Positions 1 to 64,000 are shown, numbered from the stretch's first letter. The stretch: DNA of 64,000 nucleotides from Anaeromusa acidaminophila DSM 3853 (GCF_000374545.1 NZ_KB894597.1:1-64000); one strand, 5' to 3'. The notes: generated from the letters alone by a model not told the origin. Translations and numbers: made by a program.

Positions 1-201
1 GAAGCGGCGAACCCGGTATCCGGAGCGATATCCTTGGCGTCCTTCACTACGCTCGGATTTTTCAGCGCCAAGCTTTCCTTCTACTTCGGCTTCCATAAGC
101 CGTTCACAGAGCCATTTGAGCATAGATAACATGGGTTCTTCGTCCAACACAAATTTCATTAGCATTTTTTCGAAAGGTACGGTAGAATTTTGGTAAGCCA
201 T
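1..201 (-). CDS. IS256-family (mutator) transposase, 5' part only
   Basis: Reading the minus strand from the ATG at 199-201 gives an open frame of 67 codons that runs off the window edge. The start is preceded by AAAGGAG at good spacing. The N-terminus (MAYQNSTVPFEKML...) and the block around residues 36-67 (EAEVEGKLGAEKSER, then a GYRSGYRVRR stretch) match the N-terminal part of IS256-family DDE transposases, where an E-V-E-x-x-L-G segment precedes an R-x-G-Y-R-x-G-Y motif. The DDE catalytic core is not visible because the element continues to the left. The right end of the element probably lies within about 100 bp upstream (to about 300), but I could not verify the terminal repeat without the other end. 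Confidence 0.85.
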   Translation of the reverse strand, partial: MAYQNSTVPFEKMLMKFVLDEEPMLSMLKWLCERLMEAEVEGKLGAEKSERSEGRQGYRSGYRVRRF

Positions 202-390
202 CGATTACACACTCCTTTGGGTTTGCTAGCACTTACCTTTTCGGAGTTTTCGATGGCTTTTCCTTTTTCACTTTTGCGAACTTAATTCTACGCTATCTAA
301 ATTTATGTATGCAAGACCTAATCTTTTCTATTTACCTCGTAGCGCCTTATATAGTATAATTAGGTAAATTTTAATGAAAAACTTTTTAAA

Positions 391-436
391 GTCCAAAAAA
401 AGAACGCCGCCGGCAAAACCGGCGACGCTCTTCCTT
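391..436 (-). terminator. Rho-independent terminator of the first lactate permease
   Basis: On the minus strand a GC-rich stem (GCGTCGCCGG / CCGGCGGCG with a short loop) is followed by a run of seven T. It begins within 10 bases of the stop of the lactate permease at 444. Confidence 0.9.
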
Positions 437-443
437 TTTAAGC

Positions 444-2075
444 TTATGGAAGCATCCAGTGTAAGAAATACGCTTGCGAATAAGTCATCAAAGAAACAAT
501 GATGATCATTGCAATACTATGAGGCAAAGTAAAGCGGAAGATCGTTCCTTCCTGCCCTACCAGGCCGGTAGCAGCGGTCGCTACGGAAATACTTTGCGGA
601 GAAAGCATTTTACCGCAAACACCACCAGAGGAGTTAGCTGCAACCATCAAGTAAGGGTCGGCGCCGATTTGCTCGGCAGTCGTTCTCTGCAGCGACGAGA
701 ACAAGGCGTTGGACGAGGTGTCTGAACCAGTCAAGAACACGCCCAACCAACCAAGGATTGGCGCAAAGAGCGGGAACAAGGCCCCAGTCTTCGTGAAAGC
801 CAGACCCATGGTAGCACTCATGCCCGAGTAGTTCATCAGATAGGCCAAACCCAAAATCATAGCAATCGTTACAATCGGGAACATGAGGATACGAATGGTA
901 CGGCCAAAGCAAGAAATCGCTCTGCCTACGCCATAATTAGGAATAACAAAGAGAGACAAAATGCCGGAAAGCAAGATAGCGGTACCGCCGGCGGACAACC
1001 AACCGAAGGTATATACCGCACCGTAAGGAGTTGTTTTCGCCACAATCGGCGCAGCTTTGGAAATTGCATTATGCAAACCAGGCCAAGGAATATTAATATT
1101 GGTGGCTCCCAAAACACTTTTAACAGGGCCCCATCCCCAAAGGAAGACCATGATAGCTAAGAGAATGTAAGGCATCCAGGCGCGAATAACTTCTCCCGAA
1201 GTATAGCGCAATTCTTCTTTACCAGATCCGGTATCTTTTTCATCCGGGAAGCGCCAAATATTGGAGGGCTTCCAGAAACGCAAGAACAAACCTAAACCAA
1301 CGATAGTTACGACAGCCGAGGTAATATCAGGCAGGTACGGGCTAACATAGTTTGCTGTATACCACTGGGTAACAGCAAAGCAGCCGCCGCCAACCAACAG
1401 GGCCGGCAATACTTCCATGGAACGCTTCCACCCGCTCATGGTAACTGCTACCCACAAAGGCACGATGATGGACAAGAAAGGTAATTGACGACCAATAATC
1501 TGGCTGATATGCATGATATCCAATCCGGATACCTGAGCCGCAACAATAACCGGGATACCAATCCCGCCAAAGGCAACAGGCGCCGTATTAGCAATCAAGC
1601 AAATCCCTGCAGCGTACACGGGGTTGAAACCCAGACCCACGAGCATGGCTGCAGTAATAGCCACCGGAGTGCCGAACCCGGCTGTTCCTTCAATAAAAGA
1701 ACCAAAAGCGAAGGCTACAAATAAGGCCTGCAAACGACGATCTTCAGTAATAGAAGCCAAAGAGTTTTTAATAATTTCAAATTCGCCCGATTCTACAGTC
1801 ATGTTGTAGACCCAAATTGCAGTAACTACAATCCAGACAATCGGGAAGATGCCGAAAGCAGCTCCGCAAACAACCGAGTTAATAGCTAAACCTGCAGGCA
1901 TGCCCCAAGCGGCAACCGCAACAACCAGCGCCGAAACAACGGCGGCAGCAGCGGCAAAATGGCCTGGAGTCTTTTTAACGCCCAGTAAAAAGAGCAAAAT
2001 GTACAAGGGAATACCTGCCACAATAGCGGACAGAATAATATTCCCCATGGGATCATAACCTTGTACCCATGTCAT
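444..2075 (-). CDS. lctP: L-lactate permease, first copy
   Basis: Integral membrane lactate:H+ symporter of the LctP/LldP family, 543 residues, the usual family length. It is hydrophobic throughout with many transmembrane helices. Family signatures are visible: EGTAGFGTPVAI near residue 130, the NTAPVAFGGIGIP block near 165, and GSDTSSNALF near 450. The start ATG is preceded by AGAGGGG. It shares most of its sequence with the second permease at 3607-5235, including the opening MTW-Q-YDPMG, so the two are paralogues from a duplication. Lactate uptake agrees with LarA and the fumarate-reducing genes elsewhere in the window. Glycolate could be a second substrate, as in some family members. Confidence 0.95.
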   Translation of the reverse strand: MTWVQGYDPMGNIILSAIVAGIPLYILLFLLGVKKTPGHFAAAAAVVSALVVAVAAWGMPAGLAINSVVCGAAFGIFPIVWIVVTAIWVYNMTVESGEFEIIKNSLASITEDRRLQALFVAFAFGSFIEGTAGFGTPVAITAAMLVGLGFNPVYAAGICLIANTAPVAFGGIGIPVIVAAQVSGLDIMHISQIIGRQLPFLSIIVPLWVAVTMSGWKRSMEVLPALLVGGGCFAVTQWYTANYVSPYLPDITSAVVTIVGLGLFLRFWKPSNIWRFPDEKDTGSGKEELRYTSGEVIRAWMPYILLAIMVFLWGWGPVKSVLGATNINIPWPGLHNAISKAAPIVAKTTPYGAVYTFGWLSAGGTAILLSGILSLFVIPNYGVGRAISCFGRTIRILMFPIVTIAMILGLAYLMNYSGMSATMGLAFTKTGALFPLFAPILGWLGVFLTGSDTSSNALFSSLQRTTAEQIGADPYLMVAANSSGGVCGKMLSPQSISVATAATGLVGQEGTIFRFTLPHSIAMIIIVSLMTYSQAYFLHWMLP

Positions 2076-2400
2076 ACGTAACTACACCCCTCTTTATTTT
2101 GTTCTCTGCAGAACCATAGCTGCTTATGCAGTTTTGGTTCTTTTCTATTTTTGTTACCGTAATTAAGCGTAATCGACTGCCTCCTTTCTCAAAAAGTCGA
2201 GTCGTGCCGCCTTTATCAAGTCACCTCCTTTCTTGCATAAAATCACAACTCTATCCAAAAGCAAAAAAATAGATTGCTCTTAGAAACAAAGTAGGATATT
2301 CTTCAATCTTCATCATACACAATAAATTTAATGTTTTCTCCATTTTCAAACACTTTAAGTCTTCGCTATGAAATACGAATCTCCTGCTTAAAAAACAACA
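2076..2400 (-). promoter_or_regulatory. Long 5' leader of lctP copy 1
   Basis: No gene is convincing here. The leader contains a strong ribosome-site-like AAGGAGGTGAC at 2220-2230, about 150 bases ahead of the permease start. It is followed by a possible 18-codon frame with a TTG start (MIKAARLDFLRKEAVDYA). GGTAACAAAAA lies near 2148-2158, and a nested hairpin (GAACCA...TGGTTC outer, CTGC/GCAG inner) occupies 2111-2140 just upstream of the real ribosome site. The GGAGGTGA and GGTAACAAAA elements recur in the same order in front of the second permease. A weak promoter (TTGCTT, 17 bases, TTTATG) can be drawn further upstream but is not persuasive. Confidence 0.4.
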
Positions 2401-2457
2401 AAAATGCACAAAAATAAAAGAACGGTTTTGAACCGTTCTTTTATTTTTGTGCATTTT
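2401..2457 (-). terminator. Terminator with 27-bp perfect arms
   Basis: Left arm 2401-2427 and right arm 2431-2457 are perfect inverted copies with a 3-base loop. The core GAACGG/CCGTTC is flanked by A/T runs. It sits 20 bases after the stop of the prenyl synthase (2478). Because both ends carry A/T tracts it could terminate transcription in either direction. Confidence 0.85.
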
Positions 2458-2477
2458 CAAGGATTACAGCCCATATA

Positions 2478-3446
2478 TCAGCATTTACGTAAGTTCACAA
2501 AGTCAGCTACCTGACAAAAAGTTTCTCGGAAATTTTCCTTCAAACACTCAGGCAACACCTCTTTGGCTTGTTGCAAATAGGCATCCACTTTAGCGTAAGA
2601 ATAAGCAACACCGTCAGATGCATGTACGATGTCTAATGCTCTTTGAACTTCCTCATCATTCAGCACTACTTTTTGTTCGAGTAAACCTCGCAAGGTGTCG
2701 CGTTCTTCCGCTACTGCCAAAGCTCGCAACACTGGTAACGTAATAATCCCCTGCCGCAGGTCATTTCCCGCAGGTTTGCCAATTTGCGCACTAGAAGCCG
2801 TCACATCCAAAATGTCATCCGTAATTTGGAAAGCCATCCCCAAAGAATATCCATATTGGCGCAGCGCATCAGTAGCTTCTGCGGCCAAACCGGCGGACAA
2901 CGCTCCTAATTCACAGCTGGCGGCAATAAAGTCCGCTGTTTTTTTAGCAATACGAGCATAATATTCTTGCTCGCTCTGCTCAAGCTGGAAAATAAACTGA
3001 TTTTGAATGATCTCGCCTTCACACATCGCACAAATAACATCCGCCAATACACGCAGCATACTCTGATCCACATGCGTGGCAATTAGAGAAAACGCCTTGG
3101 CAAATAAATAATCGCCTGTCAAAACAGACATCTGATTACCCCAAAGCGAATTGGCTGTCGGCCTCCCTCTCCTTGTATTCGAAGAGTCCACTACATCATC
3201 ATGGACAAGCGTTGCCATGTGAATCATTTCAATAGCTGTAGCCAGAGGCATCATGGTAGCCGGCTGGCTTCCACTACTGCGCGCGCACAAAAAATAGAGC
3301 GCAGGACGCAACCGCTTGCCGCCGGCCTGCACTAGGTGATCGCTAATTTTATGGACCAGATCCACCGGCGAATCCACCACGGAAAGCAACTCCGCTTCCA
3401 ACGCCGCAAGATCCTGTTGAGCCAACGCAAAAAGTTCTTGATTCAT
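2478..3446 (-). CDS. Polyprenyl (heptaprenyl/octaprenyl-type) diphosphate synthase
   Basis: Trans-isoprenyl diphosphate synthase making the long side chain of menaquinone from IPP and an allylic primer. Both Asp-rich motifs are present: HDDVVD (about residue 76) and TDDILD (about 210), with the GGKRLRP motif near 45. I chose the ATG at 3444-3446 (MNQELFAL), which has AGGTGA upstream; a TTG eight codons earlier lacks a good site. At 322 residues it fits the HepT/IspB group; geranylgeranyl synthases are somewhat shorter. It lies alone between the two lactate permeases, each unit with its own terminator. A quinone role would suit the menaquinone-dependent fumarate reductase in this window, but the product chain length cannot be read from the sequence. 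Confidence 0.88.
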   Translation of the reverse strand: MNQELFALAQQDLAALEAELLSVVDSPVDLVHKISDHLVQAGGKRLRPALYFLCARSSGSQPATMMPLATAIEMIHMATLVHDDVVDSSNTRRGRPTANSLWGNQMSVLTGDYLFAKAFSLIATHVDQSMLRVLADVICAMCEGEIIQNQFIFQLEQSEQEYYARIAKKTADFIAASCELGALSAGLAAEATDALRQYGYSLGMAFQITDDILDVTASSAQIGKPAGNDLRQGIITLPVLRALAVAEERDTLRGLLEQKVVLNDEEVQRALDIVHASDGVAYSYAKVDAYLQQAKEVLPECLKENFRETFCQVADFVNLRKC

Positions 3447-3544
3447 CACGATCGTATCACCTACAAACAAAGTCTGCTTCTATAATACACTACCAGCCAA
3501 ACAAAGTCCATACTCTGCCTACGGCCCCTTTTCTATGTAGCAAT

Positions 3545-3583
3545 GAAAAAAAGCAAACAGGATGGAAGACAGCTTCCATCCTG
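3545..3583 (-). terminator. Terminator of the second lactate permease
   Basis: CAGGATGGAAG / CTTCCATCCTG stem with a 4-base loop followed on the minus strand by TTTGCTTTTTTT, about 25 bases after the stop at 3607. Confidence 0.9.
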
Positions 3584-3606
3584 CGCATCATGATTAAAAT
3601 TACTAC

Positions 3607-5235
3607 TTAGTGCGGAATCATCCAGGACAAGAAATATGCCTGAGCATAGGTCATTATACAAACAATGATACACAGCACAAAGGAGTGCATAACCGTAAAG
3701 TTAAACAAATCGCCTTCCTTGCCTACCAAACCGGTAGCGGCCGTAGCAACAGCAATGGACTGAGGCGAAATCATTTTGCCAGTTACACCGCCGGAAGAGT
3801 TGGCTGCAACCGTCAAAATAGGATCTACGCCAACCTGCTGCGCTGTAACAGCCTGCAAGTTGCCAAAGAGAGCGTTAGCAGAAGTATCAGAACCCGTCAG
3901 GAATACGCCTAACCAGCCCAAGACCGGAGCAAAGAAGGGGAACAAGCTGCCGGTGCCTGCCAAGAACAGACCCATGGTAGCGCTCATGCCAGAGAAGTTC
4001 ATGATATACGCCAAGCCCAAAACGCAAGGAATAGTAATCAAAGGCTTTTTCAACTGGCTGAAGGTACGGCCCAAAATGGTGAAGTAACGGCTAGGACCAA
4101 CGCCGAGAACCATAGAAGAGAAAATACTTGCGAAGAGTAACGCGGTACCAGCGGCGCTCAGCCAGTTAATTTTGAAAATAGCATCCATAGCCTTGGGGCT
4201 CTTAGCGATCGGAGCCACTTGAATAACAGCCTTATGCAAGCCAGGGATCATCCATTTTAAAGTTACAGTATCAATCATGGCCACAACCGGCTTCAGACCC
4301 CAGAGAATAACCATAACCGTCAGAATGATGAACGGAGACCAAGCTTTGATTACCGCACCAGCGGAATCAGGGCTTTTCACTTGCAGTGTAGGCGCTTTTT
4401 CGTTTTCAAAACGCCAAATCGTAGCCGGCTTCCATACCCGCAGGAACAGAGCCAACGAAATAATAGCAGCCAAAGAAGACAAGATATCGGGCAGTTCTGG
4501 TCCGAGGTAGTTCGAGGAGAACCACTGCAAACCAGCGAAGGAAACACCAGCAACCAAGCAAGCCGGCAGCACTTCCATGCAAGATTTCCAACCGGACATC
4601 AAGGTAACCAGCCAAATCGGGATGATGATCGAAAGGAACGGCAGCTGACGGCCTACCATGGCGCTGATTTGCATGGTGTCCACGCCAGAAACCTGACCAG
4701 CAACGATAATCGGAATACCGATACCGCCGAAGGCAACCGGAGCTGTATTAGCAATCAAACACAGACCAGCGGCATACAGCGGGTTGAAGCCCAGGCCCAC
4801 CAGCATACCGGCGGAAATAGCAACAGGCGTACCGAAACCGGCAGCACCTTCTAGGAATGCGCCGAAAGCGAAGGCAACCAGGAGCGCCTGCAGACGACGG
4901 TCGTCAGTAATAGCGGCAATCGAGTTTTTAACAATCTCGAATTGTCCCGTTTCTACAGTAATATTGTAAATAAAAATAGCCATAATAACGATCCAGAAAA
5001 TCGGGAAGATACCGTAAAGAGCGCCCATACCGGTAGCCGACAAAGCCAGTCCGGCTGGCATCTTGTACGCAAAAATAGCAATCAATACCGCCGAAGTTAC
5101 AGCAACGGCGCCAGCGATGTGACCAGGAGTACGACGAATCGCCAGCATGTAGAAAATAATAATCATCGGAATAGCAGCTACTAACGAGGATAATGCCAAA
5201 CTGCCCATAGGATCATAAATTTGGGTCCATGTCAT
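3607..5235 (-). CDS. lctP: L-lactate permease, second copy
   Basis: 542-residue paralogue of the permease at 444-2075, with the same opening (MTWTQIYDPMGS), the same EGAAGFGTPVAI and GSDTSANALFGNLQ signatures, and no gaps of note by eye. The two differ most in the central cytoplasmic stretch (about residues 270-345) and in hydrophobic replacements, so this is not a recent duplication. Start ATG at 5233-5235 with GAAAGGAAG upstream. It has its own long leader and terminator, so it is probably controlled separately from copy 1; the two may differ in affinity or serve different hydroxyacids, which the sequence does not settle. Confidence 0.95.
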   Translation of the reverse strand: MTWTQIYDPMGSLALSSLVAAIPMIIIFYMLAIRRTPGHIAGAVAVTSAVLIAIFAYKMPAGLALSATGMGALYGIFPIFWIVIMAIFIYNITVETGQFEIVKNSIAAITDDRRLQALLVAFAFGAFLEGAAGFGTPVAISAGMLVGLGFNPLYAAGLCLIANTAPVAFGGIGIPIIVAGQVSGVDTMQISAMVGRQLPFLSIIIPIWLVTLMSGWKSCMEVLPACLVAGVSFAGLQWFSSNYLGPELPDILSSLAAIISLALFLRVWKPATIWRFENEKAPTLQVKSPDSAGAVIKAWSPFIILTVMVILWGLKPVVAMIDTVTLKWMIPGLHKAVIQVAPIAKSPKAMDAIFKINWLSAAGTALLFASIFSSMVLGVGPSRYFTILGRTFSQLKKPLITIPCVLGLAYIMNFSGMSATMGLFLAGTGSLFPFFAPVLGWLGVFLTGSDTSANALFGNLQAVTAQQVGVDPILTVAANSSGGVTGKMISPQSIAVATAATGLVGKEGDLFNFTVMHSFVLCIIVCIMTYAQAYFLSWMIPH

Positions 5236-5575
5236 GTGTAGTCAACTTCCTTTCTCTAACAGATAATGTTGTAAAAAAGCTTCATCTTTTGGGGAAAATT
5301 TTGTTACCACTTTGCTTCCTACGCCGCCAGCTGGAAAGAAGTTGCCCGAGGAAAGGAGCTGTACGGCATACGCATAGGGTCTTCATCACCTCCTGCAAAA
5401 AATTCCCACGCCAAGTTGTATCTCATCTTTCGCACATTGAACCCGCCAAGGAAGTTCTAATGTCACAATTGTTTGTGAGCGAAAGCCTGATACCTTCCAT
5501 TACAGAAAAAACTGTATATCTAGTAATTAAGGCGAAAAATGCACTATTTTAAGAAAATTTAATGTAAAAAAAGAG
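5236..5575 (-). promoter_or_regulatory. Long 5' leader of lctP copy 2
   Basis: No convincing gene. GCAGGAGGTGATG at about 5384-5396 lies about 150 bases before the permease start. It could open a 34-codon frame (MKTLCVCRTAPFLG...), although the Shine-Dalgarno is too close to the ATG for efficient initiation. GGTAACAAAA follows at about 5299-5308. Both elements also occur in the leader of copy 1. A palindrome TCACAATTGTTTGTGA at 5463-5478 could be an operator. Confidence 0.4.
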
Positions 5576-5627
5576 TAAAAATAAAACCTGCTTCCTTTAG
5601 AAAGTCCTCTTCCTTCAGGGAAGCAGG
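5576..5627 (-). terminator. Terminator of ahbA-ahbB
   Basis: CCTGCTTCC / GGAAGCAGG stem with a long A-rich loop followed by TTTTATTTTT on the minus strand, directly after the ahbB stop at 5638. Confidence 0.85.
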
Positions 5628-5637
5628 CACCCTACGC

Positions 5638-6117
5638 TTAAACTGATTTATGTTCGGCGAAATAACGCATGCTAGTCTTCTTCCACTCACGTGTGCTAAA
5701 GAGCATCGTATAATTTTTTTCTTCCGCCTGTTCCGCCAATTCCGCCGCTAAGGCGCGGCAGGCTTCCCTCGATTGGGAATGCAGCATGACGTAAAAATTA
5801 TAAGGCCATTGCGGTGCGCTCTTCCTAGCATAGCAATGTGTTACTGAAGGATGCGCCGCCATGACTTTTCCCACTTTGGACAAGCGATCTTCTTTAACAA
5901 TCCAAGCGCACAATGCATTGGCTGTATACCCAACTTCACGGTGCCGAAGCACAGCGCCCATTTTACGAATACACCCTTCTCGCTTTTGCTTTTGCAAGCG
6001 AGTCAACAACTCTTCTTCAGAAATGCCAATCCTATCTGCCAGCTCCTTATAAGGTTCTGACACCAAAGGAAATTCATCCTGCATGGCAATGACAATTTTG
6101 CGATCAATCAAATCCAT
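5638..6117 (-). CDS. ahbB: Siroheme decarboxylase subunit AhbB (Lrp/AsnC fold)
   Basis: 159 residues with an N-terminal winged-helix of the AsnC type (MDLIDRKIVIAMQ...) and a C-terminal ferredoxin-like half carrying VTHCYAR and WPYNFYVMLHS (residues about 92-113). These are the signature blocks of AhbB, partner of AhbA in decarboxylating siroheme to 12,18-didecarboxysiroheme in the alternative heme pathway. The start has GGTGGAGG upstream. It follows ahbA by 18 bases and shares its terminator. The related NirD/L/G/H proteins of heme d1 synthesis are the alternative, but no nir gene is near. It should not be annotated as a plain AsnC regulator. Confidence 0.85.
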   Translation of the reverse strand: MDLIDRKIVIAMQDEFPLVSEPYKELADRIGISEEELLTRLQKQKREGCIRKMGAVLRHREVGYTANALCAWIVKEDRLSKVGKVMAAHPSVTHCYARKSAPQWPYNFYVMLHSQSREACRALAAELAEQAEEKNYTMLFSTREWKKTSMRYFAEHKSV

Positions 6118-6135
6118 TTACGGACTTCCTCCACC

Positions 6136-6585
6136 TTACAACGTAAATTGCACACTTACTTTATATTTTTCCGTAGCCGGCAGGCTTAGTACTTCTTCCA
6201 CACCGGGCAAGGCGCGAATTTCTTCCAAAATACGAGTTTCTTCCGCTAATCCCGGAGAAATAAGAGCAAACCAGAGATTATATTCCCCGTCGCGCTCATA
6301 ATTGTGCGTTACGCCTGCATAAGCATTGATAGCCCTAGCTACTGCATCCATTTGCGCTAGCTGTACCTTGACCGCAACCAGGGTACTGACATACCCTAAC
6401 TGCCGAGAGTCAAAGAAGGCGCCCACCCGTCGCAAATAACCATGAGTCTTAAGATATAGCAGTCGTTCTAATACTGTCGTTTCTTGACATTGCAACCGCT
6501 CCGCCAAGACTTGAAAAGGCCGGCTTGCCAAAGGCAGGTCGGTCTGAAGAATATTCAACAGCTTTTTATCAAACTCTGTCAGCAT
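6136..6585 (-). CDS. ahbA: Siroheme decarboxylase subunit AhbA (Lrp/AsnC fold)
   Basis: 149 residues from the ATG at 6583-6585, chosen because GGAGAAG precedes it; an upstream ATG adding 13 residues has no site. An AsnC-like helix-turn-helix is followed by RRVGAFFDSRQLGY (about 63-76), GVTHNYERDGEYNLWF (about 102-117) and a C-terminal regulatory-type fold. The VTHNY and YNLWF blocks mark AhbA/NirD-type siroheme decarboxylases. The pair ahbA-ahbB would work as a heterodimer in the cytoplasm. Later steps (AhbC, AhbD radical SAM enzymes) and siroheme synthesis genes are not in this window. Confidence 0.85.
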   Translation of the reverse strand: MLTEFDKKLLNILQTDLPLASRPFQVLAERLQCQETTVLERLLYLKTHGYLRRVGAFFDSRQLGYVSTLVAVKVQLAQMDAVARAINAYAGVTHNYERDGEYNLWFALISPGLAEETRILEEIRALPGVEEVLSLPATEKYKVSVQFTL

Positions 6586-6667
6586 GTCTTCTCCATTCAA
6601 TTCCAAAACCAGACCAATATGCAAATATATAAGTCATCTTTGAAATCTATTTTTCATGTGTTTTATT

Positions 6668-7291
6668 TTACAAAATAAGCTTAATTAAGTCAAGCAATTC
6701 TTGCCGACCTTGACCATTTTGCGCCGAATATGCCATCACTTCGGCTATTCCTTGCGTTTGCAATGATTTTCTCGCGTTTGCTACCGCAGAGGCCACCTGA
6801 TTCTTGCTAATCTTATCTGCCTTCGTCAAAATCAGCTGTAACGGCAAGCCCTTATCCGCCAGGCGACGAAACATTTCCACGTCGCTGGGCATGGGCGCAT
6901 GCCGAATATCAACCAATAGGCAAACCAAACGCAAATACGGAGATTGTTTGAAATAATCTTCAATAAAGCGACTCCAAACTTTGCGGTTTGCCTGGCCTGT
7001 TTTGGCATAACCATATCCTGGTAAGTCCACTAAGTGGAAAGGGAGGCGCTCCTCCCCTTCCCGCATCATCACTTTAAAAAAATTAATGGTCTGCGTTTTC
7101 CCCGGCGTACCGCTAGTCCTAGCTAAGCCACGATGACGGCACAACGAATTGATCAATGACGACTTACCGACATTGGAGCGGCCAATAAAAGCCACCTCTG
7201 GCAGCGCTTCTTCTGGAAACTGATCTCGCCGAACCGCCGAGGCGACATACTGCGCCTGTATAATATCCAACTTTGCTTTTTCTGAACTCAT
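6668..7291 (-). CDS. engB: Ribosome biogenesis GTPase EngB/YsxC
   Basis: 207-residue TrmE-Era-EngA-EngB-type GTPase needed for 50S subunit assembly. The G1 motif GRSNVGKSS is near residue 37, G3 DLPGYGYA near 84, and G4 TKADK near 151. It lies 2 bases after the lon stop, the usual Firmicute order (clpX-lon-engB), and is likely translated from the same message. Confidence 0.95.
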
Positions 7292-7293
7292 TC

Positions 7294-9621
7294 CTATTTC
7301 ACCAATGCCTCTTTCAACACTTCATCCATGTGTTCTACTTCAACAAAACGAAGTTCCTTACGAATATCCGCAGGAATATCTTCTAAATCACGACGATTTT
7401 CTTTCGGGAGAATAATCGTACGAATTCCCAAGCGATGCGCCGCCAAAACCTTTTCCTTGATGCCGCCTACCGGCAGCACTCGGCCTCGCAGCGTAATCTC
7501 TCCGGTCATCGCCAAGTCCCCCCGCACAGCACGGCCAGTTAACGCGGAAATGACCGCAGTGGCCATCGTAATGCCCGCTGAAGGTCCATCCTTGGGAATC
7601 GCTCCTTCGGGCAAATGAATATGCAAATCTTTTTGTGCATGGAAGTCTTCTTCAATCCCCAGCTCCGCCGCGCGTGAACGAATATAACTGACCCCAGCCT
7701 GAGCCGACTCTCGCATAACTTCGCCCAGTTTGCCGGTCAAAAGCAACGTCCCTTTGCCGGTAAGCACTGAGACTTCCACAGGCAGGACGTCACCGCCGAC
7801 TTCCGTCCAGGCTAAGCCCGTACTGACGCCGACTTGATCTTTCTGTTCAGACGGCAAGTGACGAAAACGAGGAATCCCCATATAGGTTTCCAAATTTTTC
7901 TCCGTTACGCGGATGCTTTTTTTCTTGTTTTGTACAATCTGTCTCGCCGCCTTGCGGCACAGAGTGGCGATCGTCCGTTCCAAGCCACGCACGCCGGCTT
8001 CACGAGTGTACTCCCGAATCAAGCGCACCAGTACCTTCTCCGGTACATTCAGTTTGCTGGGCTTCAACCCATTTTCCTTGAGCTGCTTCGACAGTAGGTA
8101 CTGCTTGGCAATTTCCAGCTTTTCCTCTTCCGTATACCCAGCTAGTTGAATAACCTCCATACGGTCTAATAGCGGCCTTGGAATGCTGTGCAGCACATTA
8201 GCCGTCACCATCCAAAGTACTTTTGACAAGTCAAAGGGCAGCTCCACATAATGATCGCTAAAAGTATTGTTCTGTTCCGGATCCAATACCTCCAGCAACG
8301 CCGAAGACGGATCTCCTCGAAAATCGGCGCTCATCTTGTCGATCTCATCCAGCAAAAATACAGGATTCTTGCTTCCCGCCGTACGCATCCCCTGAACAAT
8401 CCGCCCAGGCAACGCCCCGACATAGGTGCGTCGATGTCCGCGAATCTCCGCTTCATCGCGGACGCCGCCCAAGGAAATACGCACAAATTTACGCCCTAAA
8501 GAGCGCGCCACAGAGCGCGCCAAGGATGTTTTGCCCACTCCAGGCGGTCCCACAAGACAAAGGATCGGCCCCTTCATACTTTCCGTCAACTGACGCACCG
8601 AAAGATATTCCAAAATGCGTTCTTTGACCTTTTCCAGACCGTAATGATCCTCGTTTAAGATCGTTTCCGCCGCTGTAATATCTAATACGTCTTCTGTTTC
8701 TTCTTTCCAAGGAAGCACCAGCACCCAGTCCAGATAGTTGCGCAAAACCGCAGTTTCCGCCGTCATAGAAGGCATTTTTTCCAACCGGTCAATCTCTTTA
8801 GCGATTTTATCCGCTGTTTCCTTAGGCAGCTCCAACGCCGCCAAGCGCCGCCGGTATTCTTCCACTTCGGCTATACGTTCGTCTTTGTCACCAAGCTCTT
8901 TTTGAATAGCTTTCATCTGTTCACGCAGATAATACTCTTTCTGCGTCTTTTCCATTTGTTTGCGCACTTGACCGCTGATTTTCTTTTCTAATTCAAGAAT
9001 TTCCAACTCTCTAGCCAAAATATCGCAAAGCTTTCCTAGCCGTTCTTCCACGTCCAGCGCTTCCAGAAGCATTTGTTTATCTTCCAGCTTCAGCGCTAAA
9101 TGACTGGCAATTAAGTCCGCTAAGCGCCCGCTTTCGTTAATGGATAAAACAGACACAAGCGTTTCAGGCGGAATTTTTTTGCTCAATTTCGCCCATTTTT
9201 CAAAAGCTTCAATCATGGTTCTCTTATAAGCTTCCATGGCAGGCGTCGCTTGTACATCCTCCACGGCTTCACTGACTTCCACTTGAAAAAAGTCTTCCGC
9301 CTCTAAATACGACTCAATACGAGCGCGCCGCAGGCCTTCTACAAGTACGCGAATCGTACCTCCAGGAAGCTTCAACAATTGCTTAATCTCCGCTACTGTG
9401 CCGCAACGATAGATTTCCTCAGGTGTCGGCGTGTCAATTTGTGCATCCATCTGAGTCGCTAAAACAATCTGTCGGTCTGCAATCATCGCCGCTTCCAGGG
9501 CTTTAACCGATTTTTCACGGCCTACGTCCAAATGGATGATCATATACGGAAAAACTAAAATCCCCCGCAACGGCAGCATAGGCAACGTTCTTTTTACGGC
9601 AAAAACATCTTCACTTTTCAT
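7294..9621 (-). CDS. lon: ATP-dependent Lon protease (LonA)
   Basis: 775 residues, normal LonA length. The N-terminal substrate-binding domain ([19 protein letters not shown]) is followed by a coiled coil (about 190-260), the AAA+ module with Walker [10 protein letters not shown] (Lys about 364), and the Ser-Lys protease domain with PKDGPSAG (catalytic Ser about 681) and the paired Lys in the GGIKEK region. It degrades damaged and short-lived proteins in the cytoplasm. Start ATG has AAAGGAGGACG upstream. A terminator lies between clpX and lon, so lon may have its own promoter or depend on read-through; I see no CIRCE or CtsR box that I could defend. Confidence 0.97.
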
Positions 9622-9668
9622 TTATTACGTCCTCCTTTACGAGGATTCATTTTCCAAATCATACTGTC

Positions 9669-9703
9669 AAAAAAGCCGGCAGGGTACACCCTACCGGCTT
9701 TAG
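9669..9703 (-). terminator. Terminator after clpX
   Basis: AAAGCCGGTAGGG / CCCTGCCGGCTTTTTTG on the minus strand, immediately after the clpX stop and ahead of lon. Confidence 0.9.
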
Positions 9704-9704
9704 C

Positions 9705-10973
9705 TCATGCCGACTCTTCTTTTTTGCTGCGCCCCTTTTTTTCTTTTTCCTTGCTCAACAAGGGGTCAGCTTGATGGAGAACCGCTTCTTGCGTCACCGT
9801 GCATTTGCTAATCTCACTGTTTGAAGGAACCTCATACATGACATTGCGCATAATGCTTTCGATGATAGCGCGCAAACCGCGAGCTCCGGTATTGCGCTTA
9901 AGGGCCTCCTTGGCAATGGCCTGCAACGCATCTGGTTGGAATTCCAGTTGCACCTCATCCATCTCCAAGAACTTCTGATACTGCTTCACCAACGCATTTT
10001 TAGGCTCTACCAAAATACGCATCAGCGCTTCTTCATCCAGTGCATCCAGCGTAACAATGACTGGCAAACGACCGATAAATTCCGGAATCAAGCCAAATTT
10101 CAGCAAATCTTCCGGTAAAATTTTCCGCAACAATTCACCAATATTTTCCTCATGTTTACTCTTGATCTCAGCACCGAAGCCCATCGATTTTTGGCCTACA
10201 CGGCCGCTGATAATCTTATCAACGCCGCTAAAAGCTCCGCCGCAGATAAAGAGAATATTCGTCGTATCAATCTGAATGAATTCCTGATGCGGATGCTTAC
10301 GCCCGCCTTGCGGCGGCACGCTGGCAACGGTGCCCTCCAGGATTTTCAAAAGCGCTTGTTGGACGCCTTCGCCGGATACGTCGCGAGTAATAGATGGATT
10401 TTCGGATTTGCGGGCAATTTTATCGATTTCATCGATATAAATGATCCCTTTTTCCGCCCGTTCCACATCATAGTCCGACGCTTGAATCAGCTTGAGCAGG
10501 ATGTTTTCCACATCCTCGCCAACATAACCTGCTTCAGTCAACGAAGTAGCGTCCGCAACTGCAAACGGCACATTCAGAATTTTCGCCAGAGTCTGCGCCA
10601 ATAGCGTCTTTCCGCTGCCGGTAGGTCCCACCATGACGATATTGGACTTTTGTAATTCCACCTCGTCTTTGCGCGCTCCGTAGTTGATGCGTTTATAGTG
10701 GTTGTACACAGCCACGGCCAAGGTCTTTTTAGCATCCTCTTGTCCAATGACGTATTGATCCAAAATATCTTTGATCTGCTTGGGTTTAGGAAGCGATGTA
10801 AGCTCTACTTCAACTTCTTCTCCCAACTCTTCTTCGATGATTTCATTGCATAATTCAATGCATTCATCACAAATATAGACGCCAGGACCTGCTACCAGCT
10901 TGCGCACCTGCTCCTGCAGTTTGCCGCAAAAAGAACATTTCAGTTGGCTTTTATCGTCTCCGAATTTCAACAT
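9705..10973 (-). CDS. clpX: ClpX, ATPase subunit of the ClpXP protease
   Basis: 422-residue AAA+ unfoldase. The N-terminal zinc-binding domain has CSFCGK and CDEC (Cys pairs at about 15/18 and 34/37). Walker A GPTGSGKT is near 117-124, and [10 protein letters not shown] (Walker B) near 180. An IGF-type ClpP-binding loop is expected near [12 protein letters not shown] (about 255-270); GFG is visible. The C-terminus is Lys-rich. It lies 12 bases after clpP on the same strand, so ClpP and ClpX are co-produced. Confidence 0.97.
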
Positions 10974-10985
10974 AGTTTCACTCTC

Positions 10986-11591
10986 CTATTCCGGAGTCTT
11001 CGGATTTCGTTCATCCCGCCGAATCACGGAATCAATAATGCCATACTCTAACGCCTGTTCGCTGGACATGAAGTAATCCCGTTCCGTATCTTGGCATACC
11101 CGTTCCAATGGTTGTCCGGTATGCGACGCCAAAATACCGTTTAGAGATTCCTTCATCCGTAAGATTTCTTTAGCCTGAATCTCAATATCCGTCGCTTGCC
11201 CCTGTGCACCGCCAAGAGGCTGGTGAATCATAACCCGCGCATATGGCAAAGCATACCGCTTGCCTTTGGCGCCTGCAGTTAAGAGCAGCGCCCCCATTGA
11301 AGCGGCCGAACCGATGCAAATAGTCGACACGTCAGGTTTAATATATTGCATGGTATCGTAAATAGCCATACCGGCCGTTACCACGCCACCGGGACTGTTG
11401 ATATAAAGATGAATGTCTTTATCCGGATCTTCCGATTCCAAAAACAAAAGCTGGGCAATGACCAGATTGGCCACATGATCGTCAATGGGACCGCCCAAAA
11501 AAACGATACGATCTTTTAAAAGTCTGGAATAAATGTCATAGGAACGTTCTCCACGGCTGGATTGTTCCACAACGATCGGCACATAGCTCAT
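10986..11591 (-). CDS. clpP: ClpP, proteolytic subunit
   Basis: 201-residue serine protease that forms the double heptameric chamber of ClpXP. The catalytic Ser lies in GSAASMGA (about 97-104), His in MIHQPLGG (about 121-128) and Asp in ERDYFM (about 170). The start ATG has AGAGAGGTGTG upstream. It follows tig and precedes clpX, the conserved Firmicute order. Confidence 0.97.
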
Positions 11592-11617
11592 GTTTTCACA
11601 CCTCTCTGTATGGTAGT

Positions 11618-11648
11618 GAAACTGTTGCCGAAAATCGACAACAGTTTC
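11618..11648 (-). other. Hairpin between tig and clpP
   Basis: GAAACTGTTG / CAACAGTTTC inverted repeat with an 11-base loop in the 87-base gap between the tig stop and the clpP start. No T-run follows on the minus strand, so a processing or mRNA-stability role is more likely than termination. Confidence 0.5.
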
Positions 11649-11678
11649 TAGTTAAACGAAATAGCATTACGCAGTTCT

Positions 11679-12968
11679 TTATGCTTTTTCTACGGTATCC
11701 AAAATCAACTGAGTTGCTTTTTTGCGCAGAATCGACTGCAAGAATGCACCAGTATAACCTTGCTTTTGGATGATTTTGGCCACATCTTTGACTTTGCTGC
11801 CATAAGCGGCAGCCATAGTAACCATTTCCGCTTCCAAATCTTCCGGAGCCGCTTCAATATTTTCCGCTTTTACAATGGCTTCTAAAACCATATCGCCTTT
11901 TACCGCTTCCGTAGCAGGCTCACGATACTGCTCTTTCAACGCAGCCATATCCATTTTAGAGAAAGCCAAGTACTGTTCTAAACGCATGCCGCGGCTCTGC
12001 AGGTTGATATCCAGATCATTGATCATATTGTCAATGCGCTGCTCAACCATTACTTCCGGCAAATCCACTTCGGCATTAGAAACAGCCAACTTGATTGCAT
12101 TGGTCCGGAACTCCGTTTCTGCACGAGTAGCAGCCGTTTGCTCCAACTTATTACGCACGTCGGCCCGCAATTCATCCAGCGTAGCAAACACGCTGGCGTC
12201 TTTAGCAAACTCGTCGTCAAGAGCCGGCAGTTCTTTGCGTTTGATGTCCTGAACGGTAACTTCAAACACCGCTTCTTTACCAGCCAACGCTTCTGCATGA
12301 TACTCTTCCGGGAAGGTTACATTGACTTTACGCTCTTCGCCAGCTTTAGCGCCGACCAATTGCTCCTCAAAGCCAGGGATAAAGGAACCGGAGCCGATTT
12401 CCAGCGGATATGCTTTACCTTCGCCGCCTTCAAAGGCTTTTCCTGCAACAAACCCTTTAAAATCAATAATTGCAAAATCGCCATTAGCCAATTCTGCGCC
12501 CTCGGCAACAACCATCTTGGCTTGACGCTCCCGCATGGATTGCAATTGTTTTTCAACATCTTCATCAGATACTTCCGACGAAGGGGCCTCAACTTTTAGA
12601 TTTTTGTATTCACCCAGAGTCACTTCCGGTTTTACCGTGACCGTTGCTTTAAACACCAGCGGCTGATCTTCCGCCAAGGTCACAACTTCCACTTCTGGAC
12701 GAGTCACAGGATCTAATTCCTGCTCATCCAGCGCCTGACCGTAAGCCTTACCAGCCATTAGTTCAAACGCTTCGTTTAAAATGGCTTCTTTACCAATGCG
12801 CTGCTCTAAAATTTTACGCGGCACTTTGCCTTTACGAAAGCCAGGAATGCTTACTTGGTTCGCCAACTGGCGGCAGGCTTGATCGATGGCTTTAGCCACC
12901 TCTGCCTGAGGTACTTCAATTTCTAGAGTCATTTTATGGTTGTCGAGCTTTTCCGCAGTTACTTTCAT
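11679..12968 (-). CDS. tig: Trigger factor
   Basis: 429 residues from the ATG at 12966-12968 (MKVTAEKLDNHK), preceded by GGGAGGA; an in-frame ATG 23 codons earlier has no support. The ribosome-binding signature GFRKGKVPRKI is near residues 43-53. An FKBP-type prolyl isomerase domain (about 150-240, IIDFKGFVAGKAFEGG) and the helical C-terminal chaperone domain follow. It binds at the ribosome exit tunnel and helps nascent chains fold. Situated just upstream of clpP-clpX. Confidence 0.96.
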   Translation of the reverse strand: MKVTAEKLDNHKMTLEIEVPQAEVAKAIDQACRQLANQVSIPGFRKGKVPRKILEQRIGKEAILNEAFELMAGKAYGQALDEQELDPVTRPEVEVVTLAEDQPLVFKATVTVKPEVTLGEYKNLKVEAPSSEVSDEDVEKQLQSMRERQAKMVVAEGAELANGDFAIIDFKGFVAGKAFEGGEGKAYPLEIGSGSFIPGFEEQLVGAKAGEERKVNVTFPEEYHAEALAGKEAVFEVTVQDIKRKELPALDDEFAKDASVFATLDELRADVRNKLEQTAATRAETEFRTNAIKLAVSNAEVDLPEVMVEQRIDNMINDLDINLQSRGMRLEQYLAFSKMDMAALKEQYREPATEAVKGDMVLEAIVKAENIEAAPEDLEAEMVTMAAAYGSKVKDVAKIIQKQGYTGAFLQSILRKKATQLILDTVEKA

Positions 12969-13078
12969 GAATGCCGAATCCTCCCTGATGATAGACTTCA
13001 TGGCGCAGCCAAAAACGGACATGCGCATGTCATGCATAATATGTTATCACACACACCGAGGAAAAACAAGAAACAGAC

Positions 13079-13108
13079 GCAAAAAAACCAGCAGTTCCCT
13101 GCTGGTTT
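13079..13108 (-). terminator. Terminator of tRNA-Gly(GCC)
   Basis: AAACCAGCAGGGA / CTGCTGGTTTTTTT stem-loop on the minus strand, 8 bases beyond the tRNA 3' end. Confidence 0.9.
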
Positions 13109-13115
13109 GATTTTC

Positions 13116-13190
13116 TGGAGCGGAAGACGAGATTCGAACTCGCGACCCTCGCCTTGGCAAGGCGATGCTCTACCACTGAGCCACTTCCGC
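13116..13190 (-). tRNA. tRNA-Gly (GCC)
   Basis: Cloverleaf with acceptor GCGGAAG/CTTCCGC, anticodon loop TTGCCAA between TCGCC and GGCGA, TTCGAAT in the T loop and encoded CCA. Single gene with its own promoter and terminator. Confidence 0.97.
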
Positions 13191-13224
13191 ATTTATACTG
13201 CCGCTGTCCTCAGCGACGTATATG

Positions 13225-13254
13225 ATTATATACCAACCATCACAATAGTGTCAA
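13225..13254 (-). promoter_or_regulatory. Sigma-70-type promoter of tRNA-Gly
   Basis: TTGACA (13249-13254 complement), 18-base spacer, TATAAT (13225-13230 complement), placed about 35 bases before the tRNA. The rest of the 13191-13499 gap is A/T-rich and I see nothing else in it except the divergent tRNA-His promoter. Confidence 0.85.
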
Positions 13255-13449
13255 CCTTTCGATTTGATTTTATTTCTCTTCCTTAATAATAATAAAAAGC
13301 ATCTTATTTGCAAAATTAATTTCTGTAGATTTTTGCAAAAAACATTCACCGCCCCCCTAAAACAAAGCTCCCCCTACTCGCCGAACGCCGCAAAATAACT
13401 GCTTCAAAGCCTTCTTGCATCAAGATAATAATGTTTTGCTAAATGGCCC

Positions 13450-13479
13450 TTGACAGTTCCTCCTTTCCTAGTCTATAAT
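13450..13479 (+). promoter_or_regulatory. Promoter of the His-Gln-Lys-Leu tRNA operon
   Basis: TTGACA at 13450-13455, 18-base spacer, TATAAT at 13474-13479, about 20 bases ahead of tRNA-His: near-consensus stable-RNA promoter. Confidence 0.9.
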
Positions 13480-13499
13480 AAGTCACGTCGCAGAGACAT

Positions 13500-13576
13500 G
13501 GTGGCTATGGTGAAGTGGTTAACACGGCGGATTGTGGCTCCGTTACTCGAGGGTTCGAATCCCTCTAGTCACCCCA
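13500..13576 (+). tRNA. tRNA-His (GTG)
   Basis: Acceptor GTGGCTA/TAGTCAC with the extra G(-1) at 13500 opposite C73, the histidine identity element. Anticodon GTG in loop ATTGTGG. CCA is encoded. Confidence 0.96.
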
Positions 13577-13592
13577 TTTAATTTCATACTGT

Positions 13593-13668
13593 TGGGGCGT
13601 AGCCAAGTCGGTAAGGCACCGGACTTTGACTCCGGTATGCGTTGGTTCGAGTCCAGCCGCCCCAGCCA
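13593..13668 (+). tRNA. tRNA-Gln (TTG)
   Basis: Acceptor TGGGGCG/CGCCCCA, anticodon TTG in loop CTTTGAC, discriminator G, encoded CCA. Confidence 0.96.
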
Positions 13669-13672
13669 TTTT

Positions 13673-13748
13673 GACCCACTAGCTCAGTCGGTAGAGCACC
13701 TGACTTTTAATCAGGGTGTCGTTGGTTCGAGTCCAACGTGGGTCACCA
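13673..13748 (+). tRNA. tRNA-Lys (TTT)
   Basis: Acceptor GACCCAC/GTGGGTC, anticodon TTT in loop CTTTTAA, encoded CCA; four bases after tRNA-Gln. Confidence 0.96.
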
Positions 13749-13763
13749 TTTTTTTATTTTCTC

Positions 13764-13847
13764 GCGGGCGTGGCGGAATGGCAGACGCGGCAGACTTAGG
13801 ATCTGTTGCCGCAAGGCGTGGAGGTTCAAGTCCTCTCGCCCGCACCA
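13764..13847 (+). tRNA. tRNA-Leu (TAG)
   Basis: Class II tRNA with a long variable arm (TGTTGCCGCAAGGCG), acceptor GCGGGCG/CGCCCGC, anticodon TAG in loop CTTAGGA, encoded CCA. Confidence 0.96.
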
Positions 13848-13865
13848 TTTTTATAGTACAAATTA

Positions 13866-13910
13866 AAAAGGACAGCAAGCATTTTTGCTTTTGCTGTCCT
13901 TTTTTGTTTT
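13866..13910. terminator. Bidirectional terminator between tRNA-Leu and the calcium-motif gene
   Basis: AAAAAGGACAGCAA / TTGCTGTCCTTTTTT with T-runs on both strands; it can close the tRNA operon (+) and the convergent gene ending at 13913 (-). Confidence 0.9.
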
Positions 13911-13912
13911 TC

Positions 13913-14992
13913 TTAGACGATCAAGTCAATCTGCTTAACCATGCCTACCTGACCGTTTTCTTTAAGAAAGACACTGCTCGTCCGCATCTGCCCTTGGGCA
14001 TTGCCTGCAGCATCTTTCATCGAAAATTCGGTTGCTACATTTCCTAAATATATAGCGCCTACTCCGGCTTGCCCCAATGCCAAAAGCTGATCCTGACCAT
14101 TAGCGTCTTTCGTCCAGATCCGCAGTTTATTATAAATCGGATCATTTTCATCAATCCATTGATTTCCATCAGCATCGTAGGCAGCCAACTCAGAAAAGCC
14201 CTGCCCGGTTGAAGGCCCGAACAATTCGCTGCCGTCCGTAGCCTTGCCGTCGTTATTCTTATCAAGCATCAAAAAACCGCTGCCGGACGCTAAAAAGGGG
14301 ATTTCTTCCATGGAGCCATCGCTATCCAGATCAAAATTCACTTTCTGCCCGGAGAATTTAGCAAAAGGCTGGCCAAATTCAATCACCAACGGATCAATGG
14401 CCGCATCTCCCGCCTTGAGACTAACATGCTCGCTCTGATATAATTCGCGGCTCATATTCATTTGCATGTCAAAGCGAATTTCCCGACCATCCCCGGTTTT
14501 AACAAGTCCTTGCGCCTGAAAGGATACTTGCTCCGCTTCGTAGTGTTCCCGACTGTAATCATAACGAACACCCCAGCCAACGCGTTGAGGCCCTCCCGCC
14601 TGCGAGCCGCCGCCACCGCCGCTTCCAGCAGCAGGCAACTGCAGGCTCAACTGTGTCGTCATCGCCTGACGCGTCTCCTTATCGAACTGCGGTATAACAA
14701 ACTTAAACTTCTTCCCTGTTAACGCCTCCATAAAGCGCTGCAGCATTTCCAGTTTGCGCTTATTCTCATCGCTCAGTTCAAAGGGATCCGACACTTCCTT
14801 CGCCGCCTCGGTTCCCGTCGCCTTTTGCTGCAGTTCTTTAGCCAGCGCCGATACATCCACTTTGACTGCGTCCATTCCCGCCTTATTTCCTTGTTTACCG
14901 TCCACCCATGCTTCCAAAGTCTCTTGTTCCTGGGTTTTGCTCACCGCTGTGTGCTGACTGCTCAGCTTCACTGTCGATTCGGTAATTTTCAT
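13913..14992 (-). CDS. Stand-alone RTX-adhesin-type calcium-binding domain protein
   Basis: 359 residues, no signal peptide and no transmembrane helix visible. The N-terminal 90 residues are polar and unremarkable. A Gly-rich linker lies near 135-145. The C-terminal half (about 205-330) has FDLDSDGSMEEIPF, LMLDKNNDGKATDGSELFG and AAYDADGNQWIDENDP. This series of D-x-D-x-D-G loops with an ELFG motif is typical of the domain found near the end of very large RTX adhesins in Proteobacteria. Here the domain stands almost alone. Start ATG has AAGGAGGATG upstream. Likely binds calcium; cellular location and role are unknown. The MKI-x-E-S-T opening resembles small flagellin-associated proteins, which I do not treat as evidence. 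Confidence 0.65.
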   Translation of the reverse strand: MKITESTVKLSSQHTAVSKTQEQETLEAWVDGKQGNKAGMDAVKVDVSALAKELQQKATGTEAAKEVSDPFELSDENKRKLEMLQRFMEALTGKKFKFVIPQFDKETRQAMTTQLSLQLPAAGSGGGGGSQAGGPQRVGWGVRYDYSREHYEAEQVSFQAQGLVKTGDGREIRFDMQMNMSRELYQSEHVSLKAGDAAIDPLVIEFGQPFAKFSGQKVNFDLDSDGSMEEIPFLASGSGFLMLDKNNDGKATDGSELFGPSTGQGFSELAAYDADGNQWIDENDPIYNKLRIWTKDANGQDQLLALGQAGVGAIYLGNVATEFSMKDAAGNAQGQMRTSSVFLKENGQVGMVKQIDLIV

Positions 14993-15104
14993 AGTCTCAT
15001 CCTCCTTGATGAATCCGCGACAGAATCATTCCGTCTCCTCTTCCCTACAATAAGAATATCGAAATTCCCACATTGTTCCTTTATCGATTACGTAATCTAG
15101 AAAT

Positions 15105-15138
15105 AAAAAAAGCTTTGCGAATATATCGCAAAGCTTTT
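15105..15138 (-). terminator. Terminator of tRNA-Arg(ACG)
   Basis: AAAAGCTTTGCGA / TCGCAAAGCTTTTTTT on the minus strand, 11 bases past the tRNA. Confidence 0.9.
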
Positions 15139-15148
15139 ATAACCTTAA

Positions 15149-15225
15149 TGGTGACCCCGGCAGGATTCGAACCTGCGGCCTTTTGATTCGTAGTCAAACG
15201 CTCTATCCAGCTGAGCTACGGAGTC
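15149..15225 (-). tRNA. tRNA-Arg (ACG)
   Basis: Acceptor GACTCCG/CGGGGTC (with a G-T pair), anticodon ACG in loop CTACGAA (A34 presumably edited to inosine), encoded CCA. Single gene. Confidence 0.96.
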
Positions 15226-15238
15226 ATCTGCGTATGTA

Positions 15239-15267
15239 AGTATATCCCACTCAAGGCATCCTGTCAA
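15239..15267 (-). promoter_or_regulatory. Promoter of tRNA-Arg(ACG)
   Basis: TTGACA (15262-15267 complement), 17-base spacer, TATACT (15239-15244 complement). It lies just past the 3' end of the ABC permease gene. Confidence 0.88.
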
Positions 15268-15271
15268 GTTT

Positions 15272-16015
15272 CTAACAGCGACGAAGTTTTTCGAGCGCTT
15301 TCACGCCCCAGATGGAAAATGCCACACCGTACCCTAATAGTACTGCAAGCGAAACAAAAGGTATTTCTCCGCCTCCAGCCAGTTGACGCAAAGACTGGCT
15401 GGCATGGGTCAGCGGCAAAAGTTCCACTACCCAGGCTGCCGCTTGCGGCAGTCGATCCGGTGAGAAAAAGGTACCGCATAAAAAAGACATCGGTAATAAA
15501 ATATATGTGCTAAAGTTAGCCATATCTTCATGAGAATCAATGATCAACGCCGCCACAACACCCAAGGCCGCAAACAAAAAACAATTACAAAACAAAAACA
15601 GTACAAACCAGCCGTCCAAATTCAGCGCAGCGCCAAACAGCCAGGCCAATAGCAAAATAACCAGAGAAGACAACATGCCTCGGACAACGCCGCCTAAAAT
15701 CTTGCCTACAACAAACGAAAAAGAAGAAATTGGCGCAATTAGATATTCTTCCAATGTTTTATGATATAAGCGGCTCATATTCAGAGGCGAGCCCACGGAG
15801 CTAAAACTGATATTCATCGAATTCAACGCCAAGATGCCTGGCACTATATAGTCTAAATAACTGCCGCCGCTCCAAGACATGGAACGGCCCAACCCCCAGC
15901 CAAAAGCAACTAAATATAAAATAGGAGTTACCATACGCGATAAAATAAACTTAGCAAGGCGGCGGTGCAATACAAGCCAATCTCGCCAAAATACTGTCCA
16001 GATATCTTCGATCAT
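15272..16015 (-). CDS. ABC-2 type transporter permease
   Basis: 247 residues with about six membrane helices. The ABC-2 membrane domain includes VPGILALNSMNISFSS (about 59-74) and SFLCGTFFSPDRLP (about 178-191), the conserved region of DrrB/NodJ-type exporters. The start overlaps the ATPase stop (ATGA), so it is translationally coupled to 16012-16851. Together they form an exporter; the substrate could be a lipid, polysaccharide, antibiotic or other small molecule and cannot be told from sequence. The upstream partners (CooT, DUF3842) are not usual neighbours of such exporters. Confidence 0.9.
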   Translation of the reverse strand: MIEDIWTVFWRDWLVLHRRLAKFILSRMVTPILYLVAFGWGLGRSMSWSGGSYLDYIVPGILALNSMNISFSSVGSPLNMSRLYHKTLEEYLIAPISSFSFVVGKILGGVVRGMLSSLVILLLAWLFGAALNLDGWFVLFLFCNCFLFAALGVVAALIIDSHEDMANFSTYILLPMSFLCGTFFSPDRLPQAAAWVVELLPLTHASQSLRQLAGGGEIPFVSLAVLLGYGVAFSIWGVKALEKLRRC

Positions 16016-16851
16016 GCGCTCACCCTACGTCCTGTCATTTCCACAAATACATCCTCCAGATTGGACTGCCGCAATACCGCATCCCCCGCAAGCTGCGCTG
16101 CAAAAGCCGCCGCCTCAGTACGCTCCGAAAAAAAACGGCTTTCCAGCCCTTCTTCCCCCGGCCATTCAACAACAAAACGGCCCACGCGCTGACACAATAT
16201 CGCAGGTGTGTCTAAAGCAATGAGCCGTCCCTTATCCAAAATTCCCACTCGTTGGCACAAATGCTCCGCTTCCTCAATATAATGGGTTGTCAACAGTACC
16301 GTAACCCCGTCTTTATTCAGACGGCGAATCAAATCCCACAGGCGACGCCTCACTTGCGGATCCAATCCCACCGTAGGCTCATCCAAAAACAATATTTTCG
16401 GCTCATGCAATAAAGCCCTCGCGATCATCACCCGTCTCTTCATGCCACCCGACAAGCTCTGAATTCGCTCCTTGCGACGATCCTGCAGTTCCACATATTC
16501 CAATAACAAATCCATGCGCTGCAACAAAACAGAGCGCTCCATATGATGCAATCGCCCATGCAACTCCAAGTTTTCTTCCACCGTCAAGTCCACATCCAAA
16601 TTGAAGTGCTGCGGCACGACGCCAATCAGCTTTTTAATCTGCGCATCGTCGCTGCCTAACTGAAAACCGTGAACCAGCACTTCGCCGGAACTAGCCTTAG
16701 CCAAGGTCGTTAGAATACGAATGGTTGTCGTCTTACCAGCGCCGTTAGGCCCTAAAAGTCCAAAAATTTCCCCGTCGGGGATATGCAGTTCCAGCCCATC
16801 TACCGCCGTTCGCGAGCCGAATCTTTTTACCAAATTTTGAATTTCAATCAT
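16012..16851 (-). CDS. ABC transporter ATP-binding protein (ABC-2/DrrA class)
   Basis: 279-residue nucleotide-binding domain: Walker A GPNGAGKTT (about 34-42), signature LSGGMKRRV (about 134-142), Walker B ILFLDEPT (about 153-160), His switch TTHYIEEAE. The C-terminal 60 residues form the extra domain usual in DrrA-type proteins. The start overlaps the cooT stop as ATGA and the stop overlaps the permease start as ATGA. It drives export through the permease at 15272-16015. Confidence 0.93.
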   Translation of the reverse strand: MIEIQNLVKRFGSRTAVDGLELHIPDGEIFGLLGPNGAGKTTTIRILTTLAKASSGEVLVHGFQLGSDDAQIKKLIGVVPQHFNLDVDLTVEENLELHGRLHHMERSVLLQRMDLLLEYVELQDRRKERIQSLSGGMKRRVMIARALLHEPKILFLDEPTVGLDPQVRRRLWDLIRRLNKDGVTVLLTTHYIEEAEHLCQRVGILDKGRLIALDTPAILCQRVGRFVVEWPGEEGLESRFFSERTEAAAFAAQLAGDAVLRQSNLEDVFVEMTGRRVSA

Positions 16852-17048
16852 GCCTGTTTCTGCACCCGTTCCAGAACGATTCGGTGATCCACCAAATGCA
16901 ATTCTTTAATCTGCGCAGCCAAAGTTTTACGTTGCCCGAAAATATTCTCTAAAAAAATTTCATTGCCTTTAGGCACAATTGTATCTACACGCTCCAATAA
17001 CAGCTCTTCTTTCCCATTCTCCAGCAAATATACATTGGCCTCACACAT
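16848..17048 (-). CDS. cooT: CooT-family nickel-binding protein
   Basis: 66 residues starting MCEANVYLLENGKEEL and ending in an EL-x-x-V-D-H-R-I-V-LE block, the layout of CooT. CooT proteins are small cytoplasmic nickel-binding proteins first known from the carbon monoxide dehydrogenase accessory genes; Cys2 right after Met1 is the conserved ligand and is present here. The reading frame overlaps DUF3842 upstream by 8 bases and the ABC ATPase downstream by 4, so three genes are translationally coupled. No CO dehydrogenase gene is present in the window. Another nickel enzyme candidate, LarA, lies 4 kb away. Confidence 0.85.
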   Translation of the reverse strand: MCEANVYLLENGKEELLLERVDTIVPKGNEIFLENIFGQRKTLAAQIKELHLVDHRIVLERVQKQA

Positions 17049-17466
17049 TTGACTCGGCCTCCTTTTTCTTTCGTAGCTCCCTTAGCAGCGCATCCACTAG
17101 ATGTGGTAACGGTTCGTTGGAAGAACCCAAGACCTCCACATTTTCCCTATGTAGCGGCAATACAATTTTAGGAACGCCCGTGCTGGCAATGGCTTCCGCC
17201 ATCCGCGGCGTCAGCTCCCCCAGCATGGCGTTCGCCAGTAAAATACTCAAGGGACCGACAATAATATCCACCCGCTCTACATTCCGAACGATTGCATTTT
17301 CACCGGTAGCGCCCTCGTTTGCCCCCGCCTTCAACATAGCCGCAGTCGCCAGCGCATTGGTTCCTAACGCCAGTACGTCCATTTCTTCCCGGAACTCACG
17401 CCGGATGCGATCCACAATGATCTTTCCCATACCGCCGCCTTGCCCGTCAATGACAGCAATTCGCAT
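17041..17466 (-). CDS. DUF3842 family protein
   Basis: 141 residues. The N-terminus MRIAVIDGQGGGMGKIIV looks like a nucleotide- or cofactor-binding Rossmann P-loop (G-x-G-G-G-x-G). The middle has ALGTNALATAAMLKAGA and DIIVGPLSILLANAM. These are the conserved blocks of DUF3842, a family of unknown function common in anaerobic Firmicutes. It overlaps cooT by 8 bases and begins the tightly coupled set with the exporter. Start has GGAGGACGT upstream. The glycine-rich loop is seen; any ligand is unknown. Confidence 0.85.
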   Translation of the reverse strand: MRIAVIDGQGGGMGKIIVDRIRREFREEMDVLALGTNALATAAMLKAGANEGATGENAIVRNVERVDIIVGPLSILLANAMLGELTPRMAEAIASTGVPKIVLPLHRENVEVLGSSNEPLPHLVDALLRELRKKKEAESNV

Positions 17467-17548
17467 ACGTCCTCCAGTTCAGTCCACTTTCATTCTAGCA
17501 GCAAAGTAACTTATTAATTTTTCGCCAACGCCTGCTAAATTCCTTTTC

Positions 17549-17716
17549 CTATTTTTTGGAACTCTTGCGACTCTTGCGCGTCGGCCTTAAAAGTCTCTGT
17601 AAAATGCGTGAAAAAGCATCACTCTCTTTTCCCTGCATCCGCCCCTCTTCATACCCTTCTTGCTGCTGTGGCAATTCACTGCCCAGACGACTAGACACAT
17701 CGACTCGTTTGATCAT
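17549..17716 (-). CDS. Small basic protein of 55 residues, unknown function
   Basis: ATG at 17714-17716 preceded by GGGAGGG with good spacing. The frame runs 55 codons to a TAG at 17549-17551. The protein opens MIKRVDVSSRLGSEL, has a polar, Gln/Glu-rich centre, and ends in a very basic tail (RPTRKSRKSSKK). No membrane segment or known domain. It sits between the DUF362 gene (gap 113, containing a GCTTCGC/GCGAAGC hairpin at 17749-17768) and DUF3842 (gap 82), same strand. I take it as real because of its ribosome site and position, but it has no homologue I recognise. Confidence 0.55.
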   Translation of the reverse strand: MIKRVDVSSRLGSELPQQQEGYEEGRMQGKESDAFSRILQRLLRPTRKSRKSSKK

Positions 17717-17829
17717 TTGCTACCCTCCCAGCATTCATCTACTGACAGGCTTCGCCAGACAGCGAAGCTTAAAAGATCAATTTACTTTACTATCGTTATT
17801 CCCGTCCGCCATCTTAACCAGTTGCTTGC

Positions 17830-18966
17830 CTACCGCCCGCTCCATTTTTTCCAGCTTTTCCATAAACGCAGCAGCCGCCCCTGCTTTAACTGCACTGCGT
17901 CAGCCGGACACAATTCCTGACAGCAGTAACATCGAATGCAGCGCGACCGCTCAACAACGACGTTCCCGTCTTGCATCGCCATAGCTTTCGGCGGACAATG
18001 CGCGATACATCGACCGCAGCGCACGCATCTAGCGTTATCCACAACAGGCCAGGCTGTAAGTTCCCGCCGCGCTGCAGCCACCAGCCAGGAAGGCACAACA
18101 TCATCCAGCTTTTCATAGGTATGAGGCGGTGCAAAATTGAAAGCAAGTTTCCTTCCATCTCCCACCAACTCCAAGTTTTCCACATCCGCCAAGCCGCGCT
18201 GTGCAGCCTCTAATTCCACCGGCAGTTTGGCTCCCGTAAAGCCCATAAGTCGGCTCATGGCTGCGTCCACCGCAAACGGATTGGCGCCGGCTAATACTAC
18301 GCCAGCCTCATACGCTGCGCCATTACGCGGCCCCTGTCCTTCCATCGCGCGCACGCCATCTATAATCGACAAAGCAGGTCGTAAGCATTCTGCCAAATCA
18401 ACCAACCATGCTGCAAAATCCGCATGCTTTTGCATACGCAAATGATACTGCGCTTTTTCCGCTCCCACTACAGCGCCAAAAAGATTTTTCACTGCTCCGG
18501 TAACTCCTGTTAGGGAGTGCGTTTTCATTTTCGCTACAGAAATAATGACATCCGCATCTACGCAGGCTTTTGCCAGTGAAAAACCTTGCGCCATTTTCCC
18601 TTTCCCATACGGCACATGACATGTTTCATCAAAGGAAACCAACCGAGCTCCTTCTTCCCGGCATACAGCCGCTAGACCGGTCTTTTCCGCCACCTTCTGC
18701 GTACTCTCAAAGGCCGGCGAATCCCCCACCAGAGGAACGCCGCCGACTTCTTTAACTAAACGAATCACCGCCCGCACTACCTCCGGATGGGTAGTCACTA
18801 AAAACCCGCGATGACCGCTTTCCAGCATATTCGGCTTCACCAGCACGATCTGTCCAGGATTCACAAACGCCGCCATACCGCCCGCTAAATCAACCGCGGC
18901 CCGCACTCCTTTTTCAACTTCCGCCGGCTCATAATTTAAGGTTTTTATAACGCTTACTTTATCCAT
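17830..18966 (-). CDS. DUF362 protein with C-terminal 2[4Fe-4S] ferredoxin domain
   Basis: 378 residues from the ATG at 18964-18966, chosen because GAGG lies 8 bases upstream; an ATG seven codons earlier has no site. The DUF362 domain covers about residues 5-300 (LVKPNML, TTHPEVVRAVIRLVKE, GDSPAFEST, KMKTHSLTGVTGAVKNLFG). A bacterial ferredoxin domain follows with two clusters: CVRCGRCIAHCPPKA and CIRCYCCQELCPADA. Cytoplasmic; probably a redox protein, reaction unknown. First gene of the minus-strand run toward CooT and the ABC exporter; divergent from the PocR chemoreceptor. Confidence 0.88.
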   Translation of the reverse strand: MDKVSVIKTLNYEPAEVEKGVRAAVDLAGGMAAFVNPGQIVLVKPNMLESGHRGFLVTTHPEVVRAVIRLVKEVGGVPLVGDSPAFESTQKVAEKTGLAAVCREEGARLVSFDETCHVPYGKGKMAQGFSLAKACVDADVIISVAKMKTHSLTGVTGAVKNLFGAVVGAEKAQYHLRMQKHADFAAWLVDLAECLRPALSIIDGVRAMEGQGPRNGAAYEAGVVLAGANPFAVDAAMSRLMGFTGAKLPVELEAAQRGLADVENLELVGDGRKLAFNFAPPHTYEKLDDVVPSWLVAAARRELTAWPVVDNARCVRCGRCIAHCPPKAMAMQDGNVVVERSRCIRCYCCQELCPADAVQLKQGRLLRLWKSWKKWSGR

Positions 18967-19139
18967 ATTTTCAACCTCAATCATCATCTACTTTGATAAC
19001 ATTATTTTAAAATAATTATTTGAAAATTGCGAATTGATGGTTTTTAGTATAATATATAACTAGGATTACCATTACTTGTTAAATGTCCTTTTTCCTGACT
19101 CTGCTACCATCTATTTAGTCAAAAAAGGAGAGATGAGTT

Positions 19140-20186
19140 ATGAAACAACACTTTAAGGTAACCGCTTCCGACGACTTAAAGGATCTGAAAATAACTGACG
19201 TAATCGATCTCGACTTTCTTCAACGCTTCCAGGATGACTTTGCAAAAGGCGTAGGCTTAGCCAGCGTAACGGTTGATATAAACGGGACCCCCGTTACTAA
19301 TCCGAGTTCTTACACTCGTTTTTGCATGGATTATACTCATGGCACCGAATGCGGCGACAAACGTTGTGCTGAATCGCACCGCAAAGGGGGCGAAGAAGCG
19401 GCTCGTCTCGGAAAGCCTGTCGTTTATGAATGTCATGCCGGTTTAATCGACTTTGCCGCGCCAATCATTGTAGAAGGCCGACAAATCGGAACCATTCTGG
19501 GCGGCCAAGTTTTAACAGAGCTGCCTGACGAAGCAAAGTATCGCCGCATTGCTCGCGAAATCGGCGTTGATGAAGAGGGTTATGTTGAAGCCGTACAGGA
19601 GGTCCGCAAGCTAACCCGCGAAAGCATCGAAGCAGCCGCCAATGTCCTTTTCATTGTCGCTAACAGCCTTTCTAAATCCGCGTATCACCAGCGGAAATTA
19701 AAAGCCCTTGCCAATGTGCTTAACGATGGCATCGCACAAATTTCAGCAACCATGGAAGAACTAGCCGCCTCGGCCTGCACGGTAAGCGAAAATCAAAGCA
19801 AATTAAATCTTGAAATCAAAAATGTAAATACGGTTACCGGCGAAATCAATCAGGTAACGACCTTAATTAAGGATATTGCCGATGAAACTCGCCTCTTGGG
19901 TTTAAATGCAGCCATTGAAGCCGCCCGCGCCGGTGAAGCAGGCCTTGGATTTGGCGTAGTCGCCCAAGAAATAAGAAAGCTCTCAGCCGATTCTAAACAA
20001 ACAGTTGGGAAAATTCAAGAGTTTACTACTGCCATCAGCGGTTCCGTTGAAAAAACCGTAGCCATGGGACAAGAAACAGCCCTAACGTCCGAACAACAAG
20101 CCGCTGCCATTGAAGAAGTAACCGCTAGTGTCGAAGAAATCCAAAGTCTTACCGAACAACTAAACGCTTTAGCGGATGAGCGCTAG
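19140..20186 (+). CDS. Soluble chemoreceptor with PocR sensor domain
   Basis: 348 residues, no transmembrane helix, so a cytoplasmic methyl-accepting chemotaxis protein. Residues about 20-185 are a PocR ligand-binding domain with the family's conserved Cys ([31 protein letters not shown]). Residues about 195-348 form a short signalling coiled coil with the hairpin tip [11 protein letters not shown]. It is far shorter than a transmembrane receptor's signalling domain. AAAAGGAGAG precedes the ATG. It is followed after 31 bases by cheW. It could sense a small hydrophilic metabolite or redox state; PocR domains elsewhere are linked to propanediol and similar compounds. Confidence 0.9.
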
Positions 20187-20217
20187 TAAGGCGGCGATTA
20201 AAGCAGGAGGTGAAATC

Positions 20218-20670
20218 ATGGCTCACATTCAATTAGTCGTTTTTGAGTTAAACGGCGAAGAATATGGCGTTGACGCTTTAGCTGTAAGCGGCATTCTGCG
20301 CCCGCAAAAATTCAAAATCCACAAAGTACCTGGCCTGCCTGATGTAATTGAAGGTATGATCGACTTGCGCGGACAAGTCAATTATATTTTTAATCTCGGT
20401 ATTAAGCTAGGACTTGAAAAAACAATAATTGCAGAGGAAAGCAAATTCATCATGTTGAACATTCAAAATACTGTCGCCGGATGTATCGTAGATGAAGTGA
20501 CCGACATCGTTACTATCTCCGATGAGCAAATTCAACACCAACCAGAATTCGTAGCAACCCTTAGCGGGAAATACCTTTTAGGTATTGGCAAAATAGACGA
20601 GCGGTTAATCATCATCCTAAATCCTGAAAACATCCTATCTACCGAAGAATATGAGGCGCTAACCGGTTAA
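20218..20670 (+). CDS. cheW: CheW-like chemotaxis adaptor
   Basis: 150 residues from the ATG at 20218 with AGGAGGTGAAATC upstream; an in-frame ATG 14 codons earlier overlaps the receptor gene and has no site. It has CheW landmarks: VVFELNGEEYGVDALAVSGIL at the start, IHKVPGLPDVIEGMIDLRG (about 41-59) and a C-terminal GIGKIDERLIIILN strand. It couples a receptor, presumably its neighbour PocR-MCP, to the CheA kinase. No cheA, cheR or cheB lies in the window, so the pair must plug into a chemotaxis core elsewhere. Confidence 0.93.
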   Translation: MAHIQLVVFELNGEEYGVDALAVSGILRPQKFKIHKVPGLPDVIEGMIDLRGQVNYIFNLGIKLGLEKTIIAEESKFIMLNIQNTVAGCIVDEVTDIVTISDEQIQHQPEFVATLSGKYLLGIGKIDERLIIILNPENILSTEEYEALTG

Positions 20671-20678
20671 GCGCCTCC

Positions 20679-20712
20679 CCCAGTAAGCCCGGCTGATACT
20701 GGGCGGTTTTCT
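20679..20712 (+). terminator. First terminator after cheW
   Basis: CCCAGTA / TACTGGG stem followed by CGGTTTT. A further inverted repeat GAGGCGCT / AGCGCCTC overlaps the cheW stop at 20653-20677. Confidence 0.65.
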
Positions 20713-20727
20713 AACCAGATCCCACTA

Positions 20728-20763
20728 TAAAAGGAGCTGCGGATTACTCCGCAGCTCCTTTTG
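20728..20763. terminator. Bidirectional terminator between cheW and larA
   Basis: AAAAGGAGCTGCGGA / TCCGCAGCTCCTTTT, symmetrical A/T flanks, placed between convergent genes. Confidence 0.9.
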
Positions 20764-20780
20764 TTGGCTTCCGTTTCTTT

Positions 20781-22055
20781 CTATTTTACGATTACAGAAA
20801 CTCCGTCCGGCACCACGGTAATGCTGGCATCTTTGCCAACAATTTCCTCTGCCATTTTCATCGCTTCCGGAAGCGTATTGGCAACTTTCATTTTCATATC
20901 TTTTATCATGCCATGATCGCACTGATCGGTGACCATGATAACCGTATGATCAATCAAAATACGCGCTAAAATTTGAGCTTCCCATTGATCCGGCAGCGTA
21001 TGCTGAGGTTCAATGGCCATAATTTCATCCATAACCGCTTGTGCGCTATTAGCCTTTTTAAACCACTCATAGAAATCTTCGCCGCCATGTCCGTCATTGC
21101 AAGCTGCACATATGATAATCACGCCGCCTTTGCGGCAGGTGGCTTCTGCGGCGCTCATTCCCTTGACCGCTTGGTAAATATTTTGATCCAACGGATATCC
21201 GCCATTGGAAGTAATGGCAATATCCGCAGGCTTTGCAGCTACATTCGCTAATTCACCGGCAAATTTCGTTCCCTCAGCATGGGCTTTTTCAAGATCGCCG
21301 GCAAAAGCTTTGATGATTTTCTTATCCGCATCAATGACAACGTTCAAGATAAACTGCAGTTTAGCGGTTTTAGCAGCATGCAGCATGTCAATGTGAATCG
21401 GATTTCCTTCCAAATTGCCGGTTCTGGCCTTGTCACTGGCAATAAATTGAGAGTTGTGATTGGCCAACACGGTTACCTTACTCACCACGCCCGGCAGAAC
21501 GCTTTTACGGCCACCCGAAAAGCCTGCAAAGAAGTGCGGCTCAATAAATCCTTCAGAAATCAACAAGTCCGCTTCTACAGCCAATTTGTTAATGACAATA
21601 TCGCCGCCCGAAGGAAGTTTACCGATATTCACCATAGATTCCGGCTCAAAGGCATTATGCACTACTATTTTTTCTTCAGCAACAACTTTTTCCCCAAATT
21701 TTCCAATCAGTTCTTCTTTGGTTGTCGGACGATGGAAGCCGGTAGCAATCAAGAAGGTAATATCCGCCTCCGGATTACCACTGCGGATTTCTTCCAGCAT
21801 AATCGGCGCCATGATTTTGCTGGGCACCGGACGAGTATGGTCACTGGCGATGATCACTATTTTATTCTTCCCTTTGACCAAGTCCCGCAGTCTCGGAGAA
21901 CCAATAGGATTTTCTAACGCTTTTTTCACCAGTTCCTGTTCGCCAGCCTCGGGTTTATAATGATGTGCTTTGGACTCAAGCACACCAACTAATCTTGCAT
22001 CATCAATTTGAGCCTCGATAAAACCTTTACTATACGGAATTTTTACTACAGCCAT
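20781..22055 (-). CDS. larA: Nickel-dependent lactate racemase family protein (LarA)
   Basis: 424 residues from the ATG at 22053-22055 (GGGAGGAG upstream). The LarA fold is indicated by SDHTRPVPS (about 72-80, substrate and cofactor loop), ATGFHRPT (about 104), EGFIEPHFFAGFSGGRKSVLPG (quoted in two parts: EGFIEPHFF and AGFSGGRKSVLPG, about 168-190) and NHNSQF. The Lys in GGRK corresponds to the residue that carries the covalent nickel-pincer nucleotide in lactate racemase, and the His ligands are present. It could interconvert D- and L-lactate brought in by the permeases; the family also includes racemases and epimerases for other 2-hydroxyacids. Cofactor genes larB, larC and larE are not in this window. 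An extended -10 (TGCTATAAT) lies at about 22112-22120. Confidence 0.85.
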   Translation of the reverse strand: MAVVKIPYSKGFIEAQIDDARLVGVLESKAHHYKPEAGEQELVKKALENPIGSPRLRDLVKGKNKIVIIASDHTRPVPSKIMAPIMLEEIRSGNPEADITFLIATGFHRPTTKEELIGKFGEKVVAEEKIVVHNAFEPESMVNIGKLPSGGDIVINKLAVEADLLISEGFIEPHFFAGFSGGRKSVLPGVVSKVTVLANHNSQFIASDKARTGNLEGNPIHIDMLHAAKTAKLQFILNVVIDADKKIIKAFAGDLEKAHAEGTKFAGELANVAAKPADIAITSNGGYPLDQNIYQAVKGMSAAEATCRKGGVIIICAACNDGHGGEDFYEWFKKANSAQAVMDEIMAIEPQHTLPDQWEAQILARILIDHTVIMVTDQCDHGMIKDMKMKVANTLPEAMKMAEEIVGKDASITVVPDGVSVIVK

Positions 22056-22388
22056 GTTTTCTCCTCCCATACTTTTAAAAATTGTACTTCTCTGGTTTCC
22101 TTATTTTTTATTATAGCACTCTCCAACATAAATTGCTGATTTTTCAACGATAATACCCACTTTTAATTTGCCGGAAATCAAAAAGCATCTTAGTTGCTCC
22201 TTATCTTCTCCTATGATTTTCCTTTCAAGTATGTAAGAAATTACTCTACACATATCAACCGCCACTAATCTAACTTCCTACAAACGACTTAGGCCTGACC
22301 ATAATCCGCCCTGTTTTTTCTACATAACCTTGGCAGGATAAATTTCTTTCTTTATGGAAGTAACAATAAAATTGCTCGGAGGTGTGTA
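22056..22388. other. 333-bp divergent intergenic region
   Basis: Holds the larA promoter region on the minus strand (TGCTATAAT, extended -10, no clear -35) and the upstream region of the exported protein at 22389. A/T-rich; I see no further gene, RNA motif or repeat that I can support. Confidence 0.5.
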
Positions 22389-22934
22389 ATGAAAAAAATA
22401 TCTGTTTTGGCTTTCTGTTTTTTTCTTTTGTGGGGCTGTAGCATTTCTTTTGCTAACATCATTAGAGAAAACGACGGCGACAATGTCGCCTTTTCCAGTT
22501 GGCAAAAATTCACCGACAATAATATCACAACGTACTGTTCCTTGGTAAAATACATAGATTTGGGGGCGTCTTCTACATTTTGGCTGCGCATGGATAGTAA
22601 TCGCGGCGCTTTTCAAGAGCGGGCATACTTGCAGATAGACAATAATATCCTCCAAATAAAGCGCCTTGAAGCCGGTACTATGTACAACCGTACAGGAACT
22701 CCAGAACCCTCCATTTTAAGCCCGTGGAGCAGCACAATGTATAGTTTATCAGCTACCGAACTTGATGCGTTTCGAAAATGTTCTTCTATCCGTTTAACGT
22801 TGACCCTAATGGACGGTAAAACCATGTCTTATAAACTGTCTCCCGTTGCAGTCGCCGACTGGAAAAGAGTATTAGACCTCTCTAGCTCCAGTTTAGCAGC
22901 GCCTTCCGTGCAAAAGCAAACTAATGAAAATTGA
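22389..22934 (+). CDS. Exported protein of unknown function
   Basis: 181 residues with a classical signal peptide (MKKISVLAFCFFLLWGC then SISFA-N); cleavage after SFA is most likely. The LLWGC stretch could instead be a weak lipobox, though Trp at -2 is atypical. The mature part is a polar beta-rich protein of about 160 residues with Tyr, Ser and Thr and no known catalytic motif; it shows a YCSLVKYIDLGAS stretch near residue 47. CGGAGGTGTG precedes the ATG. Monocistronic, with a bidirectional terminator behind. Small proteins of this kind in Negativicutes are usually unassigned periplasmic proteins. Confidence 0.7.
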   Translation: MKKISVLAFCFFLLWGCSISFANIIRENDGDNVAFSSWQKFTDNNITTYCSLVKYIDLGASSTFWLRMDSNRGAFQERAYLQIDNNILQIKRLEAGTMYNRTGTPEPSILSPWSSTMYSLSATELDAFRKCSSIRLTLTLMDGKTMSYKLSPVAVADWKRVLDLSSSSLAAPSVQKQTNEN

Positions 22935-22946
22935 AGATCAAGCGCA

Positions 22947-22980
22947 AAGAACTCCTGCCTCTTTTCGGCAGGAGTTCTTT
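22947..22980. terminator. Bidirectional terminator
   Basis: AAAGAACTCCTGCC / GGCAGGAGTTCTTT with T-runs on both sides, between the convergent exported protein and MFS genes. Confidence 0.9.
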
Positions 22981-23002
22981 CGTTATCCGCTTAAATCCCT
23001 CT

Positions 23003-24337
23003 TTAACTACTTGCCTGTTTGCCATAGGTCTCTTTAATCAAAAAGGTCGCCAATAAACCCAACAGCAAAACTACCGTACACATGGCAAAAGCATTCTGAT
23101 ACGCCTCTAGCGTATATATTTTTACCCCTTGCTCTATGCTTCCTTGCCAAAATTGATCCAACACCCAGCCAAAACCGGGCTGCATAAGAGCCGCACCAAT
23201 AAACGGAGCCGAGTTTACCACGCCTGCAGCAATCCCTGTCAGTTGTGGCGGGTTCACTTCCTTGGCGCATACAACTGCCACCGATACGCCAGAAACGCCG
23301 ATACCAAAGAAAAAGCAAATTAAAGCCAAGAGCCACCTTGGCAGATGTTCGCCCCCCAGCATTAAGGCAGCCAAAGCCGCCAGAAACAAAAGAGTTGTCA
23401 CGATATACGGACTCCGCCGTCTCCCCAATCGGTCAGATAAATAGCCTACCAGAGGAGCTCCCGCCATATTTCCCAAAAACATAAGCAGCACTTGATTCGC
23501 CGCTTCCACTCGTGACATGTGCATTACTTGCATAAAGTAAGGCACACCCCAAATCCCGCTAAACGTCATATATACGCCAAACACTGCCACTGACGCCAAA
23601 AATGGCGTCCAGGTATGACGGTTGCGCAGCACCCTCAACAACCCCAGCTTCATCCCTATTTGTACGGAAGAAGCCGCAGCCGCACCGCCGAATTCGTATG
23701 CCGCAAGCTCCTTCATGGAAGGAAGTCCCTCTTCTGTTGGACGATTGCGAATCACAAGCCAGCAAGCTCCCGCCATAAGCAAAGAATACAATGCCACCAA
23801 GAAAAATGCTGATCTCCATCCGGTTGATTCTACCAACATAGCCAAAGGAGTAGCCGACAGTAACGAGCCACCGTTTCCTACAAGCGTCAGTAAGCCCAAC
23901 ATGGTCGCAAATTCCCGCAACCGAAACCATTCCGCCTGCAATTTAACCACATTCACATAGATCACGCTGACTCCCACGCTTGCTAAAAAGCGCCCTATGT
24001 AGAGACTGCCCAGGCTTTCTGCGCAACCTATTAGCGACGCCCCCGCCGCCGCAATAACGACAGAGGCGCTGATAACCAACCTTGGTCCATAACGATCCGC
24101 CAGCATGCCAGAGGGAACCTGCAACATGGCATACGTATAAAAGTAAATAGAAGACAGCATGCCTAGCTCCGAAGCTTGAGCAATCGAAAAATCCCTCATT
24201 AGGCTATCGGCAACAACGCCCGTCACGGTCCGATGAAAATAAGCCGCCAAAAAAGTCAGCGCCGCACACAACCAAATCCATTTTCGTTTTTGTTCCAGCC
24301 GTTTTATTTTTCCCAACCAACCATCAGCTTCATTCAT
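23003..24337 (-). CDS. Major facilitator superfamily transporter
   Basis: 444 residues with 12 predicted membrane helices. An MFS motif A-like loop, GMLADRYGPR, lies near residue 76, and a second copy, GYLSDRLGRRRSP, near 300. Overall layout resembles the anion/cation or oxalate-formate-like symporter groups (long conserved GxxxSxxG in the second half). Substrate cannot be assigned. The start overlaps the stop of the TPR gene upstream by 8 bases, so the two are translationally coupled, an unusual pairing for a transporter. Confidence 0.88.
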   Translation of the reverse strand: MNEADGWLGKIKRLEQKRKWIWLCAALTFLAAYFHRTVTGVVADSLMRDFSIAQASELGMLSSIYFYTYAMLQVPSGMLADRYGPRLVISASVVIAAAGASLIGCAESLGSLYIGRFLASVGVSVIYVNVVKLQAEWFRLREFATMLGLLTLVGNGGSLLSATPLAMLVESTGWRSAFFLVALYSLLMAGACWLVIRNRPTEEGLPSMKELAAYEFGGAAAASSVQIGMKLGLLRVLRNRHTWTPFLASVAVFGVYMTFSGIWGVPYFMQVMHMSRVEAANQVLLMFLGNMAGAPLVGYLSDRLGRRRSPYIVTTLLFLAALAALMLGGEHLPRWLLALICFFFGIGVSGVSVAVVCAKEVNPPQLTGIAAGVVNSAPFIGAALMQPGFGWVLDQFWQGSIEQGVKIYTLEAYQNAFAMCTVVLLLGLLATFLIKETYGKQASS

Positions 24338-25886
24338 GATTTTGCCCTGTATCCTCCAGCGCTTTTTTTACATCACGAATTACTTCAGTCCAGTCTCCAA
24401 GTCGTTTTTGACGAAACAATCGCATGCTCGGATACCAAGGGCTGTCTTCCCGGTCGAGAAGCCAGCGCCAGTCTGGATTATAAGGAAGCATCAACCACGT
24501 TTTTTTGCCCATGGCTCCCGCTAAATGCGCCACTGCAGAATCAACGGTCAGTACTAGATCCAAGTTAGCAATAATCGCCGCCGTAGCCGCGAAATTTGTT
24601 AAATGTAATGTAATATCCGCAATCGCTGCTGGGACTGGTAATTTCATTAGGTCCTTCGCTCGCTCTCCCGCTTGTAAGCTCAACAAAAAAACTTCTTGTT
24701 GTTCAAATAATGGCTGCAAACAATCCAGCGGAATGGAACGATTTTTATCATTGCTATGCGCAGCATTCCCCGCCCACACCACGCCAACTCGTAATTTTCC
24801 TTGGGGATTTAACTTTCTAATTCGCTTCGCCCACTTAGCCGTTTCCTGTTGTTTCGACTGCACATATGGTATTTTTCGGGGAATTGACTCTAGCCTTGTA
24901 TGAAGCCAATGAGGCAAACTCAACAAAGGCGACGCCAAATCATATTCCTGCAAAGGAAGCATTTCACTGCTATCCCATACCCGACACTCCGGCAAAGACT
25001 GCCGCACAAGATCTTCTAGCGGCTTTTGCACCAAAATGCCCACTTCTTCCGCCATTTCCGCTACTTCGGTTGCATATCGCAGAAATTGCAACGAATCCCC
25101 GTATCCTTGATCAGCATATAGTAAAATTTTTTGCCCCTGCAGGCATTCCCCCCGCCAATGAGGCAGCGGTAATTGCCCGTGGCGCCGCGTTAACAGCCGC
25201 AAATCGTCATATTTATCCCAGCCCAACTCATAACGTCCCTGCAACAAATATAGTTCCGCCAGCGAAAAGTCCGCTTCAACAAAATCTTCTTTAAGTTGGA
25301 GCGCTCGTTTTAAACAAGCTTCCGCCTTTTCAAAGTCATGCCTATTTTTTAAAGCCAACCCAAAATTGTACTGGATAGTAGCATTAGTTGGTTCAAGCTT
25401 CACCGCTTGTTGAAACGACTGGAATGCTTCTTCTTGGCATTGGACGTCCCCTTCTAACACCAGGCCCAAGTTATTGTAAGCGTCAGCAAATAACGGCTTC
25501 CATGACAAGGCCTGCCGAAAACAAGATTCCGCTTCCCCTAGCGCGCCTGTTCTCCGTAGGATCACTCCTAAATTATTGACGGCCTCCGGATATTTCGGTT
25601 GAAGAACAAGAGCCCACCGGAGCAACTCCGCCGCTTTCTCCAGCATACCCGCTTTTCCAAGCACCAAGCCCAGTTCCTGGTAAAAGGAAGCCTCTTCCGG
25701 GTCTAAGGCTATGGCCTGCCGCAGCGCATCTGCCGCTTCCGCTAAATTTCCGTTCTCATTAAGAAAGCCTCCCAGCCGATAGTACGCCTCTGGATTTTGA
25801 GGGCTTTTCTGTACATTTCGCCGCAGCTCTTGCTCTTGTTTTTTGAGACTAGATACAATTACTGAATCTTTCTCTTTCATGGTCAA
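24330..25886 (-). CDS. TPR-repeat protein with glycosyltransferase-like C-terminal domain
   Basis: 518 residues. Residues about 15-250 are tandem tetratricopeptide repeats (NPEAYYRLGGFLNENGNLAEA, here cut to its core; YPEAVNNLGVILRRTG; FADAYNNLGLVLEG). The C-terminal 260 residues resemble the GT-B-like domain common to bacterial TPR glycosyltransferases (VGVVWAGNAAHSNDKNRSIP; LVLTVDSAVAHLAGAMGK; WLLDREDSPWYPSMRLFRQ). The DSAVAHLAGA loop is typical of heptosyltransferase-like sugar-nucleotide sites. The start may be TTG (AGGAG 6 bases before) or the ATG two codons on. Possibly glycosylates a surface protein or polysaccharide; target unknown. Confidence 0.8.
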   Translation of the reverse strand: MTMKEKDSVIVSSLKKQEQELRRNVQKSPQNPEAYYRLGGFLNENGNLAEAADALRQAIALDPEEASFYQELGLVLGKAGMLEKAAELLRWALVLQPKYPEAVNNLGVILRRTGALGEAESCFRQALSWKPLFADAYNNLGLVLEGDVQCQEEAFQSFQQAVKLEPTNATIQYNFGLALKNRHDFEKAEACLKRALQLKEDFVEADFSLAELYLLQGRYELGWDKYDDLRLLTRRHGQLPLPHWRGECLQGQKILLYADQGYGDSLQFLRYATEVAEMAEEVGILVQKPLEDLVRQSLPECRVWDSSEMLPLQEYDLASPLLSLPHWLHTRLESIPRKIPYVQSKQQETAKWAKRIRKLNPQGKLRVGVVWAGNAAHSNDKNRSIPLDCLQPLFEQQEVFLLSLQAGERAKDLMKLPVPAAIADITLHLTNFAATAAIIANLDLVLTVDSAVAHLAGAMGKKTWLMLPYNPDWRWLLDREDSPWYPSMRLFRQKRLGDWTEVIRDVKKALEDTGQNHE

Positions 25887-25998
25887 TAGTTTCTCCTTAC
25901 ACTCTTTTGGCCTTATATATATCTATATTCCAAAACACTTCAAATCTCCTGCCAAATGAAGGTTTCTTTATTGACCATACACGAAACAGCCTCTTTAT

Positions 25999-27261
25999 TT
26001 ACGATCTATAGACTGCAAGGACTTGCTGCACCAGCTGTTCCGGAGTGGCCTTAGCCCTGGACAGCCTTACCGTTCCTTGTTGTACAACCGCCTCTGCCGG
26101 CAAGGAACGCAAATTATAGATAGAAGCCATCGAAAAGCAATAGGCTCCAGCATTTAAAAGGCAAAGATAATCTCCTACCCGAACCGTCGGCAGCAAGCGT
26201 TCTTTAGCAAAACAATCACCGCTTTCGCAAGTGTTTCCATACACGTCATATTCACAGAGAGCGCCGCCAGGATTGCTTATATTAATAACAGGATGATACG
26301 CGCCATAGAACACGGGGCGAATGCACTGGTGAAAACCGGCATCGGTCCCTATAATCACTCGTCCGTTAGCTTCTCGCACGGTGTTTACTTGCATGATCAA
26401 GCATCCCGCTTCTGCAGCAATAAATTTCCCCGGTTCAAAATACAATGCAAGCTCTCGTCCATATTCGCGACAATACGCTGCAAACAACTGAACAATTTTT
26501 TTGCCAAAGTCTTCATAATTTACTTCCGGCTCATTCGGATGGTATTTCACTTTAAAGCCGCCGCCAAAATCAACGAATCGCAGCTTAGGGAAGCGCTCAC
26601 GCGTAGCAATTTGCAGTACATTTTTCATCCCTTGATAAACGGCTTCCGTGTCCCCAATACCGCTCCCGGCATGCATGTGTATGCCGACAATCCGGAGATT
26701 ATATTGACGAGCAATTGCCGCCGCTTGTGAAGCCTCTTCCAGTAGGAGGCCAAATTTTGCCGCCTTGCCTCCTGTTTGAACCTTTTCATTCTCTCCTGTC
26801 ACCACATCCGGATTAAACCGCAAAGATACTTCTGACCCTGGATAGCATGCCGCGTATCGTTCCAGCCGGAATAAGGAGTCAATATTCAGCAAGACCTTTT
26901 GTGCCTTTACCATATGCATATCCGCGTCGGTCATATGATTTGCCGTAAAGATAATCTTTTCAGGCTTAAATCCCAAAGCTAACGCCAATAACACCTCGGC
27001 AGGACTCACCGCATCAATACATGCATTCGCTTCTCGCAAGCGCACTAAAATATCTTTATTATAATTGGCCTTCATCGCGTAATGAATTTTCAAAGCAGGC
27101 CAAGGAATATATTGGTATAAGCTTTTGTACTGATTTTCAATTAAGTCCAAATCATACAGGTAAAAAGGCGTCGCAAATGTATCGGCCAATGCCTGTAGCG
27201 ACTGACCTTGCACGCTATATTCACGGTTAGACTTCAAAATCATTTTCCCACATTCATTCAT
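25999..27261 (-). CDS. lysA: Diaminopimelate decarboxylase
   Basis: 420-residue fold-type III PLP decarboxylase producing L-lysine from meso-diaminopimelate. The PLP lysine lies in HYAMKANYN (about 61-69). VGIHMHAGSGIG (about 192-203) and DFGGGFKVKY are the phosphate-binding Gly motifs. CESGDCFAKE near 353 contains the cross-dimer Cys/Asp motif of the family. Start has GGAGGTAAG upstream. It follows the DapL-like aminotransferase by 13 bases, so they are one unit. The specificity motif leaves open a related decarboxylase, such as carboxynorspermidine decarboxylase, but the neighbour favours lysine synthesis. Confidence 0.85.
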   Translation of the reverse strand: MNECGKMILKSNREYSVQGQSLQALADTFATPFYLYDLDLIENQYKSLYQYIPWPALKIHYAMKANYNKDILVRLREANACIDAVSPAEVLLALALGFKPEKIIFTANHMTDADMHMVKAQKVLLNIDSLFRLERYAACYPGSEVSLRFNPDVVTGENEKVQTGGKAAKFGLLLEEASQAAAIARQYNLRIVGIHMHAGSGIGDTEAVYQGMKNVLQIATRERFPKLRFVDFGGGFKVKYHPNEPEVNYEDFGKKIVQLFAAYCREYGRELALYFEPGKFIAAEAGCLIMQVNTVREANGRVIIGTDAGFHQCIRPVFYGAYHPVINISNPGGALCEYDVYGNTCESGDCFAKERLLPTVRVGDYLCLLNAGAYCFSMASIYNLRSLPAEAVVQQGTVRLSRAKATPEQLVQQVLAVYRS

Positions 27262-27274
27262 GGTCTTACCTCCT

Positions 27275-28513
27275 CTAAAAAATCAACTCCAGCTCCGTTA
27301 ATCGCTTCTCTAGTTCTGCAATTACTTCAAGTTCTTCTGTTTCCGTCTCCGCTTCAAACGTAACGGATAGACGAATATAAGCCCCGGCATCATCCCAAGG
27401 AATCGTAGAAATCAACTTTTTTCTCAGCAAGAAATCCGAGAAATCTTCTGCGCTGGCAAAGTTTCTGCCGGACTTAGTTCTTCGCGGAATTGCGGTATAT
27501 AAATAGAAAGAAGCTTTCGGTTCAACGATAGAAAATCCAATCCGCCGCAATATTTCCGCCAGCAAGCGATGACGCCGTTCGTATTTTTCCGCTGTTTTCC
27601 TTGTTATTTCCGGATGCCGTAAGCAATACGCACCTGCTTTCTGAATCGCTGCAAATTGACCAGAATCATGATTGTCTTTCACGGCTGCAAACCCTTTTAC
27701 TACTGCAGCCTGTCCGCATAAAAACGCCAGCCTCCAGCCAGTCATATTAAAAGCTTTTGATAGCGAATGAATTTCTACGCCCACTTCTTTCGCTCCTGGA
27801 ATTGATAAAAAACTTAGCGGCTTCTCCTCGCCAAAAGTCAGTGCTGCGTACGCTGCATCCGCCACAACGATAATCTGATGTCTCCGAGCAAACGCAACGA
27901 CTTCTTCAAAAAACTCCCGCGTGGCTGATGCGCCAGTCGGATTGTTAGGATAGTTTAGATACAGCAACTTTGCTCTGCAGCATTCTTCTTGCGTCAAAAG
28001 ACTGAAATCCGGCAAATACTGATTTTTCGCCGTCAGTAATAAGTTGACTACTTCTCCGCCTAAGGCTTTTGTGGCGCTCCCTATAATAGGATAGCCAGGA
28101 ACCGTCATCAGCGTAATATCCCCGGGATCGATAAACGCTTGTGGCAACAGCGCTAAAATAGACTTGGATCCAATACCATGAATCACTTCCGCATTTGCAT
28201 CCAAGCCATGAACGCCATATACCCGTTCCATATAACGCACGGCGGCATCTTTAAACTCTTGTAGGCCGTTATCGCTATACCCGCGATTTTCTCTCTTCTT
28301 AGCCTCGGCATATAAAATGTCTATCACACTTTTTTCAGCCATCCAGTCCGGCTCGCCCACGCCTAAATCAAGCAGCTTTAGAGTCTGATTGGTTTTACAC
28401 GCCACTTTCTTAGCCCGTTTTATTTTCTCAAACTTATACAATACACTTTCATCGCCGAATCTTTCTCCTCCCAAACGCTGCGCAAATAACTGCTGAATAT
28501 ACGTAGCCGCCAT
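27275..28513 (-). CDS. Class I/II aminotransferase, probable LL-diaminopimelate aminotransferase
   Basis: 412 residues, fold-type I PLP enzyme. The internal aldimine Lys is in SLSKAFNMTGWR (about 252-263), with NYPNNPTGA near 190 and VADAAYAALTF near 216. Best read as DapL-like (tetrahydrodipicolinate to LL-diaminopimelate, glutamate as donor), which fits the lysA partner. The long C-terminus is acidic (ETETEELEVIAELEKRLTELE). GGAGGGCG precedes the ATG. A 17-bp perfect palindrome at 28530-28546 overlies its promoter region and matches one at the MarR gene, so it is probably repressed by that regulator. An aromatic aminotransferase is the alternative. Confidence 0.8.
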   Translation of the reverse strand: MAATYIQQLFAQRLGGERFGDESVLYKFEKIKRAKKVACKTNQTLKLLDLGVGEPDWMAEKSVIDILYAEAKKRENRGYSDNGLQEFKDAAVRYMERVYGVHGLDANAEVIHGIGSKSILALLPQAFIDPGDITLMTVPGYPIIGSATKALGGEVVNLLLTAKNQYLPDFSLLTQEECCRAKLLYLNYPNNPTGASATREFFEEVVAFARRHQIIVVADAAYAALTFGEEKPLSFLSIPGAKEVGVEIHSLSKAFNMTGWRLAFLCGQAAVVKGFAAVKDNHDSGQFAAIQKAGAYCLRHPEITRKTAEKYERRHRLLAEILRRIGFSIVEPKASFYLYTAIPRRTKSGRNFASAEDFSDFLLRKKLISTIPWDDAGAYIRLSVTFEAETETEELEVIAELEKRLTELELIF

Positions 28514-28529
28514 AATACGCCCTCCTTTT

Positions 28530-28546
28530 ATTTGTATAATACAAAT
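28530..28546. promoter_or_regulatory. Probable MarR operator, copy 1
   Basis: Perfect palindrome ATTTGTATAATACAAAT (8-bp arms, one central base) between the marR stop and the aminotransferase start, within 20 bases of the start codon. A degenerate copy occurs at 29044-29060. Confidence 0.7.
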
Positions 28547-28568
28547 TTATCTTAAAAAAAGACCAACT

Positions 28569-29054
28569 TTATGCTTTGGCCTTTTCTAATGCTTCTACTA
28601 AAAACTCCACCGCCTGCATAACCTCTCTAACATGTCCGCGCGGCAAAAGTTGAATAACGTCACGATAATACGCTGCAATTCCTGCTTGCAACCGCTTTGC
28701 GACCAGCTCCCCTTGCTCGCTTAGGGATGCTTCAACAACACGCTTATCTTGAAATGAACGGCTGCGACAAACAAGACCATCGCGCACTAAAATACTCATA
28801 ATTCGTGTTACCGTGCTGATTTCCAGATGCATATGCTCGCTAAGTTCGTTCATCGACAGCCCCGGCTGCCGCAACAATTCCAACAACATATGACACTGCG
28901 AACTGGTAAATCCGTAGGTTCTTATCGTTTCACGTTCTAGTATCTGCATCGTCCGTACCGTTCGTTGTAACAACGTTCCTATATCTTCCACACAGCGATT
29001 ATATTTCTCTTCTTCAATCGTAATTTTCCTCACCTCTCTTTTTATTTGTATCAT
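28569..29054 (-). CDS. MarR-family regulator
   Basis: 161 residues if read from the ATG at 29052-29054. The winged helix (about 50-130) has SSQCHMLLELLRQPGLSMNELSEHM, quoted in part, and LVRDGLVCRSRSFQDKRVV, the wing with the usual DKR. The annotated ATG lies between a TTGACA (-35, 29068-29073) and TACAAA (-10, 29045-29050), so it is probably not the real start. The next in-frame candidates are GTG at 29031-29033 or a non-standard codon after GAGGTGAGG. Likely autoregulates and controls the aminotransferase-lysA unit through the shared palindrome. Ligand unknown. Confidence 0.8.
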   Translation of the reverse strand: MIQIKREVRKITIEEEKYNRCVEDIGTLLQRTVRTMQILERETIRTYGFTSSQCHMLLELLRQPGLSMNELSEHMHLEISTVTRIMSILVRDGLVCRSRSFQDKRVVEASLSEQGELVAKRLQAGIAAYYRDVIQLLPRGHVREVMQAVEFLVEALEKAKA

Positions 29055-29073
29055 GCAATTAATTTCTTGTCAA
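29044..29073 (-). promoter_or_regulatory. marR promoter with overlapping operator, copy 2
   Basis: TTGACA (29068-29073 complement), 17-base spacer, TACAAA (29045-29050 complement). The imperfect palindrome ATTTGTATCATGCAATT at 29044-29060 covers the -10 and spacer, so bound repressor would block RNA polymerase. Confidence 0.7.
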
Positions 29074-29094
29074 CATTTTCTCGTACATTTTCAT

Positions 29095-29133
29095 TAAAAA
29101 AGCGTCCTAGACGGTATCCCCATCTAGAACGCC
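29095..29133 (-). terminator. Terminator of the magnesium operon
   Basis: GGCGTTCTAGA / TCTAGGACGCTTTTTT on the minus strand after the transporter stop at 29154. Confidence 0.8.
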
Positions 29134-29153
29134 TTTGCACTTCTTTTTATTTA

Positions 29154-30422
29154 TTACCCGCTCCCAAGCAACCCTTCAAACCATTCCGGCATGAGCGTTG
29201 AACCAAGCAAGAGCAGCGTTAAAATAATCAAAACGATCGTAAAAATCCAAGCCACTACATTATACCATTTTGAATTGGCATACGAGCCCATCAAATAATT
29301 ATCACTGGCAATCAAAACCATAAAAATCAAGATAGGCGGCAATAGCACACCATTTACTACCTGCGATGCCAGCATAATGTGATACAACGAAAGATCCGGC
29401 CATAAAACCAGCCCGGCGCCCCCTACAATTAACGCCGTATATAAGCCAAAGAACACCGGCGCTTCTTCATAAGACTTGCTGACGCCATGCTCAAAGCCGA
29501 ACGCTTCACAAACAGCATACGCCGTACTCAATGGCAGAATAAAGGCTGCCAGCATGGAAGCTCCAAGTAGGCCAACAGAAAACAAAATACTGGCGTACTT
29601 GCCGGCCAAAGGCTCCAGCGCGATAGCCGCATCACTGGCGGTTTCAATAGAAACGCCGTTAACATACAGCGTCGATGCGGTAGCGATAATGATGAAAAAG
29701 GCAATCAACCAGGTAAAAAACGAACCAACAATAACATCCCAGCGAGTGTATTTATAATCAGCTGCGGTAATACCTTTATCTACCACCGATGCCTGCACAT
29801 AAAACTGTCCCCAAGGCGTGATCGTCGTGCCGATAACGCCTATCGCCATCAAAAGAAAATCTGCATCCCAAGAAAAAGTGGGCGTTACCGAAGCTATAAA
29901 GACTTCTTCCCACGGCGGCCCTACAATAAACCCGGAAATTACATAGCTGAAAAAGGTAAGGCATAGGGCCAAAAAGACCTTTTCCGTCTTGGAATAGTCC
30001 GCCTTCAAAACTAAAAACCAAACTAATGCGCCCATAATTGGCACCGAGATATACCGGCTGACGCCAAAGATCTCAAAGCTTGTGGCAATACCCGAGAACT
30101 CGGAAGCCGTGGTCCCCATGTTTGCAACAATCAGGATCGTCATCGCAAACAACGCCCATCTAGCGCCATACTGCTCGCGAATCAAATCGGACAGCCCTTT
30201 ACCAGTAACCGCGCCGGTACGCGCCGACATTTCCTGCGCAATAACCAAGCATACGGTGCTGATAAACATGGCGAAGAGCAAGGCAAAACCATATTTAGCG
30301 CCTGCAGCGGCGTAGGTGGCAATGCCGCCTGCATCATTGTCCGCGAAGGCAGTGACAATGCCAGGGCCCATAACTGACAAAAAAATAGCTATACGTGTAC
30401 GAAACGAATTTACCGCCGTCAT
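29154..30422 (-). CDS. nrmT: NRAMP-related magnesium transporter (NRMT type)
   Basis: 422 residues, about 11 membrane helices, SLC11/NRAMP superfamily. The helix-1 metal site reads ADNDAGG instead of the DPGN of manganese/iron NRAMPs. The helix-6 site reads TTITPWGQFY, lacking the Met of the MPH motif that selects transition metals. Both changes mark the NRMT branch, known to carry Mg2+. The message begins with an M-box (31868-32050), and a precedent exists in Clostridium acetobutylicum, where an M-box controls an NRAMP-related Mg transporter. It follows the MgtE_N/CBS gene by 4 bases. A manganese role is unlikely on these residues. Confidence 0.88.
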   Translation of the reverse strand: MTAVNSFRTRIAIFLSVMGPGIVTAFADNDAGGIATYAAAGAKYGFALLFAMFISTVCLVIAQEMSARTGAVTGKGLSDLIREQYGARWALFAMTILIVANMGTTASEFSGIATSFEIFGVSRYISVPIMGALVWFLVLKADYSKTEKVFLALCLTFFSYVISGFIVGPPWEEVFIASVTPTFSWDADFLLMAIGVIGTTITPWGQFYVQASVVDKGITAADYKYTRWDVIVGSFFTWLIAFFIIIATASTLYVNGVSIETASDAAIALEPLAGKYASILFSVGLLGASMLAAFILPLSTAYAVCEAFGFEHGVSKSYEEAPVFFGLYTALIVGGAGLVLWPDLSLYHIMLASQVVNGVLLPPILIFMVLIASDNYLMGSYANSKWYNVVAWIFTIVLIILTLLLLGSTLMPEWFEGLLGSG

Positions 30423-30426
30423 TGCC

Positions 30427-31707
30427 TCACCCCTCTCTCAGCGCGCGCTTGCTTAAATACACCGACATGGCATCTGGCACAGAACGCTCCGGCATCAAAA
30501 TGTCTAGTACGTCATCGACCGTAATAATGCCGCAGAGAATGCCAGCTTCATCTACAACAGGCACAGCCAGCAAGCCATATTTGTGAATAGTGTCCGCCAC
30601 TTTCCGATGACTGTCTTCATGATGGATCGTAATAATCTTCGTATGCATTAATTCGCCCAGCACCGTATCCGGCTTGGCAATGATCAATTCTCGCAATGAA
30701 AACACGCCCAACAGTTTTTCCGCCGCATCAATTACATATAAATAGTAAATGGTTTCCACTGCCGGCGCTAGCTCCCTGATGCGTTGGATAGCCGCTTCGG
30801 CTGTTAAGTCCACCGATAAGCCGATATATTCCGTCGTCATTAAGCCGCCAGCAGTATCTTCCTCGTACTGCATAAGCTCTTTGACTTCCTCCGCTTCCTC
30901 GGATTCCATCAGAAGCAATAGTTCGCTTGATTTTCCCTCCGGCATTTCACTCAAAATATCAGCCGCTTCGTCTGGCGGCATTTCTTCAAGTAAATCCGAA
31001 GCCTGGTGCCCATCAAGCTGGGTTATAATTTCCACCTGCGTATCCAGTTCCATTTCTGACAAGGCTTCTGCGGCCTGTTCCACATCCAAAGCCTTAATGA
31101 ACACAGCCCGGCTGTTATAATCCATTTCCTCCACAAGATCGGCAATGTCCGCCGGATGCAGCTTGCTCACTTGCTCCTTGTTAAGGTTCAGTTTCAAGCT
31201 GGCGGTTCTTGATTCTAACGGGGTGATGGATTGCCATAAGATATAATGGTTATTTACATTGCTTACTAAAAACTCCAATCCTAACCTGCGAATCAGGCCG
31301 CGCATGCCAATATCGGCGGCCAAAAGAAACAATTGCTGACGCCCGTCTACCTGCGAGCAAGATAAAAGAATATCATTGACCCGCACTAGTTTTGAGCCTT
31401 TCAAATCGATAATCTGTTTATCAAGCAGCCATTTGCCTACATAAAGTTCTTGCTCGTTAATATCTGCAATTTCAATTTCTGCCAACGACTTACACAACTG
31501 AACCTCTTCTGCCGCCCAGTCTTTGACCTGGCTGGCCGGAATCAGCCGATGAATGTCTCCGCTATGGCGAATACCTGTAATATAAGGCATACCGCCATCC
31601 CAGCGTACAACCACGTCTTTAACTTTTCCCGCCGCTTTGCCAGCGCCGTCATAAATTCGCCGCCCCCGCAGTTGACTGAAATAAATTTCTTGCATTGATT
31701 TTTGCAT
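30427..31707 (-). CDS. Soluble magnesium-sensor protein: PRC-barrel, MgtE_N and CBS domains
   Basis: 426 residues, no transmembrane helix. Two PRC-barrel-like segments cover about 8-75 (SQLRGRRIYDGAGKAAG) and 85-160 (VGKWLLDKQIIDL). MgtE N-domain superhelical repeats follow at about 175-285 (LHPADIADLVEEM, MPPDEAADILSEMP). A pair of CBS domains is at about 290-410 (TAGGLMTTEYIGL, HTKIITIHHEDSHRK). In MgtE channels these cytosolic domains sense Mg2+ and gate the pore; here the pore is missing and the next gene, 4 bases on, is the NRMT transporter. It probably acts as a detached sensor or regulator for it. AGAGGGATACT precedes the ATG. Confidence 0.88.
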   Translation of the reverse strand: MQKSMQEIYFSQLRGRRIYDGAGKAAGKVKDVVVRWDGGMPYITGIRHSGDIHRLIPASQVKDWAAEEVQLCKSLAEIEIADINEQELYVGKWLLDKQIIDLKGSKLVRVNDILLSCSQVDGRQQLFLLAADIGMRGLIRRLGLEFLVSNVNNHYILWQSITPLESRTASLKLNLNKEQVSKLHPADIADLVEEMDYNSRAVFIKALDVEQAAEALSEMELDTQVEIITQLDGHQASDLLEEMPPDEAADILSEMPEGKSSELLLLMESEEAEEVKELMQYEEDTAGGLMTTEYIGLSVDLTAEAAIQRIRELAPAVETIYYLYVIDAAEKLLGVFSLRELIIAKPDTVLGELMHTKIITIHHEDSHRKVADTIHKYGLLAVPVVDEAGILCGIITVDDVLDILMPERSVPDAMSVYLSKRALREG

Positions 31708-31786
31708 AGTATCCCTCTTCTCTGAATACCGACGCCAAAGGCCGGCTTACTTTCAAACATCGCTTACTTCCAGGATCGGTATCCAT
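31649..31786 (-). CDS. Possible 45-residue leader peptide (MDTDPG...)
   Basis: ATG at 31784-31786 preceded by AAGGTGG. The frame runs 45 codons and overlaps the first 19 codons of the CBS-protein gene in another frame. It starts MDTDPGSKRCLKVSR. The acidic-proline opening with a basic stretch behind resembles in kind the MgtL leader of enterobacteria (MEPDPTPLPRRR...), where such a start destabilises ribosomes at low Mg2+. The frame lies after the M-box terminator and before the coding gene. Homology is not claimed; a chance frame remains possible. Confidence 0.4.
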   Translation of the reverse strand: MDTDPGSKRCLKVSRPLASVFREEGYYAKINARNLFQSTAGAANL

Positions 31787-31829
31787 ACAACCACCACCTT
31801 TCTTAAAATTTAGCAACTAGTAAGTGCTT

Positions 31830-31862
31830 AAAAAAATAAATGCCTCCCCAAAGGAAGGCATT
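31830..31862 (-). terminator. M-box expression-platform terminator
   Basis: AATGCCTTCC / GGGAGGCATT stem followed by TATTTTTTT on the minus strand, just 3' of the M-box and before the CBS-protein gene. Confidence 0.9.
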
Positions 31863-31867
31863 ACAAA

Positions 31868-32050
31868 TAACCTATGTCTCCCCCTAATCGTTGAGTTTTA
31901 GCACTGCATAACGTAGAGAAAAATCTCAGCCACCTTAAGTAAAACCTTGTGTCGATAATACCTGTTCTACCCATTGGCGTCTCTCGACGTTTCCGGGCAG
32001 TGGCCTATTTTTATGCAGGAGCCTCACCTAACAGAGATATTCTTTTTTCT
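31868..32050 (-). ncRNA. M-box (ykoK) magnesium riboswitch
   Basis: On the minus strand the conserved M-box segments appear in order: TTAGGTGAGGCTCCT (32017-32031), TGCCCGGAAACGTC (31986-31999), AGAGACGCCAATGGGT (31969-31984), and ACTTAAGGTGGCTGAG (31925-31940). The 3' closing strand lies near 31870-31890. A terminator follows at 31830-31862. In known M-boxes, Mg2+ binding favours the terminator and turns off Mg transporter genes; here the genes are the CBS sensor and NRMT. Confidence 0.93.
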
Positions 32051-32070
32051 TTCCTGTAAAATTCTGCTTT

Positions 32071-32099
32071 AGTCTATCACAGCTCGTTAACCCTGACAA
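32071..32099 (-). promoter_or_regulatory. Promoter of the M-box operon
   Basis: TTGTCA (32094-32099 complement), 17-base spacer, TAGACT (32071-32076 complement); start expected near 32064, just before the M-box. Confidence 0.7.
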
Positions 32100-32149
32100 T
32101 ATCTTTTCCATAAGATCCGAAAAACGTAACGCATTCTTTACAAAGCTTC

Positions 32150-33688
32150 TTATGCCACATCAGGCAGGCGCAAACTATCTCCCTTGCGTTCAAGCAGCCG
32201 TTCATCGCCAGTAAAGTCTATCGGCTGTTGACGCTTCATTTCGCGTAAAACGATATCTCGCAAAAAGATGTACGTATCTCGTCCTTCCAAGCCTTCGCGC
32301 AACATCGTATACCCGTCACCGCCCGCTGCCATGAAGTCATTAGCCACTACCAGATAGTGCTTGCCATCTACAAGCTCATCGCCACTAGCCAAGCGAACTT
32401 CTTTGATCCGAGATCCTTCCGGCATATCCGGATCGCAAACTACTTTTAAACCAGAAAACTGCAACATTCCAAAGGTCTGATTAAATAAGCCATGTTCTAA
32501 AATTTTACGAATTTGCTTCCCGCTCAATTGTACTGTATAGAGTGTATTGTCAAAAGGAAGTGCGGCATATACCTGCCCTAGCGAAATTTCTCCTGCCGGC
32601 AGCCCCAAGCGAACACCGCCTCCATTTAGGAAGGCCACATCCGCCTGTACAGAAGAACGCATGGCATCCGCCACCCACTGGCCCAACGGCGAAAAAACAT
32701 TACGGCTATGCTCTAGGGGATAAAGAGAACTTCCTACAGCCTGCTCTTTTATGGCTATAATCGGCTCTTCCTGGCGTTGCACCAGCTCTTGCATACGTGG
32801 ATCGGGAGGTACCGGATGCGCTACCAAATCCGTCACACTGGCAGAAAGCATCTGCACTGTTTTCATTTTTGAATCGTAATTAAGATGTACTTTCCCCAAG
32901 CTGCGGCCATAGGCTTCCGCCTGCAGTATAGCTATGCCTTTAACAAAACCAGCCACCCTTTCATGAGAATGAGCGCTTACCAGCACATTTACTCCTGTCA
33001 ACTTCTCCGCGACGTCTGCAGCCTCACCGGTTATCTTGCCATTCTTATCCATATAGGAAGACAAATGAGTTAAGGCAATAACAATGGCAGCGCCATGCTT
33101 GCGCGCATCCTGAGCCCAGACGTTAAGCCGGGCCGCAGGATCTTGAATCTCCAGCCCATATACTGCGTTAGGATGACTTTTATAGAGCGTTTCCTGGGTC
33201 ACAGAGCCAATGACGGCAATTTTAACGCCTTGCCGCTCCAAAATTACATATGGCTTCACAAAATCCAACGGAGCGCCAGTCTGCTTATCCACTACATTGC
33301 CGCACAAAAAAGGAAACTGCGCTTCTTTCGCTCGTTCCTGCAATACCCGCAAGCCCCAGTCAAATTCATGATTTCCCAAAGCCATAGCATCCACTTGCAT
33401 AGCATTCATCATTTCAATTACCGGACGCCCATATAGCAAATTAGAGTCCACGCTTCCTTGCAGCATATCTCCTGCCGCCAATAAAAGCGTTCCTTGGGGA
33501 TTACTAGCGCGTTCCTGTTCAATCGCCGCCATCAGTACTGCCGCTCCAGGGCGGCGGTCTTCCGGCGCTAAAGCCCCGTGAAAATCATTCACAGTCAATA
33601 CATCTAGTTGAATCTGCTGCGCTTGAACCGCAGCACTACTCAAGCATACTAAAATACATACTAAAAGAATCCGGCCCCATTGCCGCAT
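32150..33688 (-). CDS. Periplasmic 5'-nucleotidase / UshA-family metallophosphatase
   Basis: 512 residues from the ATG at 33686-33688 (GGAGAGGGGG upstream). A Sec signal peptide (MRQWGRILLVCILVCLSSAAVQA-Q) precedes a calcineurin-type metal-binding domain: LTVNDFHGA (about 35), ALGNHEFDWG (about 108), VSAHSHERV (about 240). The C-terminal 5'-nucleotidase domain covers about 320-490 with FLNGGGVRLGLPAGEIS and PFDNTLYTVQLSG. It would hydrolyse nucleotides and UDP-sugars outside the inner membrane for salvage. No LPXTG or transmembrane anchor is seen, as expected for a diderm cell. Cyclic-nucleotide phosphodiesterase activity is a possible second role. Confidence 0.9.
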   Translation of the reverse strand: MRQWGRILLVCILVCLSSAAVQAQQIQLDVLTVNDFHGALAPEDRRPGAAVLMAAIEQERASNPQGTLLLAAGDMLQGSVDSNLLYGRPVIEMMNAMQVDAMALGNHEFDWGLRVLQERAKEAQFPFLCGNVVDKQTGAPLDFVKPYVILERQGVKIAVIGSVTQETLYKSHPNAVYGLEIQDPAARLNVWAQDARKHGAAIVIALTHLSSYMDKNGKITGEAADVAEKLTGVNVLVSAHSHERVAGFVKGIAILQAEAYGRSLGKVHLNYDSKMKTVQMLSASVTDLVAHPVPPDPRMQELVQRQEEPIIAIKEQAVGSSLYPLEHSRNVFSPLGQWVADAMRSSVQADVAFLNGGGVRLGLPAGEISLGQVYAALPFDNTLYTVQLSGKQIRKILEHGLFNQTFGMLQFSGLKVVCDPDMPEGSRIKEVRLASGDELVDGKHYLVVANDFMAAGGDGYTMLREGLEGRDTYIFLRDIVLREMKRQQPIDFTGDERLLERKGDSLRLPDVA

Positions 33689-33813
33689 AAAAATCCCCCT
33701 CTCCAACTTCGCTTGTATACTTCGCGTTATACTTCTTATTTCCTGCCAACACAGCTCCCTAAATCAGGTTATTCTCCTAAACTGTATATCTCCTGCATTT
33801 CCTATGTTCTGCA

Positions 33814-33857
33814 TAAAAAAATGGTCTGTATTCCACATTTCTATGGATACAAACCAC
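33814..33857 (-). terminator. Terminator of the Pro-Gly-Arg tRNA operon
   Basis: TGGTTTGTAT / ATACAGACCA stem (one G-T pair) followed by TTTTTTT on the minus strand, 60 bases beyond tRNA-Arg and upstream of ushA. Confidence 0.8.
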
Positions 33858-33914
33858 TTTATAAACGTCTGAAACCCTCGTTTTCATTGGGTTCCCCTGA
33901 CAGCCAGTTTTTAA

Positions 33915-33991
<77 letters not shown>

Positions 33992-34003
33992 AGGAGAAAA
34001 AAA

Positions 34004-34077
34004 TGGAGCGGGTGAAGGGAATCGAACCCTCGTAGCTAGCTTGGAAGGCTAGTGCTCTACCATTGAGCTACACCCGC
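34004..34077 (-). tRNA. tRNA-Gly (TCC)
   Basis: Acceptor GCGGGTG/CACCCGC, anticodon TCC in loop CTTCCAA, encoded CCA. Complements tRNA-Gly(GCC) at 13116. Confidence 0.96.
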
Positions 34078-34086
34078 ATGTCTGAA

Positions 34087-34163
34087 TGGTCGGAGCGGCA
34101 GGATTCGAACCTGCGACCCCCTGGTCCCAAGCCAGGTGCTCTACCAAGCTGAGCCACGCCCCG
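34087..34163 (-). tRNA. tRNA-Pro (TGG)
   Basis: Acceptor CGGGGCG/CGCTCCG, anticodon TGG in loop CTTGGGA, encoded CCA; first gene of the operon. Confidence 0.96.
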
Positions 34164-34179
34164 GATAATCACATGGCAT

Positions 34180-34209
34180 ATTATACGCGATTAATGCATG
34201 CTTTGTCAA
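34180..34209 (-). promoter_or_regulatory. Promoter of the Pro-Gly-Arg tRNA operon
   Basis: TTGACA (34204-34209 complement), 18-base spacer, TATAAT (34180-34185 complement), directly downstream of the sdhB terminator. Confidence 0.9.
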
Positions 34210-34210
34210 T

Positions 34211-34247
34211 AAAAAAATAACCGGTTGCTAAAAGCAACCGGTTATTG
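34211..34247 (-). terminator. Terminator of the sdhCAB operon
   Basis: AATAACCGGTTGC / GCAACCGGTTATTTTTTT, 7 bases after the sdhB stop. Confidence 0.92.
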
Positions 34248-34253
34248 AAAGAT

Positions 34254-35006
34254 TTACTTGTTCAACAGGTTTTTGATAGCCTGTTTGTTGACGTCCCGAT
34301 TCAGCTGCGCGATATAATCGGTCAGCTTGATGTCTTTCGGGCAAGCCTGCACGCAGTTTTGGCTGTTACCGCAATTGCTGATGCCGCCTTTGTCCATTAG
34401 GGCGTTCAAACGATCTTCCTTGTTGTATTCACCGGTAGGATGCAGGTTGAACAAATGAGCCTGACCCATCGGAGCCGGTCCAATAAAGTTGGAGCCAGCA
34501 TTGACATTGGGGCATGCATGCATGCAGCAGCCACAAGTCATGCAACGAGAAATTTCGTAAGCAGTCGTTGCTGTGTAGGGATTCTGACGGGGAGCCATTT
34601 GATTGACCGGCCAAGAGCCGTCAACTTCAACCCAAGCATGAACACGCTTGAGGCTTTCAAACATGACGCTGCGGTCGATAATCAAGTCGCGAACCACCGG
34701 GAAGGTACGAGCCGCTTCCAAACGAATCGGCTGTTCCAAATGATCGATCAGGGCGGCGCAAGCCTGTTGAGCTTTGCCGTTGATAACCATCATGCAAGCG
34801 CCGCAAACTTTCTCCAGGCAGTTGCATTCCCAAACGACAGGAGTGGTTTTCTTGCCGTCTTTAGTTACAGGGTTTTTTTGGATCTCCATCAAGGAGGAAA
34901 CCACGTTCATCGCCGGGCGGTATGGAAGTTCAAACTCTTCCGTATACGGCGCGCTAGTAGGCGAGTCTTGTCTGGTAATAATAAAATGAACGGTTTTCTT
35001 GCTCAT
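34254..35006 (-). CDS. sdhB: Succinate dehydrogenase/fumarate reductase iron-sulfur subunit
   Basis: 250 residues. An N-terminal plant-type [2Fe-2S] domain has CNCLEKVCGACMMVINGKA (about 62-80). Two C-terminal cysteine groups, CMTCGCCMHACPN (about 155-167) and CGNSQNCVQACPKDI (about 208-222), hold the [4Fe-4S] and [3Fe-4S] clusters. It carries electrons between FAD in SdhA and the quinone site of SdhC at the inner membrane. 2 bases after sdhA. With a B. subtilis-type anchor this complex can run either way; in a fermenting lactate user, fumarate reduction is the likely direction. Confidence 0.95.
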   Translation of the reverse strand: MSKKTVHFIITRQDSPTSAPYTEEFELPYRPAMNVVSSLMEIQKNPVTKDGKKTTPVVWECNCLEKVCGACMMVINGKAQQACAALIDHLEQPIRLEAARTFPVVRDLIIDRSVMFESLKRVHAWVEVDGSWPVNQMAPRQNPYTATTAYEISRCMTCGCCMHACPNVNAGSNFIGPAPMGQAHLFNLHPTGEYNKEDRLNALMDKGGISNCGNSQNCVQACPKDIKLTDYIAQLNRDVNKQAIKNLLNK

Positions 35007-35008
35007 GC

Positions 35009-36760
35009 TTATTTCTTAACCTCCTTAGCAACGTCGTAACGACGAGGACGCGGTTTGATCATGGAATGATCAAAGTCGATGTAGTCGATTTGCGGTCCTT
35101 CCGGGGTATAAGTAACACGCGTGGTTTTTAGGAAGTTCTCATCATCACGCTCAGGGAATTCAGGCTTGTAGTGAGCGCCGCGGCTTTCGTTACGCATCAA
35201 AGCAGCTTTCGTAATAGCCTGGGCATAGATGATCATATCCCGCAACTGACGGGTGAACATAACTTCCTGATTGCAGTAATGGCCTTTGTCGTTCACGCCG
35301 ATATCATCCCAACGCTTCAGCAGGTCTTTCAAGAGGCCTTCCGCTTTGGCGATGTTCTCGTTAATACGAACGATGGCCACGTTTTCCAGCATGATTTCGC
35401 CGAGTTCCTGATGCAGCTTGTAAGCATTTTCAGGACCGTTCATAGCCAGAAGTTTTTCAAAGCGCTGAATTTCCGCATCCTTAGCGGCTTTCAGTTCTTC
35501 TGCACTCAAGGCCGGGCCTTCCTGCTCGCCTTTCGCCCAGCGCATCGCGCTCGGGCCGGAAACCGTACCGGAGTAAGCGGCCGACAGCAAGGAGTTTGCA
35601 CCCAAACGGTTGGCGCCATGATATTGATAGTCGCATTCGCCGGAAGCGAACAGACCAGGAATGTTGGTTCTGTGTTCGCGGTCAACCCAGATGCCGCCCA
35701 TGGAATAGTGAACAGCCGGGAAGATACGCATCGGAACTTTGCGCGGATCATCGCCAACGAACTCTTCGTAGATCTCGAGGATGCCGCCCAGCTTGCGATC
35801 CAGGTAATCACTGTCGATGTGAGACAGATCCAAATATACCTGGTTTTCGCCGTTGATGCCCAGCTTCATTTCCGTGCAAACTTTGAAGATGGCGCGCGCA
35901 GCGATGTCACGCGGCACCAAGTTGCCATAAGCCGGATACATTTCTTCGAGGAAATACCAAGGCTTGCCGTCTTTATAAGTCCAGACACGGCCGCCTTCAC
36001 CACGAGCCGACTCGGACATCAAGCGCAGCTTGTCGTCACCGGGAATGGCCGTAGGATGCAGCTGAATGAACTCGCTGTTGCCCAGGTACGCGCCTTGCTG
36101 GTACGCGCTGGAAACGGCAGAACCGGTGCAGATAACGGAGTTGGTGCTCTTGCCGAACACCAGTCCGGGGCCGCCGGTAGCCAAAATAACAGCGTCAGCC
36201 GGGAAAGCTTCGATTTCCATGGTAGTCATGTTCTGAGCCAAAATACCACGGCATTCGCCTTTTTCGTTCAAAATGGCCTTCAGGAAATCCCAGCCTTCGT
36301 ATTTCTTAACGGTGCCTTTGACTTCCCAATGGCGAACCTGCTCATCGAGAGCGTACAAAAGCTGCTGACCGGTAGTAGCGCCGGAGAAGCAAGTTCTTTT
36401 GTTTTTCTGACCGCCGAAGTTACGCAGGTCCAACAGACCTTCCGCAGTACGGGTCCAGGTCACGCCCATGCGATCGAACATTTCGATCAGTTTCGGAGCC
36501 AATTCAATCATACCGCGAACAGCTTTCTGGTCAGCCAGGAAGTCGCCGCCGTAAACAGTATCGTCAAAATGCTCATCAATGGAGTCGTTTTGACCTTTAG
36601 TATTCATGCAGGCGTTAATGCCGCCCTGCGCACAAACCGAGTGCGAACGCTTAACCGGGCAAAGGGAGAAGAGATCGACTTCGCCACCGGCTTCGCTGAT
36701 CTTCATAGTGGCCATCAAGCCTGAAAGGCCGCCGCCAACAACAATAATTTTCTTTTTCAC
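35009..36760 (-). CDS. sdhA: Succinate dehydrogenase/fumarate reductase flavoprotein subunit
   Basis: 583 residues. The FAD dinucleotide fold is VVGGGLSGLMATMKI (about 5-19). HSVCAQGGINA (about 40-50) includes the His that binds FAD covalently. HPTAIPGDDKL and the RGEGGRVW loop (about 235-265) form the dicarboxylate site with active-site Arg/His. YQYHGANRLGANSLL (about 378-392) is the C-terminal FAD motif. Start has AAGGAGAGAAC upstream. Length and motifs fit the B. subtilis/epsilon-proteobacterial type with a single diheme anchor. Gene order is C-A-B. Confidence 0.96.
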   Translation of the reverse strand: MKKKIIVVGGGLSGLMATMKISEAGGEVDLFSLCPVKRSHSVCAQGGINACMNTKGQNDSIDEHFDDTVYGGDFLADQKAVRGMIELAPKLIEMFDRMGVTWTRTAEGLLDLRNFGGQKNKRTCFSGATTGQQLLYALDEQVRHWEVKGTVKKYEGWDFLKAILNEKGECRGILAQNMTTMEIEAFPADAVILATGGPGLVFGKSTNSVICTGSAVSSAYQQGAYLGNSEFIQLHPTAIPGDDKLRLMSESARGEGGRVWTYKDGKPWYFLEEMYPAYGNLVPRDIAARAIFKVCTEMKLGINGENQVYLDLSHIDSDYLDRKLGGILEIYEEFVGDDPRKVPMRIFPAVHYSMGGIWVDREHRTNIPGLFASGECDYQYHGANRLGANSLLSAAYSGTVSGPSAMRWAKGEQEGPALSAEELKAAKDAEIQRFEKLLAMNGPENAYKLHQELGEIMLENVAIVRINENIAKAEGLLKDLLKRWDDIGVNDKGHYCNQEVMFTRQLRDMIIYAQAITKAALMRNESRGAHYKPEFPERDDENFLKTTRVTYTPEGPQIDYIDFDHSMIKPRPRRYDVAKEVKK

Positions 36761-36817
36761 TAGGGTTCTCTCCTTATTTCCAAAATTTAAGATTACAGCA
36801 ACATGGAATGGGGAGGA

Positions 36818-37438
36818 TTATGCGCCAGCAGCAAACTTGACAACTGCTGCAACGCCAGCTACGCTCATCAAAGCGAAAAGGCCCCATGCCAGCTTATTGA
36901 CAAAGTTTTGCGCCTTAGGACCGGCAGCAATACCCCAGGTGATGCAGAACGTAAAGAGACCGTTTGTGAAGTGATAAATCGCAGCCACAAAACCAATAAT
37001 ATACAAAACCATAACCAGCGGATTGCTGAGATAGTCATGCATGGTATTGAAGTTGATGCCGGGGCTGTATTTCATGAAGAAACGCATGTAACCGACATGC
37101 CAGATCAGGAATGCTACCGTAATGAACGCAGTCATCCGTTGCAGCCAGAACTGACGGTTGCGGGCGTATGTATAGTTGCCCACATTATGCTGTGCATCAA
37201 AAGCGTACATCAGACCGTAAATGATGTGGAACAAGAAAGGAATGGCAATGGCGAAGATTTCCAACGGAATCATCACCGCCGTAGGAATGGATGCCAGGTG
37301 CTCAACGCCGGCATTAAACATTTGAGGACCTACCAGGGCTGTAGAAATGGTTGCGGTATGCTCCAACAGGAACAGTCCGATCGGCACGATCCCCGAAATG
37401 GAATGAAGGCGCCGGATATAAAATTCAGTGTTGCTCAT
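36818..37438 (-). CDS. sdhC: Succinate dehydrogenase/fumarate reductase cytochrome b558 subunit
   Basis: 206 residues from the ATG at 37436-37438 (AGGAGGTAAAAGC upstream); an ATG ten codons earlier has no site. Five membrane helices; conserved His residues in RRLHSIS, FLLEHTAT, FLFHIIYGL, LIWHVGYMRF and IYHFTNGLF. These match the heme and quinone ligands of diheme anchors such as B. subtilis SdhC and Wolinella FrdC. It exchanges electrons with menaquinone. Confidence 0.93.
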   Translation of the reverse strand: MSNTEFYIRRLHSISGIVPIGLFLLEHTATISTALVGPQMFNAGVEHLASIPTAVMIPLEIFAIAIPFLFHIIYGLMYAFDAQHNVGNYTYARNRQFWLQRMTAFITVAFLIWHVGYMRFFMKYSPGINFNTMHDYLSNPLVMVLYIIGFVAAIYHFTNGLFTFCITWGIAAGPKAQNFVNKLAWGLFALMSVAGVAAVVKFAAGA

Positions 37439-37526
37439 GCTTTTACCTCCTGTATTCGATGGGCACATGATGCACGGGCGAAGCCCGCATTTTTTAGGAC
37501 ATTAATAGAATTGCTCAACCAGGGAG

Positions 37527-38084
37527 TTAAATCTTCCGGTATGGTCTTTGTCCTTCTTCGTAGAAGCTGTTCCCTTCACTATCGACAACGACGATGGCAG
37601 GAAAATCTTCTACCGTCAATGCAGCTAGTGCCTCTGGACCGAGTTCAGGGTAAGCCAGCACTTCGTATTTTTTGATGCATTTGGCAATCAAAGCAGCAGC
37701 TCCGCCAACAGCGGCAAAATACACGGCGCCGTTCTTTTTCATGGACTCAACAACTTCTTTGGAACGGGAGCCCTTGCCAATCATGCCGCGCAGACCTTGA
37801 TCCAACAAAGTAGGCGCATAAGCGTCCATACGACCAGAAGTCGTCGGGCCCGCAGAACCAATTACAGCACCTGGCTTGGCAGGGGTTGGTCCCAAATAGT
37901 ACACAACCTGGTTCGTCAAATCTACCGGCAGTTTTTCACCGCGCGCCAAGGTTTCTGTCATAACTTTATGAGCAGCATCACGAGCGCTGTAAACAATGCC
38001 GGTAATCAGAACGCTGTCGCCAGCTTTCAGATCGCGAACAACTTCTGCGCTCAGCGGAGTAGTAATACGTTTCTTCTCGGCCAT
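37527..38084 (-). CDS. Class I fumarate hydratase, beta (C-terminal) subunit
   Basis: 185 residues from the ATG at 38082-38084 with AAGGAGGTGTG upstream. It has YYLGPTPAKPG and GSAGPTTSGRMD (about 63-90), GKGSR and YFAAVGGAAALIAKCI blocks typical of the beta subunit of two-subunit iron-sulfur fumarases and tartrate dehydratases (FumB/TtdB-like). It interconverts fumarate and malate with the alpha subunit 18 bases upstream. Located just ahead of sdhC, so malate-fumarate-succinate genes are adjacent. Confidence 0.92.
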   Translation of the reverse strand: MAEKKRITTPLSAEVVRDLKAGDSVLITGIVYSARDAAHKVMTETLARGEKLPVDLTNQVVYYLGPTPAKPGAVIGSAGPTTSGRMDAYAPTLLDQGLRGMIGKGSRSKEVVESMKKNGAVYFAAVGGAAALIAKCIKKYEVLAYPELGPEALAALTVEDFPAIVVVDSEGNSFYEEGQRPYRKI

Positions 38085-38102
38085 CTCTCTCACACCTCCT
38101 TC

Positions 38103-38945
38103 TTAGAGTTCCACATCGGCATGCCGGGTAGCATGACAGCTGATATTTACAGATACCGGCAAGCCGGCGATGTGCGTAGGATACCATTCAATGTTAACTG
38201 CCAGAGCCGAGGTAGTTCCGCCCAGTTGAGGTCCAATGCCGGTCTTGTTGATCATTTCCAGCAGTTCCCCTTCTAGCTTCGCGTACTCCGGATGGTCATT
38301 GCGCTTGTCGATGCGGCGCACCAGCGCTTTTTTCGACAACAACGCCGCTTTTTCCATGGTGCCGCCAATACCTACGCCGACAACCATAGGAGGACAGGGA
38401 TTCGGGCCTGCATGCTTGATAATATCAAGGACAGCCGCTTTCACGCCTTCAACGCCGTCAGCCGGAACCAACATCTTCATGCCGCTTTTGTTTTCACTGC
38501 CGAAGCCTTTCGGGGCCAGCTTAATTTTCAGCTTATCCCCTGGCACGATGGTAGTATGAATGACTGCGGGAGTATTGTTCGTCGTGTTTTTACGATTGAA
38601 CAGCGGCTCTTCCACAACCGATTTACGCAAATAGCCTTCGGTATACCCTTTCGCTACGCCGGCATTGATGGCTTCCGTCAAGTCGCCTCCAACGATGTGC
38701 GCATCCTGACCGAGTTCCAAAAAGATAACGGTCATGCCAGTATCCTGGCAAATCGGCACGCTTTCCTCACGAGCGATGTCGGCATTTTTGACGATCTGAG
38801 CGATTACGTCTCTGCCGAGGGGAGATTCTTCGGTCTCCTGAGCTGATTTTAAAGCTTTGTACACGTCGTCTGACAAATAGTAGCAGGCGTCCATGCACAT
38901 TTTGGCAACAGCCTCAGTAATTTTGGCAACCTCAATGGTACGCAA
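38103..38945 (-). CDS. Class I fumarate hydratase, alpha (N-terminal) subunit
   Basis: 280 residues. The conserved cysteines for the [4Fe-4S] cluster are in PICQDTGMTVIF (about 63-74) and PNPCPPMVVGVGIGG (about 183-197), a third in the C-terminal part. NTTNNTPAVIHT and PKGFGSENKSG are family signatures. TTG start with GGAGGAG upstream. L-tartrate dehydratase alpha is the close alternative; the neighbouring sdhCAB supports fumarase. Confidence 0.92.
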   Translation of the reverse strand: MRTIEVAKITEAVAKMCMDACYYLSDDVYKALKSAQETEESPLGRDVIAQIVKNADIAREESVPICQDTGMTVIFLELGQDAHIVGGDLTEAINAGVAKGYTEGYLRKSVVEEPLFNRKNTTNNTPAVIHTTIVPGDKLKIKLAPKGFGSENKSGMKMLVPADGVEGVKAAVLDIIKHAGPNPCPPMVVGVGIGGTMEKAALLSKKALVRRIDKRNDHPEYAKLEGELLEMINKTGIGPQLGGTTSALAVNIEWYPTHIAGLPVSVNISCHATRHADVEL

Positions 38946-39001
38946 AGCAACTCCTCCTGTTTCTACATAAATTTAAATAGATGGAAATAATTTTTACGTT
39001 A

Positions 39002-39030
39002 ATTTTAGCACAATCACGTTGCCTTTACAA
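39002..39030 (-). promoter_or_regulatory. Promoter of the fumarase-sdh genes
   Basis: TTGTAA (39025-39030 complement), 17-base spacer, TAAAAT (39002-39007 complement), about 55 bases before the TTG start of the alpha subunit. Confidence 0.65.
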
Positions 39031-39045
39031 CCTTAAATTTTTTAA

Positions 39046-39552
39046 TTACTTTTCTATCGAAAATGGTTCAAAGCCTTGAAAATGAAGGATTTCCGCCTCC
39101 ACCACCTTGCCGTTTTCTATAGAGACCCGCCCCCAGCTTGGCGCCTCATCTCGGGAATGTTCCAAACTTCCAGGGTTGAATATTAATACAGAGTTCTGTA
39201 CTTGGTTTTCATTTTGATGGGTGTGACCATACACGGCAATTTGCGCGCCATACTGCTGCGCCCACCAAACAAGGTCGCCTCGTCCGTTTTTTACATGCTG
39301 TCGGTGACCATGTGTCAGCCAAATTAATAGATTTTCGACCTCTACAAACTCTTCCGCCTTACCATCTCCAGGCCGATCGCAATTACCGGCAACAGCAATT
39401 ACCGGCACCGGGCACCATGCCGCCAACCAACGCGCATCCCGGATATAATCCCCCGCATGCAGCCACATATCTACAGGACCAGTTTCCTCAACCGCTCGTT
39501 TTAGCAATTGCAGATTACCGTGAGTATCGCTCAAAATCCCAAGGCGTTTCAT
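39046..39552 (-). CDS. YfcE/MJ0936-type metallophosphoesterase
   Basis: 168 residues with the five metal motifs in order: LSDTHGN (7-13), HAGDYIRD (about 36), GNCDRPGD (about 56), THGHRQ (about 79) and GHTHQNE (about 115). Small single-domain phosphodiesterase. The ATG overlaps the rdgB stop (ATGA), so it is coupled to the rph-rdgB pair, an order seen in many Firmicutes. Natural substrate unknown. Confidence 0.9.
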   Translation of the reverse strand: MKRLGILSDTHGNLQLLKRAVEETGPVDMWLHAGDYIRDARWLAAWCPVPVIAVAGNCDRPGDGKAEEFVEVENLLIWLTHGHRQHVKNGRGDLVWWAQQYGAQIAVYGHTHQNENQVQNSVLIFNPGSLEHSRDEAPSWGRVSIENGKVVEAEILHFQGFEPFSIEK

Positions 39553-40148
39553 TTTAATCCTGCCTCAGCCAATTTTTTCGCCATAGCTGCAATCGCCTTG
39601 CCCCGGTGACTAATTTCATTTTTTTCCGCCAAAGTTAGCTCGGCAAAAGTCTTAGCCAATTCCGGCAAAAAGAACAACGGATCATAGCCAAAACCTCCGT
39701 CGCCTTTCTCCGCCATAAGCAGCCGCCCCTCCACCGAACCTTCCGCTTCCATCATCCGCCCATCTGGAAAGGCTAAAGCCAAGGCGCAGCGAAAGCGTCC
39801 CGTCCGCCGTTTTGATTCGACGTCCACCATCTGCTGCAGCAGTTTGGCGTTATTGGCCGCATCATTGGCCCCCTCTCCTGCATAGCGAGCGGAGAAAACC
39901 CCTGGCGCTCCTCCCAAGGCATCTGCTTCTAAACCAGAATCATCCGCCAAGCAAGGCTTCTTTGTGTACTGCAAATAATGCTGCGCTTTTTTGCGCGCAT
40001 TCTCGGCAAAGGTTGCTCCGTCCTCTACGGCTTCGGGAATCTCACCAAAGTCCTTCAACGACAAAACCTTCACAGGCAATTGACTGAAGGCTTTTTCAAA
40101 TTCAGCGATTTTTCCCTTATTCTTGCTAGCAACTACAAGTTCAATCAC
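39549..40148 (-). CDS. rdgB: XTP/dITP diphosphatase (RdgB/HAM1)
   Basis: 199 residues from the GTG at 40146-40148, which overlaps the rph stop as GTGA; a TTG seven codons earlier is less likely. It opens with [33 protein letters not shown] (about 67-86) is the family active-site region, and [13 protein letters not shown] and HRGKA are near the end. It removes non-canonical purine nucleotides (ITP, XTP) before incorporation. Translationally coupled to rph and to the phosphoesterase behind. Confidence 0.95.
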
Positions 40149-40885
40149 GGCTCTCGTCCTACCTTCCAAGCCAACGGGCCAAGAACATCCTTTTGGTATT
40201 CAATCAAAGTCCCAACGCCTTGTTCCGCCAAAGCCAGCATGTCCGCCAGCTCCTCCCGGGCAAAAGGACGTTGCTCGCCCGTTCCCTGGACCTCTACAAA
40301 ACGCCCGTTACCGGTCATGACCACATTCATATCTACAATCGCCTTGGAGTCTTCTTCATAGCACAAATCCAAATAGGCCTGTCCGTCCACAATCCCTACA
40401 CTAGAGGCTGCTAAAAAGTCAGTAACTGCAAAAGGGCGTTTTTCATCATAAATCGTATTGACTGCATCCACCAAGGCGATAAATGCACCGGTAATCGAAG
40501 CCGTCCTAGTACCGCCGTCGGCTTGCAATACATCGCAGTCAATCCATACGGTTCGTTCTCCTAATGCTTTGAGATTCACTACGCTGCGCAGCGCCCTGCC
40601 TATCAAGCGTTGAATCTCATGCGTTCGGCCCGTGACTTTCCCTTTGGCCGACTCGCGCACATTACGCACCTGCGTCGAACGGGGCAAAAGCGCATACTCT
40701 GCTGTAATCCAGCCCTCGCCGCTGCCTCTTAAAAAATGCGGAACCTTGTCCTCTATGGTCGCCGCGCATAAAACCCGTGTATTCCCCACTTCGATCAAAG
40801 CCGACCCTTCAGCATAGCGCATATAGTCTCTTTGAATATTCACCTTGCGCATCTGCGCTGGCGTACGTCCGTCAATTCGTTTCAT
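40145..40885 (-). CDS. rph: Ribonuclease PH
   Basis: 246-residue 3'-5' phosphorolytic exonuclease that trims tRNA precursors. [13 protein letters not shown] at the start, then [20 protein letters not shown] (about 69-88; here the run is 20), [11 protein letters not shown] and [19 protein letters not shown] are all conserved. Full length; no frameshift like the one in E. coli K-12. First of three coupled genes. Confidence 0.96.
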
Positions 40886-40904
40886 GACTGCCTCCTGTTA
40901 GCTT

Positions 40905-40940
40905 TAGAAAAGCGACCACAAAGACAATTGTCTTCGTGGC
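40905..40940 (-). terminator. Terminator after the CofE-like gene
   Basis: GCCACGAAGAC / GTCTTTGTGGTCGCTTTTC stem-loop on the minus strand between the CofE-like stop (40952) and the rph start. Confidence 0.75.
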
Positions 40941-40951
40941 CGTCAGCTTGT

Positions 40952-41614
40952 TTAAACTCGATAATGCGAAGCAATTTTAGCATAATTTTTGATTACGACT
41001 ATAGGGGTCTTTTGTGAAGCGTTGCCAAAAGGATTATCAATCAGCATTTTCTCCACCTTGCGCAAATCCACTCCCGGTGAACCGCCCAGTACGTAAGAAC
41101 GCTTCAAATCATTCACATCCGCTACTACAGCGCCAAAGCATCCCAAACGTTCTTTAATCTCTTTTGAGACTCCTTCAGGGTCCTCCGGTCCTAATACAAT
41201 ATGCTTGTCAAAAGGAGGCATGGTCCCCGTCACGTCGTCAATCAAGCGAGTTTGTTCGCCAGACATAGCGTAAAACACGCCAGATTTCCCAAATAGTTTC
41301 GCCAGCATGCCTACAAAGAGCCAAAAAGCAATCCGCCATTTACCAGCGGCGTCCATGGCCAGCTGCATGCCGTAAATACTGCTCAAGCTTGCTTTTTGCG
41401 GAATAAAGCGACACAGAACCCGCGCTAAAAAACAGGGATTCATCTCCTCCGGACGCACCATCCGTCCCTGGGTAATGGCGACTACGCTTTCCGCTACCGA
41501 GACCACATCATCCGGTCCGATTAAGTCTTTACCATACGCTTCGATGGCGTCGACAATATTATCTGCAGGCGTCAAAATGCGCGTGCGCACTGGCACTAAT
41601 TCAAGCTTCTCCAT
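40952..41614 (-). CDS. F420-0:gamma-glutamyl ligase (CofE)-like protein
   Basis: 220 residues. VPVRTRILTPADNIVDAI at the start resembles the CofE opening, followed by DVVSVAESVVAITQGRM (about 36-52). SLSSIYGMQLAMD, FDKHIVLGPEDPEGVS and ADVNDL (about 168) are the metal/GTP-site-like segments. Related proteins in organisms that do not make F420 are of unknown function; Negativicutes generally lack F420, so a true CofE role is doubtful. It lies 2 bases after the membrane-anchored protein upstream and shares its operon with murI. Confidence 0.75.
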   Translation of the reverse strand: MEKLELVPVRTRILTPADNIVDAIEAYGKDLIGPDDVVSVAESVVAITQGRMVRPEEMNPCFLARVLCRFIPQKASLSSIYGMQLAMDAAGKWRIAFWLFVGMLAKLFGKSGVFYAMSGEQTRLIDDVTGTMPPFDKHIVLGPEDPEGVSKEIKERLGCFGAVVADVNDLKRSYVLGGSPGVDLRKVEKMLIDNPFGNASQKTPIVVIKNYAKIASHYRV

Positions 41615-41616
41615 GA

Positions 41617-42207
41617 TTACGCCTCCTCTTCTGCCATCGCTGGCTGCGTTTCCGATTCCACGGCATCCGGAACAACCGCTTGCGCCGAAAATGCCGTTTT
41701 AAATTCCGCAGCAGGCAGAACTAGCCGTTCCTTATGCAATGCGCATTCTCCTCGGCCCACTACCTGGTAGTACAGTTCCACTGGCATATCCGCCATACTC
41801 GCTACAGCCTCAGCCAACGACCCGTTTTTAGCAGTCAACGCCACGGTCAAAACCAAGGTATTCCCTTTGTTTCCTTCAATGATAACCGCTTCAAAATATC
41901 CGTCTTCACGCGGCGCCGTAAGCAACTCTAGGCGAGATTCCACTCGCGCAGCGTCATACTGCTCCTGCGGCAACAAATGGCGCGGAAATGCGTCCAAGAT
42001 AATCCCATCTTGAGACGCCAAATTAAACAAAGGAATCTGCGCAGAAAAAACCCCTTTGCCGTCTTCGACGGAAACCAATTGCAACTCCGTGCGTTGCGCC
42101 GTCAAAATCTCAATCTCCGCATCGCCTTGACGTACAATGTAAATCCATACACCTAAAATGCCTAAACCTACAAGCAAAATCAACACTGCTAGTAATTCCA
42201 CTTTCAT
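41617..42207 (-). CDS. Membrane-anchored protein of unknown function
   Basis: 196 residues with one N-terminal transmembrane helix (VELLAVLILLVGLGILGVWI) and a soluble domain (about 30-165) rich in beta strand (ELQLVSVEDGKGVFSAQIP, LVLTVALTAKNG, VELYYQVVGRGECALH). The tail is acidic and low-complexity (ESETQPAMAEEEA). It starts within the murI stop (4-base overlap) and is followed 2 bases later by the CofE-like gene. No recognised family; the operon with murI may hint at an envelope role, but this is only by position. Confidence 0.65.
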   Translation of the reverse strand: MKVELLAVLILLVGLGILGVWIYIVRQGDAEIEILTAQRTELQLVSVEDGKGVFSAQIPLFNLASQDGIILDAFPRHLLPQEQYDAARVESRLELLTAPREDGYFEAVIIEGNKGNTLVLTVALTAKNGSLAEAVASMADMPVELYYQVVGRGECALHKERLVLPAAEFKTAFSAQAVVPDAVESETQPAMAEEEA

Positions 42208-43034
42208 GCCTCCAAACGGTTAATTTCTTGTTTTTCCATCGACGCATGCATAATTTTCACCTGCGCATCCTGTAAAATCATAGCTGCTAGGCGTTGCGCC
42301 CGCAATGGCTCGCCGGATACATACAAGCGCAAGCTTCCTTGCCGCTGCGGCGCCTCCATCCCTTGTTCCTGCAAAAACCGCTTAGCCGCTTGCGCCGTAG
42401 CCTCCGCCGGATCAATCAGCGCTACGCCCTCGCCCAGAATTTCCTGCAGCAAGCTTCCAATCACCGGATAATGCGTACATCCTAATATTACAGCTTCCGT
42501 TTCCGCCTGCCGCAACGGCTGCAAATAGGATACTGCCGCCTGCCTCAATTCGGAAGACGCTAGCCGTTCCTGCTCAATCAATGGTACAAATTCGGGGCAA
42601 GGCTGTCCAAAAAAGTGCGCATCGGAACACAACGCAAGCGCATCTCGTTCGTGCTTACCGCTATTTACCGTTGCCGCAGTAGCGATAACGCCAATACGCT
42701 TCCCGGGACTAGCCTGCAAAGCCTGAGACACGCCGCTATCCATGCCGATTACCGGGAAAGGAAACCGCCCTTGCATATCCGCCAAGCCCCAAGCAGTCAT
42801 GGTATTACAGGCTACTACAGCCAGTTTCACACCGTGTTCTTCCATAAATTGAAGAATCTGCCCCATAAACAAGCAAATTTCTGCCGGCTCCCTGCCGCCA
42901 TAAGGTGCGCGAGCCGTATCGCCAAAATAGAGGATATCCTCCGACGGCAGCAGACGACGCAGCTGTTGAACCACCGTCAAACCGCCCACGCCGGAATCAA
43001 ATACGCCAATCGGCGCTTTATGCTTTCCAGTCAT
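42204..43034 (-). CDS. murI: Glutamate racemase
   Basis: 276 residues. It makes D-glutamate for peptidoglycan. Catalytic cysteine pair: VACNTMTAWG (about 73-82) and LGCTHYPVIG (about 184-193). FDSGVGGLTV near the N-terminus is the glutamate-binding motif with catalytic Asp. GGGTGG-like site upstream; the first 17 bases overlap the end of the thioesterase gene. Full family length. Confidence 0.95.
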   Translation of the reverse strand: MTGKHKAPIGVFDSGVGGLTVVQQLRRLLPSEDILYFGDTARAPYGGREPAEICLFMGQILQFMEEHGVKLAVVACNTMTAWGLADMQGRFPFPVIGMDSGVSQALQASPGKRIGVIATAATVNSGKHERDALALCSDAHFFGQPCPEFVPLIEQERLASSELRQAAVSYLQPLRQAETEAVILGCTHYPVIGSLLQEILGEGVALIDPAEATAQAAKRFLQEQGMEAPQRQGSLRLYVSGEPLRAQRLAAMILQDAQVKIMHASMEKQEINRLEA

Positions 43035-43434
43035 CTTCCACCCACCTGCTCAACCGTTCATATAATTCAGGTTCTACACGCGCAACACGTCCAGCGGCAT
43101 TGGTAAACGCGTTTTGTGTCTTTCCCGTCGCCAAAAGCGTTTGATCTGCCAACCGTATCACGCGGTAAGAAAAGACCAGTTTCACGCGTGACGCCTTTAC
43201 CAGCTTGGTCTCAATCGCCAATACATCGTCAAATCTCGCCGATGCCCGATACTGGCAAGATACATCTGTAATTGGAAATAAAACATCTTGCGCCATCAGA
43301 TCGTTTAAGTACACTCCCGCCTTTTTCAACAGCGCTACCCTGCCAATTTCAAACCAGCGAAAATAATTGGCATGATGCGCCACTCCCATGGCGTCCGTTT
43401 CCGCAAAGCGAACCTGTTCTTCAACAAGAACCAT
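43018..43434 (-). CDS. Acyl-CoA thioesterase, YbgC/4HBT family
   Basis: 138-residue hotdog-fold thioesterase. ETDAMGVAHHANYFRWFE (about 13-30) is the active-site segment with catalytic Asp, and VLFPITDVSCQYRASARFDD (about 50-69) forms the central strands. Substrate probably a short or medium acyl-CoA or acyl-ACP. First gene of the murI operon; a good promoter (TTGACA, 17 bases, TACAAT) lies at 43548-43576, followed by a strong hairpin in the leader. Confidence 0.88.
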   Translation of the reverse strand: MVLVEEQVRFAETDAMGVAHHANYFRWFEIGRVALLKKAGVYLNDLMAQDVLFPITDVSCQYRASARFDDVLAIETKLVKASRVKLVFSYRVIRLADQTLLATGKTQNAFTNAAGRVARVEPELYERLSRWVEDDWKA

Positions 43435-43508
43435 CCTATCCGACCTCTCGTTTCCGTTGTTGCATTTTCCAAGGAATCAGCGACTTTCATCCCCTTAAAA
43501 AGCAGGAA

Positions 43509-43534
43509 CGACGCACGCCGTGCAGCGTACGTCG
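43509..43534 (-). other. Strong hairpin in the thioesterase-murI leader
   Basis: CGACGTACGC / GCGTGCGTCG (one G-T pair) with a 6-base loop, about 75 bases before the start codon. A short T-run (CTTTTT) follows after six bases, so it may act as an attenuator; no known riboswitch family was recognised. Confidence 0.45.
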
Positions 43535-43547
43535 GAATGCTTTCTTT

Positions 43548-43576
43548 ATTGTACTGTCATTCTCCTGGTTTGTCAA
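43548..43576 (-). promoter_or_regulatory. Promoter of the thioesterase-murI operon
   Basis: TTGACA (43571-43576 complement), 17-base spacer, TACAAT (43548-43553 complement). Confidence 0.85.
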
Positions 43577-43687
43577 AAAAAGGACTACACGCTGCAGAAG
43601 CCGTCACAAAAGGATTTGCGGCCGCTACGAAGAATTCTGCCAGAGAACTATCAGTTTTCTTTTATTTTACAAGGAGGCTTAAATTAC

Positions 43688-44044
43688 ATGCTCCCGAATC
43701 AAATTCCTACGTCGCTTCGACCGCGCACCGTTCTGTTTCTCGGTCTTATCGCCCTGCTTTTATCCTTCGCTTTTTCCTCTGTCTCTGAAAAAGAGCCACC
43801 CGCAGCGCAGCTCATTACAGCTAAGGATATAACGCAGTTGCACCCTGGCATGACTTATGAAGAAACAGCGCGCCTGTTGCGCCGCGAAGGCCAGGAAGTT
43901 TCTTCCGTCACCGTACCTCAAGGACAACTCGAATCAGCAGCCAGTACTTACTTCATGGTCTGGCGCAATGAAGATGACAGCGCTTTGGTTATTTTATTTC
44001 GCGACAACCGCATCCTGGAAATATACAAGCAAGGAATAAAATAG
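43688..44044 (+). CDS. Membrane-anchored protein with SmpA/DUF3862-like (BLIP-fold) domain
   Basis: 118 residues from the ATG at 43688 (AAGGAGGCTT upstream); longer in-frame readings lack a site. One N-terminal hydrophobic helix (TVLFLGLIALLLSFAFSSV), then a small domain with ITQLHPGMTYEETARLLRR (about 51-69) and a late YFMVWRNEDDSALVILFRDN strand pair. The G-M-T-Y-E-E pattern recalls DUF3862 and SmpA/OmlA/BLIP-like domains that bind other proteins or assist outer-membrane assembly. Function unknown. It converges on mocA at 44047 with only 2 bases between. Confidence 0.65.
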   Translation: MLPNQIPTSLRPRTVLFLGLIALLLSFAFSSVSEKEPPAAQLITAKDITQLHPGMTYEETARLLRREGQEVSSVTVPQGQLESAASTYFMVWRNEDDSALVILFRDNRILEIYKQGIK

Positions 44045-44046
44045 TT

Positions 44047-44664
44047 TTATCCCTTACTTTGTGTTTCCAGTAACCGTTGAAGCCGCAAATATTCTTCCCA
44101 TGTATCTGCATCTTCAAAAACAAACGGCTCCGCCCAAGCCAGCGTTTTTACATGTTCCGGATAACGCCGTACCAATTCCTTGCCGCCGCAATCTTCTTTC
44201 AGCAACGCCAATTCCTTCAACCAATGCGCCCCAAATAAAATTGGGCTGCGCATTACCCCGGCATGCATCGGAACCAAAATAGCCTTAGAATCATGTATTT
44301 GTTGAAACGTTTCCAACATTCTCTTTAACAAGGATTTCGTAACCAACGGCTGATCTCCTTGCAAAAAAAGCACTCCGTCTAAGCCATCCCTCAATTCAGC
44401 CAAACCTAGACAGATGGAAGAAGCTTGTCCACTCTTGCGTTTTTCATTAAAAATGCTAGGAATGCCTTGTGCCTCACATAAGTCTGCCAATTCCTCTTTC
44501 GGCTCGCCAATAACAACAACCCGACTTGCAAAGGGAACTTCCGCCACCACTTCCAGCACATGAGTCAGCATTGGCTTTCCATCTAACGGCAGCAGCAATT
44601 TCTGTCGCCCCATACGAACTGCCATACCTGCAGCCAAAACCACAGCGCCAATTGATACGCTCAC
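44047..44664 (-). CDS. MocA-type nucleotidyltransferase (molybdenum cofactor)
   Basis: 205 residues. N-terminal nucleotide loop VVLAAGMAVRMGRQKLLLPL (about 8-27), then LQGDQPLVT (about 99-107) with the Mg-binding Asp, and RSPILFGAHWL near 145. This is the MobA-like NTP-transferase fold of MocA/YgfJ proteins that add CMP to molybdopterin for xanthine-dehydrogenase-type hydroxylases. Its start overlaps the yqeC stop as ATGA, a partnership known from selenium-dependent molybdenum hydroxylase gene sets. No hydroxylase gene is in the window. Confidence 0.88.
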   Translation of the reverse strand: MSVSIGAVVLAAGMAVRMGRQKLLLPLDGKPMLTHVLEVVAEVPFASRVVVIGEPKEELADLCEAQGIPSIFNEKRKSGQASSICLGLAELRDGLDGVLFLQGDQPLVTKSLLKRMLETFQQIHDSKAILVPMHAGVMRSPILFGAHWLKELALLKEDCGGKELVRRYPEHVKTLAWAEPFVFEDADTWEEYLRLQRLLETQSKG

Positions 44665-45425
44665 AATTCTTGCACCTCCATTATTTCCAGCCGCGACGTT
44701 TTAGAGTTGCGATGAGCTAAAGCGCAAAGCTCTATATCCGCCTGTTCCAACTGCAAGCAAGCCGCAAACTCCGCCAGCGGAAAATCACTGTTTTTCTCTC
44801 CCCCTGTAAGCAATAGCAAGCGCCGGCCCTGGGCGTATTGAAAAACCCCTCTGGAAGACGTCGCCAATAGTACATAGTCTTGTAAATCCACATACTCGCC
44901 CGGTTTTTTGCCCAGTATGCTGCAAACTTCGGGCAGTCGATAAACAAACCGTTGTTCCAGCCGTTTCCCCAAAGCCCGTATATTAAGGACGCCAATGGTC
45001 ACAGCCGTTTCGGAAGGAACTACCGGTTCATGACAAGCCGGCGCTTTCAACCAGCACCCCTTGGCGCCATCCGCTTCCACCAAAATAACCGCCTCCGGCA
45101 ACATTTCAAGCAGCCAATCCACTTCTTCCGGTTCTACTCCTACCGCTTTCTCGCCAAGCCAACCGCCGATCCAAGCGGCCGTCTGCCCCAAAGACTGCCG
45201 CAAAGCCAGCCTCCCTGCCGTTTCTGCGGCTGAGTCGCAAACAATCGGCCGAAATTGAGCCAGTTGCTTCCAATGCATTTTTGTCGTCGTCGTCAGAACA
45301 GTAGTCAACTGTTTTTCTTGGGCTTCCGCCAACAGAGATAACGCTAAAGAGGTCTTCCCGCCAGCTCCCACCAAAGAAATAATGCCCTTTCCAGGAAGCT
45401 TCAAGGATCGCCAGGCTTGCTGCAC
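44661..45425 (-). CDS. yqeC: Selenium-dependent hydroxylase accessory protein YqeC
   Basis: 254 residues, GTG start with GGAGGTG upstream. P-loop-like SLVGAGGKTSLALS (about 18-31), WIGGWLGEKAVGVEPEEVD (about 86-104), ILVEADGAKGCWLKAP (about 115-130) and HEPVVPSE are YqeC hallmarks. YqeC is thought to help assemble selenium-containing molybdenum hydroxylases. It is coupled to the MocA-type gene downstream. Confidence 0.87.
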   Translation of the reverse strand: MQQAWRSLKLPGKGIISLVGAGGKTSLALSLLAEAQEKQLTTVLTTTTKMHWKQLAQFRPIVCDSAAETAGRLALRQSLGQTAAWIGGWLGEKAVGVEPEEVDWLLEMLPEAVILVEADGAKGCWLKAPACHEPVVPSETAVTIGVLNIRALGKRLEQRFVYRLPEVCSILGKKPGEYVDLQDYVLLATSSRGVFQYAQGRRLLLLTGGEKNSDFPLAEFAACLQLEQADIELCALAHRNSKTSRLEIMEVQEL

Positions 45426-45521
45426 AGTCTACACCTCCGTCTGTTTTCTCTATCTTGTTATCAGAGTACCTTATTTCTCTGTTTTTTTCACTAAAATCCA
45501 AACGAAAAGTATTGTAAAAAA

Positions 45522-45562
45522 CAAAAAAGGACTGTATTGAAACTTATGTCTCAATACAGTCC
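45522..45562 (-). terminator. Terminator at the end of the Tad locus
   Basis: GGACTGTATTGA / TCAATACAGTCC stem with 10-base loop followed by TTTTTTGTTTTTT, 60 bases after the prepilin peptidase stop. Confidence 0.9.
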
Positions 45563-45622
45563 AGGCTACAGGCAAAATTTCAATTCTTGACGGTGCACGC
45601 CACGCGGGACATAGGGCCCGCT

Positions 45623-46387
45623 TTAAAAAATCCCCTGCCAATACCAATGCAGCAGCTGCCGCTCATAAAAATAAGCAATCCAACAGCCTAGCGCCAAAAA
45701 AGGTCCAAAAGGGATGTAATCTTTGCGCCCCTTAAGACCCAAAAGCAACAGCACGCCCCCTATTAGACCGCCTGCAAAAAAAGCCGTCAGCAACATCAAA
45801 AACAATTGCGACACCGTTAACCAGCATCCTGCAGCCATAACAAACTTGACGTCTCCTCCGCCCATGCCGCCACGGCTGGCCAACGCAATCACCACCATAA
45901 CAGCGCCGCCGCTAAGAACGGAAAGACCGTGCGCCAAAAGCGCTTGCAGCCACGATTCATTTCCTAAAACACTGATCGCCAAGCCGCTTACTGCAAAAGC
46001 AACCAAAACTTTGTCAAAAATTAGCTGCCACTCGTAATCTATGAATGAAATCAGCAATAAAAACGCAGCTAAAATCAAGAACGTTCCGCTTTGCAGCCAC
46101 GATTCTCCTTGCCACATCGCAATACCGCCTACTATAGCCATTGCCAATTCCACCGTTATTTGCAGCTTTCCCATTTCTTTATGACAATAGCGGCAACGGC
46201 CATGATTCAACAGATATCCTACCAAAGGAAGTGTATCTAGCCATCCCAGAGCAGCCTGGCATTGCGGGCATAGCCTTCTCCCTCCCCATAACGATTGCTG
46301 ACGGGGAATGCGATAGATACAAATTGCGAGAAAATTACCGATAACCAGTCCCAGAATGATTCCTATCCCTATCGCTCCCATTCCCAT
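45623..46387 (-). CDS. Type IV prepilin peptidase / N-methyltransferase (A24)
   Basis: 254 residues, full-length bifunctional type. An N-terminal zinc domain has CPQCQA and CRYCHKE (about 40-70), then membrane helices with the two aspartates: FIDYEWQLI (about 115) and GGGDVKFVMA (about 173). It removes the leader of Flp pilin and the pseudopilins TadE/TadG and methylates the new N-terminus. ATG with AAGGAGGGCG upstream. A terminator-like repeat (46458-46500) separates it from the DUF192 gene. Confidence 0.93.
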   Translation of the reverse strand: MGMGAIGIGIILGLVIGNFLAICIYRIPRQQSLWGGRRLCPQCQAALGWLDTLPLVGYLLNHGRCRYCHKEMGKLQITVELAMAIVGGIAMWQGESWLQSGTFLILAAFLLLISFIDYEWQLIFDKVLVAFAVSGLAISVLGNESWLQALLAHGLSVLSGGAVMVVIALASRGGMGGGDVKFVMAAGCWLTVSQLFLMLLTAFFAGGLIGGVLLLLGLKGRKDYIPFGPFLALGCWIAYFYERQLLHWYWQGIF

Positions 46388-46457
46388 TCAGCGCCCTCCT
46401 TATATGTTGTTCATATAATTTAATTTCGCCATTTTCCCCAGCATTCCTACTTTGTAA

Positions 46458-46500
46458 ATTAAAAGGCCATTGCCTATATAAACAAGACAACAGCCTTTGC
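46458..46500 (-). terminator. Weak terminator between DUF192 and prepilin peptidase genes
   Basis: AAAGGC...GCCTTTTAATTT stem with an extra TTG/CAA pair and a long loop. Confidence 0.5.
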
Positions 46501-46512
46501 AATATGCTCTAT

Positions 46513-46854
46513 TTAGTTCCAAGCAACCTGTTCGCCAACTTGGCAAGACAAATGCTTCAAACTTCCCGAGGGAAGTTCCACGACCGCATGGGCTTTCCAG
46601 CAAAAGCGCATGCGCCAGGGACGCACATCTGGTTCCACTTTCAAGATGGTGCCATCACACCCTAAAAACAGCAAATCCAGAGCAAACGCCATACCAATGG
46701 TATGAACCGCATTACAGGGCACAATAACCATCCCCTCATTTTTCCCAAACTGTGTTCGCCCCAACAGCCCTCGCAAACGTTTCCACACCGTATCCGCCAC
46801 TTGCAGTTCCTCTACCAACACCTGATTGCTGCGAGAAAGATTGCGCAGTTGCAT
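46513..46854 (-). CDS. DUF192 family protein in the Tad locus
   Basis: 113 residues of the DUF192 fold: GLLGRTQFGKNEGMVIVPC (about 30-48), HTIGMAFALDLLFLG (about 51-65), VEPDVRPWRMRFCWKAHAVV (quoted length 20) and a GSLKHLSCQVGE tail. DUF192 proteins are small, often exported, of unknown function. Here it lies 55 bases after tadC. No signal peptide, so it is probably cytoplasmic. It is regularly met with type IV pilus-like genes, so a role in Tad function is possible. Confidence 0.85.
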   Translation of the reverse strand: MQLRNLSRSNQVLVEELQVADTVWKRLRGLLGRTQFGKNEGMVIVPCNAVHTIGMAFALDLLFLGCDGTILKVEPDVRPWRMRFCWKAHAVVELPSGSLKHLSCQVGEQVAWN

Positions 46855-46908
46855 AACGCCCGCTCCTCTCTATAGCTGCGCTTTCAATTCGATAACAGCA
46901 TGGCCGGT

Positions 46909-47829
46909 TCACTTGAAAAGAGTGGTTTTCATCAGCTGCAATACTGCCGGTCCCAAAATAATAATAAACAAAAAGGGAAAGATGAAAAAAACTAAAGGTA
47001 CCAACATTTTAATCGGCGCTTTCATTGCTTTTTCCTCAGTACGCTGCCGACGCCGCTCCCGCATACTCACCGCCTGCACCCGCAATACATTGCCGATACT
47101 GACCCCCAGATGATCCGCTTGAATAATTGCTGCCGTAAACAAGGACAAATCCGGCACATCACAACGGCGCCCCATGTCTCCAATGGCCTTTCGCCGCGCC
47201 ACGCCCATGCGCATCTCCTTTAATACCCGGCCAAACTCATCCACCAAAGGGCCTTTCATCTTCTCCGTCAGCTTCGCCAATGCTCCGTCAAAGCCAAGCC
47301 CCGCTTCCACGCTCACCGTCAGTAAATCCAAAGTCCCCGGCAAGTCTTTTTGAATCCGATTCTTACGCGCCTGCACTTGATTATTCAGCCAGACAAAAGG
47401 CAACAAGGCCCCAAATATCAGGCAGAGCAGACCTGCTTTCCAGACAATATCCATCGGCAAATGGACCAACTGCATGCCGCTCACAACGCCCATCGGGAGC
47501 AGAATAACCACCAAAGCCCAAATAAAAAGAAATTCATTCGTTCCCAAGGTGATGCCGGCCATTACCAAGCGCGTTTCTACCGCCTTCTGCAACGACTTGG
47601 GAGTCAACCCTGCCAGGCCCTCCCCTATCGATGCCAACAAAGGAAGCAGTACACGCTGATAAAATGGTTTATCCATATCATCCAAAGGTTTATCCTTTGC
47701 AAAACTTCTCTTTTCTAAGGCATGCAGCCGTTTTCCAGCCGTATTGGGAGCCTCTTCTTTCTTGGATAGCAGCGCATAAATGAGCAAAAACAGGCTTACG
47801 GCCATGCCCAAACTGATGAGCAACTCCAT
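46909..47829 (-). CDS. tadC: TadC, Tad pilus platform protein
   Basis: 306 residues, T2SSF-domain inner-membrane protein with helices near 3-19, 100-150 and 270-300. The cytoplasmic core has LDLLTVSVEAGLGFDGAL (about 163-180) and DVPDLSLFTAAIIQADHLG, the TadC pattern. With TadB it forms the platform that couples the CpaF ATPase to Flp assembly. It follows cpaF with no gap (stop to start within one base). Confidence 0.9.
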   Translation of the reverse strand: MELLISLGMAVSLFLLIYALLSKKEEAPNTAGKRLHALEKRSFAKDKPLDDMDKPFYQRVLLPLLASIGEGLAGLTPKSLQKAVETRLVMAGITLGTNEFLFIWALVVILLPMGVVSGMQLVHLPMDIVWKAGLLCLIFGALLPFVWLNNQVQARKNRIQKDLPGTLDLLTVSVEAGLGFDGALAKLTEKMKGPLVDEFGRVLKEMRMGVARRKAIGDMGRRCDVPDLSLFTAAIIQADHLGVSIGNVLRVQAVSMRERRRQRTEEKAMKAPIKMLVPLVFFIFPFLFIIILGPAVLQLMKTTLFK

Positions 47830-49227
47830 TTACCATCCCCCCTCTTCTTCCGATGCCCAGAAAAGCTCCGTCGGCAAAACAATGCCGTTCGTCACCAGCT
47901 TCTCGTAGAATTTGGGGCGAATGCCCATGGGCTTAAAATGCCCCACAATCCGCCCATGATCATCCTTGCCTTTTTGATCAAACACAAAGAGGTCTTGCAG
48001 GGTAATAATGCTCCCTTCCATGCCCCGCACTTCCGTCAAGTGGGTGATCCGCCGACTGCCATCCTGCAAGCGGGCCTGATGCACAATTAAATCCACCGCT
48101 GATGCAATCTGCTCCCGAATGGCCTGCACCGGTAACTCCATGCCCGCCATCAGCACCATGGTCTCCAAACGAGCCAGCATATCCCTGGGGCTATTAGCAT
48201 GGCCGGTGGTCAGCGAGCCGTCATGTCCGGTATTCATTGCTTGCAGCATATCCAGCGCTTCTCCGCCGCGAACCTCACCGACTACAATACGATCCGGCCT
48301 CATACGCAAAGCGTTCTTCACCAAATCGCGCATAGTAATAGCTCCCTTGCCCTCAATGTTGGCTGGGCGCGACTCCAATGTTACCACATGCTCCTGACGC
48401 AACTGCAGCTCTGCCGCGTCTTCAATAGTTACAATCCGTTCGTCCCCGGGAATAAAAGAAGAAAGCACGTTTAGCGTCGTCGTCTTGCCGGATCCAGTCC
48501 CTCCGGAAACGACAATATTGAGTTTACCTTGCACGCAGGCTCTAAGAAATTCCGCCATATCCTTAGTCAACGTGCCATAGTCGATTAAGCGGCTGACCGT
48601 CAACGGGTTTTTAGAGAATTTGCGGATCGTCAGGCACGGTCCTTTCAAGGCTAACGGCGGAATAATAGCGTTAACCCGCGAACCATCCGGCAAACGCGCA
48701 TCCACCATGGGCGAGCTCTCATCAACGCGCCTCCCTAAGGGAGAAACAATTTTTTCGATAATCTGCATTACATGGGCGTCATCGCGAAAACGAACATCTG
48801 CTTTAAACAGCTTGCCTTTACGTTCAATATAAATCTGATTAGCTCTGTTCACCATAACCTCTGAAATGGTTTCGTCTTTTAACAATGGATCAATCGGTCC
48901 AAAGCCCAAAACAGCATCCATCATTTCATCAATAATCTTATTCCGATCATTCCTTGGTATCGGCACATTCTGCTCTTCCATCACCTGATTGCAGATTTGA
49001 CCGACAAACTCTTCCAACTGCTTACGGTCTGGATTTTTGCTAGTAAGAATCTTGCCTTCTTCCTGGTTCATAGCCTCTACAATGCGTTGATGAATATGAC
49101 TTTTCAGTTCCTGATATGGATCTGTCGGCACAAAAGCTTCCTCTAGTACCTCCGGTACGCCTAACGCCGGCTGTGCAGCTTTCTTCTGCGCCTCAATCCT
49201 GCGCCTCAGTAATGACGACATTTCCAA
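47830..49227 (-). CDS. cpaF: CpaF/TadA, Tad pilus secretion ATPase
   Basis: 465-residue hexameric ATPase. The N-terminal 90 residues are charged, then an N1-like domain (DEMMDAVLGFGPIDPLLKD). Walker A SGGTGSGKTT lies near 233, the Asp box VTIEDAAELQL near 263, Walker B RPDRIVVGEVRGGEA near 300, the His box LTTGHANSP near 330. Powers Flp pilus assembly. It is followed directly by tadC and preceded by the TadG-like gene. Confidence 0.96.
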   Translation of the reverse strand: MEMSSLLRRRIEAQKKAAQPALGVPEVLEEAFVPTDPYQELKSHIHQRIVEAMNQEEGKILTSKNPDRKQLEEFVGQICNQVMEEQNVPIPRNDRNKIIDEMMDAVLGFGPIDPLLKDETISEVMVNRANQIYIERKGKLFKADVRFRDDAHVMQIIEKIVSPLGRRVDESSPMVDARLPDGSRVNAIIPPLALKGPCLTIRKFSKNPLTVSRLIDYGTLTKDMAEFLRACVQGKLNIVVSGGTGSGKTTTLNVLSSFIPGDERIVTIEDAAELQLRQEHVVTLESRPANIEGKGAITMRDLVKNALRMRPDRIVVGEVRGGEALDMLQAMNTGHDGSLTTGHANSPRDMLARLETMVLMAGMELPVQAIREQIASAVDLIVHQARLQDGSRRITHLTEVRGMEGSIITLQDLFVFDQKGKDDHGRIVGHFKPMGIRPKFYEKLVTNGIVLPTELFWASEEEGGW

Positions 49228-49242
49228 TCCCCCTCTCTGTAC

Positions 49243-50166
49243 TCAGCGAATCAGTTTGGTCGTATATACCCCCCAATCCGGGTTAGTACCCCCCTCGCCA
49301 GGCGTAACAATCTTTAAGAAGCGACCGATAACATAGTTTTCATTTCCCTGCTTGCCTGTTGCTTCTAAAAAGAACGCCGCAAAGCCGGAAACCCGCACAT
49401 CAGTGCGGCCAACGACCTCAAAACTCTCCAATATGGGTACAATGATAATCCTTGGTGATCCTTCCTGCACCGTCGTATACGACACCCCCGAATCTGCATT
49501 CACGCGATAAGAAACTCCAGAGACAGTAGGACCCGCCATATTTCCGGTCTCGGTCTGAACCCAGTCGCCAATATGAATTACGCCATCATAACCCTGTTTA
49601 ATATTGTCCAAATATTTGGAGGCACCCGTCCCGCCCAAAGCCAAAGCCTGGAAGTTACCGTAATAGCTACCGCCGCTGCCGTACTTCAAGGTAACCTGTG
49701 TACCAAAGGCAAGATCTCCTGTGTTCACAGCTACGCCAAAGGGAACGACCCCTGCCACCCCTGTCGCCGGTTGCAAGCCAGCGGTTGCCGTAGCTTGGAC
49801 CGGCCACTGCGGTACTCCAAAAATGTGAGCAAAATATAAATCTACCATTCGTTGAACCGTCACGGTAATTTGATTGGCTACTGTCAGGTCCACCGTCACA
49901 TTATCAGTGGCCCTACCATTCAATGCCGCATAGGCTCTGGCCTCGCTTTCAGCAGCCTCAGGGCTGTGCCGCAACTCTTGCGCTCCTGCTAACGCGGCCG
50001 CATCCGCTGCAGTCTGCACTTGCGCTTTATTCCAATAAAGAAAGCCTGCATCAAGAGCCAGCGCAGAAATTCCCAACAACATAAAAAGCGCCGCTGCCAC
50101 CAGCACCAATGTTGTGCCGCGCGGCTCCTTCAGCAACTGTACTATCTTCCTGCCATACCACATCAT
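49243..50166 (-). CDS. TadG-like pilus-associated protein
   Basis: 307 residues. The N-terminus KEPRGTTLVLVAAALFMLLG is a class III-like pseudopilin or TadG membrane segment, followed by SALALDAGFLYWNKAQVQTA and a DAAALAGAQELR block (about 55), typical of the TadE/TadG/Flp-associated group. The rest is Gly/Thr-rich beta sheet with no von Willebrand MIDAS motif visible. Exported pilus component, exact role in assembly unknown. 16 bases upstream of cpaF. Confidence 0.82.
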   Translation of the reverse strand: MMWYGRKIVQLLKEPRGTTLVLVAAALFMLLGISALALDAGFLYWNKAQVQTAADAAALAGAQELRHSPEAAESEARAYAALNGRATDNVTVDLTVANQITVTVQRMVDLYFAHIFGVPQWPVQATATAGLQPATGVAGVVPFGVAVNTGDLAFGTQVTLKYGSGGSYYGNFQALALGGTGASKYLDNIKQGYDGVIHIGDWVQTETGNMAGPTVSGVSYRVNADSGVSYTTVQEGSPRIIIVPILESFEVVGRTDVRVSGFAAFFLEATGKQGNENYVIGRFLKIVTPGEGGTNPDWGVYTTKLIR

Positions 50167-50175
50167 TGCTCCCTC

Positions 50176-50568
50176 CTATTCTACCCGCATAGTTGCTGTT
50201 CCTTGCACCTCTGTTGGCGGGTTAAACGCTTGAATAATCCCGCTGATTACATGAGTCGGAATGGTAACAGTCACAGTCACTGCAGAGCCCTGCGCCCGAG
50301 GAGCAGCAGGCGTGATCACTATGGTCATTCCCTCAGGATCAGCCCCAGCAGCTGCATTGACAACCACAGCCCGCACCTGCGCATCATCATTGCTTACCGC
50401 CGCTGCCCTTGCGCCTTCTCTGGCGGCATGAGTCACCAACTGATGCTGATGCAACATAAGGCCAAATTCAGTCGTCCCCAAAAAAACAACAAGCACAAGT
50501 AGCAACGTTAACGCGGTTTCCACTAAGGCTTGTCCCTGTTGTTTGCAATACTTCCCATGTTTTTTCAT
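50176..50568 (-). CDS. TadE-like pseudopilin
   Basis: 130 residues from the ATG at 50566-50568 (GGGAGGG upstream). After KQQGQALVETALTLLLVLVV (about 10-29) the Glu at +5 of the processed pseudopilin is in QALVE. The LVTHAAREGARAAAVSN block (about 50-66) is diagnostic of TadE. Processed by the prepilin peptidase and thought to take part in pilus initiation. 9 bases before the TadG-like gene. Confidence 0.88.
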   Translation of the reverse strand: MKKHGKYCKQQGQALVETALTLLLVLVVFLGTTEFGLMLHQHQLVTHAAREGARAAAVSNDDAQVRAVVVNAAAGADPEGMTIVITPAAPRAQGSAVTVTVTIPTHVISGIIQAFNPPTEVQGTATMRVE

Positions 50569-50676
50569 AGAAAGCCCTCCCCTAGGTTCGCCTGTTTTAC
50601 AGCCCATAACAATCGCGTCTTTATTTTTTCGACTTTTCTGATTATATTATATCATATTACAACAGTATCACCTATT

Positions 50677-50714
50677 AAAAAACCTCTCTGACCATCTGCC
50701 AGAGAGGTTTTTAT
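50677..50714 (-). terminator. Terminator after the flp pilin gene
   Basis: AAAAACCTCTCTG / CAGAGAGGTTTTTT stem-loop with T-run on the minus strand, 75 bases after the flp stop and before tadE. Confidence 0.9.
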
Positions 50715-50787
50715 ATCACCAACTCAATAACAACTACCGTCTTTGTCTTGGAACTTTCATATAAATAAACATTCACCGACCCCGACC

Positions 50788-50967
50788 TCAACCTCCAGCT
50801 GCTGGAATTAGAGCGTTTCTAACTGCTGTGAACACTCCTTGAATCGTAAGCCCGAGCTGTCCCATGATCACAATAGCCACAATAGAGATCAGAACCAGAA
50901 TCAAAGCGTATTCCACCATCGTTTGCCCTTTGTGTCCCCGCAATAATTCCATCAATTTCCGCAGCAT
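50788..50967 (-). CDS. flp: Flp pilin, main Tad pilus subunit
   Basis: 59 residues from the ATG at 50965-50967 with AAAGGAGGGG upstream. The short basic leader MLRKLMELLRGHKG is followed by the Flp motif QTMVEYALILVLISIVAIVI: Gly at -1, Glu at +5 and Tyr at +6, then one hydrophobic helix. Cleavage by the prepilin peptidase after Gly14 is expected. The short C-terminal tail ends IPAAGG. It has its own promoter and terminator, so the abundant pilin can be made in excess of the machine. It lies between tadB and tadE. Confidence 0.92.
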   Translation of the reverse strand: MLRKLMELLRGHKGQTMVEYALILVLISIVAIVIMGQLGLTIQGVFTAVRNALIPAAGG

Positions 50968-51112
50968 GATCGTCCCCTCCTTTATTCAAAACAGGAAACC
51001 CGCCACTTTTTTCCTCTACCGTTCGCCTTCAAGCCTCCCTCCAAACCAATAGTAATTTTTTCATTGTTTACAACTTTTATCTTTGCGTTCACTATTATCA
51101 TCTTCTAATATC

Positions 51113-51140
51113 ATTATACTACTTTTCACAATTTTGTCAA
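51113..51140 (-). promoter_or_regulatory. flp promoter
   Basis: TTGACA (51135-51140 complement), 16-base spacer, TATAAT (51113-51118 complement). The leader down to the flp start is about 140 bases long and contains an AATAGT/ACTATT stem candidate. Confidence 0.8.
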
Positions 51141-51249
51141 TAAGTGTCGTTTGACGATAAATAAATCCTGCTTACTGTAATTTTTCAGACATTTACGTGT
51201 GTTTGCAGTATCCATTTTGTCTATATTTGTAACTACTTTCATTTTCATA

Positions 51250-52224
51250 TCATACTTCAATATCAATAATCTTACGAATCATTAAAACGCCTGCCCCCTG
51301 CAGAACCAGTCCCACGGCCAGCATTTTTTGTCCATAAGGATCCGTAAACAAACCGGAAATATATCCGGGATTCATCAAAAAGATGAATCCACCTAAGGCA
51401 AAGGGCAGTAAGCCCACGATCAGTCCTGACAGCCTCCCTTGAGCCGTGAGCGTCTGGATGTGACCACGCAGCCGTACCCGCTCGCGAATAGTACCAGCAA
51501 TCTTATCCAGAATTTCCGCCAAATTACCTCCAATCTGTCGTTGTATCAGCATGGCAGTTACAACCAAGTCCAAATCCTCGCTAGCGACGCGCTGAGTTAA
51601 ACCAGTCATAGCCGTTTCCGTCGCAACGCCCAGACTCATTTCCCGGATGACTCTGGCAAACTCTTCGCTGATCGGCGGGGCCATCTCCTTGGCCACCATG
51701 TCCATGGCCTGCATAAAGCTATAACCGGTACGTAGCGAGTTGGCAATGAGAATCAACGCATCTCCAAGCTGCGCATCAAAAGCTTTGGCCCGTTGGCGAA
51801 CTTTTCGCTGCAGCACAAAATGCGGCAAAAAATAGCCGATCACACCAAAAACAACGAGCCCTGAATGCTGCCCCAGCAGCACTAACCCCAACAGAATTCC
51901 CCCTCCGGCGATAACGAGACAAAGAAGGATGAACTCACCAGGTCGTAGCAATACTCCCCCTTGGAGCAACCGTCGTTCCAGTCCCTTATTGGCTAAGCGC
52001 GTCGACTCCAACACCCCAGACAGCCAACGAAAAGAGTGACGAATCCCTTTCTCTTGATTCTCCCCTTCCGGCTCCTTGTTACGTTCGCTAGCCCGCTTCG
52101 ATACATAGGTGTCTAAGCGTTCGCTAATTTCTTTGCGTTCCTGCAGCAAGAATCGCCGCAACACCCATAATACCAACAAAGTCGTCAAAAAGATCAGTAA
52201 TGCAATAATAAACGCCATGTTCAC
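51250..52224 (-). CDS. tadB: TadB, Tad pilus platform protein
   Basis: 324 residues with an N-terminal helix (AFIIALLIFLTTLLVLWVLR) and the T2SSF domain at about 170-300: GDALILIANSLRTGYSFMQA (about 158-177), EDLDLVVTAMLIQRQIGGNL (about 212) and two C-terminal helices. Partner of TadC. It is separated from tadC by flp, tadE, tadG and cpaF, an order different from the usual adjacent cpaF-tadB-tadC. Confidence 0.9.
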   Translation of the reverse strand: MNMAFIIALLIFLTTLLVLWVLRRFLLQERKEISERLDTYVSKRASERNKEPEGENQEKGIRHSFRWLSGVLESTRLANKGLERRLLQGGVLLRPGEFILLCLVIAGGGILLGLVLLGQHSGLVVFGVIGYFLPHFVLQRKVRQRAKAFDAQLGDALILIANSLRTGYSFMQAMDMVAKEMAPPISEEFARVIREMSLGVATETAMTGLTQRVASEDLDLVVTAMLIQRQIGGNLAEILDKIAGTIRERVRLRGHIQTLTAQGRLSGLIVGLLPFALGGFIFLMNPGYISGLFTDPYGQKMLAVGLVLQGAGVLMIRKIIDIEV

Positions 52225-52244
52225 ACCTCCTTTACAGAGGCCCG

Positions 52245-53462
52245 CTATTTCTTAAACGCCCGTTTTAAGCGCGCCATAAAACCGCCTTCCACCTTCTTCG
52301 CCGGGGCTTTCACTTCTCCATACGCCAAAATTTGGGCTAATTGGAAGAATGCTTGGGCAATAGGCGTATCCGGATTCCCCACCACAAGCGGAATCCCTCG
52401 ATTCACAGACCCCAAGACGTTTACGCCGTCACTGGGCAATACCATGTCGAAGCTTCGCTTCAACGTATCTTCGACTTCCACTCTCGTCATGCCGCCTTCG
52501 GAATTAGCTCGGTTTAGCAAGAGCAAGAGTTTCTCTCTTGGATAGCCTAGAGAATCCATAATTTCCAAACACATTTTGATGTTCTTTATCGTCGGCAAAT
52601 CTAATGAGGACACCACGATAATCATATCGGACACATCCAAAATGTTCAGCATAAAATCCGCAAAGCTTGGCGGCGAATCCACCACCACCAAATCAAACAT
52701 CCCCTTTAGTTTAGTCAGAATCTCCGCCATCTGCGCTCCTGAAATGCTTTCCGCTTCTTCCGGCCGATGCGGCGCCGCCAAGACGCTCAGTCGGGAACTA
52801 TAGGGAGTCAGATAGCTGCGGATTACACCTTCGTCCATTTGGTCTAAATCCTTAATCAAATCTGCAATGGTCGCTTGGGGCATCAAGTTTAAAAACAACG
52901 CCGCATCGCCAAATTGCAAATAACCATCTACCAATACCGTAGAGCACCCGGTATGCTCCGCCAGAGCAACGGAAAGATTCGTAGCAATCAGCGTCTTGCC
53001 AATACCGCCCTTGGTACTGAAGACCGTAATAATCCGTCCTTCCCGTCTTCCTTTCGACGGCATCTGCAGCAATCTCCGACGCCGTCGTTCCAGATCCGCC
53101 ACCTGCTTAATCGCCGAAATGACTTCCTCACTGCTGAATGGTTTGATGAGATAGTTTTTGGCTCCGGCGATCATCGCGCGTCGCAAATGCTCCTGATCCC
53201 CTTGCACGCTCATAATAATGATACTGACATTAGGAGCTTGATCCTGCATAACCTCCGCCGCTTCAATGCCATTCATTCCCGGCATATTCACGTCCATGAG
53301 GACGATATCCGGCTGTAATGCCGCAGCCTGCGCCAATCCTTCTTGGGCCGTATTCGCTTTGCCCACTAACGCAATTTCTTCATGGTAACTTAACAGCTCT
53401 GTAATGTTACGCAGTGTGTCTTCGTTATCATCAACTAGCAGCACCCTTATCTTTTCTGTCAT
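52245..53462 (-). CDS. tadZ: CpaE/TadZ: receiver domain fused to a MinD-like ATPase
   Basis: 405 residues from the ATG at 53460-53462. An intact response-regulator receiver domain covers about 4-120: VLLVDDNEDTL, phospho-Asp in VLMDVNMPGMNG (about 54), and Lys in YLIKPFSS. A MinD/ParA-type ATPase follows (about 145-385) with deviant Walker A STKGGIGKTLIATNLS and FDLVVVDSPPSF. It positions the Tad machine at the pole. In many TadZ proteins the receiver is degenerate; here the phospho-Asp is present, so regulation by a kinase is possible. A G10 tract serves as its ribosome site. Confidence 0.92.
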   Translation of the reverse strand: MTEKIRVLLVDDNEDTLRNITELLSYHEEIALVGKANTAQEGLAQAAALQPDIVLMDVNMPGMNGIEAAEVMQDQAPNVSIIIMSVQGDQEHLRRAMIAGAKNYLIKPFSSEEVISAIKQVADLERRRRRLLQMPSKGRREGRIITVFSTKGGIGKTLIATNLSVALAEHTGCSTVLVDGYLQFGDAALFLNLMPQATIADLIKDLDQMDEGVIRSYLTPYSSRLSVLAAPHRPEEAESISGAQMAEILTKLKGMFDLVVVDSPPSFADFMLNILDVSDMIIVVSSLDLPTIKNIKMCLEIMDSLGYPREKLLLLLNRANSEGGMTRVEVEDTLKRSFDMVLPSDGVNVLGSVNRGIPLVVGNPDTPIAQAFFQLAQILAYGEVKAPAKKVEGGFMARLKRAFKK

Positions 53463-53464
53463 TT

Positions 53465-54691
53465 TTATCCCCCCCCCCATGGATCTTCCTTCAACAACTC
53501 TTTCATTTCCTGTGTCGTCGACGGTTGATACTCTTCAGGGTTCACCAGGGTCGGAGTAACCAAAATTACCAATTCCGTTTCACCGCTATTAAAAGAGGTA
53601 CTCCGGAAGAGGCTGCCAATAATGGGCAGATCGCCCAAGAAAGGAAGTTTGGTAATATCTTTAGTAACTTCTCGGTTAATTAAACCGCCTAATGCCATCG
53701 TCTGCCCCGAAGAAAGAGCCAGCACAGTTTCCGCTTTATTCATTTTGAGCGGTGGAATATCCAAGTTTGTTCCAATCTTAATACGATGGGTGCTGTTCCA
53801 TTCCATGGAACTTACTTCTGACTTGATACGACTTTGGATCAGGCCATCGGAATTAACCTGGGGCTCAATATCCAATTTAATACCATACTCTTTCCACTCG
53901 ACAGAAATCTGCCCATTTTGGTTACTCACGGGAATGGGTATTTGCCCGCCTACCATAATATTCGCTTTATCACCACTTAAGGTAATTACATTTGGTCGCG
54001 AAAGAATCTTAGCGTCCCCTTTTTGTACTAATGCCAAAACCTGAGCATTGATGTTTTGATAAGTTCCAAAATTACCAAACACTCTACTAGAAGCATAGCT
54101 GTTGGTCTGACTTTGCCCTGCTTGGAAGCTGCCTGGATTTACAATGCCGCCATTGAGATTGCCCCAGGTAACTCCCAAATTATTGACCTTACTGCGGTCA
54201 ATTTCCAGGATCATCGTTTCCAGCTTCACCTGGATTGGATGAACAATTTCTAATAAATTGACCACTTTCTCAGCATATGCCCCTGCTACTTTTTCCGCCC
54301 GCTGCTTTTGGTATTGGCTGTTAACTTTTCCTTCCAACACAATAGTTTTATTAATTTTGTTGACTCGAATGCCGTCCGCTCCTACTAACGCCTGCACCTC
54401 TACTGCTGCCCCTGGATCGTTAGAGGAAACCTCTACATCATAAGTACTAAGACCATTATCTGCCCATACCTGCAAAGTCGTTTTCCCTGTGCTTTTGCCT
54501 ACCAGCAAAAATTCATAACTCGATACTACCATCACGTCCGCAATTTCCGGATTGGCAATCGCTACGCGCGTAAGGCCGGACATCTCTATCACTTTCGATT
54601 GGTTAATCCCTACTGACAAGGAGGCCGCCGACGCTGAAGACGCAAAAGCCAGAACCATAATGACTGCTATGATATAAATCCATCGTTTCAT
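53465..54691 (-). CDS. cpaC: CpaC/RcpA, Tad outer-membrane secretin
   Basis: 408 residues. Signal peptide (IYIIAVIMVLAFASSASA), then N-terminal BON-like/N0 domain (about 25-150) and the secretin core (about 210-385): NVITLSGDKANIMVGGQIPI, cut here to 20, DIPPLKMNKAETVLALSSGQ (20) and the PFLGDLPIIGSLFRS C-terminal strand. The product forms the outer-membrane pore for the Flp pilus, which implies a diderm cell. The last codons (TGG GGG GGG GGA TAA) lie in a G10 homopolymer. Confidence 0.93.
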   Translation of the reverse strand: MKRWIYIIAVIMVLAFASSASAASLSVGINQSKVIEMSGLTRVAIANPEIADVMVVSSYEFLLVGKSTGKTTLQVWADNGLSTYDVEVSSNDPGAAVEVQALVGADGIRVNKINKTIVLEGKVNSQYQKQRAEKVAGAYAEKVVNLLEIVHPIQVKLETMILEIDRSKVNNLGVTWGNLNGGIVNPGSFQAGQSQTNSYASSRVFGNFGTYQNINAQVLALVQKGDAKILSRPNVITLSGDKANIMVGGQIPIPVSNQNGQISVEWKEYGIKLDIEPQVNSDGLIQSRIKSEVSSMEWNSTHRIKIGTNLDIPPLKMNKAETVLALSSGQTMALGGLINREVTKDITKLPFLGDLPIIGSLFRSTSFNSGETELVILVTPTLVNPEEYQPSTTQEMKELLKEDPWGGG

Positions 54692-54707
54692 CTGCTTCCC
54701 TCCATCC

Positions 54708-55607
54708 TCAATTTACAGCTACCGACTCCGTTTTGGTGCCGCGGATTACCATTACGCCACCCGCACCGCCGCTGCTACTTCCTCCTGGCACGCCCATTGC
54801 CGGAGGCAACACCGGCGGAGCTGCTGTCGGAAAAATGGAAGGCGCATTCGGAGAACTTTCTTTAGCTGTCGGGGCCGCATGAGACCCTACTAAATCTCTA
54901 GGCGTCATTACTTGCGCTACTACTTGCTCCGGCATGGCCAGATAGGGTCGAAGCACCAACGATACTTTTCCTTTATCTTGCGCCAAAAAAAGCTTAGGCG
55001 CATCTTCGGGGTCCACTGCCACAGTCACTGTCGCCGTTTTGCTTGCTTCCTTCGTTACCGTTTTATCTCCCGAATCTAGGCCGGTTTCCCGATTCACCGC
55101 TAGAACCAACAGCTTCTGTAGCAGCATCCTGCTGGCATTCTCACCAACACTGCCTGAATCAAAACTTACAAGAGCATCCACATAGTCACCGACTTTAATC
55201 AAACCGCCGACACTGTTGGCTTCCGTAACCGCCAGCGCCATCGCCCGCTTGTTCTGAGGGATAATACCAGTAAAACCTACTCCCTTCATGTCCAGAAGCA
55301 GCCGACGTTCTGTTATCTGCTCCCCAGCGCCAATGCTGTCCTTGGCCACCACTCCCACCAAGGAAGATAAGGAAGTGATAGCACCTGGCTGCGCGTATTT
55401 CCCAGGGACTTTTTCTTCTTTCAACATTTCCGCCGTCAGGCGCATTTTGGGTATAATATCGCTTTTCGCTACCACTACCGTTTGCAGTTCTCCTTCGTTT
55501 TTTAGAGCGCTAGCTCCTTTTAAGTACTGATAGGCCAAGGTTGCCGTCACTAAACTAATTGCCAACGCCACAAGCAGTAATTTCCGATTGGTCATGGTTA
55601 CTTTCAC
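54708..55607 (-). CDS. cpaB: CpaB/RcpC pilus assembly protein
   Basis: 299 residues, GTG start with GGGGGG upstream. An N-terminal anchor helix (LLLVALAISLVTATLAY) is followed by a SAF domain (about 40-105: VVVAKSDIIPKMRLTAEML) and the RcpC domain (about 105-240: MALAVTEANSVGGLIKVGDYV, cut to 20). The tail is Pro/Gly/Ser-rich and disordered. First gene of the cpaB-cpaC-tadZ-tadB run; periplasmic partner of the secretin. Confidence 0.9.
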   Translation of the reverse strand: MKVTMTNRKLLLVALAISLVTATLAYQYLKGASALKNEGELQTVVVAKSDIIPKMRLTAEMLKEEKVPGKYAQPGAITSLSSLVGVVAKDSIGAGEQITERRLLLDMKGVGFTGIIPQNKRAMALAVTEANSVGGLIKVGDYVDALVSFDSGSVGENASRMLLQKLLVLAVNRETGLDSGDKTVTKEASKTATVTVAVDPEDAPKLFLAQDKGKVSLVLRPYLAMPEQVVAQVMTPRDLVGSHAAPTAKESSPNAPSIFPTAAPPVLPPAMGVPGGSSSGGAGGVMVIRGTKTESVAVN

Positions 55608-55733
55608 GAATCATCCCCCCCATCTCGCATTCCAAAACGTTTTATTAATACCTATTCACTAGCGCAATTATAATTCCTGCTATATTTACTGATTATATTA
55701 AATTTTCAGTTTTTAATTAAGAATAGTTTGCTC

Positions 55734-56168
55734 CTATTGTCCAATTACACTCAACGGATCGATCCATTGGCTTCCCTGCCAAATGCTTAAATGCAAATGC
55801 GGCCCCGTTGAATACCCGCTGTTCCCTACATACCCTACTAATGTTCCCGCTCCTATATACGCTCCCTCATTCACCGCAAGCCGGCTTAAATGGGCATAAA
55901 GCGTATACACTTCATTAGCATGAGCTACGACTATACAATTACCATAACCACTCCATTGATTCGCATAAATAACCTGCCCATCCCATAAGGTTCCAATCGG
56001 CGTACCATAATCCAAAGCTAAATCCACGCCATTATGAAACTGCCATGTACCACTAATCGGGTGTATGCGCATACCGAACGGAGATGTCACCGTATATGCA
56101 GCACAAATTCCTGTTTGCCAAACGGTTAAACATCCTACTAAAACGAGAATTCCGAGCAACCTCTTCAT
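55734..56168 (-). CDS. Secreted M23 (LytM-type) metallopeptidase
   Basis: 144 residues: signal peptide (LLGILVLVGCLTVWQTGICA) and a single peptidase M23 domain. Zinc ligands: FHNGVDLALD (HxxxD, about 44-53) and GPHLHLSIW (HxH, about 122-130). Almost no linker, so it is a minimal LytM enzyme. It would cut peptidoglycan cross-bridges. It lies 110 bases upstream of cpaB on the same strand; local wall opening for the Tad machine is plausible but not shown. Confidence 0.88.
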   Translation of the reverse strand: MKRLLGILVLVGCLTVWQTGICAAYTVTSPFGMRIHPISGTWQFHNGVDLALDYGTPIGTLWDGQVIYANQWSGYGNCIVVAHANEVYTLYAHLSRLAVNEGAYIGAGTLVGYVGNSGYSTGPHLHLSIWQGSQWIDPLSVIGQ

Positions 56169-56363
56169 GCCATCGCCTCCTTTTACAACCTCCTTACAAC
56201 ATTACATAGTTATCATTTTATGTTTTATTTCAACAAAACTTTGCCTATTCCTTTAGGAGAAAGCCGAATTCACTAAATATTGTCAAAAAAATCTTTCTTC
56301 TTGTCTTCCTGCTTTTTAGAAAGTATTCTCGTTAGACTCATTTCCCAATTTATCAAAAAAGCG

Positions 56364-56393
56364 TTGAAACATTCCTTGTTTTGCGTCTACAAT
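56364..56393 (+). promoter_or_regulatory. Promoter of the small exported protein
   Basis: TTGAAA (56364-56369), 18-base spacer, TACAAT (56388-56393), about 30 bases before the ribosome site. Confidence 0.75.
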
Positions 56394-56425
56394 ATAGTAA
56401 GATCAGCAATTAGGAGGACTCGCCA

Positions 56426-56875
56426 ATGCTACTCATGCATTTAAAAAAACTTTGCCTTTTCCTTTTTCTCGGCTTACTATGTTTCAGTTTTTCCGGAGTC
56501 GCTCTGGCTGGCGCTCCTCAAGCCGCACCACAGCAAGATTACTTTAAAACATTTATGCAGCGCACAGAGGAAACCCTAAAAGTGCTGGTTGCGCAAGGAA
56601 CCATAACCAATCAGCAAAAAGGGAAAATCATTGATATGTATAAGAAAAAAGATGCAGATCGCCGTGAAGAATATAAAAAGGCAAAAAAAATGACGCCTGC
56701 CGAACGCGAAGCGGCTTCTAAAAGCAAGCTAAAGACAGCTCGTACTCACAATACAGTGAGTGATCTGATTACCGGGGCTGGCCTTAGTGAAACGCAAGCG
56801 AAAATAGTGGCTAAGGAATTATATCCTCAGCACCGTCTCGCAGGCTCTGCTGATGCAAAAAAAACTACACAATAA
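56426..56875 (+). CDS. Small exported Lys/Ala-rich protein of unknown function
   Basis: 149 residues with a signal peptide (LFLFLGLLCFSFSGVALA-G). The mature part (about 120 residues) is helical and basic: TMQRTEETLKVLVAQGTIT (about 45), then KKKDADRREEYKKAKKMTPAERE (quoted in part), then a C-terminal helix-loop-helix (LITGAGLSETQAKIVAKELY). TAGGAGGACT precedes the ATG. Monocistronic with its own promoter and terminator. The layout resembles Spy/CpxP-like or metal-resistance periplasmic helical proteins only loosely, and no family is assigned. Confidence 0.65.
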   Translation: MLLMHLKKLCLFLFLGLLCFSFSGVALAGAPQAAPQQDYFKTFMQRTEETLKVLVAQGTITNQQKGKIIDMYKKKDADRREEYKKAKKMTPAEREAASKSKLKTARTHNTVSDLITGAGLSETQAKIVAKELYPQHRLAGSADAKKTTQ

Positions 56876-56949
56876 AAGTTTTCTCATCGTATCTTACCGC
56901 CTCATCCCCCACTTTTAGCACGCACACACCTCCCTTTAACACGACGCAT

Positions 56950-56993
56950 GATGAAGAAAAAACCGTTCCCGGCGGAACGGTTTTTTCTTCATG
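56950..56993. terminator. Bidirectional terminator
   Basis: ATGAAGAAAAAACCGTTCC / GGAACGGTTTTTTCTTCAT, 19-bp perfect arms, 4-base loop, T-runs on both strands, between convergent genes. Confidence 0.93.
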
Positions 56994-57017
56994 CCAGATA
57001 TGGCTTATTATACGTTT

Positions 57018-60000
57018 TTAACAATCACAGTCGTTGTTTGCTAGCAATGCCAAAAACGAATCAACCAGTTTCGGTTCAAATTGCGAACCGCTGCAACGAA
57101 GCAATTCTTCAATAGCGTCCTTCTTTGTCATTGCTTTTCGATAAGGCCGATCACTAGTCATAGCGTCATAAGCATCCACAATACTCAATATCCGACACTG
57201 CAAAGGAATTTCTTCGCCCGCTAGACCCAATGGGTATCCTGAACCATCCCAGTTTTCATGATGTTTTAAAATCCAATCTGAAATCGGCTCCAAATCAATG
57301 GAAGCTTTTGCAATACGAAAACCAATTTCGCAGTGTTGTCGCATAATCTTCATTTCATCCGGCGTCAGCCTTCCCGGTTTCTTCAAAATGCTGTCGGGAA
57401 TCCCCACCTTGCCCATATCATGAAATTTGGCAAACAAACGCAAATCGGCAACCGCACTGCTAGGCAAGCCAAGACAGCGCCCCATTTCCTCCAGCATAAC
57501 ACTCAAACGGTCCGCATGGCCTTCTGTAATATGATCGCGTTCTTCTAACGCCTTCATTAATGTCTGAACGATCGAATGTCGCACACTATGACTTTGGTGT
57601 ATTTTTTGACGGTACATATAGGAATCTGCCAACTTTAAGGCCTGTTCCGCTTCAGAGGAATACTCCGCAATTTTCCACCCCATCGACAAGCTCACCGGCA
57701 ATTGCAAGTACGTCTCATTATAGTCTTGCAAGCGTTTTTGATAGGTTTTCTCTAATTCTTCCATGCTAGTTGGCGAAGTATCAAAGCAAACTACTACAAA
57801 CTCATCTCCGCCAACTCTGGCAACATAATCTGGAAATGACAATTCTTCTTCTAACAACGCGGCTACTCGTTTTAACAACAAATCGCCTTGCGCATGCCCT
57901 AACGTGTCATTGATCAATTTAAGGCCATCCACATCGCAAACTAAAATACCAATATTTCGTTTCTCTTCTGTTTTCATTTTTCCGAGGTCCGCTTCAAAAA
58001 ATGATCGATTATACACACCGGTCATACTATCGCGCTGCATCAGATACTGTGCGTGCTCTTCCGCTTCACGTCTCGCAGTGATATCGCGAAGGGCAGCCAA
58101 GCAACACGTCTTATTTTCAAATTCCACGGTCGTTGCACTAACTTCTAAAATTAGCCGTTTACCGTTTCGAGCCTGAAACTCTTTTTCATAAATTGGATAC
58201 GCCCCCTCTGCAACAACGGTTCGAATCACTTGCAAGGTTTTCTCTTGCTGTACCCCTTGTACCAGTACCTCTAAACCGTTCTCTTGCAGCTCTTGTTGTG
58301 AACATTGAAAAAGTTCTTCAACCCTTCGATTTGCTCTCAGTATGGCGCCGTTTTCACCATCAAAGACGATCAAACCATCCCCTGCCGCTTCAAAAATATC
58401 CACCGCTTGTTTTTGGCTGATTGCTAAGGCTTTCATGGTTTGCGCATTATCAACGGCAATGGCTGCCAGCTCCGCAAACGGAATCAGCGTATTCATTTCT
58501 TTTTCCCCAAAAACACGATTCTCCTCCGTAAAGGCAATACCAATAACGCCGAGGATACGGTCTTCCTTCTTCATGGGCACCATGGCAAAGCAACAAACTT
58601 CCGCCAACGAAGGATGCGTATTCCTTTTCGGCCACTCTTTATAATTGTTCACAATACAAGCTTCTTTTGTGCGAAGTACTTCGCCAATAATTCCAGATGT
58701 TAAGGAAAGCTTGATTCCAAAATGCTCCTTTTGAGCAAACAACCCGACTCCGCCTAGTCCTACGATAAGCTGTTTCGTTTCGTCCAGCAGCCCTACGGTT
58801 CCATGTACAGAGCCAGTACTCCTTGTGGCCCAGGAAATAATAATCGCTAGCAAGCTATCCACATCTTTTTGAGCCAACAATTGGGAAGATACTTCACTTA
58901 ACGCTTTCAACAACGCATTATGCGAAAGCAGATCATGATTCACCTGCGCCGTTTTTTGATATTGCTCGCGCAGTTCTTCCTCCGTTGCAAGCAACTCTTC
59001 ATGGGTGGCGCTTAACTGCTCGTAATGTTCCTGCAGTTTTTGTTTTGCTTGGACCCGCTCCGTAATATCAAAGGCGGCGCCTACAACAGCCCATACTGAG
59101 CCACTTTCATTTTTCAAAGGGATTAGCTGGTGGCTCCACCAGCGAGCTTGAAACAAGAATTCTCCTATAACCGTTTCCCCTAGCAGCGCACGTTGCACTT
59201 GATTCACAAGCTCTGGATGATTTTTATAAACCGCAAAAGCCGATGCGCCCACTTCACGACGAGTTCCCTGGGAGCCGTCGTTTTGCAAGCCTTCCCCCTC
59301 AGAAAGAGTAAAGCTCCCGTAGCTATCTAATGCATAAAACACGATGGGCGTATGTGCGATAAATGTACGGAGCCATAGCTCTTCTTTATGTTGTTTACGA
59401 AGACTAGATAACATATAGCTAGCTGCCAAAACAATGCCCAGGCTAAGCATAGACGCCGCCAGCAAAGATATGGTTCTATGTTGGTAGTATAAGTTCAATA
59501 CGTCTTGCGAAGTCCCTACTTGAATAACAAGGGGATAGTCTTGCATCTTTCTATAGCTTTCGACCAACGTCTCCTTCGTTTGTGTTGCCAGAAAATCTCC
59601 ATAGCTTTTAGTTATAATATCTTCTTGTTCTTCCAATTGTTGAAAAACGGGATCCTGACTTAGGTTATTACCAATTTCACTTTCACGGCCACTAGCCCGC
59701 ACAACACCATCTAATCCGATAAAGCGAATCGTATAGTTCCGAGAAAAATTCATTTCCTGATAAAAAGAAGAAAAATACTCTGGTTTCATTGCAATAATGG
59801 CCACGCCAGCAAATTGTCCATCTGGATAGGCCAAGCGCTTCGTTAAATGAATACTAAGCCGTTGAGATGTTTTTCCTTTGTACGGCTTTCCAATATATAG
59901 TTCATCACGACCACTTTCGGTATGGTACAAAAAATGAGGAACATCCGCGATATTAATTCCTTGGCCTTCACCAATCGTATTTAAGACAAAATCCCCTTTA

Positions 60001-60332
60001 TTATCTACTATACCGGCTGCTAATATAGGATCCAAACGAATTTGCCGAAAAAGTCTTTCCAGCCCTGGAGTCCTGGTATAGGTTTGCTCATATTCGTCTC
60101 TCATATGATTTAAGTAAAATTCATTTGTATTCAGCACACGACGAACATGCTCTTCAAAAGCCATCCCCATACGCTCGCAATCATGCTTGGCTTCTTCCAT
60201 CACGGTTCGATGTTCAAAATAAAGCAAGCTCAACGTACTCGTCCACACAATGATAAGCAAACACGCAGAGCCAAATAAAAGAAAGCGTTTTAGAAATTGC
60301 CAATTTCGCAAAAATCCTTTTTTGTGCTGCAA
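57018..60332 (-). CDS. Membrane-bound Cache-PAS-GAF-PAS-GGDEF-HD-GYP c-di-GMP signalling protein
   Basis: 1104 residues, TTG start with AGGAGG upstream. Helix 1 (about 15-35), a periplasmic Cache-type sensor (about 40-285), helix 2 (about 287-307), a PAS (about 315-425), coiled coil (430-480), GAF (about 485-640), second PAS (about 645-765), GGDEF domain (about 780-930; VARVGGDEFVVV intact, so cyclase activity is possible) and HD-GYP phosphodiesterase (about 935-1095; HDMGKVGIP and HHENWDGSGYPLG intact). It can in principle both make and destroy c-di-GMP. Transcription passes a c-di-GMP-I riboswitch and terminator first. Located next to the Tad pilus genes. Confidence 0.93.
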   Translation of the reverse strand: MQHKKGFLRNWQFLKRFLLFGSACLLIIVWTSTLSLLYFEHRTVMEEAKHDCERMGMAFEEHVRRVLNTNEFYLNHMRDEYEQTYTRTPGLERLFRQIRLDPILAAGIVDNKGDFVLNTIGEGQGINIADVPHFLYHTESGRDELYIGKPYKGKTSQRLSIHLTKRLAYPDGQFAGVAIIAMKPEYFSSFYQEMNFSRNYTIRFIGLDGVVRASGRESEIGNNLSQDPVFQQLEEQEDIITKSYGDFLATQTKETLVESYRKMQDYPLVIQVGTSQDVLNLYYQHRTISLLAASMLSLGIVLAASYMLSSLRKQHKEELWLRTFIAHTPIVFYALDSYGSFTLSEGEGLQNDGSQGTRREVGASAFAVYKNHPELVNQVQRALLGETVIGEFLFQARWWSHQLIPLKNESGSVWAVVGAAFDITERVQAKQKLQEHYEQLSATHEELLATEEELREQYQKTAQVNHDLLSHNALLKALSEVSSQLLAQKDVDSLLAIIISWATRSTGSVHGTVGLLDETKQLIVGLGGVGLFAQKEHFGIKLSLTSGIIGEVLRTKEACIVNNYKEWPKRNTHPSLAEVCCFAMVPMKKEDRILGVIGIAFTEENRVFGEKEMNTLIPFAELAAIAVDNAQTMKALAISQKQAVDIFEAAGDGLIVFDGENGAILRANRRVEELFQCSQQELQENGLEVLVQGVQQEKTLQVIRTVVAEGAYPIYEKEFQARNGKRLILEVSATTVEFENKTCCLAALRDITARREAEEHAQYLMQRDSMTGVYNRSFFEADLGKMKTEEKRNIGILVCDVDGLKLINDTLGHAQGDLLLKRVAALLEEELSFPDYVARVGGDEFVVVCFDTSPTSMEELEKTYQKRLQDYNETYLQLPVSLSMGWKIAEYSSEAEQALKLADSYMYRQKIHQSHSVRHSIVQTLMKALEERDHITEGHADRLSVMLEEMGRCLGLPSSAVADLRLFAKFHDMGKVGIPDSILKKPGRLTPDEMKIMRQHCEIGFRIAKASIDLEPISDWILKHHENWDGSGYPLGLAGEEIPLQCRILSIVDAYDAMTSDRPYRKAMTKKDAIEELLRCSGSQFEPKLVDSFLALLANNDCDC

Positions 60333-60453
60333 GTATAAACCTCCTAGACTTCCTATTTATTAACCCTAGCTTGATTTTTCACAGGTCTCATGACATGGCC
60401 TCGACGCCTGTTACGCGATTATTTTACCGGCTTATTGGTTCAACTTTTTCTAT

Positions 60454-60488
60454 AAAAAAATACCGGCCAAAATTGGGCCGGTATTTTT
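60454..60488 (-). terminator. Terminator of the c-di-GMP riboswitch
   Basis: AAAAATACCGGCC / GGCCGGTATTTTTTT stem-loop on the minus strand, 12 bases after the riboswitch and about 120 bases before the TTG start of the signalling gene. Confidence 0.92.
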
Positions 60489-60499
60489 ATGGCTATATG

Positions 60500-60590
60500 C
60501 CCCGGCAACTTGGCAATCATAGACAATCGTCCTTAGACCCATAGCTTTGCGTCCTTACCTTTCGGCAAGTTTGCTTTTTACAATTTTATT
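60500..60590 (-). ncRNA. c-di-GMP-I (GEMM) riboswitch
   Basis: On the minus strand: GCAAAC followed by hairpin CTTGCC-GAAA-GGTAAG with a GNRA loop, then GGACGCAAAGCTATGGGTCT, the GEMM core, TAAGG, a second hairpin (ACGATTGTCTATGATTGCC) and AAGTTGCC. The GCAAAC / GGACGCAAAGC / GGGTCTAA order is diagnostic of the family. A terminator follows; the controlled gene is the GGDEF-HD-GYP protein at 57018-60332. Whether binding switches on or off needs structure probing; the proximity of aptamer and terminator suggests transcription control. Confidence 0.9.
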
Positions 60591-60614
60591 AGAAATCATT
60601 ACATGACTAGAATC

Positions 60615-60640
60615 ATTATATTGTAAATTTAGTCTAACTT
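60615..60640 (-). promoter_or_regulatory. Promoter region of the riboswitch transcript with a repeated AAGTTAGACT element
   Basis: TATAAT lies at 60615-60620 (complement), giving a start near 60608. An AAGTTAGACT element (60631-60640 complement) lies at the -35 position and recurs upstream at 60682-60691 and 60764-60773. A second reading uses TTGACT and TAGACT with a 17-base spacer. Confidence 0.55.
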
Positions 60641-60723
60641 CCTAGGCAACTATAGTCAATTACATTTTATTACAATTTCTAAGTCTAACTTATCTTTAAA
60701 CATGGCCCTTCGTCTTAATGCCG

Positions 60724-60761
60724 CATAAAAAATAGCGTATCAGTAAAAGCTGATACGCTAT
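60724..60761 (-). terminator. Terminator of the amino acid permease gene
   Basis: ATAGCGTATCAG / CTGATACGCTATTTTTTATG stem-loop on the minus strand, about 35 bases after the permease stop. Confidence 0.9.
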
Positions 60762-60793
60762 AAAGTCTAACTTATTGGGGTCATATCATCTTT

Positions 60794-62197
60794 TCAATTA
60801 ACCTGGCAACGTTCTTCCACTACGGCGACCGCTTTATTGCGGCTCTTCAAGACTTGATATGCCAAGAATAAGCCTCCATACCAGAAGGGCGCCACGTAAA
60901 GGCCCACTAAATTATCCGGATCATAACTCATCCCTAATACAACAGCCCCCAAGAAAAGCAACACGCCGTAATTTGCGTACGGAAAAAGAGGCATCTTATA
61001 CTGCAACCGACTAAATTGCTCTTCGCTTAGTCCTTTGCGCCATTTTAAGTGAATACACATAATAAGAGCCCAAGTCCAAATACATCCAGTGACCGTACAC
61101 GCCGACATAAAATAGAACACCGTATCTGGATAGGAAAAGTTTAAATATACGCCAACTAGACAAGCGGCGCTGGAAAATAAAATCCCATTGGCAGGAACTT
61201 GATGCTTGGAAAGAGTTCCCAAAAACCGGGGAGCTTCTCCCCGTAGAGATAACCCATAAAGCATCCGCCCGCACACATAGATACAGCTGTTCAGACAGGA
61301 CGCCGCCGAGGAAAGAATAACAAAGTTCATAACTCCTGCCGCATAGGGAATTCCCATGCGTTCAAAGATAATCACAAACGGGCTTACCCCTTTAGGCAAT
61401 GTATCCCAGGGACAAATGGAAAGAATAACCGTCATCGTACCAACATAGAAAATGAGGATACGCCAGAACACTTTATCAATGGCTGATTTCAAAGAATGCT
61501 TCGGATCTTCCGCTTCTCCTGCTGTAATACCAATCATTTCAACACCAGCATAGGCGAAAACTACCATAACCAAGGCCATGGCAACGCCTTTCAGGCCAAA
61601 CGGCATGAAGCCTCCATGCGCCCATAAGTTTGAAAAGCCAATCGCCTCGCCGCCATTTCCGATGCCAAACAAAATCATAGCGGATCCTAAGAAAATCATC
61701 CCTATGATAGTAACCACTTTAATTAGAGCAAACCAAAATTCAAACTCTCCGTAATATTTGACGGCGGCCAAATTCACCGCTGCAATCACCCCTAAGCAAA
61801 CCAGCGCCGCCAACCATTGCGGCGTATCAACAAACCAGTATCGCGCGTAAATACCTACAGCGGCAATTTCGCACATTGCCAAAACTACCCACTGATACCA
61901 ATAAGTCCAACCGGTAATAAAAGAAACCGTAGGTCCGAAAAAAGTTTTAGCATATCCAGAAAAGGAAGCGGACACAGGATGTTCCACCGTGACTTCTCCC
62001 AAGGCCCTTAGCACAAAGTACATAACGACGCCGCCCAGAGCATACGCCAGCGTCAACGCCGGCCCCGCCATCTTGCTGGCGGAAGCGGAACCCATAAACA
62101 AAGCCACGCCAATAACCCCGCCAATGGCAATCAATTGAATATGTCGATTTTTTAAGTCTTTCTTTAGATTTTCCTTGGCAAACTCTCGTTTTTCCAT
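60794..62197 (-). CDS. Amino acid permease (APC family), GABA-permease-like
   Basis: 467 residues, 12 helices. The N-terminal IQLIAIGGVIGVALFMGSAS (about 20-39; the family has GGxIGxGLF) marks the APC amino acid transporter branch. FAYAGVEMIGITAGEAEDPK (about 223-242) is the conserved loop between helices 6 and 7. The closest groups by layout are GabP and proline/basic amino acid permeases. The neighbouring GABA-type aminotransferase suggests GABA or a related omega-amino acid. It follows the aminotransferase gene on the same strand, with a terminator between (62252-62291), so it may have its own promoter or depend on read-through. Confidence 0.87.
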   Translation of the reverse strand: MEKREFAKENLKKDLKNRHIQLIAIGGVIGVALFMGSASASKMAGPALTLAYALGGVVMYFVLRALGEVTVEHPVSASFSGYAKTFFGPTVSFITGWTYWYQWVVLAMCEIAAVGIYARYWFVDTPQWLAALVCLGVIAAVNLAAVKYYGEFEFWFALIKVVTIIGMIFLGSAMILFGIGNGGEAIGFSNLWAHGGFMPFGLKGVAMALVMVVFAYAGVEMIGITAGEAEDPKHSLKSAIDKVFWRILIFYVGTMTVILSICPWDTLPKGVSPFVIIFERMGIPYAAGVMNFVILSSAASCLNSCIYVCGRMLYGLSLRGEAPRFLGTLSKHQVPANGILFSSAACLVGVYLNFSYPDTVFYFMSACTVTGCIWTWALIMCIHLKWRKGLSEEQFSRLQYKMPLFPYANYGVLLFLGAVVLGMSYDPDNLVGLYVAPFWYGGLFLAYQVLKSRNKAVAVVEERCQVN

Positions 62198-62251
62198 GTA
62201 CAGCCCCCCCTCTTAAAAACCACAACATAACATTTACACGCTGATTTATAT

Positions 62252-62291
62252 AAAAAACGCCTGCAACACCTAGTTAGGTGATGCAGGCGTC
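62252..62291 (-). terminator. Terminator after the GABA aminotransferase gene
   Basis: ACGCCTGCATCACCT / AGGTGTTGCAGGCGTTTTTT with one mismatch, on the minus strand. Confidence 0.88.
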
Positions 62292-62320
62292 TTTGCCCAA
62301 GTGTGCCTACCTTCGCAAAA

Positions 62321-63640
62321 TCAGCATGTAGCTGCCGCTTTTTGAATGTTTCTCTCCAAAATTCCAAGGCCTTGATCCAATTGAGCATCTGTAACCACCA
62401 ACGGAATCAGCAAGCGAATCACATTTCCGTAAATACCGGCTCCAATCACCAAGAGACCGTCTTCTAAACACAGCTTGATGACGCTAGCCGCCATTTCCTT
62501 AGCAGGCTCTTTCGTCTTCCGATCTTTTACCAGCTCAATGCCAATCATGGCCCCTAAGCCCCGCACATCGCCGATCGCCGCGCACCGTTCCTGCAGATTT
62601 TGCAAACGTTTCATGGTTACATCGCCAATATGCTGCGCCCTCTGACATAGATGATTGTCTTCCATATAGCGAATCGTTTCCAAACCAGCAACGCAGGACA
62701 GAGGATTGCCGCCATAGGTACCGCCAATTCCACCGGCTCCAGGCGCATCCATTACCTCCGCCTTGCCAGTAACAGCACTCAACGGCATGCCGGCAGCAAT
62801 TGATTTCGCCGTAGTCATGATATCCGGTTCTACGCCCCAATGTTCGATAGCAAACATCTTTCCAGAACGTGCAAAGCCAGTCTGAATCTCATCGGCAATA
62901 AAAAGGGTATCGTTTTTCTCACAAATCGCTTTCAGGCCGGAGAAATACTCTTGAGGCGGAACAATGAACCCGCCCTCGCCTTGAATGGGTTCGGCAATAA
63001 CCGCCGCAATCTGATCAGAAGCCGCCTCAGCTGCAAAGAAGCGATCAAAATGCTCTAAACAGTGCATGCCGCATCCTGGATAGGTTGATTGGAATTGGCA
63101 TCGATAACAGTACGCCGAGGGAACTTTATACGTATCGGAAGGAAACGGGCCAAATCCATGCTTATAGGGCTTCACCTTGCTGGTAAGCGCCATGGCCAAC
63201 AGCGTCCGTCCATGAAAACCGCATTCCAGCGATACAATCCCGGTCTTCTTGGTAGCTTGACGCGCAATCTTCACCGCATTTTCAACCGCTTCTGCGCCGC
63301 TGTTGGCAAACATCGTTTTCTTAGGCTGCTTTCCAGGTACAATTTGATTCATTTTTTCCGCTAACGCCACATAGGGTTCATACATGGCGATGGCAAAAAA
63401 GGAATGCAATAGTTTATCTGCTTGTTTTTTAACGGCTTCCACTACCGGCTTCGGACAGTGGCCGGCGTTTAACACGCCGACACCTGCATAGAAATCCAGA
63501 TACTCTCGCCCTTCCACATCTGTAATTACGGCCCCGCTAGCCTTTTCCACAAAAATAGATGTCGAGTTAGCAATACCGCTGGCAACAGCCGCTTGCTTCC
63601 GTTTTAAAAGAGCCTCTGTTTTTGTTTCTGTTGCAATCAT
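62321..63640 (-). CDS. gabT: 4-aminobutyrate aminotransferase
   Basis: 439-residue class III PLP aminotransferase. FANSGAEAVENAVKIAR (about 112-128), FIADEIQTGFARSGK (about 245-259) with the PLP Asp/Gln, and TTAKSIAAGMP (about 276-286) with the PLP lysine. It converts GABA and 2-oxoglutarate to succinate semialdehyde and glutamate. A terminator-like hairpin (63663-63701) lies in the 5' leader just before its ribosome site (GAGGAGGGG). The PucR-type regulator upstream is a probable activator. Other omega-amino acids are possible substrates. Confidence 0.92.
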   Translation of the reverse strand: MIATETKTEALLKRKQAAVASGIANSTSIFVEKASGAVITDVEGREYLDFYAGVGVLNAGHCPKPVVEAVKKQADKLLHSFFAIAMYEPYVALAEKMNQIVPGKQPKKTMFANSGAEAVENAVKIARQATKKTGIVSLECGFHGRTLLAMALTSKVKPYKHGFGPFPSDTYKVPSAYCYRCQFQSTYPGCGMHCLEHFDRFFAAEAASDQIAAVIAEPIQGEGGFIVPPQEYFSGLKAICEKNDTLFIADEIQTGFARSGKMFAIEHWGVEPDIMTTAKSIAAGMPLSAVTGKAEVMDAPGAGGIGGTYGGNPLSCVAGLETIRYMEDNHLCQRAQHIGDVTMKRLQNLQERCAAIGDVRGLGAMIGIELVKDRKTKEPAKEMAASVIKLCLEDGLLVIGAGIYGNVIRLLIPLVVTDAQLDQGLGILERNIQKAAATC

Positions 63641-63662
63641 CTTTACCCCTCCTCACAAGAAC

Positions 63663-63701
63663 AAAAGCCGGAACTATATCCTCAAGATATAATTCCGGCT
63701 T
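63663..63701 (-). terminator. Hairpin with T-run ahead of gabT
   Basis: GAAGCCGGAATTATATC / GATATAGTTCCGGCTTTTG on the minus strand, ending within 25 bases of the gabT start. Terminates transcription from the PucR gene, or attenuates the gabT message. Confidence 0.75.
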
Positions 63702-63777
63702 CATCGCCTTGCTTCTTTACTAGCGCTTGCTGAGCTTTCAAGCTTCTCAAAAACTCCGCCATCTAGTTCCTTGTTCT

Positions 63778-63835
63778 GGTTTTATTGTAGCAAAGGAATT
63801 CGCCGACAACCATGTGCTAACCTCACAATAAAACC
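63778..63835 (-). promoter_or_regulatory. gabT promoter candidate with a spaced inverted repeat
   Basis: GGTTTTATTG at 63778-63787 and its exact inverted copy CAATAAAACC at 63826-63835 are 38 bases apart. The first overlaps a TACAAT -10-like hexamer for gabT on the minus strand. A possible regulator-binding pair for the PucR protein. Confidence 0.5.
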
Positions 63836-63870
63836 GCCGCTTTATAGGAAACATGCACAACGCAAGTCCG

Positions 63871-64000
63871 TTACACTCCTTCGTGCAGGCGATTATGCTT
63901 TAACTGCCGCCCCACAATGACTCCCAACTGCAAAGTCAGACGATCATACGGGTCACTCATGGACTTTCCTGTTGCTTCTTCCACTTTTTTCAGCCGATAA
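63871..64000 (-). CDS. PucR-family transcriptional regulator, C-terminal end only
   Basis: The last 42 codons before a TAA at 63871-63873, cut at the right edge. They read YRLKKVEEATGKSMSDPYDR then LTLQLGVIVGRQL and a short tail. This is the end of the PucR helix-turn-helix domain, where a YRL-x-x-I/V-E-x-x-TG motif is followed by DP-x-DR-L-x-LQ. PucR proteins commonly control amine, purine or GABA use genes, in accord with gabT and the permease next to it. Sensor domain outside the window. Confidence 0.82.
   Translation of the reverse strand, partial: YRLKKVEEATGKSMSDPYDRLTLQLGVIVGRQLKHNRLHEGV

Follow-up and report, generated by a model that had tools for sequence, protein, structure and literature searches.

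Among riboswitches of the GEMM-I family, Cd1 is an OFF switch and pilM an ON switch, and the layouts of the two are opposite (PMC9262584). All seven functional class I RNAs of Clostridioides difficile are OFF switches, and 5 of 16 c-di-GMP riboswitches of that organism were reported to be non-functional (PMC6366702). In Vc2 it is base G20 that recognizes one guanine of the ligand. The GEMM-Ib RNAs of Geobacter have A20 as the base choosing cGAMP; in Gmet_0970 this base sets cGAMP over c-di-GMP, and an A20G change turns the choice to c-di-GMP (PMC6456294), while Vc2 with the reverse change, G20A, was seen binding cGAMP in a crystal structure (PMC6274999). Mutations in lower P2 also alter selectivity (PMC9262584), and P2 of the Geobacter cGAMP RNA begins with a C15-G40 pair (PMC6274999). 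Riboswitches for cGAMP have been proposed outside Geobacter as well (PMC8835794).

The locus described here belongs to Anaeromusa acidaminophila DSM 3853 and lies within a stretch of 64,000 nucleotides that was analysed as a whole (the window); its features are collected in Table 1. A cmscan search of the entire window gave a single match to RF01051, covering the full model (1-87) at 81.8 bits (gathering 35; E 1.5e-14), which places the aptamer in the family by sequence and structure above the curated score. An earlier note on this DNA had called an aptamer and a terminator, and the family match, together with a hairpin and U tract directly downstream, bears out both. It had also read the only downstream gene as having both catalytic motifs intact, as we find: the gene, which starts with TTG, is the sole gene of its transcript, the next one being convergent, and RVGGDEF, HDMGK and HHENWDGSGYP are intact in the protein and kept in its orthologs. 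The gene under this RNA encodes a protein that could synthesize the signal as well as degrade it. We consider it somewhat better than an even chance that this is an OFF riboswitch, likely for c-di-GMP, that controls a predicted net phosphodiesterase in a double-negative loop. Elsewhere in the window an M-box magnesium riboswitch (161 bits; 31876-32042, minus strand) lies upstream of a gene at 30427-31707 on the same strand.

Table 1. Features of the riboswitch locus; positions are counted from the first nucleotide of the window.
Feature	Position	Strand	Basis
Complete Tad (Flp) pilus locus, neighbour only	45623-56168	-	Adjacency kept in congeners G001 and G002
Inverted-repeat terminator separating the gene from the convergent one	~56955-56985	.	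Sequence
Gene for membrane protein, 1104 aa: Cache-like sensor, PAS, GAF, PAS, GGDEF, HD-GYP	57018-60332	-	Pfam; same-length orthologs 90% and 86% identical
HD-GYP domain: HD and HHExxDGxGYP motifs intact	57066-57563	-	
GGDEF domain with intact RVGGDEF and intact selectivity Asp (GHAQGD); degenerate I-site (SFPD)	57597-58034	-	
Shine-Dalgarno AGGAGG	60340-60345	-	Sequence; start region same in orthologs
Intrinsic terminator, hairpin and U tract	60453-60488	-	Sequence and folding; conserved with a compensatory pair change
CCGGC, terminator 5' arm, alternative partner of 60502-60506 (predicted antiterminator)	60477-60481	-	Pairing probability ~0.99 before the 3' arm is made
GEMM-I (c-di-GMP-I, RF01051) aptamer	60501-60585	-	cmscan, 81.8 bits
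Aptamer 3' strand GCCGG, containing C92 (60505); pairs in P1 or in the predicted antiterminator	60502-60506	-	Folding of truncated transcripts, three species
A at the equivalent of Vc2 G20 (ligand-recognition base)	60575	-	Position 11 of the Rfam alignment, where the strongly conserved consensus is G and the window has A; A in both orthologs
Putative sigma-70 promoter TTGACT-17-TAGACT	60631-60659	-	Consensus scan; hexamers and spacing same in both orthologs

Two of three congeners (G001 and G002) have the same riboswitch, followed by a 1104-residue ortholog, a small gene on the opposite strand and then the Tad genes. The aptamer shares 81 of its 85 bases with each of the two orthologs (~95%), and in the comparison between species it stands out as conserved together with the promoter region and the terminator, whereas the leader past the terminator is not conserved. 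P1 shows a U-G to C-G change, and the terminator, which is conserved in both congeners, a compensatory one from U-A to C-G (AUACCGG/CCGGUAU versus ACACCGG/CCGGUGU). For the putative promoter conservation is the chief evidence, as the consensus scan finds sites in numbers no higher than in shuffled sequences. The third congener (G003) has no ortholog of the gene (best match 38%), no RcpC match and five GEMM-I RNAs, none of them the counterpart of the window RNA; the joint absence of riboswitch, gene and RcpC fits the gain or loss of a block and is therefore no proof of a functional link. In distant relatives of the protein (L119-L128) there is no GEMM RNA near the gene. The riboswitch-enzyme pair is real and well conserved; the type of riboswitch is already known, and the interest lies in its pocket variant.

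Folding points to a transcriptional OFF switch resembling Cd1. The terminator consists of a 9-bp GC-rich hairpin with four A-U pairs and a U run. When growing transcripts of the three species were folded, the aptamer 3' strand (60506-60502) was predicted, at the same transcript length in each, to pair with CCGGC at a probability of ~0.99 while the terminator 3' arm was unmade, aided by an inner GGC/GCC stem. This reproduces, as a thermodynamic prediction in all three species, the arrangement of Cd1, where the strand with C92 is taken up by the terminator 5' arm in the absence of ligand and the terminator is independent of the aptamer. Forcing the aptamer into the ligand-bound core fold costs ~6 kcal/mol or more relative to the antiterminator fold. 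Against the model, P1 has only about three pairs, and the antiterminator pairing is partly cheap because CCGG is palindromic; among 300 permuted terminator 5' arms, 23-37 (8-12%) reached a pairing probability of at least 0.9. An ON switch, in which the ligand prevents termination as in pilM and, judged by layout, in many RNAs of the host's class, seems unlikely here: many relatives in the class do use the 3' strand of the aptamer itself for the terminator, and part of this strand in the window is also complementary to the terminator 3' arm, but none of the aptamer's bases enters the terminator (60488-60453), which is therefore not excluded by a bound aptamer, and its competitor in the ligand-free RNA is the antiterminator. 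As soon as 5-6 bases of the 3' arm have been added, the terminator prevails at equilibrium whether ligand is present or not, and the OFF model consequently needs kinetic trapping. That dominance in both states would also suit an RNA that may still bind but controls nothing, its termination being constitutive and partial, and non-functional c-di-GMP riboswitches do exist (PMC6366702); such a loss of control is nevertheless very unlikely, given that aptamer (95% identity), antiterminator strands and terminator have been kept in three species and the leader beyond the terminator has not.

The earlier note named c-di-GMP as the ligand, which most of the evidence favours, but it missed the A at pocket position 20, the hallmark position of cGAMP-sensing GEMM-Ib RNAs, so that the ligand is not established. 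With the Vc2 numbering checked through the 20-47-92 spacing given for Bc1 (PMC11218506), the equivalents of A47 and C92 are kept and G20 is replaced by A, in the window aptamer and likewise in its two orthologs. The window RNA therefore has the adenine that marks GEMM-Ib, but its lower P2 pair is G21-C46, the c-di-GMP type, and not the C-G pair of the Geobacter structure, which may not define all members. The host has no recognizable cGAMP synthase, though an unrecognized one could exist: the selectivity residue in all 51 GGDEF domains of the genome is Asp (49) or Asn (2) and in none the Ser of Hypr enzymes, and a search of the genome for SMODS/CD-NTase proteins (DncV-type) gave no match. Neither the genus nor most A20-rich genomes of the class contain a Hypr-like DNA motif; hits across the class were mostly chance-like, some having a Cys-like codon and coming from genomes that lack A20 RNAs. 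Four genomes lacking A20 riboswitches (G264, G275, G278 and G300) have DNA matches to ND..GH..G with a Cys-like codon next, where the GGDEF selectivity residue would be, representing either unusual GGDEF domains or chance.

Eight GEMM-I RNAs occur in the genome, three with A20 and five with G20, and within the genus the two bases are swapped at two orthologous riboswitch loci (L005 versus L088, L098 and L105; L107 versus L002, L089 and L099), an interchange that speaks against a ligand change having become fixed. The idea of a GEMM-Ib-like RNA that senses 3',3'-cGAMP, or that responds to both dinucleotides, was prompted by A20, which occupies the specificity position in all three orthologs and has the precedents of cGAMP selection in Geobacter (PMC6456294), of cGAMP binding by Vc2 G20A (PMC6274999) and of the sensors proposed beyond that genus (PMC8835794); after the GGDEF survey, the SMODS search, the class-wide Hypr motif and the P2 pair were taken into account, we lowered it to distinctly unlikely. 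Our best guess from the sequence is that c-di-GMP is the ligand, perhaps at lowered affinity, because the lower P2 pair is G-C, no GGDEF domain among the 51 has the Hypr Ser, the search for a DncV-type enzyme gave nothing, and A alternates with G at orthologous sites. An A20 pocket in a host lacking a recognizable cGAMP synthase is also a natural system for a clean test of whether this base is enough to determine the ligand.

The protein has a GGDEF (1.1e-30) and an HD_5 domain (7.1e-36) by Pfam, with GAF_2 and PAS_4 matches and a sub-threshold dCache_1. Its GGDEF domain retains Asp in GHAQGD, where a Hypr enzyme has Ser. The inhibitory I-site, RxxD five residues before GGDEF, is absent in all three orthologs (SFPD or AFPD), which the earlier note had missed; it is kept in 19 of the 46 readable GGDEF domains of the genome. 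Between orthologs the HD-GYP domain is 93-98% identical and the GGDEF domain 86-88%. We lean toward a net phosphodiesterase, as net hydrolysis would be expected from the better conserved HD-GYP domain and a GGDEF domain without an I-site, and by analogy with the tandem GGDEF-EAL proteins of C. difficile, which are mostly phosphodiesterases (PMC6200980). With both catalytic motifs intact, net cyclase activity is also possible.

These elements suggest how the OFF switch might work. Without ligand, the aptamer 3' strand, including C92, would pair with the terminator 5' arm (GCCGG/CCGGC plus the inner GGC/GCC stem) and allow read-through; with ligand bound, the strand would be held in the pocket and P1, leaving the terminator free to form and to stop transcription before the GGDEF-HD-GYP gene. 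The ligand, most likely c-di-GMP, would probably be bound less tightly than by G20 RNAs on account of A20, and the switch would then respond at higher signal levels. High c-di-GMP would thus mean that less enzyme is made, and a net phosphodiesterase behind an OFF switch would give a double-negative, self-reinforcing loop whose balance may be set by the Cache, PAS and GAF sensors. Least certain in this model is the sign of the loop. The feedback loop put forward in the earlier note remains the best reading of the arrangement, namely an aptamer, a terminator and one gene with dual motifs; its naming of c-di-GMP as the ligand is qualified by A20. The cell probably adjusts this enzyme according to the signal that the enzyme handles, and a loop at the RNA level might compensate for the I-site that the cyclase lacks, with homeostasis versus bistability at stake.

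The complete Tad locus that the same note had placed next door is confirmed by its gene content, comprising Flp, TadE/G, the CpaF ATPase, TadB/C, RcpC, the secretin, an RR-ParA CpaE-like protein and a prepilin peptidase. Its proposed role as a c-di-GMP output has the neighbourhood in its favour but no direct link to the riboswitch: the Tad operon starts beyond a divergent gene, and cmscan found no GEMM-I RNA of its own within the window. Some indirect support comes from two other genera of the class, in which A20 GEMM-I RNAs lie directly upstream of the Tad gene RcpC/CpaB (L244 in G007 and L247 in G163).

Six of the seven other GEMM-I RNAs of the genome lie before three chemoreceptors, an EAL-HDOD gene, a GGDEF-HD-GYP gene and a 60-residue DUF3391-like gene, so that c-di-GMP enzymes are at least three of the eight targets, a kind of target called rare in a review (PMC6366702). 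The second RNA before a GGDEF-HD-GYP gene (L113; G000:C6:156388-156479) has G20, and the protein, of 694 residues, has a 7TM sensor. The genome accordingly has the pairing of riboswitch and GGDEF-HD-GYP gene more than once. A20 is common in the host's class, with ~67 A20 and ~299 G20 cores (~366 in all) over 380 genomes in a hand tally that includes a few chance matches. In other genera, the GGDEF proteins encoded right after A20 RNAs carry the canonical Asp, a further point in favour of c-di-GMP. In a sample of these genera GGDEF genes followed 7 of ~40 A20 RNAs and 2 of 37 G20 RNAs; the enrichment is a trend only (Fisher p = 0.15). Five of eight RR-GGDEF orthologs with GEMM-I RNAs have A20, at a nominal p = 0.007 from related sequences and a test chosen post hoc. 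In several families of the class, GEMM-I RNAs precede orthologous RR-GGDEF (response-regulator) genes, at L309-L311, L314, L315 and L319 (G163, G164, G007, G311, G317 and G037), with G20 in L316, L318 and L322. The aptamer 3' strand of these RNAs forms the terminator, a layout that resembles an ON switch and would mean positive feedback on a cyclase. It is possible, though doubtful, that the A20 GEMM-I RNAs of the class, the window RNA among them, are a functional subclass, either c-di-GMP sensors of lowered affinity that serve preferentially at Tad operons and in feedback on c-di-GMP enzymes, or RNAs that sense a second dinucleotide made by an unrecognized synthase.

Compared with known systems, the protein has, like other GGDEF-HD-GYP sensor proteins, Cache, PAS and GAF sensors ahead of GGDEF and HD-GYP domains whose motifs are intact, and differs in being under a riboswitch and in its absent I-site. 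The RR-GGDEF genes of other Negativicutes (L309-L319) share with it a GEMM-I RNA, there often with A20 and upstream of a c-di-GMP synthase gene, but their expression platform looks to be of the ON type and their product is a response regulator. The GEMM-Ib cGAMP riboswitches of Geobacter (pgcA and pilM) are alike in the A at the G20 equivalent and in keeping the C92 equivalent; their lower P2 pair is C-G where that of the window RNA is G-C, pilM is an ON switch, and Geobacter has a Hypr GGDEF enzyme (GacA), none being recognizable in this host. Cd1 (Cdi-1-3) of C. difficile flgB is also a GEMM-I RNA, an OFF switch with the ligand-contacting C strand in the antiterminator and a separate terminator (PMC9262584, PMC6366702). 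Cd1 controls flagellar genes, whereas the RNA described here has A20 and a very short P1, is predicted to be an OFF switch, and precedes the gene of a c-di-GMP enzyme.
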